The notes under the pieces were generated by a model. That model had not been told where the DNA came from and ran no database searches. It worked only from the letters and a program-made list of their open reading frames with translations. From assembly GCA_007694185.1 (NCBI GenBank), contig RECD01000151.1, positions 1 through 43,650 of the forward strand: a DNA stretch of 43,650 nucleotides. The letters run 5' to 3'. The position numbers and the translations under genes are program-made. The DNA comes from Planctomycetaceae bacterium. GTDB taxonomy: Bacteria; Planctomycetota; Planctomycetia; Pirellulales; Pirellulaceae. This document shows, piece after piece, positions 1 through 43,650 of the stretch (position 1 is the stretch's first letter; each line of letters starts with the position of its first letter).

Positions 1-1
1 G

Positions 2-3000
2 CTGTTGTCCGGGCGTCTGCGGGAGGCGATTCGGCGGCTGAACCCCGACATCCCCGACGAGGGACGGGACGAGGCGTTCCGCAAGGTCGCGTTGCTGGAC
101 GGCCCCACGCTGATCGCCCGCAACCGCCAGTTCCACCGCTGGTTTCGCGATGGCGTCGAGATCGAGTACCGGCGCCCAGACGGCTCGATCAAGGGGGATC
201 GCGCTCGGTTGGTCGATTTTGACAACCCCTTCCACAACGATTTTCTGGTCGTCAACCAATTCGCCGTCCGCGAGGGGAACCACACCCGCATTCCCGACCT
301 GGTCGTCTTCGTCAACGGCCTGCCGCTGGCGGTGTTCGAACTGAAAACGCTCGGCGATGGCAACGTGACGATCAGCCACGCGTTCCAGCAGTTGGCGACT
401 TACAAGGCCGAGATCCCATCGTTGTTCGATTACAACGAGTTGCTGGCGATCAGCGACGGCAGCGACGCGCGACTCGGGTCGCTGACGGCCGGGATCGAGT
501 GGTTCAAGCCTTGGCCGACGATCGACGACGCCCAGCCGGTCAAGGGAAAGTTGGCGCTGGAGACGCTGATCCGCGGCGTTTTTGGCAAGGAACGCTTGTT
601 GTCGCTGACGCGGGATTTCGTGCTGTTCGAGGACGACTCAGACAGCGACCGGGTGTTCAAGGTGTTGGCCGGGTACCACCAATTCCATGCGGCTCGCGCG
701 GCGGTCGTCGAAACGGTTCGCGCGACACGGACTGCGGACGCGAGGACGAACGTGGCGGAGCGGCACGGGCATTTCTGGGCAGGCCCGATGGCGGGTGGCG
801 AACCCGGGGACCAGCGGTGCGGCGTCGTCTGGCATACCCAAGGGAGCGGCAAGAGTTTCACGATGCTGTTCTACGCCGGGTTGGTCATCGGGCATCCGGA
901 AATGAAGAACCCGACGATCGTGGTGCTGACCGACCGCAATGATCTGGACGAACAGTTGTTCGGCCAGTTCCAGCGGTGCAGCGAGATCCTGCGTCAGCAA
1001 CCGGTGCAGGCGGAATCGGTCGAACACCTGCGGGAATTGTTGCAGGTCGGCTCCGGCGGCGTGGTCTTCACGACGGTTCACAAGTTCGCCGAGGAGTCGG
1101 GGCAGTTCCCGCTGCTGACGGATCGTGCGAACGTCGTGGTGATGGCCGACGAAGCCCATCGCAGCCAGTATGGTTTCCGAGCCCGCCGCACGACCGACAA
1201 GGCGACCGGCGAGGATCGCTACAGCTATGGTTTTGCTCGCAACATCCGCGACGCCCTGCCCAACGCCTCGTTCATCGGCTTCACCGGCACGCCGATCGAG
1301 CTGACCGACAAGAACACCAAGGCGGTCTTCGGCGACTACGTCAGCATCTATGACATCCAGCGGGCGGTCGAGGATCAGGCGACCGTGCCGATCTATTACG
1401 AAGCGCGGGTGATCAAGCTCAGCTTCTCTGACGCGGCCATCGGGTCGATCGACGAAGACTTTGAGGAGGTCACCGAGTCCGAGGAAGTGACGACGCGAGA
1501 ACGGCTGAAGAGCAAATGGGCGGCGCTCGAGGCGATGGTCGGCGATGACGACCGGTTGCAGGTGCTGGCCAGGGACTTGGTCGAGCATTTCGAACGGCGG
1601 CTCGAAGCGTTGGACGGCAAGGGGATGATCGTCTGCCTGTCGCGGAGGATTTGCGTCGACCTGTACAGCGAGATCATCAAGTTGCGGCCCGATTGGCACA
1701 GCGAGGACGACGAGCAGGGATTCCTCAAGGTCATCATGACCGGCTCGGCGGCCGACGGGCCCGATTGGCAGCCGCACATCCGAGGCAAGGAGCGGCGCAA
1801 GGCGTAGGCGGCTCATTTCAAGAAACCCTCCAGCCCGTTCAAGTTGGTAATCGTCCGGGACATGTGGCTGACCGGTTTCGACTGTCCCAGCGCGCACACG
1901 ATGTACATCGACAAGCCGATGCAGGGTCATGGGTTGATGCAAGCCATCGCGCGGGTGAATCGGGTCTTTGGCGACAAACGAGGCGGCTTGATCGTCGACT
2001 ACCTCGGGATTGGCGATTCGTTGCAACAGGCGCTGCGGACCTACACCGAGAGCGGCGGCAAGGGGGTCACGACAATCGACCTGGCGGAAGCGATCGCGGC
2101 GTTGCAAAAGCACTACGAGCTGTGCGCGGACCTGCTCTATGGGCTCGACTGGTCGAAGTGGACCGACGGGACGCCGGCCGAGCGGGCGACGCTGCCGCAG
2201 CTTGCCCAAGAACACATCCTGGAGCAAGACGACGGGAAGGCTCGTTGGTTGGCGCATGTCAGCAAATTATCCGAGGCGTTCGCGCTCTGTCCGGTCAGTG
2301 ACTACGCGATGGAGATTCGCGAGGGGGTCGCCTTCTTCCAGATCGTCGCCACGATGATGCGGAAGTACAGTTCCTCGGGTAAGACCGCCTCGCAGCTCGA
2401 TCTGGCGGTGCGGCAATTGGTCTCCAAGGCGGTCGTAACGGCCCAAAGCGAGGTGATCGACGTCTTCACGGCGGCGGGGATGGAGCGGCCCGACGTCTCG
2501 ATCCTCAGCGAGGAGTTCCTGGACGAGGTCCGCGCGTTGCCGCATAAGAACTTGACCGTGGAGCTGCTGCGGAAACTGCTCAGCGACGAGATCAAGATTC
2601 GTCACCGGCGGAACGTCGTGCAGGAGCGGGCCTTCTCCGAAATGCTGCAAACGACCATGAACAGTTACCACAACCGGGCGATCAGCAACCAGGAGATCAT
2701 CGAGGAGTTGATCCAGGTCGCTCATAAGCTGAAGGCGGCGGCCGCTCGCGGCGAAGAGCTGAACCTCACTCCTGACGAGATCTGTTTCTATGACGCGTTG
2801 ATCCAGAACCATTCGGCCGAGGAGTTGATGGGGGACGACAAGCTGAAGGTGATCGCGACGGAGTTGGTGAGGACCGTCCGTGGCAAAGTCAGCATCGACT
2901 GGAATCTGCGCGAGAACGCTCGCGCCAGGATTCGCGTGATCGTCAAACGCATCCTGAAGCGGTTCGGCTACCCGCCCGACCTACAGGACGCGGCGGTGAA

Positions 3001-3055
3001 GCTGGTGCTGGAGCAGGCCGAGACGCTCAGCGAAGAGTGGGCGGAAGCTCGCTGA
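2..3055 (+). pseudogene. hsdR: Type I restriction enzyme R subunit (HsdR), 5'-partial, interrupted by in-frame amber codon
   Basis: This is the ATP-dependent translocase and endonuclease subunit of a type I restriction-modification system. The window opens inside the gene; family members have roughly 50 more N-terminal residues. Counting from the codon at 5, a PD-(D/E)xK nuclease core is visible (D98, E112, K114 in a VFELK context). It is followed by Walker A (QGSGKS, about residue 280), a DEAH box (about 381), helicase motif III (GFTGTP) and, after the break, motif VI ([10 protein letters not shown]) and the C-terminal helical domain. The TAG at 1805-1807 lies in the same frame as the downstream part, so this is a nonsense change and not a frameshift. 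The flanking residues ERRKA and [20 protein letters not shown] read straight across the stop, and a single base change from TTG (Leu) would explain it. The N-terminal product would lack motif VI and the C-terminal domain. The expected hsdM and hsdS would lie upstream, outside the window. Confidence 0.93.
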
Positions 3056-3501
3056 CTACCGACGGAGCCGGCACCTTCGTACGCAAGCAGGACTGAGGCG
3101 AGTCTCGAAAAGCGTTTCCCACCGGACCACGGCGACGGGCGAAACTGCGGTCAAAGAGACGACCTGCCGAGGGGCACCACCCGCAACGGTTTTCCCGTCG
3201 TAAGCTTCCGCAAGGAGCCCGGGCAAGGATTGAGACTCGCGTTCATTCCCCCGCAGGACCCGCGTATCCGACAGACGCCTGGCCCGTCCACGGACTCCAC
3301 GATGGCCGATAGTCGCCAAAACCGACCACCGACTGGCTGACACCATACCTCATTGAAACCCGGGGCTCGCCACAACCGTTGGTCCGCGGGGCAAGCTGCA
3401 CCGCTAGTGGTTGGTCAACCGTCTGTTGGCTTACATCCGCACCGGCGTTGGCTCGGCTTTCCCACCCGTTTGCACCGGCGGTTGGGATCGGAGTCGGGCC
3501 G
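3056..3501. other. Gene-free stretch between hsdR and the PqaA-like gene
   Basis: About 450 bases with no convincing gene. Several short overlapping ORFs exist on both strands, but none has a domain, a ribosome binding site or a sensible composition. The minus-strand frames over roughly 3060-3230 give arginine-rich strings of a type I recall as recurrent short spurious ORFs in Rhodopirellula-like genomes, so a dispersed non-coding repeat is possible. I saw no second copy in this window. Confidence 0.5.
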
Positions 3502-5049
3502 TCATTCCGGCCGTTCTGTCGGGATCGGCTGGTCGAGGAACGGGCGCAGTTCGGGGAGGACGCGAACGTCGGTCGTCAGCCGCAGGGGAACCGGGGTGCC
3601 GAGGTTGAACTCGCACTGCACGAACGCGGCGACCCAGCCCCGTTCGGGGATGTTGATCTTGGCCCGATAGACCCCGTCGTCACCCTTGGTCAGCTCTTGG
3701 CTTTCGAACGCCTTGCCGATCGTGTCGACTCGAAAGTCTCGCGATTCGGGGTTGAAAGCCTGCCACAGCTTGACGCTTTGGGCGGGCGTCTGGCAGCGGA
3801 CTTCGATCGTCCCGTCGTCGTCATGCGTCCAATCGAATTCGGGACGAGGGATGTCGTGTACGATCGAGTAGTGGAACGCGATCAGGCTTTCCAACGCGTT
3901 CGATTCTCGGAGCGAGTGGTCGGCATTGGGGACGTAGCAGAGATTTTTTTCACCCGGCAGGTCATCGAAATAGAACTGCGAAGAATCGGGGCAGAAGAAT
4001 TGGTCGCCGGTGGCGTTGATGATGCACTTGGGCATCGTGAACCGGTCGCGGTAAGCGAACGGGTCTTCGAGTTGCAGCAGTTCGCGATACCGAACGGTTT
4101 CGCGTCGGTTCATGATCCGGTGGTTGACGTAATCTTTGATCGCCGGTGCCCAAAATCCGTAGTTGGCGTAGTGGTGTCGCATCGAGACGTCCATGTTCAG
4201 CACGTCGATCACGATCGGGGCGATCGCGATCACCCGCGGGTCGACGGCTGCCGTCATCCAGGTCGTCCAGCCACGCTTGGAGGCACCAGCGACGACGAAT
4301 TCGTCGATTTTCATTTCGCCGCCCTCTGTGGAGGCGAACAACGCCTGGACGGTATCCATTGCCCGGACGACCGACTTGACCATCGGCAAGCGGGCGGGCC
4401 AGCGGTCGTCACCCGTTTTGAGGTATTGGTCCCAGGTGTAGCCGATCAGGTCATCCTCGACGCGGGGGACCCCGTCGTCGTGAAAGATCAGCGGCTGATT
4501 CGGGACATTCTTCAATTCCGCGACGACGGATCCGGTCACGGTGGCGATCGCCGCGACTTGGGCATCGATCGTGGTCGGGGCGCCGCGACCGTTCGAGCCG
4601 CCACCGATGAACATCATCGCCTTGTTGGATTTGGCTCCCTTGGGCTTGAAGACAGTCAGCCAGTGTTGCCACTGCGGCCGGTCAACTTCGTCGGCCCGCA
4701 GCCAGGTTTGGGAAGTCAGGTCGACGACAAAATAGGTTCCTGCGAAGGTTTCCTCACGGCTGACGAGCTTCCACTGATAGGAATCGTCGGGCTTGGCGAC
4801 GTAGTGATCGAGCGCGGTCAATTGCTCGTTCTGCACGGTTTCGATCGCCCCGATCGGGTCAATCACCCCAGCCGTATCACCGGCCGGCTGGTTGGACGCG
4901 CCGAGATCCTGAGCCGCGACATCCTTTGCGGCGGCCAGTGGCACAGCGGCCAACAGCAGCGTGAGGACCCGGGCGATGAACCGAGAGGGCCTAAAGGTTA
5001 GCAGTTGGGGGCCAAGAGGCCAGTAAACAGACTCGACGACTTGACGCAT
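3502..5049 (-). CDS. PhoPQ-activated pathogenicity-related (PqaA-like) secreted alpha/beta hydrolase
   Basis: A 515-residue exported protein of the PhoPQ-activated pathogenicity-related family, which is expanded in planctomycetes; its substrate is unknown. The N-terminus has a hydrophobic export signal (about residues 24-42, RFIARVLTLLLAAVPLAAA). The alpha/beta-hydrolase core shows the nucleophile elbow GASKRGW (Ser near 256), an acidic residue in NATGDQFFCPD (near 346) and a histidine in PNADHS (near 376), so the triad appears complete. The tryptophan-rich region GYTWDQY and the C-terminal beta domain fit full family length. The gene is monocistronic and faces away from the DUF2062 gene. A TAAAAT -10-like element and a 7+7 palindrome lie just upstream. 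The family assignment is secure. The enzymatic role (peptidase, esterase or other) is not known from sequence. Confidence 0.9.
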   Translation of the reverse strand: MRQVVESVYWPLGPQLLTFRPSRFIARVLTLLLAAVPLAAAKDVAAQDLGASNQPAGDTAGVIDPIGAIETVQNEQLTALDHYVAKPDDSYQWKLVSREETFAGTYFVVDLTSQTWLRADEVDRPQWQHWLTVFKPKGAKSNKAMMFIGGGSNGRGAPTTIDAQVAAIATVTGSVVAELKNVPNQPLIFHDDGVPRVEDDLIGYTWDQYLKTGDDRWPARLPMVKSVVRAMDTVQALFASTEGGEMKIDEFVVAGASKRGWTTWMTAAVDPRVIAIAPIVIDVLNMDVSMRHHYANYGFWAPAIKDYVNHRIMNRRETVRYRELLQLEDPFAYRDRFTMPKCIINATGDQFFCPDSSQFYFDDLPGEKNLCYVPNADHSLRESNALESLIAFHYSIVHDIPRPEFDWTHDDDGTIEVRCQTPAQSVKLWQAFNPESRDFRVDTIGKAFESQELTKGDDGVYRAKINIPERGWVAAFVQCEFNLGTPVPLRLTTDVRVLPELRPFLDQPIPTERPE

Positions 5050-5102
5050 CGGATGAATACCGCTGATGAGGGGATGGAAGTCGGCTAAGAAAAGCGTTGC
5101 GA

Positions 5103-5117
5103 GGGTCGGACCGACCC
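5103..5117. promoter_or_regulatory. Perfect 7-bp inverted repeat, possible operator
   Basis: GGGTCGG-A-CCGACCC is a perfect palindrome with a one-base centre. It lies between two divergent genes, 54 bases upstream of the PqaA-like start and just downstream of its candidate -10 box, where a repressor would sit. GC-rich palindromes are frequent in this genome, so this is only a candidate. Confidence 0.25.
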
Positions 5118-5136
5118 CCGCAACGAAACAGCGTCC

Positions 5137-5142
5137 ATTTTA
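5137..5142 (-). promoter_or_regulatory. Candidate -10 box (TAAAAT) for the PqaA-like gene
   Basis: The minus strand reads TAAAAT, one mismatch from consensus. A GTGACT element (four of six bases match TTGACA) lies 16 bases further upstream (5159-5164). Transcription would start about 80 bases before the ATG at 5049. Confidence 0.35.
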
Positions 5143-5281
5143 GGCCGACCGGGGGCAAAGTCACCGGGTTGGTGGGGAAATTGCGGTTGTCGGTATTGTC
5201 GGTGAGAACCACAATGCCAAATGTTCTGCGTGGGGTTATTGGGCAAGATCGGTATCAACGGTTTCGGGGCATCGGCGACGC

Positions 5282-5878
5282 ATGGGGTTCCAAGGGCTTG
5301 GCCGGGGAAGGAATCGACCCGGTTGGTTCCGGGTACCGAGCCGACGGGACCTTTATCGGTTCGCCGCTCGCAGTCGTCGGTTCGTGGTCAGCCGAATCCT
5401 GCATGCCGACGACCCGCCTCACCGGTTGGCGCTTGGGGTGGGGCTCGCGATCTTCGTCACCTTCACCCCGACGATCGGCTTCCAATCGATGCTGGTCGTA
5501 TCCTTGGCCTGGGCTTTCGGCGGTAACAAGCTGGTCGGCCTACCGCTGATTTGGATCAGCAACCCGGCCACCTTCGTGCCGATTTATTACCCCAGTTACC
5601 GGATCGGCCGTTGGATCATCGGGGGGTCGCCGGTGTCGTGGGGGTGGTGGAAGGAGTTGGCCCATCCGCCGGACGGGACGTTCGAAGTGATGCGGTTTTA
5701 TTGGAGCCGGATGTTGGAGATCATCTGGCCGTTGACGTTGGGTTGCCTGGTCGTCGCGACGCCGATGGCGCTAGCGAGCTACTGGTTGACGTACCACTTG
5801 GTCGTCAAGTATCGCGTGCTCCGCGAGCGGCGCAAGGAACGGCTCGCCGCCGCATCCGAGGACCCGTCGGCCCCGTAA
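5282..5878 (+). CDS. DUF2062 domain membrane protein
   Basis: A 198-residue protein with the DUF2062 hallmarks: RSILHADDPPHRLALG-like text at about residues 38-52 (here SRILHADDPPHRLALGVG), then a hydrophobic segment with FTPTIGFQ, a second one around NKLVG, the ISNPAT motif, and a C-terminal membrane span (about 155-178) ending in a basic tail. Family members are small inner-membrane proteins of unknown biochemical function, sometimes fused to glycosyltransferases. The ATG at 5282 is the first in frame with the conserved region and has no clear ribosome binding site, so the N-terminal 35 residues are less certain. It is alone on its strand, divergent from the PqaA-like gene and convergent with the Gfo/Idh gene 32 bases downstream. 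Confidence 0.85.
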   Translation: MGFQGLGRGRNRPGWFRVPSRRDLYRFAARSRRFVVSRILHADDPPHRLALGVGLAIFVTFTPTIGFQSMLVVSLAWAFGGNKLVGLPLIWISNPATFVPIYYPSYRIGRWIIGGSPVSWGWWKELAHPPDGTFEVMRFYWSRMLEIIWPLTLGCLVVATPMALASYWLTYHLVVKYRVLRERRKERLAAASEDPSAP

Positions 5879-5910
5879 CGGACCGACGGGGGTCGATCGG
5901 ACAGGTTGGC

Positions 5911-7200
5911 TCAGCCGAGCTTCCAGGGGGCTCGGGGGGCACGGCTTTGCATCGCTGCGGCTTGGGGGTCACCGACGATTTGCTCGGCCGCCGGGTCCCA
6001 CTCGATCTTGCGTCCCAGCCGCAAGGCGAGGTTCCCCAGATGGCATGCGGTCGCGGAGCGGTGTCCGATGGCGACATCGCAGATCGGCAGCTCGCGAGAG
6101 GCGACGCAGTCGAGGAAGTTGCGGTAATGATGGTTGCTGACGTACAGCGGCACCAAGTTGTCCGCCCCCCCTGGCTTGCTGGCCTCGATCACGATCCCAT
6201 CGGGCTTCGATTCCAACTTGCCACGGTTGACGTAAATCTCACCCTCGGTCCCGATGAATCGGGTTCCCATCACGATGTCCTTTTGTCCTTGGCCGACGGT
6301 CATCGTGACGTCACCGGGGTAGCGGTAGGTCAAGCGGCAGGCGGTGGAGACGTCGATCCAGCCTTGCGGATGGAATTCCCCCGTCCCCTCGACGCTCAGC
6401 GGGCCCGAATCATCCACGCCCATACCCCAGTGAGCGATGTCGATGTGGTGAGCTCCCCAATTCGTCATCTGGCCACCTGAGTAATCCCAGAAGAATCGGA
6501 AGTTGTAATGCACCCGATCGACGTTGTAGGGGCGCATCGGTGCGGGGCCGATCCAGAAGTCATAATCGAGCTGGCTCGGCGGGTCGGAATCGGGCACGGG
6601 AGACCGTTTCCCGAAGGGGTGATTCGAGTCGGCGATCCCGACATGGACCTCCTTCAGTTTGCCGATCCGCCCGGAGCGGACGAGTTGGCATGCCAGGCGG
6701 AAATTTCCGGCTGAGCGTTGTTGAGACCCGGTCTGCACGATCCGTTCGTGGCGGCGGGCGGCGTCGACCATCTGCTTGCCTTCGTCGATCGTCAGCGTCA
6801 GCGGTTTTTCGCAGTAGACATCTTTGCCGGCGCGGCAGGCCTCGATCGCCGGGATCGCGTGCCAGTGATCCGGGGTGCTGATCACGACGGCGTCGATGTC
6901 TTGGCGGTCGAGGACCCTTCTGAAATCGGCGACGCCCTCGAGCGAGCGATCCGTCTTGTCACGAAAACGCTTGGCGGCGGCGCCGAGTTTCTGGGTGTCG
7001 ACGTCGCAGAGCACGGCGGCGTTGTCGGTGAACTGCATCAGATTCCCTGACCCCTGACCGCCCAGGCCGATGTGGGCGGTGATCACCCGTTCGTTGGCCC
7101 CGAAGGCGCGTTGAGGGATGAACAAAGGAGCGACCCCGACGGCGGCGGTGGTCGCGAGAAAACGTCGCCGAGAGACGGCAGGTGATGGGTGAAGGGGCAT
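5911..7200 (-). CDS. Tat-exported Gfo/Idh/MocA-family oxidoreductase
   Basis: A 429-residue NAD(P)-dependent sugar or inositol dehydrogenase-like protein of the Gfo/Idh/MocA superfamily. The ATG at 7200 is preferred over one at 7245: AGGA lies about 8 bases upstream, the Tat motif SRRRFLAT then falls near residue 10, and the 7245 codon overlaps a -10-like box. After the signal come the Rossmann glycine motif (GLGGQGSG), ISTPDHWH, the family signature CEKPLTL, and a C-terminal domain with the WGAHHIDIAHWG stretch carrying likely catalytic histidines. Planctomycetes encode many such exported members, generally of unknown substrate and presumed to act on sugars in the periplasm. The gene faces pyruvate kinase upstream on the same strand with a 222-base gap, so co-transcription is not evident. 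Confidence 0.92.
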   Translation of the reverse strand: MPLHPSPAVSRRRFLATTAAVGVAPLFIPQRAFGANERVITAHIGLGGQGSGNLMQFTDNAAVLCDVDTQKLGAAAKRFRDKTDRSLEGVADFRRVLDRQDIDAVVISTPDHWHAIPAIEACRAGKDVYCEKPLTLTIDEGKQMVDAARRHERIVQTGSQQRSAGNFRLACQLVRSGRIGKLKEVHVGIADSNHPFGKRSPVPDSDPPSQLDYDFWIGPAPMRPYNVDRVHYNFRFFWDYSGGQMTNWGAHHIDIAHWGMGVDDSGPLSVEGTGEFHPQGWIDVSTACRLTYRYPGDVTMTVGQGQKDIVMGTRFIGTEGEIYVNRGKLESKPDGIVIEASKPGGADNLVPLYVSNHHYRNFLDCVASRELPICDVAIGHRSATACHLGNLALRLGRKIEWDPAAEQIVGDPQAAAMQSRAPRAPWKLG

Positions 7201-7243
7201 CGGGATTCCTGGAAGAGCAGATGGGAGACGGACGTGAACGACC

Positions 7244-7249
7244 ATTTTA
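7244..7249 (-). promoter_or_regulatory. Candidate -10 box (TAAAAT) for the Gfo/Idh gene
   Basis: The minus strand reads TAAAAT about 44 bases upstream of the ATG at 7200. No good -35 box is visible. If real, it rules out the alternative start at 7245. Confidence 0.35.
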
Positions 7250-7422
7250 GATTACTCGAAAAGCGCCGTCTCGTCGCGGTCTCGGTATCGCCGCGCGCCT
7301 ACCGAAGCTCGTGGCGAGCCCGGTCGATGCGAGCCAGATGGCGGTCGCGTCGTGCTTCGAAGAGCCGACATTCGGACCGCGAGAAGCACTCGCGAGAGTC
7401 GACGATCGGTGTCGAACGCGGG

Positions 7423-8862
7423 CTAGGTCGGTTCCACCGTGTGTACGATCAGCAGGTTGTGAGCCTTCTGCATCACGCCACTGCCGGTGACCAGGACGAG
7501 TTTGTCGCCCGTTGCCAGGAAGCCACGGCCGGCGCCCCAGCGGATGACCTGGTCCAGCAACCGCTCGCTGTCGTCGAAGCCTGGGAGGAATAACGGCTTG
7601 ATCCCCCAAAACAGGCTCATCCTTCGCAAGGTGGCCAGGTTGTCACTGGCACCGATCGTCGGGATACGGCTGCGGCTCTTGCTCTTCACCCAAGCCGTCC
7701 CGCCACTGTGTGTGGCGATCACGATCAGCTTGGCATGGATCGCCTCGGCGATCGAGGTGGCCGCTTCGGTGACTGCGGAAGTGATCGGGTGGACACGATG
7801 ATATTGGCCGGGATGATGCACGTCCTCGATCAGCAACTTTTGTTCGGTATGCACCATGATTCGGTTCATGGTCGCGACGGCTTCCTCGGGGAAATCGCCG
7901 ATCGCCGTTTCGCCGCTGAGCATGCAGGCGTCGGCGCCGTCGAGGATCGCGTTGGCGACATCGCTCGCCTCCGCCCGCGTGGGACGCCGGTTGTGGTGCA
8001 TCGAATCGAGCATTTGGGTCGCGACGATCACCGGTTTGAGTTTCTCGCGACAAACGCGGATGATCCGCTTTTGAGCGACCGGGATTTCGGCGACGTCGAT
8101 CTCGACGCCCAGGTCACCTCGTGCGACCATCACCGCGTCGGCGGAGTCGACGATCGCCTCGAGCTGGTCGAGCGCTTCCGGTTTTTCGATCTTGGCGACC
8201 ACCAGGGCGTTCGATTCGTAACTGGTCAGCAAGTTGCGGAGCGAATGAACGTCTTCGGCGGAACGCACGAAGCTGAGGCTGATGAAGTCGAGGCCGTTTT
8301 GAGCACCCCAGATGGCGTTGTCGACATCGGCGGGACGCATCGCCGAGACGCTCAGTTTCACCCCGGGCAAGTTGATCCCTTGCCGGCTGCGAATTTCGCC
8401 GGCGCCGGTCACCTGGCAATGCACCCCATCGTCGGCGACTCGGTTGACGACCAACGAGACGGTACCGTCAGCCAGCATCACGCGATCGCCCGCCTTCAGT
8501 TCATCGACCAGCCGCTTATAGGTGCTGGTCAACTGGTTGGGGGCCTCGGCAGCATCCCCGCGGATAAAGACGACCTCGGCCGCGTACTCGCAGTAAAACG
8601 GGTCGACCAACAGTTGGCCGAGCCGGATTTTGGGCCCAGACAGGTCGAGCAAGATGCCCACGTGGGTTTCGGTCAGCCGTGCCGCTTCGCGAATGTTTTC
8701 CAGAGCGGATTCGTGCTGCGACCGGTCGCCGTGGGCACTGTTGATGCGAAAGATGTCGACTCCCAGGCGGATCAGGGCCACCAGCTTGTCGACGGTTTGG
8801 CACGCAGGCCCAATGGTAGCGATGATTTTTGTCGCGGCATCGGTAGGTGAGATTCCGAGCAT
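7423..8862 (-). CDS. pyk: Pyruvate kinase
   Basis: Catalyses phosphoenolpyruvate plus ADP to pyruvate plus ATP, the last step of glycolysis, in the cytoplasm. The 479-residue length fits the family. Visible landmarks are the N-terminal TKIIATIGPA, the FRINSAHG segment (family pattern RxNxSHG, here with Ala in place of the second Ser), the LDLSGPKIRLG nucleotide-binding stretch, the active-site lysine in VVAKIEKPEAL, the metal-binding region VMVARGDLGVEI, and the effector and C-terminal domain containing IATHSGGTA and the terminal VTGSGV. The start at 8862 (MLGISPTDAATK) gives the expected N-terminus. It is transcribed alone, divergent from sufE. Confidence 0.96.
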   Translation of the reverse strand: MLGISPTDAATKIIATIGPACQTVDKLVALIRLGVDIFRINSAHGDRSQHESALENIREAARLTETHVGILLDLSGPKIRLGQLLVDPFYCEYAAEVVFIRGDAAEAPNQLTSTYKRLVDELKAGDRVMLADGTVSLVVNRVADDGVHCQVTGAGEIRSRQGINLPGVKLSVSAMRPADVDNAIWGAQNGLDFISLSFVRSAEDVHSLRNLLTSYESNALVVAKIEKPEALDQLEAIVDSADAVMVARGDLGVEIDVAEIPVAQKRIIRVCREKLKPVIVATQMLDSMHHNRRPTRAEASDVANAILDGADACMLSGETAIGDFPEEAVATMNRIMVHTEQKLLIEDVHHPGQYHRVHPITSAVTEAATSIAEAIHAKLIVIATHSGGTAWVKSKSRSRIPTIGASDNLATLRRMSLFWGIKPLFLPGFDDSERLLDQVIRWGAGRGFLATGDKLVLVTGSGVMQKAHNLLIVHTVEPT

Positions 8863-9035
8863 GGTTTCCGTCAGTCAAGTAGAAGTGGGTTGCGGAAGGC
8901 CGGAGGCCGAGACGCGGTCAGCTTCGCTGAGGGCGTTGCCGTTCCCGCAGGATGAACGATCGTCTAAAGTGAGCGGTCGGTTTCGACCAAGCCAAAAACA
9001 CATGCCCGCGCCAACGCAGACCCGCACGACCCGTC

Positions 9036-9554
9036 ATGAACGCATCGACTTGGACCGAGAACGCCCTCAAGTTCATCGAGGATATCCGAGATTGTGAGGA
9101 TGCGGACGATCGGTTCGACCTGATCATGGAGCTGGGTGACACCCTAGAGCCCCTGCCGGAGGAACTCAAGACGGAAAGCAACCGGGTCCAAGGCTGCACG
9201 GCGAGCGTTTGGTTGGTCCCGGAATTCATCCCAGGGGCCCCGCGGCGGGTGCGATTTCGCACCGACAGCGATTCGACCATGGTCCGAGGCTTAGCGGCTT
9301 TGCTGATTTCGCAGGTCAACGACAAGCCTTGCGACGAGGTCGCGGCACTCGATTTTCGCCGCTTGGCCGACGAATTTTCGCTGCACCAGTACCTCAGTCC
9401 TTCGCGTAGCAACGGCTTGTTCGCGATGAGCAAGCGGTTGGGTCGACTGGCGGCGATCGGGATCCAAGGCGACCCAAGCGGCGACGAGTCGGCCCCGATT
9501 TCGCCGACTGACACGTCGCAAACGGGCGGGTCCGCGTCGGCGGAACCCACCTGA
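9036..9554 (+). CDS. sufE: SufE-family sulfur acceptor for Fe-S cluster assembly
   Basis: SufE accepts persulfide sulfur from the cysteine desulfurase SufS and stimulates it, feeding the SUF scaffold. The 172-residue protein has the family core: an acidic N-terminal helix (DADDRFDLIMELG), the PLPEE motif, and the acceptor cysteine Cys54 in RVQGCTASVW, equivalent to Cys51 of the E. coli protein. A GLAALLI segment and the YLSPSRSNG region complete the fold, and the length matches plus a 25-residue acidic, Ser/Thr-rich tail. No other suf gene is in the window, so it stands apart from any SufBCDS operon. It is divergent from pyk and convergent with the sugar-acid operon (23 bases between stop codons). 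Confidence 0.93.
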   Translation: MNASTWTENALKFIEDIRDCEDADDRFDLIMELGDTLEPLPEELKTESNRVQGCTASVWLVPEFIPGAPRRVRFRTDSDSTMVRGLAALLISQVNDKPCDEVAALDFRRLADEFSLHQYLSPSRSNGLFAMSKRLGRLAAIGIQGDPSGDESAPISPTDTSQTGGSASAEPT

Positions 9555-9577
9555 CGCCGGCCGGACGACGAACGCGA

Positions 9578-10825
9578 TCAAAGGAACAGCGGTCGGATGT
9601 GTCGCTCGAGCAAATTCTCGGTGACGTTCCGCGAAATCGCCGCACGGCAATCGACGAGCGCGTCGGTGTAGCGAGTCCCCAATTGGGCGGCCACTTTGTA
9701 TCCGACGTGCAGCAGTTGCCGGAGATCGGGATTGAAGTCCGGGACATCCGGCTGGTGGCGGAGGGCGGCGACATACCGCGGTCCGGTCCAGAGACGCACG
9801 TCGGACGGGTCCGGCAGCCGATCCGGGTCGATGTCGATCACCGCCGCGTAAGGTTCGCACAAGGCTTGTCGCTTCTGGTGAGCCTGAGCGTAAATCTCCT
9901 TTGCCAATTCCAAGCCGGGGCCACCCGCTTCGGCGAGTCCGATCAGCTCTTCGAGCCAGGTGGTGCCGGCGGTCTTGAGATGCAGCCCCGCGCCGGTTTC
10001 GCGGATCGCGTCGCGGATGGCGGGATAGATCGAAAACTTGTCGCTGCCGGAATGGACGCTCAATTTCAGTCCCGCGGGCAGCCCGAACCTCTGGATCGCG
10101 TGTTCGATCACCGCCAGGTCATCGCGGAATTCGCGTCCAAACTTGGCGACGTCGCCGACGTAATCGACCCCCTTGTTGAAGCGGCCGGTGAACTTGGGGG
10201 CGATCGTTTGGACGGGAATCCCTTGGTCCGCCAAGGCGGCGAGGATGATCAGCAGTTCCGGCGGGCTTTGCGGGGCGTCGGTTTCGTCCATCGAAACCTC
10301 GGTCACGAAAGGGACATTCCCTTTCGCTTTGAGGATGTGCCGGTAGGTATCACCCGCCAGGATCGCGGCGGCGAGGTACTTTTCGGCGGTCGCCCGCAAC
10401 AACGGTTCGTCGATCGACAGAGGTTCGGCGAGTCCGGGTAAGTTGAGCGTGCCGATCAGTGATGCCTGGGAGGTGACGAACGCGTCGAGGGCATCGGGCG
10501 GCGCGGGTTTGCCGATCGCGTCGGCGACGTCGAGCGTGAAGAAGTCGCTGCAATCCATGAACGGCCCGACGGTGGCGATACCGATGTGGTCGGCGTCGAC
10601 GTGAAATCCGTGTTGCCAGCGGGCGGCGTCGACAGCCGCTTGGGCCGCAGCCAGCACCGTGGGAGGTTGGGAGCCGACGGTCAGGTGTTCACGATTCGAC
10701 TTGTTCCAGACCGGTACCAATTCGCAGCCCAGTTGGCGGGCTTGGATGAAGGCGTCGAGCTGCGCGGCGGCTTGATGGGCGAATCGGTCGCCGACGCCGA
10801 AGGAAAATTTTTCGAGCGGTTTCAT
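9578..10825 (-). CDS. uxaE: Tagaturonate/fructuronate epimerase (UxaE family)
   Basis: UxaE enzymes interconvert D-tagaturonate and D-fructuronate by C3 epimerisation, bypassing the reductive route of classic hexuronate catabolism. The 415-residue protein matches that family through its N-terminal FSFGVGDRFAHQA, the VDADHIG segment, EVSMDETD, the APKFTGRFNKGVDYVG stretch and the KLSVHSGSDKFSIYP motif with a conserved His. The TIM-barrel-like order of acidic and His motifs is intact. ATG 10825 is chosen; a TTG at 10837, directly after the upstream stop, is the alternative. It is the third gene of a minus-strand operon behind a zinc dehydrogenase and an aldo/keto reductase. The family is secure; the exact substrate is inferred from the family and the neighbours. 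Confidence 0.85.
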   Translation of the reverse strand: MKPLEKFSFGVGDRFAHQAAAQLDAFIQARQLGCELVPVWNKSNREHLTVGSQPPTVLAAAQAAVDAARWQHGFHVDADHIGIATVGPFMDCSDFFTLDVADAIGKPAPPDALDAFVTSQASLIGTLNLPGLAEPLSIDEPLLRATAEKYLAAAILAGDTYRHILKAKGNVPFVTEVSMDETDAPQSPPELLIILAALADQGIPVQTIAPKFTGRFNKGVDYVGDVAKFGREFRDDLAVIEHAIQRFGLPAGLKLSVHSGSDKFSIYPAIRDAIRETGAGLHLKTAGTTWLEELIGLAEAGGPGLELAKEIYAQAHQKRQALCEPYAAVIDIDPDRLPDPSDVRLWTGPRYVAALRHQPDVPDFNPDLRQLLHVGYKVAAQLGTRYTDALVDCRAAISRNVTENLLERHIRPLFL

Positions 10826-10837
10826 GAGCTTGAGCAA

Positions 10838-11869
10838 TCAGAGGCAGGTCAGGTCGACAACGGCCTTGATCACGCCGGTGTCGGGACGGGTGTAGGTGGG
10901 AAACTTCGCGATCAGATCCGCAGCAGAAACGCGGTCGGTGATCCAGGGGTCGGTCCGGATCGCACCGTACCGGATCAGTTCGATGATGCGGGTGAAGTCG
11001 CCCGGCAACGCGTTGCGGCTCGCCCGGATCGTCATTTCCGGTTTGTGCATCGCCACGTGGGAAAACGACAACGCCTGGTTCGTGATGCCGACGTATACCA
11101 ACGTCCCGGTCTGGGCGACGTGCTGGAGGGCAGCCGACATCGAGTGCTGATTGCCGGTGGCGTCGATCACGACGGGGAAGCGGTCCCCGCCGGTGATCCG
11201 TTCGGTCTCTGCCATCGCCGCCGCGTCGTCCCGGTAGGCGATCGTGTCGTCGACGCCATAGTTTGCTCGACAAAAATCGAGTCGCGAGGGAACCAGGTCC
11301 ATCACGGTGATCTTGGCGCCGGTCAACTTGACGAACTCGAGAACCGCCAACCCGATCGGGCCGGCGCCGATGAGCAAAACCTGGTCGTCGGCCTGCGGGG
11401 CGCCGCGGTCACAAGCATGGCAACCGATCGCTAGGGTTTCGACCAAGGCCAGTTGTTCCCAGGTCAGATCGTTTCCCGGATGCAGCTTGTCGGCGCGAAA
11501 CAAGAAGCGTTCGCACAGGCCGCCGTCGCACATCACCCCGAAGGTCTGGTTGAACTGGCAGCAGTTCGTATGGCCACGTCGGCAGGCGTAGCAACGGCCG
11601 CAATTCAGGTACGGTTCGACCGCGCAGCGATCGCCGGGGCGAAGGTGAGAAACGTCCGGGCCGACCTCCAAGACTTCCACCCCCAATTCGTGACCGATGA
11701 TCCGAGGGTAATCGAAGAAGGGCATCTTGCCGAGATAGCCGCCCACGTCGGTACCGCAGATACCCATCCTGTGTGGTCGCACGAGGACTTGGCCCGGTCC
11801 CGGAGATCCCGGGTCGGGCAAGGTCGTGGCGACGAACGATTCGGGTTTGTCGAGGATGATGGCGTGCAT
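10838..11869 (-). CDS. Zinc-dependent medium-chain alcohol dehydrogenase, probable L-galactonate 5-dehydrogenase
   Basis: A 343-residue zinc alcohol dehydrogenase of the threonine/sorbitol dehydrogenase type. Catalytic zinc ligands are visible in GICGTD and in GHELGVE, the structural-zinc cysteines in CGRCYACRRGHTNC, and the NAD-binding Rossmann motif in LLIGAGPIGLAV (about residues 165-176). E. coli LgoD, which oxidises L-galactonate to D-tagaturonate, belongs to this family. The next gene, beginning 12 bases after this stop, is a tagaturonate epimerase, so the same reaction is proposed here. The family level is certain. The substrate is inferred from operon context; L-gulonate or L-idonate type substrates are possible. 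It lies 30 bases downstream of the aldo/keto reductase. Confidence 0.88.
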   Translation of the reverse strand: MHAIILDKPESFVATTLPDPGSPGPGQVLVRPHRMGICGTDVGGYLGKMPFFDYPRIIGHELGVEVLEVGPDVSHLRPGDRCAVEPYLNCGRCYACRRGHTNCCQFNQTFGVMCDGGLCERFLFRADKLHPGNDLTWEQLALVETLAIGCHACDRGAPQADDQVLLIGAGPIGLAVLEFVKLTGAKITVMDLVPSRLDFCRANYGVDDTIAYRDDAAAMAETERITGGDRFPVVIDATGNQHSMSAALQHVAQTGTLVYVGITNQALSFSHVAMHKPEMTIRASRNALPGDFTRIIELIRYGAIRTDPWITDRVSAADLIAKFPTYTRPDTGVIKAVVDLTCL

Positions 11870-11899
11870 GAGCAGTACGACGAGAGGGTGAGGGTTGCG

Positions 11900-12838
11900 T
11901 CAGGCGACATCATTGTTTTCGGGTCTGCCCTCGCAGTAGACCCAGTTGTGGATCGGCTGAAGGATTTGCAGGACCTCGTCCAGCAACCGTTGGTCGAGCG
12001 GTTCGTCGATCCAGCTCAACCATTCGCTGACCCGTTGCGGGTTGGCGCTGCCGGTGACGCAGGACGCGAAGCCGGGATGGGCGATCGAATACTGCAGGGC
12101 CAACTTGGCGATGTCGGAACCACGGTTGCGACAATGTTCGGCCGCCGCCTTCGCCACTTCACGAACCTCGGGCGTCGCCTTGTGCCAAGGGGGCAGCGGC
12201 GAATCGGACAACAGGCGGGCGGAAAATGGCGCCGCGTTGATCACGCCGACATGCTTTTCCTGGCAGAGCGGCAGCAGGTCGAGCGCCATGTCGTTCTGCA
12301 GCGTGTAGTGATTGTAGGTCAGGATCACATCGATCTCGGTCCGCTGTAGGATTTGGCGGAACATCTTGATCGGATAGCCGCTGACGCCGATGTAACGAAC
12401 CTTGCCCGCCGCGACCTGACGACGAAGGGCCGGCAGCGTTTCGTCGACGATCTGATCCAGATCGACGAACTCGATGTCGTGGCAAAACACGATGTCGACG
12501 TAATCGATTCGCATCCGTTCCAGCGAAATGTCGATACTCTCCTCGACGCGCCGGGCGGAGAAATCGAAGTGCTGGGGCGCGTAGCGTCCCAGCTTGGTGC
12601 TGACAAAGTAGCTTTCCCGAGGTAGCTCGGGGAGAATTCGGCCGAGCAACAATTCGCTCATCCCACGACCGTAGTAGGCCGCGGTGTCGATGTAATTCAC
12701 GCCGCCGTCCAGGGCGACGCGAACGCTTCGCAGGGCATCATTCAGATCGACCTGGCGGAACTCTTGGCCGATCGAAGAGGCCCCAAACCCGAGTACCGAC
12801 AACTCGATGTCGGTCCCGGCAAGTGGTCGGAGTTGCAT
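11900..12838 (-). CDS. Aldo/keto reductase, L-galactose dehydrogenase-like
   Basis: A 312-residue NAD(P)-dependent aldo/keto reductase. The catalytic tetrad is in place: Asp and Tyr in NYIDTAAYYGRGMSE (about residues 48-62), Lys in STKLGRY, His in CHDIEF. The GKVRYIGVSGYP, ILTYNHY and GVINAAPFSARLL segments, together with CHDIEF and LDQIVDETLPAL, closely follow plant L-galactose dehydrogenase, which oxidises L-galactose at C1 to L-galactono-1,4-lactone. L-fucose dehydrogenases belong to the same branch and are the main alternative. It is the first gene of the minus-strand operon with the zinc dehydrogenase and UxaE, so transcription order matches the proposed reaction order. A TACAAT -10 candidate lies 67 bases upstream. 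The family is certain; L-galactose as substrate is a well-supported inference. Confidence 0.88.
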   Translation of the reverse strand: MQLRPLAGTDIELSVLGFGASSIGQEFRQVDLNDALRSVRVALDGGVNYIDTAAYYGRGMSELLLGRILPELPRESYFVSTKLGRYAPQHFDFSARRVEESIDISLERMRIDYVDIVFCHDIEFVDLDQIVDETLPALRRQVAAGKVRYIGVSGYPIKMFRQILQRTEIDVILTYNHYTLQNDMALDLLPLCQEKHVGVINAAPFSARLLSDSPLPPWHKATPEVREVAKAAAEHCRNRGSDIAKLALQYSIAHPGFASCVTGSANPQRVSEWLSWIDEPLDQRLLDEVLQILQPIHNWVYCEGRPENNDVA

Positions 12839-12904
12839 GGGACAGGGGGGCGAGTGGAGAAACGAGAGGAGGGAGTGTCAACGTGTCCGGCGTGGGCAGC
12901 CAGG

Positions 12905-12910
12905 ATTGTA
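12905..12910 (-). promoter_or_regulatory. Candidate -10 box (TACAAT) for the sugar-acid operon
   Basis: The minus strand reads TACAAT, one mismatch from consensus, 67 bases upstream of the aldo/keto reductase start. The -35 position is poor, so an activator may be needed if this promoter is real. Confidence 0.35.
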
Positions 12911-13031
12911 ACCGCTGATCGCTCGCCGCGACATTCGCCGAAAACGCCGGCAGCAACCGTCGACGCCGGCGATCCCTGCGCCCGATTGCGACCGAGGCGT
13001 CTCCGCCTTAGCTTGACGACAATGTTGCCTA

Positions 13032-13052
13032 ACCGGGGCTTGGTCCCCCGGT
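13032..13052 (+). promoter_or_regulatory. Hairpin upstream of ispD, leader or terminator-like
   Basis: ACCGGGG and CCCCGGT pair over a seven-base loop and are followed by CTTTTG. The structure ends 34 bases before the ispD start. The T run is too short for a convincing intrinsic terminator, and no plus-strand gene lies upstream to terminate. It may be a leader hairpin. Confidence 0.3.
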
Positions 13053-13086
13053 CTTTTGCCGCCTCCGCCTGGAGAAGTGAGAAGTC

Positions 13087-13896
13087 ATGATTGGCCCTCC
13101 GACCGATCGGGCGACGGAACCGCAGGCGGCCTCGCGGGTCGCGGCAATCCTGGTTGCGGCGGGGCGAGGTCGGCGATTCGGTGGGACCGATAACAAGGTT
13201 TTGCAGTTGCTGGAAGGCCAACCGATCTGGTTGCATTCGATCCGGGCGCTGAGGCGTTGTCCGCGGATCGGCCCGGTCGTGATGGTGATCCATCCGGACG
13301 ATCGCGGCGCCGTCCAAGACGAGGCGGAAGGGTTGGGTGTCCGATTGGTTGATGGAGGGCGAGAGCGGGTCGACAGCGTCCTGGCGGGGCTGAAGGAACT
13401 CGAAGGGATGGGGCACCCGGCGGAATCGCCCGACGTTTCCGCTGAGGATGTCGGTTCGGTAGCGGACGCTGCTCAGGCCGGGCAACGCTGGGTAGCGATC
13501 CATGACGCGGCGCGGCCGCTGGTGCCGGCCGATGACGTGGACCGTGTGATCGAGCGAGCGATCCTGACCGGGGCGGCGATTTTGGCGACGCCGGTGCGGG
13601 GCACGATCAAGCTCCGCGGGGATGCCGGTGAAGTCACCACGGTCGACCGAAAACGGTTGTGGGAGGCGTTGACCCCCCAAGTCTTTCGAGAAGATATTCT
13701 GCGGACGGCCTATCGTCGGTGGCGGGGGCGGCCGGTCACCGATGACGCCGAGTTGGTCGAACGGAGCGGGTTTTCGATCAGCCTGGTTCCCGGATCGGCC
13801 GAAAACTTGAAGATTACCCATGCCGAGGACTTGATCCTGGCCGAAGCGATCATGGCGAAGCGTCAACGGGGGCGAGAGCCACAGCCGGACGAATGA
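13087..13896 (+). CDS. ispD: 2-C-methyl-D-erythritol 4-phosphate cytidylyltransferase
   Basis: IspD joins MEP and CTP to give CDP-methylerythritol in the non-mevalonate isoprenoid pathway. Visible motifs are the glycine-rich CTP loop AAGRGRRFGG with the following NKVL (about residues 22-36), the conserved GGRERVDSVLAGL segment, IHDAARPLV with its Asp and Arg (about 138-146), TPVRGTIK, and the C-terminal TDDAELVE and NLKITHAEDL. The 269-residue length exceeds the usual 225-235. The excess is an N-terminal extension of about 14 residues and an acidic and alanine-rich insertion (about residues 109-133, between LKEL and WVAIHD), which would project from the surface. A GGAG lies 12 bases upstream of the ATG. 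It ends 27 bases before tyrS and is probably co-transcribed with it. Confidence 0.94.
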   Translation: MIGPPTDRATEPQAASRVAAILVAAGRGRRFGGTDNKVLQLLEGQPIWLHSIRALRRCPRIGPVVMVIHPDDRGAVQDEAEGLGVRLVDGGRERVDSVLAGLKELEGMGHPAESPDVSAEDVGSVADAAQAGQRWVAIHDAARPLVPADDVDRVIERAILTGAAILATPVRGTIKLRGDAGEVTTVDRKRLWEALTPQVFREDILRTAYRRWRGRPVTDDAELVERSGFSISLVPGSAENLKITHAEDLILAEAIMAKRQRGREPQPDE

Positions 13897-13923
13897 GCCT
13901 CACGGGAACGAAAAAGGGAGCTG

Positions 13924-15216
13924 ATGACCAAGACGATCGATTTGTTGGGCGAGCTGCGTTGGCGGGGCCTGATCCACCAGTGTACTGACGAAACCGGGCT
14001 GGCGAAGCTGCTGAGCGAGGGCAGCCAGACGATCTACATCGGGTTCGATCCGACCGCGACGAGCCTGCATGTCGGCGGGTTGATGCAACTGATGATGCTT
14101 CGTCGCTTCCAGCGAGCCGGGCACCGGCCGATCGCGTTGGTCGGCGGCGCGACCGGCATGATCGGCGACCCCAGCGGCAAGAGCGAGGAACGGAACCTGC
14201 TGAGCCCCGAGGATCTGCGGCGGAACGTCGAGGGGGTGGCGGCGCAGATGCGGCGGTTCCTCGATTTCGACGGCCCTCAAGGGGCGGTCCTGCTGAACAA
14301 CCACGACTGGATGCGGTCGTTCAGCTACCTCGATTTCCTCCGTGATGTCGGCAAGAGCTTTCCGATCGGCCAGATGCTGGGGAAGGAGTCGGTCCGTTCG
14401 CGGTTGGAAAGCGAAGCGGGACTGAGCTACACCGAGTTCAGCTACATGCTCCTGCAAGCCTACGACTTCGTCCATTTGGCTCGCGATCACGGGTGTCGGA
14501 TTCAGGCCGGCGGCAGCGACCAATGGGGAAACATCACCGCCGGCATCGACCTGGGACGGCGGCTGCTCGGCGAGACGCTGTACGGCCTCACCGCGCCGCT
14601 GTTGACCACGTCGGATGGCCGCAAGATGGGCAAAACCGAATCGGGGGCGATCTGGCTCGACCCGCAGCGGACCAGCCCCTACGCGTTCTATCAGTATTGG
14701 TTTCGGGTCGAGGACACGGACGTCATGCGTTGCTTGGCGTACCTGACCGAGATCGAACGGGACGAATACGACGAATTGGCGAGTCAGACGTTGGCGGACC
14801 CGGGTCGCCGGTCGGCGCAGAAGTGGTTGGCCACTTGGATGACGCGATTGGTGCATGGCGAGGAGGGGTTGGCCTCGGCGAACCGAGCGAGCGAAATCTT
14901 GTTCGGTGGGGAGATCGACCGGTTGAGCGACCGGGAGCTGAACGAGATCTTTGCCGACGTCCCGAGCCAAGAGTTTTCGGCGACCGAGTTGGCTGGCGAA
15001 GGGATGTCGGTCGTCGACGCGATCGTGAAGACGGGACTGGCGAAATCGGCCAGCGAGGCGCGGCGGTCAATCGGCGAAGGGGGGATCTACGTCAACAATC
15101 GCCGGATCAGCGACCCGCAGCGAAGGTTGGAACGGGCCGATTTGGCGAGCGAAACCGTGATGGTGATCCGCAAAGGGAAGCGGAACTACGCGTTGTTGCG
15201 ATTTCTCGGCGATTGA
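13924..15216 (+). CDS. tyrS: Tyrosyl-tRNA synthetase
   Basis: Charges tRNA-Tyr with tyrosine; a class I aminoacyl-tRNA synthetase acting in the cytoplasm as a dimer. The 430-residue protein has the tyrosine-binding YIGFDPTA, the HIGH-type motif as HVGG (about residue 51), GDPSGKSEER, the tyrosine/ATP pocket QAGGSDQWGNI, and the KMSKS loop as KMGKTESG (about residue 236). A C-terminal S4-like RNA-binding domain runs from about 365, with SASEARRSIGEGGIYVNN. All catalytic landmarks are intact and length is typical for the TyrRS form with KMxKS. AAGGGAG sits directly before the CTG-ATG start. It follows ispD by 27 bases and converges on the TatD-like gene 21 bases away. Confidence 0.97.
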   Translation: MTKTIDLLGELRWRGLIHQCTDETGLAKLLSEGSQTIYIGFDPTATSLHVGGLMQLMMLRRFQRAGHRPIALVGGATGMIGDPSGKSEERNLLSPEDLRRNVEGVAAQMRRFLDFDGPQGAVLLNNHDWMRSFSYLDFLRDVGKSFPIGQMLGKESVRSRLESEAGLSYTEFSYMLLQAYDFVHLARDHGCRIQAGGSDQWGNITAGIDLGRRLLGETLYGLTAPLLTTSDGRKMGKTESGAIWLDPQRTSPYAFYQYWFRVEDTDVMRCLAYLTEIERDEYDELASQTLADPGRRSAQKWLATWMTRLVHGEEGLASANRASEILFGGEIDRLSDRELNEIFADVPSQEFSATELAGEGMSVVDAIVKTGLAKSASEARRSIGEGGIYVNNRRISDPQRRLERADLASETVMVIRKGKRNYALLRFLGD

Positions 15217-15237
15217 ATCGGGAACGAATCCGGCTGC

Positions 15238-16074
15238 CTAAACCACGCTATCGGCGACCGTCTCGCCACGGGGCCGGAAGTGGAAGTTGCGACTGTTTTT
15301 GAAGAACTCGATCGGGTTCTCGTAGACGATTCGGCGGATCAGCGATTCGTCATGACCGCGGCGGCGGAGTTCGAAAATGAGATCGGGGATCGCCGTCGGC
15401 TTGCTCGGCCCCCAGTCGCCCGCCGAATTGGCCATCAGCCGTTCGGGGCCATACTTTTCGATCATGTCGGCGGCACGTTCCGGGGTACACTTGGTCACCG
15501 GATAGAGCGTCATGCCGGCCCAATAGCCGCGATCGAGCACCTCGGCGATCGTGTGTTCCTCCACGTGGTCGACGAGGATTCGCGAGCGTTGCAAGCGGGA
15601 ATCGCCATCGAGCATGTCGAGGATCATCCGGGTTCCCTGATACTTGTCTTCCAGATGGGGCGTGTGGATCAGGATCGGCTGGTCGTACTGGGCGGCCAGG
15701 TCGAGATGTTCCAGGAAGACGATCGCTTCGTTGCGGGTATTTTTATTTAGGCCGATTTCGCCGATCCCGAGCACGCCGGGGGCGTCGAGGAACTCGGGGA
15801 TCATCGCGATCACTTCGCGAGACAACGAGACGTTTTCCGCCTCCTTCGCGTTGATGCACAACCAGCAGAAGTGCTGGATCCCGTAGGCGGCCGCCCGTTT
15901 CGGTTCGACCTCGGTCAATTGGCGGAAGTAATCGCGGAAGCCGTCCGCGCTGCCGCGGTCGAACCCGGCCCAGAAAGCCGGTTCGCTGATCGCCACGCAC
16001 CCCATGCGGGCCAGGGTGGCGTAGTCGTCGGTGATTCGCGACACCATGTGAATGTGCGGGTCGATGTAATCCAT
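15238..16074 (-). CDS. TatD-family metal-dependent hydrolase, EboB-like
   Basis: A 278-residue amidohydrolase-fold protein of the TatD type. The metal ligands can be followed: HIH near residue 7-9, Glu in GIGEIGLNKNT, His in LIHTPHLED, His in LVDHVEEH, and Asp in NSAGDWGPS. The text differs from nuclease-type TatD in keeping CVAISEPAFWAGFDRG and QHFCWLCINAKEAE. That form I associate with the TatD-like member (EboB) of ebo clusters, which act in envelope transport of lipid-linked or secondary metabolites in bacteria and algae. No other ebo gene (the UbiA-like, dehydroquinate-synthase-like or xylose-isomerase-like members) is in the window. A small conserved-looking gene lies 57 bases upstream on the same strand. 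The fold is certain; the EboB label is inference. Confidence 0.88.
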   Translation of the reverse strand: MDYIDPHIHMVSRITDDYATLARMGCVAISEPAFWAGFDRGSADGFRDYFRQLTEVEPKRAAAYGIQHFCWLCINAKEAENVSLSREVIAMIPEFLDAPGVLGIGEIGLNKNTRNEAIVFLEHLDLAAQYDQPILIHTPHLEDKYQGTRMILDMLDGDSRLQRSRILVDHVEEHTIAEVLDRGYWAGMTLYPVTKCTPERAADMIEKYGPERLMANSAGDWGPSKPTAIPDLIFELRRRGHDESLIRRIVYENPIEFFKNSRNFHFRPRGETVADSVV

Positions 16075-16131
16075 GAGTCGTCGGCGGTTGGCGGCAGGCG
16101 GTGAAACTCGGCGGGCGTGTCGGCTGCGATA

Positions 16132-16401
16132 TCAGACGCTCAGCGAATCTCGCCAGCGTTGGTCGTAGGGGCGCGAGAAAAGTTTCTGCAGCGCCTCGGC
16201 CCGTCCACCCGGCGCGGCGTCTTGCAGGAGCAATCCGATCGCCTGTTCGAGCGCCACCCGTTTGGGATGGCTTTCGAGATCGGCTGTCGTCAGCTCGGTG
16301 GCCGCGACACGATCGATGCGATCGAGCACGGCCGCGACTTCGATCAGTTTGGCTCGGACCTGCAAGAATTGGTCGTCGAGAATCTGGTGGGCCTGTGGCA
16401 C
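16132..16401 (-). CDS. Small conserved-looking protein of unknown function
   Basis: An 89-residue cytoplasmic protein with a GTG start. It is predicted mostly alpha-helical: a first helix ILDDQFLQVRAKLIEVAAVLDRIDR, an acidic linker, a second helix around RVALEQAIGLLLQ, and a C-terminal ALQKLFSRPYDQRWRDSL segment. The sequence has normal composition for a real protein and resembles small planctomycete hypotheticals ending in a FSRPYDxxWR motif, as I recall them. It precedes the TatD-like hydrolase by 57 bases on the same strand and is probably in the same transcript. I do not recognise a function. No transmembrane or metal-binding motif is visible. Confidence 0.7.
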   Translation of the reverse strand: MPQAHQILDDQFLQVRAKLIEVAAVLDRIDRVAATELTTADLESHPKRVALEQAIGLLLQDAAPGGRAEALQKLFSRPYDQRWRDSLSV

Positions 16402-16491
16402 GGCGGATACTCGTTGGGCCCAGCGGCCCGGATCGGGTGGCGAACGGGAAAGGTTTCGAAATGGGGGACAACGGCAAGCGGCACTTTTAGG

Positions 16492-17061
16492 TTACCGCGA
16501 AGCGGTCGCCAGGGCCACCTCGGCCGCCTTGTAGATCACCTTGGCACGGCGGAATCCGAGCCGTTCGTAGAGCCTGACGGCGGCGGTGTTGTCGGTGGTG
16601 ACTTCCAAGTGCATGTGGGTCAGTCCGATTCTGTGGAAACCGCGGGCGGCCATCGTCAACAGCAGGGTGCCCAAACGCTTGCCGCGATGCTGATCGCAAA
16701 CGCCGAGGTTTTGGATCCCTCCCCAGCCGTCGAACTGAATCCCTTGAACCGTCCCGATCGGTTCGGGGCGAACGCCCGGGGCCGGCTGGTATCGCAGCAA
16801 CCACGTCGCCTCGGGCACGAATCCGCTGCGGGCGGCGATTTCCCGCATCAGCCGCAAGCAACCATCCCGACGGCCCAAACACGGAAACACCGTCACGTCC
16901 AGTTCGTGGCGAAAGCTCAAATACTTCGCTTGGGCGTGTTCGCGGATCAGGCTGTCATCGAACGGCGCCAGCGAATAGCCGGCAGGACAGACCTGGGGAG
17001 CGGGTAGTTGGCGTTCCAGATCGAGCTCCATCCGGAAACGCTTGAAGTAGGTCATTCCCAT
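16492..17061 (-). CDS. GNAT-family N-acetyltransferase
   Basis: A 189-residue acetyl-CoA-dependent acetyltransferase of unknown substrate. The open frame runs further upstream across miaA, but that part is antisense to miaA. Translation is placed at the ATG at 17061 (MGMTYFKRFRMELDLERQLP), with a second ATG at 17055. The GNAT acetyl-CoA loop is clear in VCDQHRGKRLGTLLLTMA (about residues 131-148), followed by HLEVTTDNTAAVRLYERLGF, the usual motif B. The N-terminal half contains a FRHELDVTVFPCLGRRDGCLRL region that is not diagnostic. It is divergent from miaA with 147 bases between starts. An extended -10 box sits 65 bases upstream of its start. Confidence 0.88.
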   Translation of the reverse strand: MGMTYFKRFRMELDLERQLPAPQVCPAGYSLAPFDDSLIREHAQAKYLSFRHELDVTVFPCLGRRDGCLRLMREIAARSGFVPEATWLLRYQPAPGVRPEPIGTVQGIQFDGWGGIQNLGVCDQHRGKRLGTLLLTMAARGFHRIGLTHMHLEVTTDNTAAVRLYERLGFRRAKVIYKAAEVALATASR

Positions 17062-17125
17062 GGAAAACAGGAATTCGGGGATTCGTGGGTCGAACCGGGG
17101 ATTGGCTCGGTCCGAAGGACATGAA

Positions 17126-17134
17126 ATCATAGCA
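17126..17134 (-). promoter_or_regulatory. Extended -10 promoter element for the GNAT gene
   Basis: The minus strand reads TGCTATGAT, an extended -10 (TGn plus TATGAT). Transcription would begin near 17119, giving a leader of roughly 58 bases before the ATG at 17061. This supports the chosen start over the longer frame. Confidence 0.45.
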
Positions 17135-17208
17135 CGGGGGTTCGCATCGGGACGGATGATTCGCCCGCAGAACGCCCGCTGACCCGCTCGCCACCCACTC
17201 GGGCACCG

Positions 17209-18261
17209 ATGAACGAAGAACCGACCGCCTTCCCCCCGATCGGTGACGACGTCATCGTCATCACCGGTGCGACCGCCGGCGGAAAATCGGCGGTGGCGTT
17301 GGCGGTCGCGGAGCGGATCGGGGCGGAGATCATTTCGGTCGATTCGATCGCCGTTTATCGCGGGCTGGACATCGGCACGGCCAAGCCGAGCGATGCCGAC
17401 CGCCGGCGGGTGCCGCATCACCTGCTGGATGTGGCGGAACCGACGGAGAGCTACAGCGTCGCGGCGTTTTTGGCGGACACATGGCGGGCGATCGACGACA
17501 TCCGCGGTCGCGGCCGGCCGGCCATGCTCGTCGGTGGCACGCCGATGTATTTGCAGGGGTTGTTGCGAGGGTTCGACCCGGGGCCGCCGGCGGACTGGGA
17601 TTTTCGCCAAGCGGTCGAGGCGGATTTGGCCGAATATGGGATCGAAGCTCTGCGGAGTCGGCTGTGGCAGGTCGACCCGTTGTCGGCGCATCGGTTGGGA
17701 CCGAACGACACGCGGCGGATGATCCGGGCGTTGGAAGTCGCCCATTTGACCGGCCGGCCGCTCAGTCACCGCCAAACCCAGTTCGCATCGGTGCCGCCGA
17801 GCGATTCACGCCGCCGGTACGTCTTGCGATGGCCACGGGCAGAATTGCATCGCCGGATCGAAAGCCGGGTGGAAGCGATGTTCGCCCAGGGGCTGGTCGC
17901 GGAGGTTGGTGGGCTGATCCAGCGGCACGGGACGCTCAGCCGAACCGCGCGGATCGCGGTCGGTTATCGCGAAGTGATCGCCCGGCTGGCCACGTCGCAG
18001 ACGTTGCCCGGAGCCGAACGGCCGGCGGGCGTTTTACCGATGGGAGACATCGGCGATTGGTCGGGGGTGGTACAGGAGGTGCTGTTCCACAGTCGCCAAT
18101 TGGCGCGGCGTCAGGAGACTTGGCTTCGGGGGATGCCGGATTTGCAAGTTTGTGAAGTCGCCGAACCGGCTGATTTGGCCAAATTGGCTGACCGGATCAC
18201 CCGCGACTTGGAGAAGGGGCACGGACAGCGGGACCAGGATCGGATAACGTCTTCGGTTTGA
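17209..18261 (+). CDS. miaA: tRNA dimethylallyltransferase
   Basis: MiaA transfers a dimethylallyl group to A37 of tRNAs that read codons starting with U, improving decoding. The 350-residue protein shows the P-loop GATAGGKSAVA (about residues 20-30), the substrate-specific DSIAVYRGLDIGTAKP (residues 45-60), VPHHLLDVAEPTESYSVAAF, the GGTPMYLQGLLRG motif, NDTRRMIRALEV, and the C-terminal VGYREVI and SRQLARRQETWLR segments that contact tRNA. A surface insertion of about 20 residues (around 265-285) precedes the last helix; otherwise length is normal. The ATG start leaves a short 14-residue lead before the core. It lies 37 bases before the RlmI-like gene. The substrate prenyl donor links loosely to ispD in the same region. 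Confidence 0.96.
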   Translation: MNEEPTAFPPIGDDVIVITGATAGGKSAVALAVAERIGAEIISVDSIAVYRGLDIGTAKPSDADRRRVPHHLLDVAEPTESYSVAAFLADTWRAIDDIRGRGRPAMLVGGTPMYLQGLLRGFDPGPPADWDFRQAVEADLAEYGIEALRSRLWQVDPLSAHRLGPNDTRRMIRALEVAHLTGRPLSHRQTQFASVPPSDSRRRYVLRWPRAELHRRIESRVEAMFAQGLVAEVGGLIQRHGTLSRTARIAVGYREVIARLATSQTLPGAERPAGVLPMGDIGDWSGVVQEVLFHSRQLARRQETWLRGMPDLQVCEVAEPADLAKLADRITRDLEKGHGQRDQDRITSSV

Positions 18262-18298
18262 GCGCTTTGTCCGATCCCCTTCAGCGAGCCCTTGTGCC

Positions 18299-19531
18299 GT
18301 GTCGAGTCCATCCCCTGCTAGCGATTCGCCGATCCCTTTGGCGGTCAAGCCTTCTCGCCAATTCCCGTTTGTCGCCAGGCACCCTTGGGTTCACCTCGGT
18401 TCCTTAGGCCGGGACGGGGCCGATTTGTCAGCTGGCCAGGAAGTCGACCTGACCACTTCGGACGGGCAATGGGTTGCCCGCGGCTTGGTCAACCCCAGCA
18501 GCCGCCTGAGGGTGCGGCTGTACGGTTGGGACCAATCCCAGCGGCTGGATGAAGATTTCTTTCGTCGGCGGATCGACCAGGCGATCGCGAGACGGGAATT
18601 GGGAGGAGCGGTTGATCGGGAGGGGGCGCAGAGAATCGTCTTCAGCGAATCGGACGGCTTGAGCGGTTTGGTTGTCGATCGTTACGCCGAATACCTCAGC
18701 GTTCAAATCACCGCGGGGGCGTTGAATCGGTTTCGAGAACCGATCTTGGACCACCTCTGTGAACGCCTGGGCCCGGCGGGAGTGTGTCTCCGGATCGATG
18801 AGAAGACGGCCACCCACGAAGGGCTCGAGAAGACCGATCAATGGGTTCGCGGCGAGGCGCCGGACCAGCCGATCCGCTACCGCCAGAACGGCCTGTGGTG
18901 GCTCGTTGACCTGCTGGGCGGCCAAAAGACCGGCGCCTACTTGGACCAAGCGGCCAATCACGCGGCGGCGGCGAAGTACATGCGAGGCCGGCGGGTGCTC
19001 GACGTCTGCTGCTACGTCGGCGGGTTCGGCTTGGTCGCCGCCGCCGCTGGGGCGACCGAGGTGGTCGGCGTGGACGGCAGCGAGCGGGCGCTGGCAGCCG
19101 CTGCGGAAAATGCGAAAGCCAACGGTATCGATTCGGTTCGGTTCGTGCAGGCCGATTTTTTTGATTACTTGCGGGAAGCCGCGGAGCGAGGTGAACGCTA
19201 CGACGCGGTGGTGCTCGACCCGCCCCGTTTCGCCGGTTCCCGACATCAGCTCGATTCGGCGTTGCGGGCCTATCAGAAACTCAACTCGTCCGCCTTGGAC
19301 GTGTTGGTGCCCGGTGGAGTCCTGGTCACCAACAGTTGCTCCGGACGGGTTTCGCGGAGTGATTTTCTGAATGTGCTGTGCGACGTCGCCCGTCGAAGGG
19401 GGCGAGCGATTACGATCTTGGAAAGCCGTGGGCCTGCCCCGGATCATCCGATTTCGGTATCCTGCCCGGAAACCGATTACTTGAAGTGCCTGATCTGTGA
19501 AGTGGGCGAGCCGAACGGGGGCGCCCAGTAG
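18299..19531 (+). CDS. rlmI: Class I SAM-dependent rRNA methyltransferase, RlmI-like
   Basis: Predicted to methylate a cytosine (C5) in 23S rRNA, as RlmI does at position 1962 in E. coli. The 410-residue protein begins with a PUA-like RNA-binding domain (about residues 14-85, RHPWVHLGSLGR and GLVNPSSRLRVRLYG). It continues with the FSESDGLSGLVVDRY linker domain and a Rossmann methyltransferase domain: VLDVCCYVGGFGLVAA as the SAM loop (about 235-250), VGVDGSERAL, and the DPPRF motif near 307. The late SCSGRVS cysteine is also conserved. The start is GTG. It lies 37 bases after miaA, giving a likely tRNA/rRNA modification pair. The family is certain; the modified base is inferred from RlmI. Confidence 0.92.
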   Translation: MSSPSPASDSPIPLAVKPSRQFPFVARHPWVHLGSLGRDGADLSAGQEVDLTTSDGQWVARGLVNPSSRLRVRLYGWDQSQRLDEDFFRRRIDQAIARRELGGAVDREGAQRIVFSESDGLSGLVVDRYAEYLSVQITAGALNRFREPILDHLCERLGPAGVCLRIDEKTATHEGLEKTDQWVRGEAPDQPIRYRQNGLWWLVDLLGGQKTGAYLDQAANHAAAAKYMRGRRVLDVCCYVGGFGLVAAAAGATEVVGVDGSERALAAAAENAKANGIDSVRFVQADFFDYLREAAERGERYDAVVLDPPRFAGSRHQLDSALRAYQKLNSSALDVLVPGGVLVTNSCSGRVSRSDFLNVLCDVARRRGRAITILESRGPAPDHPISVSCPETDYLKCLICEVGEPNGGAQ

Positions 19532-19644
19532 GCCGAACGACAACCGCCGTTCACGAACATCGTCGACCCGGACTCATCGCTGGCGGCGCTTGTCGCACCG
19601 CCCGAGAATCTCGTTGGAGTGCGAGTGAATCGAAACGCTCGGTC

Positions 19645-19650
19645 TATAAT
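19645..19650 (+). promoter_or_regulatory. Consensus -10 box (TATAAT) for the FHA gene
   Basis: A perfect TATAAT, rare in DNA of this composition, lies 104 bases upstream of the ATG at 19754. The -35 spacing region is poor. It favours the 19754 start over an in-frame codon at 19619, which would lie upstream of the transcript. Confidence 0.45.
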
Positions 19651-19753
19651 GGGCTCGGGCACCCGAACATGCAAACCGCCGGGATCGACCCGCGACCCAT
19701 TCGAGGAACCGGTGACGCCGTCATCGGCCAGCTCTTCCCTGTCGGAGTCCCGC

Positions 19754-20428
19754 ATGACGGGTGTCACGATCAAAGTCTTGCACGGTGCCGATCGGGGCAA
19801 GGTTTTTCACGACTTGGAGCCCCCGGTCACGATCGGCCGGGAAGAGGGGAACTCGATCCAGCTCAACGACGAGCGGGTTAGCCGTTGCCACTTCAAGATC
19901 CAACGAGACAACGACCGGTTGGTCTTGACCGACCTGGACAGCACCAACGGCACGAAGGTCAACGGCGCCGAGTGCCAATTGAAGATCCTCCGCCATGGGG
20001 ATCTGATCGCCGTCGGCCGCAGCCTGATGCTGGTCGGTACCGACGAGCAGATCGCGGCCCGGATCGCGGCGATCGAAGGGGGAGACTCCAGCGGACAGAC
20101 GCTCGCACAGGACTCGGCCGAGGGGAGCAATTCCTTTCTGCTCGACCTGGATGTGAGCACACGCGGGGTGCGTCCGGTTTACTCGGCGCTGACGCAGCAG
20201 GAATTGCCGACGCTGCCCGATCGACTCAGCCCAGGACAGGCGGCCCAGCTCTGCGAAATCTTGGAGTACATCCAGGCACGGTTGCACCGATTGATCGAAT
20301 CGGCTCAGGTCGACGAATCGTCCGGCCGGGCCAGTTTGGACCTGAACTTGTGGCAACAATTGGTTCAGATCCAGACCCGATTGGGGATCATGATCCGTCA
20401 GGTGGCGAACCCCACCGAGGATTTGTAG
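19754..20428 (+). CDS. FHA (forkhead-associated) domain protein
   Basis: A 224-residue cytoplasmic protein that probably binds phosphothreonine peptides, since FHA domains read Ser/Thr-kinase signalling. The FHA core is at about residues 8-95: VTIGREEGNSIQL with the conserved GR, VSRCHFKI with the conserved S and H, and DLDSTNGTKVNG with the conserved Asn-Gly. All phosphopeptide-binding residues are present. The rest is an acidic linker and a helical C-terminal region (about 145-220, LSPGQAAQLCEILEYIQARL onward) without a recognised domain. An in-frame start 45 codons earlier (19619) is rejected because its added residues are low-complexity and a TATAAT box lies inside them. It has no kinase neighbour in the window and sits 222 bases after the RlmI-like gene. 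Confidence 0.88.
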   Translation: MTGVTIKVLHGADRGKVFHDLEPPVTIGREEGNSIQLNDERVSRCHFKIQRDNDRLVLTDLDSTNGTKVNGAECQLKILRHGDLIAVGRSLMLVGTDEQIAARIAAIEGGDSSGQTLAQDSAEGSNSFLLDLDVSTRGVRPVYSALTQQELPTLPDRLSPGQAAQLCEILEYIQARLHRLIESAQVDESSGRASLDLNLWQQLVQIQTRLGIMIRQVANPTEDL

Positions 20429-20537
20429 CAGCGGCCCGGGCGGCAACCCTGCCGCAGCGGCGTTCGTCTTGTAGCCCCAAAACCGTTCCCCGTTTCCGGT
20501 CACCGCCGTTGATGCACATTGACGGTGGTCTGAAGTG

Positions 20538-20553
20538 AACCGGTCAGCCGGTT
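20538..20553. terminator. Small hairpin between convergent genes, possible terminator
   Basis: AACCGG and CCGGTT pair over a TCAG loop, just downstream of the minus-strand DUF1598 stop and 110 bases after the plus-strand FHA stop. There is no long T run on either side, so this is a weak candidate for a shared transcription end. Confidence 0.25.
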
Positions 20554-20558
20554 TGGGA

Positions 20559-21959
20559 TCAGTCCCACCACCACCGCAGCGGGTCGATCCCGGTCGGTGC
20601 GGCGAGTTGCTTGACCGCGTCCGATTGGCCATCGGCTTCGACCAGCAGTCGTTCACTGGTGAGTGCCTGGCGGGGCTGCAGGTTGATGCCGCCGCCAATG
20701 GGGGTCAGGAGTGAACCGCCTTTCCAAACCGCGTTGACGGCCGTTTCGACCTGTTGGGGGGCGGTTCGGTTTTGCACCGCAAACTGCGACTCATCCCCGA
20801 AGGTCGACAGATCCCAACCGGCTTGACCGTAGAAGTCCTGCTGCTGGATGTAGGCTGCGGCGATCGACACGTCGATCAGATTTCGCAGCTCGGCGTAGAC
20901 GGGAAGCATCAGGGCGATGCGGTCGTACAGTTTGGTGAAGTCGGCACAGAACGCTTGGCTGGCACGATTCACGCGACCGGCGGCGGATCGCTTGCCGGTC
21001 GAGTCGACCATTTCGCTTTCGCCGACCAATTTGACGCCGCGGTCGTTCAGCTGCATCGCCAGGCCGTCGTCGCTGACCGACACCCCTTCGTAGTTCGGGA
21101 TGAAGAACCAGCGCTGCATCGCGCTAGCGGAACCCTGAGCGGGTGAACTGCGATCGGTGAAGCTGGCGAACGGAAAGGGAAGGCGTTCCAGACCGATCCC
21201 GATCAGCTTCATGCGATAATCGGCTTCGACCAGGACGCGGGCAAAGTTGGTCGTGAACGGGACCCCCTTGAGGGTGACGTTTTGCAAGCCCATGTTCTGT
21301 TGGAGCGTCGCGGCGATCATCCGTTCTTGGCCTGGCTGAACCAACCCGCCCAGCGAGTTGAGGTACCGCTGCATGCGCTGCAAGCCCTCGGGGGTCGGAT
21401 CGATCGAGACGCTGATCGTGCGGGTCGGCGGAACGCCGGGGGAATAAGCCCGCAGGGCGGTCACGACGTCCTCGAGTTGGACGATCGGTTGACCGGTCTG
21501 AGCTCCCAAAAAGCGTCCCATCGGGTCACGGAAGGCACCTTGAGCGGGGCCTGCGAGGACGATGTCGTTCGTTTCGGGGTAGAAAAAGACGTACTGAATC
21601 CGGGTCAGCCCCGCCAAGGACAGCATTTCATCGCTCGGCTGTTCGCCGGCCGCGAGGGCCGTGGCGACGGCTTTTTCCAAGCGGTTCAAAGAGACCTTGC
21701 GGAGTTCCGACGGTTCCAACGCCCCGGCACCGCCGAGTCGTCGCGTGGCAGCCAATCGCTGGTTGGTGAGTTGAAGATCCAATCGCTGGGTTCGCAGCAC
21801 CCCCGTCGCGTCGATCTCGACCCCGGCGATCGGTTGTGCGAAGTTGATGCTCAGCCCGTCGTCACCACCGCCGCCGCCATTCTGGGCATGAGCGGCCAGG
21901 GGAATCGCCAAGGAGGCGAAAACGGCCAAAGAAAACTGCTTAGCTTGGTGCCAAATCAT
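20559..21959 (-). CDS. Exported DUF1598 protein
   Basis: A 466-residue secreted protein of the DUF1598 family, known essentially from planctomycetes and of unknown function. ATG 21959 is chosen because it gives a standard signal peptide (MIWHQAKQFSLAVFASLAIPLAAHAQ, cleavage after AHA). A GTG at 22025 is possible but would put 22 polar residues in front. A glycine run (GGGGGDDG) follows the signal. The conserved body includes LAGLTRIQYVFFYPETNDIVLAGPA, ISVSIDPTPEGLQRM, VEADYRMKLIGIGLE and RWFFIPNYEGVSVSDDGLAMQL, and it ends in a tryptophan-rich DPLRWWWD. No membrane span is seen beyond the signal. It lies just upstream of dnaE's start-distal end, 132 bases from the dnaE stop, on the same strand. 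Confidence 0.88.
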   Translation of the reverse strand: MIWHQAKQFSLAVFASLAIPLAAHAQNGGGGGDDGLSINFAQPIAGVEIDATGVLRTQRLDLQLTNQRLAATRRLGGAGALEPSELRKVSLNRLEKAVATALAAGEQPSDEMLSLAGLTRIQYVFFYPETNDIVLAGPAQGAFRDPMGRFLGAQTGQPIVQLEDVVTALRAYSPGVPPTRTISVSIDPTPEGLQRMQRYLNSLGGLVQPGQERMIAATLQQNMGLQNVTLKGVPFTTNFARVLVEADYRMKLIGIGLERLPFPFASFTDRSSPAQGSASAMQRWFFIPNYEGVSVSDDGLAMQLNDRGVKLVGESEMVDSTGKRSAAGRVNRASQAFCADFTKLYDRIALMLPVYAELRNLIDVSIAAAYIQQQDFYGQAGWDLSTFGDESQFAVQNRTAPQQVETAVNAVWKGGSLLTPIGGGINLQPRQALTSERLLVEADGQSDAVKQLAAPTGIDPLRWWWD

Positions 21960-22091
21960 TGCTCGAATACCCAGCGGAGCCGAATCGTCGGAAGGAGAAG
22001 CGACGGTGGCGAGAACCCGGGCCACCTTCTCCGAGGATAGTCAGGTGCGGGGGAAAGTACAACAAAATGCGGAGTGGTCTAGCTAAAAATG

Positions 22092-25000
22092 TCAGCCGCG
22101 GCGGCCGCTGGTGGCGGAAACTTGCGGTTTCGACATCTGCAGGCGGTAGCTGGCCGGCCCCAACAGGTCTTCCAATCGGGCCCGCATCTCGGGCGTGACC
22201 TCGACCTTGTACTTGCCGCTTTTGAGCACCACGGTTTCACCCCCTTCCAACCGCAAGGTCAGCAACAGGTCTTGGTGCCCGGGATAACCACGGATGATCT
22301 CCCGCAATTTCGACATCGTTTCCTGGTCGTGCTCGGGCTGTTGCAGGGAGACGCGGATGCCGTGAGTGTACTTGCCGTCGAGGGTGTTCAGCGGCAGCAG
22401 TTCGTTGATCACCAAGTTGACCTCATCGCCGCCGCCGCGGCGGTCGATGACGCCGCGAGCGATCACGACGTTATCGGGCGTGACACCTTCACCCTGTTCG
22501 GCGAATTGGCGCGGCCAGAGGATGCAGCGGACCACGCCCTGCATGTCCTCCAGGTCGAAGTTCGCGTATTTGGTCGGCGTCCCCGGCTTTCCGTTTTTGG
22601 TGTGGGCGAATTTGATCGATCCGATCATGCCGCCGACCAAGACCTCGGTCCGGGGAGGGACATCGGCCAACTGGTCGGTGTTGTGGGTGCGGAAGGCGGC
22701 CAACTTCGGCTCGTACTCGGCCATCGGATGGCTGGTCAGATAAAACCCGAGAACCTCCTTTTCGGCCAACAGCTGTTCTTTTTCGGGCCACGGGGGAACG
22801 TCCGGCAGCGGCACGGTCACGCGGGCGGTCGGCTCGGTTTCTTCCTCCAGTTCGCCAAACAGGCTGGCTTGGCCGCTTTTGCGATCGGCCAGGGCCGCCG
22901 CGCCGGCTTGCAAGGCCTTTTCGATCCCGGCCGACAATTGGCTGCGTTGCGGACCGATGTCATCCATCGCGCCGGCCTTGATCAGCATTTCGATCGCGGC
23001 CCGGTTGCAAGCTTGGACATCGACCCGTTCGCAGAAGTCGTACAGGTCCGTGAACGGCCCGCCGGCTCTGCGGGCGGCGACGACGGCGTCGGCGGCAGCC
23101 CCGCCGCAGCCCTTGATCGCCGAGAGCGCGAACAGGATTTTCCCGTCCTCGACCGCGAAATCGGAATCGCTGCGATTGACGTTCGGCGGGACGACCTCGA
23201 TCCCCATCCGGTCGCAGTCCTCCATGTGCTCGACCAGGGCGTCCTTGCGTTTGAAGTTCCGTCCGGTGATGTCGCTGGACAGCAGCGCCGCCATGAACTC
23301 GACCGGGTGGTGTGCCTTCAGGTAAGCGGTCTGGTAGGCGACCAAAGCGTAGGCGGTGCTGTGCGATTTGTTGAAACCGTAGCCGGCAAACTTTTGGATC
23401 AACCCCCAGATTTCGTCAGCGTCTTGGCGTTTCAGCCCATTGCCGACGGCGCCCTCGATGAACTTTTCGTGGTTCAGGTTGATCAGCGATTCTTTCTTTT
23501 TGCTGATCGCCTTGATCACCGTGTAGGCGGCGGCCAGCGGGATGTTCCCCAACCGGTTGAGGATCCGCATCACCTGTTCTTGGTAGACCATGATCGAGTT
23601 GGTCTCGCCCAAGATCTCCTTCAGCACCGGGTGCTTGTACTCGGGCTGCTGCCGGCCGTGCTTGATGTTGACGAAATCGTCGACCATGCCGCCTTCGAGC
23701 GGACCGGGGCGATAGAGGGCGTTCGTCGCGATGATGTCGGTGAACTGGTCGGGCTTCATCCGCTGCAACAGGTCGCGGATCCCGCCCGATTCGAGCTGGA
23801 ACACGCCTTTCGTTTCGCCGCGTTGCAGCAGCGCGAAGGTGGCCCGATCGTCCAGGGGGAACTTGAGCGGATCGATCCGGCGGCCCGTGGTCTGTTCGAT
23901 CAGGTCGACCGCTTTGCTGAGGATCGTCAGGTTGCGGAGGCCGAGGAAGTCCATCTTCAGCAGGCCCGCGGCCTCGACGTCGTTCATCGACCACTGGGTG
24001 ATCACGTCTTGCTTGCCGGAGACACGGCAGAGCGGGACGTACTCGCTCAGCGGCTTGTCGGCGATCACCACCGCGGCGGCGTGGGTGCCGACGTTGCGTG
24101 CCAACCCTTCGATCCGCATCGCCAGGTCGATCAGTTCACGGATCTCCGGATCGCTGTCGTAGGTCGCCCGCAAATCAGCGCTCTGTTCCAGCGCCTTGGG
24201 GAGCGTGATCTTCAGCTCTTCGGGGACCATCTCGGTGATCTGGTTGACCCGTGCCAGCGGGATACCCAGCGCCCGGCCGGTATCCTTGATCGCCGCGCGG
24301 GCCGCCAGCGTGCCGAACGTCCCGATCTGGCAGACGTTGTCGTGCCCGTACTTTTCTTTGACGTAATCGATCACCTCCGTGCGGCGGTCTTTGTCGAAGT
24401 CGATGTCGATATCCGGCGGCTCGATCCGGCTTTCGTCGAGGAACCGCTCGAACAGCAGGTCGTACTCCAACGGGCAGACGTGAGACATGTAGAGCGCGTA
24501 ACAGACCAGCGCGCCGACGCCGCTACCTCGGGCGGTCGCCCAAATGCCGTTCTCTCGAGCGTGATTGACAAAGTCCCAGACGATCAAGAAGTAAGTCGGG
24601 TAGCCGAGCTTCTCGATCACCCCCAGTTCGCGATCGAGCCGGGCCATCACCTGTTCGTTGAGCCGGCCGTCGTCCAGCCGCTCGGAATTCCCCTCGTAAC
24701 GTTCCAGCAAGCCCTGGACGCAGAGTTCGCGCAGGTAGTCGATCGGTTTGAGTTCGCGAGGGCACTCAAACTTGGGGAAATAGTGCTTTCCCAATTCCAG
24801 GTCGATGTCGACGGAATCGGCGATCGTTTGGCTGCGGGCGACGGCGTCCTCGAGCCCCGGGAACTTCTCGTACATCTGCTCCGGGCTGCGGAGGAAGTAC
24901 TGGCTGCCGTCCATCTTCATCCGCGAGGTGTCGGTTCGGAACCGCCCGGTATTGATGCACAGCAGGATGTCTTGGGCTTCGGCGTCTTCCGGGTCGACAT

Positions 25001-25649
25001 AGTGGGTATCGCTGGTCGTGACCAACGGTAGCCCCATCCGGCGGGCGATTTCGACCGCCCCTTCGAGCTGCAGCCGCTGGATGTCGACTCCGTTGTTCAT
25101 CACTTCGATGAAGTACCGGTCCCCGAAGACTTTGTGGAACCAGCCGACGATTTCACGGGCCTCCTTTTCGGTCTCGGCGGTGTCGACACCCTTCAGTACC
25201 GCGCGGCTGAATTCGCTGCTGACACAACCTGACAGGCAGACGATCCCTTCGCTGTGGGCCTGCAAGATCTCCTTGTCGATCCGCGGCTTGTAATAAAAGC
25301 CCTCCAGGCTGGCCGCGCTTGCCATTTTGACCAAGTTGCGGAAGCCCGTCCGATTTTGGGCGAGCAGCGTCAGGTGGTAACTGGCTTCCTTGCTGCTGCC
25401 GGCACCGCCGCGGTCGTGACGGCTGCCCGGTGCGATGTAGGCCTCGTACCCGATGATCGGGTTGATCCCAGCGTCCTTGGCCTTGCGGTAGAACTCGAGC
25501 GCCCCGTGGAGGTTCCCGTGGTCGGTCAAGGCCAACGAGTTCATCCCGTGTTCTTTGCATCGCTTGATCAATTTGCCGATGTCGCCGGCCCCATCCAGCA
25601 GGCTGTAGTGGCTGTGGCAATGCAGGTGAACGAAGGGCCGTGTCGTCAT
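22092..25649 (-). CDS. dnaE: DNA polymerase III alpha subunit
   Basis: The replicative polymerase subunit that extends both strands at the fork. The 1185-residue length is standard for DnaE. Domain order: PHP domain (residues 1-280), palm with the catalytic aspartates in PDIDIDFDKDRR (near 410), thumb and fingers with NALYRPGPLEGGMV and YGFNKSHSTAYALVAYQTAYLKAHHP, tandem helix-hairpin-helix (around 850), and an OB fold (near 1010, VLVGGMIGSIK). The PHP metal residues look intact: HLHCHSHYSLLDG, TDHGN, YHLTLLAQN, TSDTHYVDPEDA. In Mycobacterium DnaE1 an intact PHP site gives intrinsic 3'-5' proofreading, and the same is inferred here. The start at 25649 gives the family N-terminus (MTTRPFVHLH). 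Confidence 0.97.
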   Translation of the reverse strand: MTTRPFVHLHCHSHYSLLDGAGDIGKLIKRCKEHGMNSLALTDHGNLHGALEFYRKAKDAGINPIIGYEAYIAPGSRHDRGGAGSSKEASYHLTLLAQNRTGFRNLVKMASAASLEGFYYKPRIDKEILQAHSEGIVCLSGCVSSEFSRAVLKGVDTAETEKEAREIVGWFHKVFGDRYFIEVMNNGVDIQRLQLEGAVEIARRMGLPLVTTSDTHYVDPEDAEAQDILLCINTGRFRTDTSRMKMDGSQYFLRSPEQMYEKFPGLEDAVARSQTIADSVDIDLELGKHYFPKFECPRELKPIDYLRELCVQGLLERYEGNSERLDDGRLNEQVMARLDRELGVIEKLGYPTYFLIVWDFVNHARENGIWATARGSGVGALVCYALYMSHVCPLEYDLLFERFLDESRIEPPDIDIDFDKDRRTEVIDYVKEKYGHDNVCQIGTFGTLAARAAIKDTGRALGIPLARVNQITEMVPEELKITLPKALEQSADLRATYDSDPEIRELIDLAMRIEGLARNVGTHAAAVVIADKPLSEYVPLCRVSGKQDVITQWSMNDVEAAGLLKMDFLGLRNLTILSKAVDLIEQTTGRRIDPLKFPLDDRATFALLQRGETKGVFQLESGGIRDLLQRMKPDQFTDIIATNALYRPGPLEGGMVDDFVNIKHGRQQPEYKHPVLKEILGETNSIMVYQEQVMRILNRLGNIPLAAAYTVIKAISKKKESLINLNHEKFIEGAVGNGLKRQDADEIWGLIQKFAGYGFNKSHSTAYALVAYQTAYLKAHHPVEFMAALLSSDITGRNFKRKDALVEHMEDCDRMGIEVVPPNVNRSDSDFAVEDGKILFALSAIKGCGGAAADAVVAARRAGGPFTDLYDFCERVDVQACNRAAIEMLIKAGAMDDIGPQRSQLSAGIEKALQAGAAALADRKSGQASLFGELEEETEPTARVTVPLPDVPPWPEKEQLLAEKEVLGFYLTSHPMAEYEPKLAAFRTHNTDQLADVPPRTEVLVGGMIGSIKFAHTKNGKPGTPTKYANFDLEDMQGVVRCILWPRQFAEQGEGVTPDNVVIARGVIDRRGGGDEVNLVINELLPLNTLDGKYTHGIRVSLQQPEHDQETMSKLREIIRGYPGHQDLLLTLRLEGGETVVLKSGKYKVEVTPEMRARLEDLLGPASYRLQMSKPQVSATSGRRG

Positions 25650-25815
25650 CGGTTGACATTCCGTTGTGAAAGAGCATGCCGACGGGCCGTCGGCAAAGTC
25701 AGCTTACCAATTCTGCGGGTCAGGAAGCAGCGATCCGGGCGTGACAGTCGACGACCGATGCGGCGGCGAAGGCCGCGTCACTGCGGTCCCGCAGGTTCGC
25801 CGATCCGGCGATTGC

Positions 25816-26937
25816 CTAACCGCTACCCTTGGGATCGCTGGACGAGGCGACCATCATCCCGAGGTTGAGTCGGCTGGCGGCGATGAACGAGAAGCGGACA
25901 TCGTCCAAACCGCGGGCGTGGAAGGCTTGCCGCAACTCGTCGGCCGTCAGGATACCGCCCTGAGGGGCCGCGACATGCGCCTTGAGCGCCTCGATCGTTT
26001 CGGCCAGTCGGGGGCGTGCCGGCCCGCGAAACAGGTCGATCAGGACGATCCGCCCGCCCGGCGCTAGAGCTCGGCAGGCCTGATCCAGCAGGCGGCCACG
26101 CATGGCTGAATCGGCCGCATGAAATCGTTGTGCGATGACCACCAGGTCGAACGCGGCGGCGGGCAATTCGGCCGATTCGGGATCGCCGGCCAGCGTGTGA
26201 AACCGATCACCCAAGCGGATCGAATCGGCGGTGCTACGAGCCGCGGCGAGGCAGGGCTGCGCATCGACTGCCAACACCGTCGTGCGGCTATCGCGAAAAG
26301 CCATCGCGCAGCTCCAGACGGCCGATCCGCATCCCAAGTCGAGAATCCGAAATGAATGGGCTGTGTCGAGCTCATTCGAGCCGGCTGTTTCGGCCGCTCC
26401 CGTTTCGGTCGAGCCTGGCTCGGCCTGTCGGTCGGAGCCGACGATCGGTTCGTCGCTGGGACTTCCCAGGTCGAGCATTTCGGCGGCCTGAATCGCGGCG
26501 GGTGTATGGACCCACTGGGTCGCCGCCAGGCCATCGTGGTAGTCACGCACGGAGCCCGTCGGTTCGTCAGCCGGACCGCCCATCGGCTCGCTTGCCGGGT
26601 CGAGCGAATTTGTGGGCAGGCGGACTTGGGAAACCAACCGCTGCCATGCGGCGTCCCCCAGGTCACCGTCGTACTGACAAAGCAGCTGCATCACCGGTGC
26701 CAGGGCGTGATCGTCCTCGTACCGCTCCAGGACGCTCAGGGAAATCAGGCACTCGAGCAGCAGGTGGAGCCCTTGGGGATCGAGTCCCAGCGTGGTGGCC
26801 AGTTGCTCAGCGGTTTTCTGGCCGCCACTCAGCGATTCAAAAATACCCAGTTCGCGGGCCGCCCTCAGCACATGGCTGGCGGCGTTGATCTGCATCAATT
26901 CCTGGTAGCGGTCCAGGGTCCGTTCTTGGGAACTCAT
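25816..26937 (-). CDS. Two-domain SAM-dependent methyltransferase (O-methyltransferase-like)
   Basis: A 373-residue protein with an N-terminal winged-helix dimerisation domain (about residues 1-95, AASHVLRAARELGIFESLSG, TAEQLATTLGLDPQGLHLLLECL) and a C-terminal class I methyltransferase domain (SAM loop ILDLGCGSAVWS near 205, then AVDAQPCLAAAR, and ALAPGGRIVLIDLFRG near 305). This layout is that of small-molecule O-methyltransferases and hydroxyneurosporene- or ubiquinone-type enzymes. The substrate is unknown. Between the domains lies an acidic, low-complexity linker of about 35 residues (SPSDEPIVGSDRQAEPGST onward) that is not part of the usual fold. ATG 26937 (MSSQERTLDRYQELMQIN) is preferred over a codon at 26982. 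It lies 75 bases after the DAHP synthase stop and may share its transcript. Confidence 0.85.
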   Translation of the reverse strand: MSSQERTLDRYQELMQINAASHVLRAARELGIFESLSGGQKTAEQLATTLGLDPQGLHLLLECLISLSVLERYEDDHALAPVMQLLCQYDGDLGDAAWQRLVSQVRLPTNSLDPASEPMGGPADEPTGSVRDYHDGLAATQWVHTPAAIQAAEMLDLGSPSDEPIVGSDRQAEPGSTETGAAETAGSNELDTAHSFRILDLGCGSAVWSCAMAFRDSRTTVLAVDAQPCLAAARSTADSIRLGDRFHTLAGDPESAELPAAAFDLVVIAQRFHAADSAMRGRLLDQACRALAPGGRIVLIDLFRGPARPRLAETIEALKAHVAAPQGGILTADELRQAFHARGLDDVRFSFIAASRLNLGMMVASSSDPKGSG

Positions 26938-27012
26938 CGTCGCGGGCGACCGGGCCGGTGGGGGACAAGCGGCCGCCGCCATGGGCGGGCCGCGGTTGAA
27001 GAACGGGCCGGG

Positions 27013-28041
27013 TCAGGCGTGCGGCCCGCCCAGCGTCCGATCGAGCGCGCCGGCGACCCGGCGACAACGGTCCATCATTTCGCTGAAACCGGCGAAATCA
27101 AGCGATTGGTAGCCGTCGCTGGCGGCGTTCTGCGGATCGGGATGGACCTCGACGATCAACCCGTCTGCCCCCGCGGCGACAGCCGCCATCGCCATGTCGG
27201 GAACCAGGTAGGTGTGTCCGGTTCCGTGACTGGGGTCGATGATCACCGGCAGGTGCGTTTTGCGATGCAGGTAGGGGACGCTAGCCAGCGGGAGAGTGAA
27301 TCGGGTATGGGATTCGAAGGTGCGAATTCCTCGCTCACACAGCATCACCCGTTGATTGCCCTCGTTGAGGATGTACTCGGCGGCGAGCAAGAACTCGTCC
27401 ATCGTTGCCGACGGGCCGCGTTTGAGCAGAACCGGACGATCGACGTTCCCGACCGCTTCCAACAGCCGATAATTCTGCATGTTGCGAGCGCCGACCTGCA
27501 AGATATCGCTGTACCGCGCGACCAATTCGACGTCCTCGGTGCTGACGACTTCGGTCACGACGGCCAGGCCGGTTTCGTCTCGGGCTGCCGCGAGCATCTT
27601 CAGGCCGGTCTCCTTCAGCCCCTGGAAGCTGTAGGGGCTCGTCCGCGGCTTGAACGCGCCACCACGAAGGGCAGTCGCACCGGCCGCCTTGACCGAGCGG
27701 GCCGAAGTGACGATCTGGTCCTCGCTCTCGACGCTGCAAGGCCCCGCGATCACGCCGATTTGCGTCCCCCCTGCCCTGAACCCCTGGCAATCGATGACGG
27801 TCGGTTCCCCCCGAACCTCGCGGCTGGCCATCTTGTAGGGAGCCAGGATTGGCATCACCGTGGAAACCCCCTCACAGACCTCCAGCACCTCTTTGGCGTG
27901 TTCACGTTCCTCGCCCACGACCGCGATCACCGTCCGCTCGGTGCCGACGATCACGTTGGACCTTAGCCCCAGTTCCGCGACTTTTTTGATCGCCGCCTCG
28001 ACCTGCTGCTGGGTCGCATGGGATTCCATCACGACAATCAT
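27013..28041 (-). CDS. aroF: 3-deoxy-7-phosphoheptulonate (DAHP) synthase, type I-beta with ferredoxin-like regulatory domain
   Basis: Condenses phosphoenolpyruvate and erythrose 4-phosphate, the first step of the shikimate pathway. The 342-residue protein has an N-terminal ferredoxin-like domain (about residues 1-70, [18 protein letters not shown] and VIAVVGEE), typical of Thermotoga-type enzymes, where it mediates feedback inhibition by tyrosine or phenylalanine. The catalytic barrel follows: IAGPCSVES (near 100), [58 protein letters not shown] and the metal-binding [11 protein letters not shown]. All known PEP and metal residues appear intact. It is well separated from the gene upstream by a 724-base gap. 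The symbol aroF is conventional only. Confidence 0.95.
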
Positions 28042-28765
28042 GTTTGATCACTGTTTTTGAAGGGTTGGCAACCAAGCGACACGCACCGCAAACCGGCGGC
28101 GCACGCTCGTGGCGGGACGCCCCGGCAGCCAAGTGGGACGTGCCGGAATGTGGTTGAATCCCAAGCGTCGCAGGAATTGCCCTCGTTGAAAAGATACCGT
28201 TTCTGGGATCCGGCTCGACCATCCTCCCCGGGCCGCTATCATGGAGAGACGTCGGCGGACAACTTTTCCGCGGTCGGGTTGAACGACACGGCTGCGGTTC
28301 GGCGGGTCCGTCGAAGCTGGTAGCGGTCTTCAGAACCCGGAATCGGCCCTGCTGTCCGACCCGCTGGAGACAAACCTGGTCGAACCACCGGGGTTTTGGC
28401 GAATTGTCCGGTGGGAATTGACAGGTGGATCGTGCCCTCAGGATTTTATCTGCCGCCAGCGCCATGGCCGGCCCGACAGGACTGGGCAGTCCAACGGAAG
28501 TGTCTTGCCTATCGCGGCGTACGGCCTGCGGTTCGACCGGCTTTTCGCCACATTGGCCGAGAGCGGGTGCGAAGCGCCGCGGATCTTTTGGCCGGGTTCT
28601 CAAGTCGGATCGATCACCGCCCCGGATCGATCGGTCGCATCGGCGGGGAAACCGGAGAGGCGTCAGCGGTAGCCCGCACACCCCATCCCTGCGGCGGCTT
28701 CCGGCAGATAAGCTTGGCGGTCGCCTGGCGGGCGGAATTGCCCGTGATCGGAAAACGAAACCAAC
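28042..28765. other. Long gene-free divergent intergenic region
   Basis: About 720 bases between divergent DAHP synthase and an ABC ATPase gene, with no supported gene. Short plus-strand frames (for example 28396-28773 and 28418-28672) have atypical composition, no ribosome binding site and no motif. A TATCAT (28238-28243) could be a -10 box, but its -35 is poor. I compared it by eye with RNase P, tmRNA, SRP and 6S hallmarks and saw none. It probably holds two promoters and long leaders, or remnants of a lost gene. Confidence 0.5.
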
Positions 28766-29698
28766 ATGATTGACGCCGTCATCCTGTCCGACGTGACCAA
28801 GCGGTTCGGCACCAAGGTCGCAGTCAACTCGCTCGACCTGCGGGTCCGCGCCGGCACGATCACCGGCTTTCTCGGCCCCAACGGGTCGGGGAAGACGACG
28901 ACGCTGAGGCTGATCACTCGGCTGTACGACCCCGATGAAGGGGTCGTCAATGTGCTCGGGTCGACCTCGGAAAAGTGTGCCAGCGACCGATTGGGTTATC
29001 TCCCGGAGGAACGGGGGCTTTATCGGTCGATGAGGGTCTTTGAGTTGCTGACCTTTTTCGCTCGGCTCAAAGGGGTGCGTTCCCCCGAAGCCGACATCCG
29101 TGACTGGCTGGAAAGGCTCGATTTGGCGGATGCGGCCCAACTCAAGGTCGAGGCGCTTTCCAAGGGGATGGCCCAACGGGTTCAGTTCATCGCCGCTGTC
29201 GTCCATCGGCCGATCCTGGTGATCTTGGACGAACCTTACAGCGGACTCGATCCGGTCCATGCGGCCCAGATCGGTGATGCGATCCGAGAGTTAAAATCGC
29301 GCGGCTCGACGGTCATCCTCTCGACGCACGACATGGATGTGGCGCAGCAGATGTGCGATTCCTTGTTACTCATCCACCAAGGCAACAAGGTGTTGGACGG
29401 CACTTGGGAAGAGGTGCGGCACCGCCATGGTCGGCTGACCGTCCGGGCTCGGCTCAGCGGTCTGCCGATCGACGTCTCGCGGTTACCGGGGGTCGAGCGA
29501 TCGGTCGACCTGGGGGCGGAAACGTCGATCACGATGGTCCCCTCGGGGGACCCCCAGGAGCTCCTGCTCGGCCTGCAGCAACAGGGTCCGGTGGCGCGAT
29601 TCGAATTAGGTGAATCGAGCCTCCGCGAGATCTTTCTCGAACGGGTCGGCGCGACGCGATCGGAGGGGGCGGTGGCCGGAGTCGAAAACCATGAATAA
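28766..29698 (+). CDS. ABC transporter ATP-binding protein, NatA-like
   Basis: The 310-residue ATPase of an ABC-2 exporter. Walker A is GPNGSGKTTT (near residue 37), the Q-loop region holds YLPEERGLY, the signature is LSKGMAQR (near 131), Walker B with the catalytic Glu is ILVILDEPYSGLD (near 150), and the H-loop is STHDMDVAQQ. The C-terminal 80 residues form the DUF4162-like extension seen in sodium and drug efflux ATPases. The YLPEERGLY sequence is characteristic of the NatA/YhaQ branch, which works with a permease of the NatB/YhaP type; such a permease follows. The stop overlaps the permease start by 8 bases, so the two are translationally coupled. The substrate (sodium, antimicrobial or other) cannot be told from sequence. 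Confidence 0.92.
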   Translation: MIDAVILSDVTKRFGTKVAVNSLDLRVRAGTITGFLGPNGSGKTTTLRLITRLYDPDEGVVNVLGSTSEKCASDRLGYLPEERGLYRSMRVFELLTFFARLKGVRSPEADIRDWLERLDLADAAQLKVEALSKGMAQRVQFIAAVVHRPILVILDEPYSGLDPVHAAQIGDAIRELKSRGSTVILSTHDMDVAQQMCDSLLLIHQGNKVLDGTWEEVRHRHGRLTVRARLSGLPIDVSRLPGVERSVDLGAETSITMVPSGDPQELLLGLQQQGPVARFELGESSLREIFLERVGATRSEGAVAGVENHE

Positions 29699-31112
29699 AA
29701 CGTTGTTGATCGCGAAACGAGAGTTTCGCGCCGCGATCCTGTCGAAGGCCTTTCTGATCAGCCTGCTGACGCTCCCGATCATGTTCATCGCCGCCATCGG
29801 TCTGCCGTCCTTGATCGAGCGTTTCAAGTCGACCGATACCCGCCGGATCGTCATCGTCGATCGGACGCCGGGCAAAGGTGTCGAAGCGGCAGCCACGTTG
29901 GAATTGCTGCGTGATCGGGAGCCGGCGGCCGCAGCCGATGTCGAGGCCGGCAATGTCGAGGCCGGCAACGCACCGACCGACCTTCGAGCCGCCGGACCGT
30001 TGGCAAGGCTGGCGTTTGAAACCCTGCGGGGTTCGGCCGACCCCGACGAGACGCTCAAGCTTCATTACGAATTGGGCCAACGGGTCTCCGCGGGGGAATT
30101 GGCAGCCTTTTTCGATATCGGTCCGGCCGCGCTCGAGGCAAAAGCCGAGGACCCGGAACAGGCCGCGATCTCCTACTTCACCGACCGGGCTTTGGACCGG
30201 GAACTGCTGCTAGGGGTCGGTGCCAACCTGGTCGCGATCGTTCAATTGCAACGTTCAGCCGGCCAGAACCCGTTGCTGATGTTGCGAAAAGAACGGCGAT
30301 ACACCCCTGGTGAAATCGCCAACCTGCTGGCGGCCGCCGCCGAAAAGTCGGCCGGGGCTCTGGTCCGGAGGGAATTTCCCACGTCGGATGAATCGGGCAG
30401 ATTGGTTCCCGGAAAAAAAGTCGAATCGGCCTTCAAGGCGATCCTGCCGGTCGCGGCCGCGCTGCTGCTGTTCGTATCGGTCCTGCTGGTCGCGTCGCCG
30501 CAATTGCAGGGGGTGATCGAAGAGAAGATGAACCGGATCGGCGAAGTGTTGCTCGGCAGCGCCACGCCGTTTCAACTGCTAACCGGCAAGCTGCTTGGAA
30601 TGACCGCAACGGGGCTGGTGCTGGCGTTCGTCTATGGCGGCGGCGGGCTGTTGGCGGCTCGGCATTGGGGGTTGGTGGAAAGCATCGGCTGGGCATTGCC
30701 GGCCTGGTTCCTCGTCTTCCAAATCCTGGCGATGCTGCTGTTCGGGTCGCTGTTCATCGCGGTCGGTAGCGCCTGCAACGACATGAAGGAGGCGCAGAAC
30801 CTGCTGATGCCCGTCAGCATTCTGCTGTCGCTGCCGATGGTCTTCCTGCCTGTGGTGATGGAAGACCCGACCGGCAATCTGGCTCGTGCCGTCTCGTTCA
30901 TTCCGTTCGGCACCCCGCCGCTGATGATCTGCCGCCTGGCGGCGACCGCTCATCTGCCGATTTGGGAGCCGTTGCTGGGGGTGCTGGTGATGATCGCAAC
31001 GACGATCGGATCGGTCTGGGTCGCTTCGCGAATTTTCCGCATCGGCTACCTCTCTACCGGTAAAGCCCCATCGATGCTCGAATTGACCCGCTGGATCTTC
31101 AGCCGATCTTGA
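29691..31112 (+). CDS. ABC-2 type permease, NatB-like, with large extracytoplasmic loop
   Basis: The 473-residue membrane partner of the preceding ATPase. The ATG at 29691 is used because it begins with the family text MNKTLLIAKREFRAAILSKAF and overlaps the upstream stop. An in-frame start at 29610 would lie deep inside the ATPase gene. A first membrane span (about residues 20-42) is followed by a soluble domain of about 210 residues facing outward. Five or so spans then form the C-terminal ABC-2 core (ILPVAAALLLFVSVLLVASPQ, GMTATGLVLAFVYGGGGLL, QILAMLLFGSLFIAVGSACND, VSILLSLPMVFLPVVM, LGVLVMIATTIGSVWVASRI). This layout matches NatB/YhaP. The loop carries a tandem 15-base duplication (VEAGN twice). 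Confidence 0.9.
   Translation: MNKTLLIAKREFRAAILSKAFLISLLTLPIMFIAAIGLPSLIERFKSTDTRRIVIVDRTPGKGVEAAATLELLRDREPAAAADVEAGNVEAGNAPTDLRAAGPLARLAFETLRGSADPDETLKLHYELGQRVSAGELAAFFDIGPAALEAKAEDPEQAAISYFTDRALDRELLLGVGANLVAIVQLQRSAGQNPLLMLRKERRYTPGEIANLLAAAAEKSAGALVRREFPTSDESGRLVPGKKVESAFKAILPVAAALLLFVSVLLVASPQLQGVIEEKMNRIGEVLLGSATPFQLLTGKLLGMTATGLVLAFVYGGGGLLAARHWGLVESIGWALPAWFLVFQILAMLLFGSLFIAVGSACNDMKEAQNLLMPVSILLSLPMVFLPVVMEDPTGNLARAVSFIPFGTPPLMICRLAATAHLPIWEPLLGVLVMIATTIGSVWVASRIFRIGYLSTGKAPSMLELTRWIFSRS
29938..29967. repeat. Tandem duplication of 15 bp inside the permease gene
   Basis: Two perfect adjacent copies of ATGTCGAGGCCGGCA. In frame they add five residues (VEAGN repeated) to the extracytoplasmic loop, in an alanine- and glutamate-rich stretch where length probably matters little. 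This looks like recent slippage. Confidence 0.8.
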
Positions 31113-31232
31113 GAACCCGAGCTGACGACCGATCGTGCGGCGAGCCGCTCTCCGTCGGCGGCGAAAGAATTGACGAACTCATGCCGAGGGGCGTCAGGTC
31201 GCGAACCGGAAGGACTGGCTCGATTCGGACAG

Positions 31233-31314
31233 CGGAGGGCACGGGGCTCGAACCCGCAACCCATTTCTGGGCAACTGATTTCGAATCAGCCTGCTAACCA
31301 TTCGCTTACCCTCC
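31233..31314 (-). tRNA. tRNA-Ser(CGA)
   Basis: Read on the minus strand this folds as a class II tRNA of 82 bases. Acceptor GGAGGGT pairs with GCCCTCC (the last pair is T-G) and the discriminator is G, as in serine tRNAs. The anticodon arm centres on TTCGAAA, giving anticodon CGA (reads UCG). The long variable arm is CCCA-GAAA-TGGG, a stem with a GNRA loop, typical of Ser. The T arm has TTCGAGC between GCGGG and CCCGT. The D arm has a GG pair but only two good stem pairs. No CCA is encoded. A flanking C (31315) could pair with the discriminator G. The identity is well supported. Confidence 0.88.
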
Positions 31315-31427
31315 GAATGACTTTCGGAATGATCGCGTCCGCGGCGACAGAAGTCAAGACGGAGCGGGTTTGCGTACGGTGGCGTGGGGGCTGGTGATTG
31401 CGACCGTGAGTCTCAGTAGGCGGGGGA

Positions 31428-32396
31428 TCAGACGCCGAGTGGGGCGGTGTGATTGTGATAGACCGTTTCGGGGGTTAGGCCGGCGGCCAAGAGCAGTTCG
31501 GCGATTTGGGCCTTTTCTTCTACGGAGAGGGGAACGAGCGGGGCTCGAACCCGAGCCCTCGGAAGCCGTCCCAACAGCACCAGCGCTTCTTTCATCCGGT
31601 TGTGCATGTCGACCAGCGGTTCGCGGTAAAAAGCCCGGGTTGTCGGGTAGATACGGTCATGAATCCGACGGGCTTGGGCTAAGTCGTCGCCTTGCACGGC
31701 TCGCCACAACGCCACATGCAGGTCGGCGATCACGCTGCCGGCACCGGACAAGATCCCATCGCATCCCAAGACCAGCGACGGCAGCAACCAGGCGGAGTGG
31801 GTCGTCAGTACTCGGACGGGCCGGGGTAGCGAATGCAGGGTCCGGATTTGGCGTTCGTGCAGCGCCGGGTCTTGGCACCAGTCCTTGATCGCGGCGATCG
31901 TCGGGTAGCGTTCGCAAAGCATCACCAAGGTTTCCAGCGGGTAGCCCATCCCGCCCGCCAGCGGGTATTGAAAAAGCACCATCGGCAGGTCGGTCGCTGA
32001 GGCGATCGCGTCGAAGTGGGCGACCGCCATTTCGGGTCGCGCCTGGCCGCCGAGCGAAAAGATTTCCGAGGGAAAAACGAGCAGGGCATCCGCGCCACAG
32101 TGGTCGGCCATCCGGGCGATTTCGGCGGCCTGTCGCCAATTCGACGTGAACACGCCGGCGATCAACCGCGTGCGGTCCTGTAAGGCTTCGCGAGCGATGC
32201 GGAGCACGCGAGCCTGCTCGTCGAAACTGAGCGCATGGACTTCGGAGGCGTGTCCGTTGACGGTGATGGCGCTGATCCCATCGACGGCGGCAAGGTCGCC
32301 GAGGTGCCGACGAAAAGTTGCCTCATCGATCCGCAGGTCGTCATCAAAGGGAAGTAAACAGGCGGGGATTACGCCACGAGGCTGAAATCGGTCCAT
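31428..32396 (-). CDS. DapA/NAL-family aldolase (dihydrodipicolinate synthase-like), not a true DapA
   Basis: A 322-residue TIM-barrel Schiff-base aldolase or dehydratase of the DHDPS/N-acetylneuraminate lyase superfamily. ATG 32396 (MDRFQPRGVIPACLLPF) is preferred over a longer frame to 32594, whose extra residues are low-complexity. The Schiff-base lysine is present in AAIKDWCQD and the catalytic tyrosine in FQYPL. However, the DHDPS Thr-Thr pair is replaced (ITVNGHASEVHAL), and the arginine that follows the tyrosine in true DHDPS is absent (YPLAGGMGY). It is therefore unlikely to make dihydrodipicolinate. A 2-keto-sugar-acid aldolase or lyase is plausible. It stands alone, with a TAAAAT-like -10 about 120 bases upstream. 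The substrate is unknown. Confidence 0.87.
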   Translation of the reverse strand: MDRFQPRGVIPACLLPFDDDLRIDEATFRRHLGDLAAVDGISAITVNGHASEVHALSFDEQARVLRIAREALQDRTRLIAGVFTSNWRQAAEIARMADHCGADALLVFPSEIFSLGGQARPEMAVAHFDAIASATDLPMVLFQYPLAGGMGYPLETLVMLCERYPTIAAIKDWCQDPALHERQIRTLHSLPRPVRVLTTHSAWLLPSLVLGCDGILSGAGSVIADLHVALWRAVQGDDLAQARRIHDRIYPTTRAFYREPLVDMHNRMKEALVLLGRLPRARVRAPLVPLSVEEKAQIAELLLAAGLTPETVYHNHTAPLGV

Positions 32397-32902
32397 CGTC
32401 AACCGGTCTTGGGTCGGAGGGTGAGGGATCAACGGCGGGGAACGACTCGCGGCGAGCCGGCCACTTGCGGAACGAAACGTCGCACCCATCCGACGGGGGC
32501 TTCGACCCTCGATTTTAACGCCTGGTGGGCCGCAGGGGGGCGGGCTGACAATCAAAAGGAACTCGGCGGCCGTCCGCCGGGACGCACCGACCACCCCTGC
32601 GGCGAATGCGAACTGCTTGTCCGTTGTCGCCTATGATCACATGCGTTCATGAGCCCGGTTTGTATCTGGGTTCCGCAGTCGATATGCTACACGGGCGAAT
32701 CAAACGCCTCTGTTGTCTGAGCCTTCCATGCGGTCGGATCAGGGCGGACGGCCTGCTGCCCGCCCTGCTGCCCGCTTCGTCCAGACGTGCCGTTTCCCAA
32801 AGTCGGCAGAAAACGCCGGACTCGGTTGGTCGGCGATGGTTTTTCAGCGTTGGCCGCACCCGATCTGCGTCCGTCCACTCTCCTCAGCCTGTTGAGATTT
32901 CT
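32397..32902. other. Divergent intergenic region upstream of the 32903 operon
   Basis: About 500 bases between the DapA-like gene and the large membrane protein gene. The plus frame of the latter is open back to 32606, but the added 99 residues are Arg/Cys/Pro-rich, with no signal peptide, so I treat them as non-coding. A TAAAAT (32512-32517, minus) may serve the DapA-like gene, and a TATGAT (32632-32637, plus) may serve the operon; both lack good -35 boxes. Confidence 0.45.
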
Positions 32903-35437
32903 GTGCCGCTGAACGAACCTCGCAGCTCGTGGACCGGTCGGTTCGGAGTCTGGGCTTGGCTGTTGGCTTCGGCCGTGGCAGCGGGAGCCGCGATTGCGGA
33001 CGAAGCGGTCACGGTGACCTCGATCGGGTCCTCGATCGGCGTTCGCTCCTTTTCCGCCGGCCGCTGGGGGTTGGTCCGGGTCGCTGTACTGAATGAGTCG
33101 CCGGAACCGGCCATGATCCGCGCCGTGGTCAATTTGAAGGACACTCCCGACCTGCGGTTCGGTCGTGACGTCTGGGTTCCCGCTCGGTCGACTCGCACGA
33201 CTTCGATCCCGATCCATGTTGGCAGCGAGTTGCGTGACGAACGTTCAGTCGAAATCGTCGGGCGGGTGCTCTTGGGCGCCGAGATGTCAGCCAACGACAG
33301 CAGTTCCAACCTGGGGATCGTCTTGGGTGAAGACGCCACGGTGCTGATCCAAGACGATCCGCTTGTGGAACCGGAAGGCGATCTCGACCCGCGAGAGAAG
33401 GACCCGGCCTATGAGGTGGTGCTGGCGATGCGGGCATCACGCAATTTCTCCCGAACCCTGATCCGGCCCAGCGAGCGATTGTTGCCCGCCACGGTCCAGG
33501 GTTGGGATGCGGTGAGGCATGTGGTCGTCGCCGGTGACCGGTTGACCAGCGAAGCGGGGGCGGCCGCGTCGCTGCGGCAGTGGGTCAACGAAGGGGGGCG
33601 GATGTGGGTCCAACTCAACCGCACCGATCCGGAGACGTTGGCGGTGCTGTTCGGCTCGACCCTCGGCCTAGAGGTGATCGATCGCGTCCCGCTGAACCAA
33701 TTCGAAGTCAAGGATGCCAAGGCGGTCGACCAGCCGACGGTGGCCGCGATCGATGCCGAAGAGCCGATCGAGCTGATTCGGGCATGGGTCGAAGGCGGCG
33801 AGGTCGCGTATCGGGTCGACGGTTGGCCGGCGGCGGTGCAGTTCCCCTACGGCAGGGGTTCGGTGATCGTAACGCTGCTGGACGCCCACGGCTGGATGCG
33901 GCCTCGTGACCAGCGGGACCCAGCGGAATACGAACCGATGACTTACACCGATTTCATGCCGCTCGAACCGCTCGATGAACTGGCAGACCGGATGTACCAA
34001 CCGCGAGAAGAGGCGGAGTTGGATCGGGATGTGTTCGCGAGCTACGTCGCCGATCGGATCGGATACCGGATCCCCGGTCGTGGGGCCGTGCTGGGGATAC
34101 TCGGCCTCTTCTGCCTGTCGATCCTGGTGGCCGGAACGCTGCTGGTGGGCCGGCAGCAGTTGGAGTATTTGCCCGCGGTGGCGGTGGTCGCCTGCCTGCT
34201 GGCGGCGGCGGTTTTGGTCAGCTTGGGGCGATCCAGTCGGGGAGACGTGCCGGCGACGTTGGCGGAGTTGCGAGTCGTGTCGGTCAATCCGCAGACCGGC
34301 TCGGCTTCGGGTACCGGGTCGTTCGCGATTTATCAGCCGGACCAGATGCGGGCTGACTTCAGCGGCCGTGGGCTGCGGATCGATCCTCAGATGCCCGACT
34401 TGGGTGGCCAGATCCGGCAATGGATTTGGAGTGACGCGGAGCGATGGCGGTGGGATGAGACACGATTGCCGCCCGGCGTTCGGGTGATGTGGGGCGAATC
34501 CGACGAGGTGTTGGGGGGGGCAGTCCGCGCCCAGGCGAGCCTCGGCCCCGAGGGTTTCGAAGGGGTCGTGACGCTCGAAGGCATCACGCGTCGGTCAGCG
34601 GGTGAACCGGGCGAACCGGCACCACCTCGAATCGAAGACGCGTTGGTGCTGTTCCCGCGGTCTCCTCCCCTGGCTACGACCCTGACCGACGACGGCCGGT
34701 TCTTGTCCGGCGAAGGGGACATGCTCGCCACCGGGCAATACACCTCCGCGACGTTGTTGACGGACGAGCAGCGTCGGCGCGCCGCCGTATTGGAATCGTG
34801 GTTCGCGGGGAGGCGAGATTCGGTCAACGCGACGGGCCCCGTGGTGTTGGCTTGGGTCGAAAATGGGCGAACGGTATTCGATTCCCAGCGGCCGCTCCAG
34901 CGGACGGAAACGTCGCTGTTGACGATCCCGCTGACGCTGGTTCGAACCGCTCCCGATACTCTGGTGTCGATCCCGGCGTCTGCGGTGGCCCCACGGGCGA
35001 TCCTGGGCGAGTTGGGGCAATCGTCGGCGTTCGACAATCAGACGGCGAGCTGGAATCATCCCAATACCCGGCCGACGGAAACGCGATTGCGGTTCCAGTT
35101 GCCACCATCCGTCCTGCCGATCCGGTTGGACATGGTCCGTTTGACGCTCGATTGTCACCTGCCGTCGCGGCCGCTCGAGGTTTTCGTGGTCCGAGGCAAG
35201 GAGCGGCTGTCGGTGCTCCGCCAGATCAACGCGTCCGGGACGATCCGGGTCGAGGTCACCGATCCGGCTTGGTTGACCACCGACCCGCTGGGCGGTGTGA
35301 TCCTGGACATCGCGGTCGGTGACTTACGTTCCGATGTGGATGAAGTGACGATCGCCAACAGCGGCTGGAGCATTCGTTCCTCGCGATTGACGGCCGCCGG
35401 TAAAACGCTCCCTGAGGAGGGGGAAAGCGACCAATGA
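32903..35437 (+). CDS. Large exported membrane protein, possible GldG-like ABC accessory subunit
   Basis: An 844-residue protein of unknown function. GTG 32903 is chosen because it gives a clean signal peptide (RFGVWAWLLASAVAAGAAIADE). The first 380 residues after it are outside the membrane and include a beta-sandwich-like region, then a Rossmann-like part (VRHVVVAGDRL, LRQWVNEGGRMWVQLN) reminiscent of the GATase-like fold in GldG-type ABC accessory proteins. Two hydrophobic spans follow (about residues 395-416 and 424-442, GILGLFCLSILVAGTLLVG and AVAVVACLLAAAVLVSLG). A 400-residue C-terminal domain then probably lies again on the outer face. Its stop overlaps the ATG of an ABC ATPase (ATGA), so it belongs to the transporter operon. 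The accessory role is inference from position and fold hints only. Confidence 0.8.
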   Translation: MPLNEPRSSWTGRFGVWAWLLASAVAAGAAIADEAVTVTSIGSSIGVRSFSAGRWGLVRVAVLNESPEPAMIRAVVNLKDTPDLRFGRDVWVPARSTRTTSIPIHVGSELRDERSVEIVGRVLLGAEMSANDSSSNLGIVLGEDATVLIQDDPLVEPEGDLDPREKDPAYEVVLAMRASRNFSRTLIRPSERLLPATVQGWDAVRHVVVAGDRLTSEAGAAASLRQWVNEGGRMWVQLNRTDPETLAVLFGSTLGLEVIDRVPLNQFEVKDAKAVDQPTVAAIDAEEPIELIRAWVEGGEVAYRVDGWPAAVQFPYGRGSVIVTLLDAHGWMRPRDQRDPAEYEPMTYTDFMPLEPLDELADRMYQPREEAELDRDVFASYVADRIGYRIPGRGAVLGILGLFCLSILVAGTLLVGRQQLEYLPAVAVVACLLAAAVLVSLGRSSRGDVPATLAELRVVSVNPQTGSASGTGSFAIYQPDQMRADFSGRGLRIDPQMPDLGGQIRQWIWSDAERWRWDETRLPPGVRVMWGESDEVLGGAVRAQASLGPEGFEGVVTLEGITRRSAGEPGEPAPPRIEDALVLFPRSPPLATTLTDDGRFLSGEGDMLATGQYTSATLLTDEQRRRAAVLESWFAGRRDSVNATGPVVLAWVENGRTVFDSQRPLQRTETSLLTIPLTLVRTAPDTLVSIPASAVAPRAILGELGQSSAFDNQTASWNHPNTRPTETRLRFQLPPSVLPIRLDMVRLTLDCHLPSRPLEVFVVRGKERLSVLRQINASGTIRVEVTDPAWLTTDPLGGVILDIAVGDLRSDVDEVTIANSGWSIRSSRLTAAGKTLPEEGESDQ

Positions 35438-36501
35438 ACCGCCCAGAAATAATCGGCCAATCCCCGAACGGTGGCCAATCTCCGAGCCATGTCGCGTCTC
35501 AGAAGCCTCCCGTGAAGGCGGCCGAGGAACCGGTCGTGGAGGTTCGCAATCTCGGCAAACGCTACGGCGAGTTTGTCGCCTTGGAGGATCTGAGCCTGAC
35601 GGTGATGCGCGGGCAGATCCTCGGGTTCATCGGTCCCAACGGGGCCGGCAAGACGACGACGATCAAGATCTTGGTGGGGTTGGCCAGACCCACTTCGGGC
35701 GTCGCCCGGATCGCGGGGATCGATTGCGCCCGCGATTCGGCGAGGATCAAGCGGGTCGTCGGTTACATGCCGGACGGATTCGGGTCGTACGACAACATGC
35801 GGGTCCGCGAGTACCTCGATTTCTTCGGCGCGGCCTTCGGCATCCCTCGCCGGCAGCGGGTGCCTCGGATCGCCGAGGTATTGGAGATCACCAACAGCAC
35901 CTACATGCAGGACCGTTACGTCGAAAGCCTCAGTCACGGCATGCAGCAGCGGGTCGGGATTGCCCGGACGTTGTTGCACGACCCCGAGGTGCTGATCTTT
36001 GACGAGCCCGCGAACGGCCTTGACCCTCAGGCCCGGATCGAGATGCGGGAATTGCTGCTGCGACTGGCCGCGTCGGGCAAGACGTTGATCGTGACGAGTC
36101 ACATCCTGCCGGAATTGTCGCGGATTTGTGATCAGGTCGCCATCATCACTCAGGGCCGCTTGCGGGCGGCAGGTTCGCTAGAAGAGATCATGCGGAACCT
36201 GAATCAGCGGCGGACGATCGAGATCCAGCTGCCGGCCGGCCAAGAATTGGCGGTCGCTGAAGCCGCGGTTCGCGACCGCTTGGGCGATGACGGCAGCTTA
36301 GCAGTCTCGCCGGCGGAAGGGATGTTGCGGTTCGAGACGACCCAAACGGACGACCAGTTGAGCGACGTCTTGTCGTCACTGATTTCCGCCGGGGTCCGGA
36401 TCTGTCAATTCCGCGAACTTCAAACCGATCTGGAGGACGCCTTCATGTCCGTGCTGCAGCAGCAGCGGGCGGCCGAATCGCTCTCGCCGGAGAAAGCTTG
36501 A
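35434..36501 (+). CDS. ABC transporter ATP-binding protein, GldA-like
   Basis: The 355-residue ATPase of the second ABC-2 system. A 35-residue hydrophilic lead precedes the ABC core. Walker A is GPNGAGKTTT (near residue 69), the Q-loop lies around MPDGFGSYDNMRV, the signature is LSHGMQQRVG (near 166), Walker B is LIFDEPANGLDP (near 188), and the switch histidine is in VTSHILPELSRICD. The C-terminal extension of about 100 residues is typical of GldA/CcmA-type exporter ATPases. The start codon overlaps the stop of the large membrane protein gene (ATGA). The stop overlaps the start of the permease by one base. Three-way coupling suggests a fixed stoichiometry. Confidence 0.93.
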   Translation: MNRPEIIGQSPNGGQSPSHVASQKPPVKAAEEPVVEVRNLGKRYGEFVALEDLSLTVMRGQILGFIGPNGAGKTTTIKILVGLARPTSGVARIAGIDCARDSARIKRVVGYMPDGFGSYDNMRVREYLDFFGAAFGIPRRQRVPRIAEVLEITNSTYMQDRYVESLSHGMQQRVGIARTLLHDPEVLIFDEPANGLDPQARIEMRELLLRLAASGKTLIVTSHILPELSRICDQVAIITQGRLRAAGSLEEIMRNLNQRRTIEIQLPAGQELAVAEAAVRDRLGDDGSLAVSPAEGMLRFETTQTDDQLSDVLSSLISAGVRICQFRELQTDLEDAFMSVLQQQRAAESLSPEKA

Positions 36502-38156
36502 TGCTGGCGATCTTGCGGCGTGAACTGATCGCCATTTTGCGAACCCGAAAAGCGTTTGTGCTGCAACTGGGCGTCGCGGCCTGTTTCGTCGGGCTGATCG
36601 CGCTGCGATGGCCCACCGACGGACGCGCCGACTTGTCGGGAACGAGGTCAGGCGAAGTGTTTCGGCTGTTTTCCTACGCGTTGTTGGCGGCGATCGCGTT
36701 GCTCGCGCCGGTCTTTCCGGCGACCTCCATCGTGACGGAACGACGACGGGGGACCCTGGCGCTGTTGCTCAATTCGCCGCTGAGCCCGGCGACGATTTAC
36801 GCCGGCAAGTGGCTGGGGGTGCTGGGGTTCGTCGGGTTGTTGTTGGGATTGACCATGCCGGCCGCCGCGGCCTGCTATGCGATGGGCGGCATCTCGTTAA
36901 GCGGTCAACTCGTCGCGGTCTACGGCCTGCTGGTCTTGGTCGCCGTCCAATACACCTGCTTGGGGTTGCTGGTCAGCAGTTTGGCGAACAGCGCCGACGG
37001 CGCGGTGCGGGTGACTTACGGCTGCGTTCTGGCACTCGCGGTGTTGACGTTGGCGCCCTATTTTTTCCTTCAGCAATCCGCGGGTTGGCTGTCCGAGGTG
37101 GCCGCTTGGCTCCGCTGTGTTTCGCCGATCCCGGCGATGATGGAAATCGTCGGTCAGGGTGACATCGGTTCCGAAATCGCCTGGCAAGGCCCGTCTGCGG
37201 TAGCCCGTTTCTTGATCTTGGCCCCGATCCTTTCGGCCGTTTTCGCGGGGATCACGATCTCGCGGTTGCGCTATCATCTGCTCGACCGTTCACGAAGCCA
37301 GGGGCTGATCACCGACAACCGGGGGTTGGGTGCCCGGACGGCGCGGCGGGCGTTCTTCATCATCGACCCGAGGCGGCGGAGCCGGAACATCGGCGACTGG
37401 GTGAATCCGGTGATGGCCAAGGAGTTTCGAACGCGCCGGTTCGGACGTTCGCACTGGATGCTGAGGCTGATCGGCATCTGCGCGATCCTGTCGTTGTTCC
37501 TCGCGTTCACCGTCACCACCGGGACGGTCCGTTGGGAACTCGAGGCCGTGGGCGGTCCCTTGGTGCTGCTGCAGGTGGGGTTGATGGTCGTGTTCATGCC
37601 GAGCTTGGCAGCCGGATTGATCAGCAGCGAGCAGGAGAACCACGCTTGGCCCTTGCTGCGGACCGCGCCGTTGTCGGGCGGCCAGATCGTCCGCGGAAAG
37701 TTACTCAGTTCCCTCTGGACGATGCTGTTGATGTTGGGGGCGACCCTGCCCGGATACGTCGTCATGATCTACATCCAACCGACACTTTGGCTGCAGGTCG
37801 TGCGGGCTTTCGTCTGTCTGCTGTTTGCCGGTTTGGTGGCGCTGATGATCAGCGCGATGGTCGGATCATGGTTCCGGCGGACGGCGGCGGCGACGACCGC
37901 GGCCTACGTCGCGGTACTCGGGCTGTTCGGTGGCACGCTCCTGATCTGGCTTGCCCGAGACGCCCCGTTCGGATTCCGAACGGTCGAGAATGCGTTGAAA
38001 TGGAACCCGATGGCCGCCGCGTTGTCGGTCTTCAACCTGCCCGGGTTTCGCAACTACCAGTTGGTCCCAATCAGCTGGTGGATCTCGGCCGCGATCGTGA
38101 TCGTTTGCTTTCTGGTGATGCGATTTCGTGTTCAAGCTTTGACGAGGCCCGAATGA
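36501..38156 (+). CDS. ABC-2 permease with two fused modules
   Basis: A 551-residue integral membrane protein. Each half starts with the same kind of amphipathic element before its first span: LAILRRELIAILRTRKAFVL at the N-terminus and NPVMAKEFRTRRFGRSHWML near residue 303. Each half contains about six membrane spans, so one polypeptide appears to carry both ABC-2 half-transporters. Spans include FSYALLAAIALLAPVFPATSI, VLGFVGLLLGLTMPAAAACY, LVLVAVQYTCLGLLVSSLA in the first half and LIGICAILSLFLAFTV, LVLLQVGLMVVFMPSLAAG, VCLLFAGLVALMISAMVG in the second. The ATG at 36501 shares a base with the ATPase stop (TGATG); a TTG at 36498 is the alternative. Its stop overlaps the HEAT-repeat gene start (ATGA). 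Substrate unknown. Confidence 0.9.
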   Translation: MLAILRRELIAILRTRKAFVLQLGVAACFVGLIALRWPTDGRADLSGTRSGEVFRLFSYALLAAIALLAPVFPATSIVTERRRGTLALLLNSPLSPATIYAGKWLGVLGFVGLLLGLTMPAAAACYAMGGISLSGQLVAVYGLLVLVAVQYTCLGLLVSSLANSADGAVRVTYGCVLALAVLTLAPYFFLQQSAGWLSEVAAWLRCVSPIPAMMEIVGQGDIGSEIAWQGPSAVARFLILAPILSAVFAGITISRLRYHLLDRSRSQGLITDNRGLGARTARRAFFIIDPRRRSRNIGDWVNPVMAKEFRTRRFGRSHWMLRLIGICAILSLFLAFTVTTGTVRWELEAVGGPLVLLQVGLMVVFMPSLAAGLISSEQENHAWPLLRTAPLSGGQIVRGKLLSSLWTMLLMLGATLPGYVVMIYIQPTLWLQVVRAFVCLLFAGLVALMISAMVGSWFRRTAAATTAAYVAVLGLFGGTLLIWLARDAPFGFRTVENALKWNPMAAALSVFNLPGFRNYQLVPISWWISAAIVIVCFLVMRFRVQALTRPE

Positions 38157-40045
38157 GGTTTTCGCGTCCGTGGCAACTCATCAGAAAAGCCCACCCGGTG
38201 GCTCGGGCTCGCCCGTTCGGCTCCCTCGTCAACCGGATATCATCCGGTTGCCGGTCGGCCTTGATCGCCGGGGTGCTGATCGGGGCAGGTCTCGGCGTCG
38301 ACGTCATGCCTGCTCAAGAGCCGACCGCACCGGCTGAAGAACCGAAGGCCGCCCCGAGGATCGATCGGCAGATCGATTGGGATCGAGAGACCAATCCGAT
38401 TTTGGGCCTGCTCAGCGAGGAATTGACGTGGCCGACCGAACTACGGCCGGTTTGGTTGAAGGCGCTGCGACACCCCGAATCGGACCTGCGTCGCGAAGTC
38501 GCGGAATCGATCCTGGTGGCTCACCGAGCCGGCATGCCGGGATTGGTCGAATTGCAGGATGGGTTGCGTGAGGTGTTGGAATCCTCGGAAGAGTCGTGGG
38601 TTACCCGAACGTCGGTTGCTGCGGCACTGATCGAACTGGATTGCCGTGATTTGGCGCCGTTGTTGGCAGCCCAGGCTGCTCAGGGGCCGCCTCATCTGCG
38701 GAGGCTCGTGGAACGTGGGCTGGCGGATTGGGATTACCAACCGATTCGTGAGGTCTGGTTGGAGCGTATCAGCGAACCGGGGGCGGACCCGCAATCGGTT
38801 CGTTCGGCTGTCGAATTGCTGGCTGAAGTCAACGAGAACCGAGCAGTCGGACCTTTGAGCCAGCGGCTGTTGTCGAAGTTGACCCCGCCGGCGCTGCGGA
38901 TCGCCGCGGCTCGCGGGTTGGCGAAACTGGCGCCGCCGGAGGTGTTGGAGTGGTCCGAGCGGTTGTCGGAGCGGGGTTCGAAAGGCGAGTTGCTGGAAGC
39001 TCAACTGGGCGTTGAACTGTTGGCCCACCAGTCTGGGCTGGCGGCGATCGAGTTGTTGGAACGATATGTCGAACATCCCGCCCCGACCGTCGCCGCGGTG
39101 GCGCTTGCGCGGTTGTTGGACATCGAACCGGCAAGGGTTTTGGCACGCGCCGAGCAAATGCTCCAGAACCCCGACGCGAACCTCCGCCGGATCACGCTGT
39201 CGGCCTTGGTCGATGATCCTACGGAGCGTTCGGTCGGCTGGCTGGCTTACGCTTTGGACGATCGCGTCCCGTCGCATCGGGTGGAGGCCCGTCGGGGCCT
39301 GCTCCGGCATGCCGCCGAACCCGCACTGCGAGACGAAGTGATCGGGCGATCGGTCGACGCGTTGGAACTCGATTCCTGGCGGTCCAGGGAGCAGGCCTTG
39401 ATCGTGCTGACCGAGCTACAGCATCGGGTGATCAACGATCGGTTGCCGGCCCTGCTCGAATACCCCCGAGACGAAGTTCAGATCGCTGCGGCTTGGGCGA
39501 TCAAGCATCTGTTCCAGCAGGATCGGGCGGAGCAGGCGTACGAGCTGGCGACCGAAATCACGGCACGGATCGACGCGGGCGGATCGACCGAAGCGACTTC
39601 CTATGTCCAGGCCCATCTGCTGGAGGCGTTGGGGTTGTTGGAGCACCGCCCCGCGGTGGAACTGCTGTTGAAGCCGCTCCCCAAGGGGGCCGCCTACGTG
39701 GTCCAGTCGCGAGCTTCGGCGGTTTGGGCTTTGGGATTCTTGCTCGCCCCCGAAACGGACGCTGCCACGATCCGTTTGCTCGAGGAACGGTTGGCGGATG
39801 CGAATTCGGTGCCGATGGAGTTCGAAGAGGTGCGCGCTGCCGCGGCGATCGCGCTGGGCCGGATCGGCGACCCCCGATCGTTGGCCGAGCTGCGCCGGTG
39901 GTACGTTTTCGATGGTCCGCAAACCCCGGTGGGCCGGAGTTGCGGTTGGTCGATCGAGCAGATGACTGGCGAGCCGCTGCCAGCTGCGGTTGTCCCGCAG
40001 CGGACGGTCATCAACTGGTTCGTCGAACCGCTCGCCGGCCCCTGA
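38153..40045 (+). CDS. Exported or membrane-anchored HEAT-repeat protein
   Basis: A 630-residue protein coupled to the ABC permease by an ATGA overlap at 38153; the longer frame back to 37532 is antisense-like reading of the permease and is rejected. The N-terminus has a basic 33-residue lead and a hydrophobic segment (about 34-52, SALIAGVLIGAGLGVDV), so it is exported or anchored with the bulk outside. The rest is an alpha solenoid of about ten HEAT-like repeats, for example HPAPTVAAVALARLLDIEPA, NPDANLRRITLSALVDDPT, VPSHRVEARRGLLRHAAEP, YPRDEVQIAAAWAIKHLF, EVRAAAAIALGRIGDPRSL. Such solenoids are protein-binding scaffolds. Its consistent overlap with a transporter suggests that it works with the exporter or its cargo. 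This is inference, as no catalytic motif is visible. Confidence 0.88.
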   Translation: MRFSRPWQLIRKAHPVARARPFGSLVNRISSGCRSALIAGVLIGAGLGVDVMPAQEPTAPAEEPKAAPRIDRQIDWDRETNPILGLLSEELTWPTELRPVWLKALRHPESDLRREVAESILVAHRAGMPGLVELQDGLREVLESSEESWVTRTSVAAALIELDCRDLAPLLAAQAAQGPPHLRRLVERGLADWDYQPIREVWLERISEPGADPQSVRSAVELLAEVNENRAVGPLSQRLLSKLTPPALRIAAARGLAKLAPPEVLEWSERLSERGSKGELLEAQLGVELLAHQSGLAAIELLERYVEHPAPTVAAVALARLLDIEPARVLARAEQMLQNPDANLRRITLSALVDDPTERSVGWLAYALDDRVPSHRVEARRGLLRHAAEPALRDEVIGRSVDALELDSWRSREQALIVLTELQHRVINDRLPALLEYPRDEVQIAAAWAIKHLFQQDRAEQAYELATEITARIDAGGSTEATSYVQAHLLEALGLLEHRPAVELLLKPLPKGAAYVVQSRASAVWALGFLLAPETDAATIRLLEERLADANSVPMEFEEVRAAAAIALGRIGDPRSLAELRRWYVFDGPQTPVGRSCGWSIEQMTGEPLPAAVVPQRTVINWFVEPLAGP

Positions 40046-40068
40046 GCGAACCGCTCACCGGTCCCTGG
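40024..40068. repeat. Imperfect 22-bp tandem repeat across the HEAT gene stop codon
   Basis: Two copies (40024-40045 and 40047-40068) differ at three of 22 positions and are separated by one base. The TGA stop lies in the first copy and its equivalent in the second is TGG. A local duplication seems to have extended the 3' flank. The second copy also contributes to a CGGTCC/GGACCG hairpin (40059-40072) with no T run. Confidence 0.65.
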
Positions 40069-40166
40069 ACCGAGGCCCCCTAGACCGTGGGTTGGGCCAC
40101 GTCGCGCGGCGGGTTCGATACCGCCAAACCCGCATACCTTCCCTGTTGATCGATGGGTGATTCAAG

Positions 40167-41537
40167 ATGCGACAGCGACCGCACGTCTGCTCTTTGTTTT
40201 TGTGCTTCGTCGCACCCGCGATCGCCCTCGCGTCGGCAAGCATGGTGCTCGTCCCTGCGGCGTCCGCCGCCGATCCCCCCGATGCCGGACGCCCCGGTGC
40301 GATTCGGACGGTTTCAGCCGGACCGGCGGCGGCAGCGGATCGATCCGAGTCGGTCGCGCTTGCCGGTCTAAGTGATTTTCTGCGAGCGGGCCGCGAATGG
40401 ACGGCGGCGACCGAAGAGCCGTTCGCGACACTGCCGCTCAGCGCGTCCGAGGCTGACGAGGCGTTGCGGCGATTGGTCACCGCCCACCAGGAACTGCATC
40501 GGAAAACTCGCCGCCCCGAGCACGATGCCAAGCGGTTGGAATGGGACGGCTTGCAGATGAAGTACGAGGCGATCGTGTACGGCGATCGGCCCGAATCGGG
40601 CCACAGTTTGTACCTGTCGCTCCACGGAGGTGGCGGGGTCCCGGCGGCAACAAACGATGGGCAATGGCGAAACCAACAGCGGCTGTATCGTCTTGATGAA
40701 GGGATTTATGTCGCACCACGAGCCCCCACCGACACCTGGAACCTGTGGCACCAAGCTCACATCGACCGATTCCTGACACGCCTGATCGAAAACATGATCG
40801 TGTTTGAGGGCGTCGATCCGGATCGCGTCTTCATCACCGGCTATTCGGCGGGCGGCGACGGCGTTTATCAACTCGCCCCGCGACTGGCGGATCGCTTCGC
40901 GGCAGCGGCGGCGATGGCCGGACACCCCAACGAAACGCGGCCACCGGGTCTGCGCAATTTGCCCTTCACCTTGCATGTGGGCGAAAACGATTCGGGCTAT
41001 GGGCGCAATCAGCAGGCAGAGAAGTGGCGAGTTGCCTTGGCTCGTTTACGCGAGCAGGACCCCGCAGGATACCGACACTGGGTCAAGCTGCATGCGGGCA
41101 AAGGACACTGGATGGATCGTCAGGACGCGGAAGGGGTCGCGTGGATGGCGAGCTTCCGCCGTGACCTCACTCCCGATCGGGTCGTCTGGTTGCAGGATGA
41201 CGTGCTGGTCAACCGCTTTTACTGGTTGGCGGTTTCTGCGGAGCAGGCCGTCGTCGGGCGCCGGGTCGAAGTTTCGCGACAGGGTAATCGGTTCACGATC
41301 GACCACTGCGACGCGGCGGAACTGACGATCCTGTTGCGAGACGATTTCGTCGATCTGGAGGAACCGATCGAGGTCAGTTTTCAGAACGAAGTGATTTATC
41401 GGGATCGGGTCCGCCGGACCGTCGGAGATCTGGTCCGGACGCTGAGCGACCGCGGTGATCCTCGGGCGACGTTCTCCGCCAGCCTCACCGTGACACTGGC
41501 GGTCGCAGACGCGGACGGTTCAGCGCGGCCCGAATAG
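40167..41537 (+). CDS. Secreted alpha/beta hydrolase (esterase/depolymerase-like)
   Basis: A 456-residue exported hydrolase resembling the polyhydroxybutyrate-depolymerase/feruloyl-esterase (LpqC-type) and phospholipase/carboxylesterase group. The signal peptide is about residues 1-34 (FLCFVAPAIALAS, ending ASAAD). A helical region of about 90 residues precedes the core. The oxyanion stretch is LYLSLHGGGGVP, the nucleophile elbow GYSAGGDG (Ser near 227), the acid probably in HVGENDSGYGR (near 274), and the histidine in AGKGHWMDR (near 313). A C-terminal beta domain of about 120 residues (LVNRFYWLAVSAEQA onward) may bind the substrate or wall material. It starts 121 bases after the HEAT gene and may share that transcript. 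It is convergent with the next gene (4 bases apart). Confidence 0.88.
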   Translation: MRQRPHVCSLFLCFVAPAIALASASMVLVPAASAADPPDAGRPGAIRTVSAGPAAAADRSESVALAGLSDFLRAGREWTAATEEPFATLPLSASEADEALRRLVTAHQELHRKTRRPEHDAKRLEWDGLQMKYEAIVYGDRPESGHSLYLSLHGGGGVPAATNDGQWRNQQRLYRLDEGIYVAPRAPTDTWNLWHQAHIDRFLTRLIENMIVFEGVDPDRVFITGYSAGGDGVYQLAPRLADRFAAAAAMAGHPNETRPPGLRNLPFTLHVGENDSGYGRNQQAEKWRVALARLREQDPAGYRHWVKLHAGKGHWMDRQDAEGVAWMASFRRDLTPDRVVWLQDDVLVNRFYWLAVSAEQAVVGRRVEVSRQGNRFTIDHCDAAELTILLRDDFVDLEEPIEVSFQNEVIYRDRVRRTVGDLVRTLSDRGDPRATFSASLTVTLAVADADGSARPE

Positions 41538-41541
41538 CCGA

Positions 41542-42831
41542 TCATCGTCGCGGCAAACGATCGGCCGTCGGTGGGGCGTTCAGATCGGCCTGCTGCGCGT
41601 ATGGGTAGGCGACCGGTTCGTAGCGAATCGCCAGATGGGGCGTGTCGAGCTGCTCGCCGGCTTGGACGCGGGAACGGAGCGCGGCGTCGAGGATGCCGCC
41701 GGTTAGCAGCGTCCGTTCGACAGGGTAGGTCGGTCGGCCGGTGTGAACCATCCGCTCGATCGCTTTCAGCAGGTAGGCGAAGTGGGGGTAGTGGGGATCG
41801 GTCCGTTCGTCGAAGGCGGTTGCCAGCGGTTCGCTTTGCCCTTCGAGCCGGATGCCGATCGAGGTCCCGTGGACGCAGCCGAGCATGAACACCGCCCCCT
41901 GGAAGCCGTCTTGGTAATCGAACAAAAACAGCCCGGCGGCGGGGTCACTGCGAACGTCCGGTTGCCCCGATTTGGGAACGACCCGCAGCGCCGCGTCGAG
42001 CAGGTCTTGGGCGACACGACCCGAATCGACCGCGGCCCAGAGCTCTGCGCCTTGCAAATATTGCACGCTGCGAACCCCGGTTTCGGCACCGGTTCGTCGT
42101 TCGACATGCGATTGGTAGAACTCCAAGGCGTGGATGCCATAGATGTCCAAGCCGCTGTAGCCGATCCCGACGGCGGCGGTCAGTGGCGAGTTCATCGGCA
42201 GGTCGATTTCGTGCAATCGGTAGCCGACCGGCAGCGAGGACCCGGCCATCAGCGGGATGTTGTCCTCGCGAGCCCGGGCGTACATCCAACGGGCGTCCTC
42301 CCAAGTGGGGCCGAGGTGCTTGTCGCTGAAGACCGGCACGACGCGCCCGTATTTGCGAAACGTCTCGCTGATTTCGCTGAAAAATCGTCGTCGCGGGTAG
42401 AGATGCTGACCTAGTTCGTTGTGGGGGTAATCGCCATGTTCGCCGATGCTCAGCACCCCATCGACCGAGATCTGATCACCCCCGACGGTCACCGCCTGTT
42501 CGATCGCATCGAAGATCGGCACGCCATGTTTGGCCGCCATGGAGCGGGCCATGTCACGATCGGGAAACTGATCGACGTAGAGGCCGGCGAGTTTCAACCT
42601 CGGCCCCGGGCCGCCATCCTGTTGCCAACCCTCGAGGATTTTGCCCAGGATCACGTCGGCATGCGACATCGGTTGGTAGATCGTGACCACCGCAGCGACC
42701 GATTTAGGGGTCGCTGAGCTTGTCTCCGCTGCCGCCACCGCATGATCGCCGAGGGCGGCCGCAGCCCAAGGGAAGCTCGCGAGGTTGGCGACGGTCAGCT
42801 TCAGGCAGTCGCGTCGGTCGATCCGCTTCAT
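41542..42831 (-). CDS. Exported protein of unknown function, degenerate Gfo/Idh-like
   Basis: A 429-residue protein with a Tat-like export signal ([26 protein letters not shown]). ATG 42831 is used; another ATG three codons earlier is possible. I do not recognise a named family. The first half has a Rossmann-like alternation that resembles Gfo/Idh/MocA proteins without their glycine motif: [57 protein letters not shown], and [11 protein letters not shown] where the Gfo family has FxxKP. The second half has [17 protein letters not shown] and [14 protein letters not shown]. It probably belongs to the planctomycete group of secreted oxidoreductase-like proteins that lack cofactor motifs. Catalytic function is uncertain. 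Confidence 0.82.
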
Positions 42832-43025
42832 GGGGTACATTCCGTGTGGGTCCTGGAGGGAGGGAGGGTCGGCGGGTGGCGAGGAAGCCGGCAGGTGATA
42901 CCGGCAAATCGAGTCGGGGAGTCAGGCTGTCGACCCAGATCAGCGGCTACGGGGAGTTGGCATCTATCCGCGAAAACAGACGACCGGCCCTTCGCCTGCA
43001 TCCGCTGGCTCCGGCTCCCTACGCC

Positions 43026-43102
43026 ACTCGTACTCGTACTCGTACTCGTACTCGTACTCGTATTCGTATTCGTATTCGTATTCGTATTCGTGCTCGTGCT
43101 CG
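43026..43102. repeat. Hexanucleotide tandem array (ACTCGT/ATTCGT/GCTCGT)
   Basis: Six perfect ACTCGT units (43026-43061), five perfect ATTCGT units (43062-43091) and two GCTCG(T) units (to 43102), about 13 copies in one phase. The blocks differ at single positions only, so the array grew by slippage after point changes. It lies 195 bases upstream of the 42831 gene and about 310 bases upstream of the plus-strand promoter. No gene is disrupted; length change could alter spacing to regulatory sites. Confidence 0.95.
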
Positions 43103-43409
43103 ACTCCGCCATCCTACCCGGCCGGCGACTCTGAAACCGCGTCGACCCTCATTGCGCTTCGAGTCCACATCGAGCCAAGTCATTATCCAAGGCGGTATCC
43201 GTCAGCCTTACCACTTTTCGATAACGATCACGAATATCGTCGCTGCGAGAATGATCATGAGCACGGTTGATAGTCATGACGACCGGCCCGACGATTTTAG
43301 CAGATCGTTTGGCAGGAAACGCGGGGCGATAGGCGGCTCACAAAGGCCCCATGGGTCGCGAGTGAATTTTGCGGCCGGGCGGTCGAGGACTGCTATATAA
43401 GTCTCCGTG

Positions 43410-43418
43410 TGCTATAAT
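43410..43418 (+). promoter_or_regulatory. Consensus extended -10 promoter (TGCTATAAT)
   Basis: TGCTATAAT is a perfect extended -10 (TGn-TATAAT), the strongest promoter-like site in the window. Transcription would begin near 43425 and leave a leader of about 165 bases before the ATG at 43591. A -35 is not evident, which fits an extended -10 promoter. Confidence 0.55.
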
Positions 43419-43441
43419 GTTGGGTTGTTTTGAGTGTTTCA

Positions 43442-43473
43442 GGACCGGGTCGTAAGGATCGTCTGGTCGGTCC
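43442..43473 (+). promoter_or_regulatory. Leader hairpin in the 5' untranslated region of the 43591 gene
   Basis: GGACCG (43442-43447) and CGGTCC (43468-43473) can pair across a 20-base interior, just downstream of the predicted transcription start. No known riboswitch consensus was recognised. It may be a stability or translation-control element. Confidence 0.3.
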
Positions 43474-43590
43474 CGAGTGACGCCCCGATAACTGAATGAA
43501 TCGTCGCGAGCTGATCGTCTTGCGATTTGCTTGAACAGTGGTCGCGAAGCTTGACCGGCAGCTCGGAGGTCGTGTGCGGAGGAGCGGGAA

Positions 43591-43650
43591 ATGCGCCGAT
43601 CAGGAAGGAAATGGACGGGGCCTCGAAAGGCGGCCATCTTGGTCGAGTTG
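43591..43650 (+). CDS. Start of a gene cut by the window end, possibly TadE-like or prepilin-like
   Basis: The first 20 codons of a gene with the clearest ribosome binding site in the window (GGAGGAG at 43578-43584, 6 bases before ATG). The residues are a basic lead, MRRSGRKWTGPRK, then AAILVEL at the window edge. A basic lead followed by a Val-Glu-x hydrophobic start recalls TadE/TadG proteins (RRGAxxVEF) and prepilins (GFTLVEL), which anchor in the membrane with the Glu at position 5 of the mature protein. With only 20 residues this is a guess. A strong extended -10 promoter lies 173 bases upstream. Confidence 0.6.
   Translation, partial: MRRSGRKWTGPRKAAILVEL

Follow-up and report, generated by a model that had tools for sequence, protein, structure and literature searches.

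In the genome of a Planctomycetaceae bacterium we have identified three adjacent genes which, judging from their sequences, most probably encode the core of an oxidative pathway that would lead from L-galactose through L-galactonate and D-tagaturonate to D-fructuronate. The genes lie on the minus strand of contig RECD01000151.1 (genome G000), at positions 9578-12838 of the stretch of DNA analyzed here (1-43,650; the whole 43,650 nucleotides are referred to as the window). This reading, already put forward in a preliminary description, is supported by the closest relatives of the proteins, by fuller operons in other planctomycetes and by the exchange of UxaE for UxaB among related genomes. In the scheme of substrates and reactions that we infer for every enzyme from this genomic evidence, the aldo/keto reductase (AKR) would oxidize L-galactose to L-galactonolactone, a lactonase probably encoded elsewhere in the genome (contig C257) would yield L-galactonate, the zinc dehydrogenase (DH) would oxidize L-galactonate at C5 to D-tagaturonate, and a compact UxaE would convert this to D-fructuronate by metal-dependent retro-aldol/aldol epimerization. 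An SDR-family D-mannonate oxidoreductase and a KDG kinase, both on contig C61, would act before and after a dehydration step, respectively. In a phylum with many uncharacterized sugar genes, the scheme gives a coherent function to this operon of three genes and to related ones.

The upstream chemistry is known in other bacteria, and the ending in UxaE is a variant, apparently a common one among planctomycetes. Strong novelty is not supported, as conversion of L-galactose to D-tagaturonate is already on record; no L-galactose operon linked to UxaE was found in the accessible portions of the L-galactonate and tagaturonate literature (including PMC5507952, PMC5385347, PMC4807772 and PMC5698469), in which few subscription journals are represented.

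The three genes and their products

Open reading frames, Pfam searches and PDB sequences confirmed the three gene families and the spacing between them (Table 1).

Table 1. Position and supporting evidence of the features of the three-gene locus.
Feature	Position	Strand	Evidence
AKR, L-galactose dehydrogenase type, 312 aa	11900..12838	-	PF00248, PDB relatives, tetrad
AKR/DH gap, 30 bases	11870..11899	-	ORF coordinates
Zinc-dependent MDR DH, LgoD/LguD-like, 343 aa	10838..11869	-	PF08240/PF00107, LgoD 36%
Gap from DH to uxaE ATG, 12 bases	10826..10837	-	ORF coordinates
Compact UxaE-family epimerase, 415 aa from ATG	9578..10825	-	PF16257, fold, E50/D83

The epimerase reading frame can also be opened at a TTG at 10837, which gives 419 aa (9578-10837); the ATG start matches that of two relatives of the same genus (L031 and L032), whose proteins begin MKP. 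The three genes are presumably co-transcribed. That gene order equals chemical order holds within the window and fails as a general rule: of 11 compact-UxaE loci with all three genes, AKR-DH-UxaE is the order in three (the window, L031 and L036), and in the other eight (L039, L041, L042, L045 and L048-L051) UxaE lies upstream of AKR-DH.

The AKR matched PF00248 with 179 bits (cut-off 24) and its five top PDB sequences were all L-galactose dehydrogenases (298-230 bits), the next protein following at 103 bits. Residues D51, Y56, K82 and H120, which we take to be the Asp, Tyr, Lys and His of the AKR catalytic tetrad, were invariant in 12/12 aligned sequences. Against the NCBIfam models both this protein and the DH scored below cut-off, the best model for the DH giving 163 bits (cut-off 376). 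The Pfam domains make the DH a zinc MDR dehydrogenase, and it is 36% identical to LgoD of E. coli in an alignment of 340 positions.

The epimerase was recognized by PF16257 with 163 bits (cut-off 27), and its profile matched a solved tagaturonate/fructuronate epimerase with 302 bits. Its predicted model (pLDDT 94.5) superposed on 9lhu with a Z score of 42.7 over 379 residues and on the Cohnella UxaE 6il9 with a Z score of 41.8 (rmsd 2.4, 378 residues). E50 and D83 (numbered on the 419 aa frame) were invariant in 25/25 aligned sequences, and alignments place them on Glu126 and Asp159, the catalytic residues of Cohnella UxaE, assuming an offset of one residue in chain numbering. Identity to the solved enzymes of Cohnella and a Thermotogota bacterium (6il9, 6ilb and 9lhu) is 24-26%, from their residue 85-100 onwards; the N-terminal 85-100 or so residues of these enzymes are missing from the window protein, and individual alignments start at chain residue 85-112. 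According to the model the compact UxaE keeps the fold and the catalytic residues of its solved counterparts, with which it would share the metal-dependent TIM barrel and the catalytic Glu/Asp pair.

Co-occurrence in relatives and the exchange of UxaE for UxaB

The distribution of these genes was analyzed across a panel of 60 genomes (G000 and 59 relatives), half of which (30/60) carry the AKR. UxaE was present in 27/30 AKR-positive genomes and in six of the 30 AKR-negative ones (Fisher p=5.6e-8, uncorrected for kinship). Strains of Rhodopirellula, Stieleria and Thalassoglobus are among the relatives that have this gene. A strong match to a UxaB-like tagaturonate reductase was confined to the three AKR-positive genomes without UxaE (G002, G029 and G048); the search used a planctomycete UxaB-like query (matches taken at E<=1e-10, strong meaning E 3e-68 or better; no match in G000). 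Among the 30 AKR-positive genomes none had both UxaE and a strong UxaB, and none had neither. Weak UxaB matches (E 1e-12 to 1e-20) in G010, G015, G017, G032 and G059, three of which carry AKR and UxaE, were excluded from the count. In G029 the uxaB gene sits between the DH and an IolO-like gene; that of G002 is divergent (38%), and the surrounding 20 kb are without other pathway genes. A scan of named genomes, which overlaps in part with the panel, gave 80 AKR loci with UxaE in 22, UxaB in six, both in none and neither in 52 within the stretch examined, and over the same stretch the DH was not found in 48 of the 80. UxaE and UxaB are non-homologous enzymes, and their exchange marks D-tagaturonate as the likely branch point; D-tagaturonate is therefore the likely product of the DH, and L-galactonate thereby its substrate.

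Occurrence of the trio elsewhere had been set as a test, and the three genes were indeed found together in other planctomycete loci. Within the stretch examined, 22 loci with a compact UxaE (the window included) had the AKR in 12 cases and the DH in 14, and 14 loci with a canonical UxaE had them in eight and nine. Operons of relatives reach eight genes and add a FucU/RbsD-type mutarotase, an amidohydrolase-type lactonase, a D-mannonate oxidoreductase and a KDG kinase; in L045 and L051 the eight genes run UxaE-AKR-DH-IolO-FucU-lactonase-SDR-KDGK. Three Mariniblastus loci combine AKR and DH with an altronate/galactarate-dehydratase-family gene, UxaB, KDPG aldolase and KDG kinase (families checked in L221).

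Known pathways and alternative substrates

Part of this chemistry has precedents. Hobbs et al. are said to have described in 2014 the Bacteroides vulgatus genes Bvu0219-0220-0222 as encoding an L-galactose dehydrogenase, an amidohydrolase-type lactonase and an L-galactonate dehydrogenase leading to D-tagaturonate. This cluster reportedly includes a lactonase, unlike the window, and reportedly is without UxaE. Bvu0219 and Bvu0222 are also named in the available part of a report on the lgu genes of Luteolibacter sp. LG18 (LguA, LguD, LguG, LguC, LguB, LguH and LguE; PMC12632266). Compared by description in that part of the report, the lgu system has an L-galactose dehydrogenase grouped with the plant and Bacteroides enzymes, an L-galactonate dehydrogenase and an IolO-type epimerase, all with putative counterparts here; lguG lies beside rbsD, and on contig C45 of G000 an IolO-like gene is likewise next to a FucU/RbsD-like one. 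There, however, LguC reduces D-tagaturonate to D-altronate and LguB dehydrates it, steps in whose place UxaE would act here. The L-galactonate routes of E. coli and Halomonas resemble the window in the 36% identity of its DH to E. coli LgoD; in the accessible text (PMC5507952) they differ in beginning at L-galactonate and in using UxaB (or UxaF) and UxaA.

Oxidation of L-fucose, in which the AKR would form L-fuconolactone, a lactonase L-fuconate and the later enzymes would act on 6-deoxy acids, is very unlikely, even if the linked lactonases score best against the L-fucono-1,5-lactonase model (260-281 bits, cut-off 400) and the linked mutarotase belongs to the RbsD/FucU family. The linked partners are tagaturonate enzymes, and some clusters hold KDG kinase and KDPG aldolase, which need the 6-hydroxyl that L-fucose lacks. 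Luteolibacter LguA is stated to be inactive on L-fucose in the part of the report available (PMC12632266), and an excerpt on plant L-galactose dehydrogenase gives 56 mM for L-fucose vs 0.1-0.4 mM for L-galactose. We give equally little credence to a redox isomerization of D-galacturonate, in which the AKR would form L-galactonate and the DH would reoxidize it to D-tagaturonate in place of UxaC. D-galacturonate reductases yielding L-galactonate do exist, according to the accessible portion of PMC9192788, and the remaining pathway would be unchanged; the AKR is nevertheless closest to L-galactose dehydrogenases, and a mutarotase and a lactonase as linked partners fit oxidation of an aldose to a lactone. 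Inositol catabolism of the Thermotoga type, with the DH as IolM (144 bits to this model, cut-off 450), the IolO-like linked epimerase as IolO and entry by 5-keto-L-gluconate, is still less probable and was rejected, as the model of the ring hydrolase IolN was over cut-off in 0/60 genomes; it also conflicts with the affinity of the AKR and leaves lactonase and mutarotase without a role. No more probable is a route from L-gulose in which the DH would take L-gulonate directly to D-fructuronate: E. coli LgoD also accepts L-gulonate and plant L-galactose dehydrogenase has weaker activity on L-gulose (both from partial texts), but UxaE would be superfluous and its exchange for UxaB senseless.

Remaining steps and the linked 4-epimerase

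The lactonase and the steps below fructuronate are not in the window, and candidates for the lactonase and for D-mannonate oxidoreductase are on other contigs of G000. The candidate lactonase on C257 is paired with a different AKR, and the D-mannonate oxidoreductase on C61 (over cut-off) adjoins the KDG kinase gene. This oxidoreductase is not a constant partner of AKR or UxaE, because it passes the cut-off in only 17/30 AKR-positive genomes (15/27 of those with UxaE), along with 6/30 AKR-negative ones. The IolO-like, lactonase, FucU, KDG kinase and UxaB-like proteins all scored under their NCBIfam cut-offs. A TatD-like gene in the window (15238-16074) was considered as a lactonase and rejected, since it matches TatD and not the lactonase family.

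Searches for UxuA and ManD recognized no mannonate dehydratase in G000. UxuA had no match there and was present in 16/60 genomes, with any match in only 7/27 of those having both AKR and UxaE; the model that we take to be ManD by its accession was over cut-off in 0/60, and no mannonate dehydratase was among six proteins scanned near SDR/KDG kinase pairs. A ManD-like gene of G000 (C110) was set aside: its neighbor is an aldolase-like gene and, judged from its sequence, it seems to encode a dehydratase for some other acid sugar. The altronate-dehydratase family proved of no use for marking the UxaB branch, since it occurs in 45/60 genomes including G000 and does not discriminate.

A link to red-algal galactans had been suggested for the source organism and is not borne out: the 19 proteins of the window that were scanned include neither a glycoside hydrolase nor a sulfatase. 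In other planctomycetes a sulfatase-type family was found at <=6 kb from cluster genes in 7/30 multi-gene loci (Pfam checked in two of the seven).

Linkage to the AKR is as tight as that of UxaE for an IolO/LguG-like 4-epimerase, found in 28/30 AKR-positive vs 2/30 AKR-negative genomes, and on this ground L-gluconate or L-glucose may be a second substrate. The IolO-like gene is not required for the L-galactose route. We propose, only tentatively, that Planctomycetota widely possess a dual pathway for L-galactose and L-gluconate (L-glucose). Its two entry routes would meet at D-tagaturonate by way of the 4-epimerase, and UxaE and UxaB would be interchangeable exits; if so, L-gluconate or 5-keto-L-gluconate would have to have a natural source. 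L-glucose is not known to occur in nature, and it is a puzzle that a 4-epimerase of the 5-keto-L-gluconate type should be tied to L-galactose genes in bacteria not expected to meet this sugar. According to the accessible text on Luteolibacter, growth on L-glucose depends chiefly on 5-keto-L-gluconate 4-epimerase, and the full set of lgu enzymes was found with high identity in some Luteolibacter species only (PMC12632266, 2025). IolO-like proteins are encoded on C45 of G000 and at 9407-10228 of L106. That of G000 reaches 212 bits against the IolO model (cut-off 300); among solved proteins it is nearest to TM0416, whose active-site motifs seem to be preserved in the alignment.

Gene layout and neighbours

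The genes for an aldo/keto reductase resembling L-galactose dehydrogenase (AKR), an LgoD-like zinc dehydrogenase (DH) and a protein of the UxaE tagaturonate/fructuronate epimerase family are separated by gaps of 30 bases (AKR/DH) and 12 bases (DH/UxaE), and their coordinates bear out the preliminary description of three adjacent genes so spaced. Because IspD upstream reads the opposite way and SufE downstream is convergent, the trio is likely a single transcript. A Pfam scan of 19 window proteins, the trio among them, detected several housekeeping proteins (pyruvate kinase, DNA polymerase III alpha, IspD, SufE), and the remainder include methyltransferases, ABC transporter parts and three proteins without a Pfam match; no glycoside hydrolase or sulfatase was found among the 19. 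The TatD-like gene upstream of the trio is possibly of the ebo type.

Features of the window and of other loci (C, contigs of the window's genome; L, fetched loci)
Feature	Position	Strand or orientation	Remark
AKR	11900-12838	minus	aldo/keto reductase
DH	10838-11869	minus	zinc-dependent medium-chain dehydrogenase
UxaE-family protein	9578-10825 from its ATG	minus	UxaE family
IspD	13087-13896	opposite direction to trio	upstream neighbour
SufE	9036-9554	converges on trio block	downstream neighbour
TatD-like metal hydrolase	15238-16074	minus	upstream of trio; PF01026, 35 bits
943-aa ORF	32606-35437		no Pfam match; immediately ahead of ABC ATPase
ABC ATPase	35434-36501
ABC-2 membrane protein	36498-38156		after ABC ATPase
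IolO-like, FucU	C45		adjacent; away from trio contig
Lactonase	C257		42% identical; away from trio contig
SDR, KDG kinase	C61		adjacent; away from trio contig
Lactonase, second AKR	L107:8296-10222		lactonase first; similar pair in L111, L113
SDR, KDG kinase	L147:8090-10082; L151, L152, L155, L160		recurring pair
Sulfatase-type gene	L253:5911-7263; L256:5912-7258		inside cluster, between DH and IolO-like
AKR directly followed by IolO-like	L186-L191, L198, L199, L212, L217		no DH or UxaE in stretch examined

The three proteins

Among solved proteins the AKR is closest to L-galactose dehydrogenases, five different sequences of which score 298-230 bits; the next protein reaches only 103 bits. The residues of the AKR catalytic tetrad (D51, Y56, K82, H120) are unchanged in 12 of 12 aligned relatives. 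The DH shares 36% of 340 aligned positions with E. coli LgoD; its best NCBIfam model scores 163 bits, far under the cut-off of 376, so that its substrate is inferred rather than read off.

The window UxaE (163 bits against a Pfam gathering score of 27) is of a compact form, in which the N-terminal 85-100 or so residues of the solved enzymes are absent. Its predicted model (pLDDT 94.5) superposes on Cohnella UxaE across 378 residues with a Z of 41.8, and for 9lhu, the enzyme of a Thermotogota bacterium, the Z is 42.7 (Foldseek E 3e-22). According to a review, Glu126 and Asp159 are catalytic in Cohnella UxaE (PMC11194214); their counterparts E50 and D83 (numbered on the 419-aa ORF from TTG) are unchanged in 25 of 25 aligned sequences of both the compact and the canonical subfamily, and a profile of these 25 scores 302 bits against 9lhu. 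Judging by the title of a cited reference, UxaE is also known in the Thermotoga hexuronate network.

Distribution and the exchange of UxaE for UxaB

Across 60 genomes (that of the window and 59 relatives) UxaE-like genes were present in 33 and the AKR in 30. The neighbourhood analysis covered 35 wide regions taken around UxaE genes plus that of the window itself, 36 loci in all (22 compact, 14 canonical); several are short contigs and none was excluded. Compact loci held AKR (12), DH (14), an IolO/LguG-type 4-epimerase (IolO-like; 12), an RbsD/FucU-type mutarotase (FucU; 9), lactonase (8), a D-mannonate oxidoreductase candidate (SDR; 7) and KDG kinase (3), and canonical loci AKR (8), DH (9), IolO-like (7), FucU (8), lactonase (8), SDR (3) and KDG kinase (0). 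These counts indicate that two subfamilies, only 26-31% identical, are found among the same neighbouring genes. The most complete operons, those of L045 and L051, carry all eight genes on one strand, in the order UxaE, AKR, DH, IolO-like, FucU, lactonase, SDR, KDG kinase; the trio is thus conserved together elsewhere, a point on which the preliminary description had called for a check. In G001, which belongs to the genus of the window's genome, DH, UxaE, IolO-like and FucU genes are adjacent (locus L032).

UxaE occurs in 27 of the 30 genomes with the AKR and in six without it, and the other three (G002, G029, G048) have a strong match to tagaturonate reductase, UxaB (E 3e-68 to 4e-258). No AKR-bearing genome has both, and no strong UxaB was found in genomes lacking the AKR; weak matches in five more genomes (E 1e-12 to 1e-20), three of them with AKR and UxaE, are taken as paralogues. 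Fisher tests over the 60 genomes, which ignore kinship and so overstate significance, gave p=5.6e-8 for AKR with UxaE, p=3.3e-11 for AKR with UxaE or UxaB and p=3.2e-12 for AKR with the IolO-like gene. D-tagaturonate is the single substrate common to UxaE and UxaB, and their exchange therefore makes it likely that the DH turns L-galactonate into D-tagaturonate. In G029 (L123) UxaB sits between the DH and IolO-like genes; in G048 it adjoins the IolO-like gene, and the AKR adjoins an altronate/galactarate-dehydratase-family gene. The UxaB proteins of G029 and G048 score 345 and 316 bits respectively with the tagaturonate reductase model, short of its cut-off of 359. The weak point of the argument is the UxaB of G002, which is 38% identical and has no other pathway gene nearby.

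In named genomes, the best 80 of at least 547 confirmed AKR loci, several being contigs of the same 60 genomes so that the sets overlap, had within the stretch examined UxaE in 22, UxaB in 6, both in none and neither in 52, with DH in 32, IolO-like in 35, FucU in 22 and lactonase in 13. Three Mariniblastus loci (L221, L224, L242; gene families checked in L221) cluster DH, AKR, an altronate-dehydratase-family gene, UxaB, KDPG aldolase and KDG kinase beside a sulfatase-type gene, with an IolO-like gene within the stretch examined in L221 and L242; their gene content predicts a nearly complete UxaB-branch L-galactose pathway. Two further loci have a sulfatase-type gene inside the cluster, and in ten (Rhodopirellula, Stieleria and others) the AKR is followed by the IolO-like gene (Table).

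Known systems and linked pathway genes

Oxidation of L-galactose to D-tagaturonate is already established in other bacteria, reportedly including Bacteroides vulgatus. In Luteolibacter sp. LG18 it proceeds through LguA and LguD, as backed by gene disruptions, and LguA has a 40-fold higher kcat/Km on L-galactose than on L-glucose (PMC12632266). There the route continues via D-altronate, whereas the window system is predicted to proceed through UxaE to D-fructuronate instead. Halomonas loci with lgoD, uxaA and uxaB have been described for L-galactonate (PMC5507952). Excerpts of open-licence PMC literature yielded no described operon of the present composition, in agreement with the preliminary description.

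The IolO-like gene tracks the AKR as closely as UxaE does (28 of 30 genomes with the AKR vs 2 of 30 without), and the L-galactose route has no need of it. Its LG18 counterpart LguG is required for L-glucose only, and lguG lies beside an rbsD gene, much as the IolO-like gene here lies beside FucU (PMC12632266). Gene content suggests that the planctomycete pathway may be dual, serving L-galactose and L-gluconate/L-glucose. The protein is nearest to Thermotoga TM0416 and aligned active-site motifs appear kept, but at 212-223 bits it is under the IolO cut-off of 300, and the dual pathway thus stays a proposal. If true, it would imply that L-gluconate or 5-keto-L-gluconate is available in nature, from a source that the literature excerpts examined do not name.

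Among the other linked genes the mutarotase falls in the RbsD/FucU family, and the kinase has a 2-keto-3-deoxygluconate kinase as nearest solved relative, passing no NCBIfam cut-off. The SDR passes the NCBIfam D-mannonate oxidoreductase cut-off (346-359 bits vs 281) and is no constant partner, being over it in only 17 of 30 genomes with the AKR vs 6 of 30 without. UxuA was found in 16 of the 60 genomes, the window's not among them, and any UxuA match in just 7 of the 27 with both AKR and UxaE; no genome of the 60 exceeded the ManD cut-off, and 45, the window's included, have altronate-dehydratase-family genes. The lactonase is an amidohydrolase nearest to L-fucono-1,5-lactonase (260 bits, below the cut-off of 400). 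In the window's genome it adjoins a second AKR of another subfamily, perhaps an L-fucose-type dehydrogenase, and it may therefore serve another sugar, or two. The recurring SDR/KDG kinase pair of locus L160 belongs to a genome without the AKR (G010).
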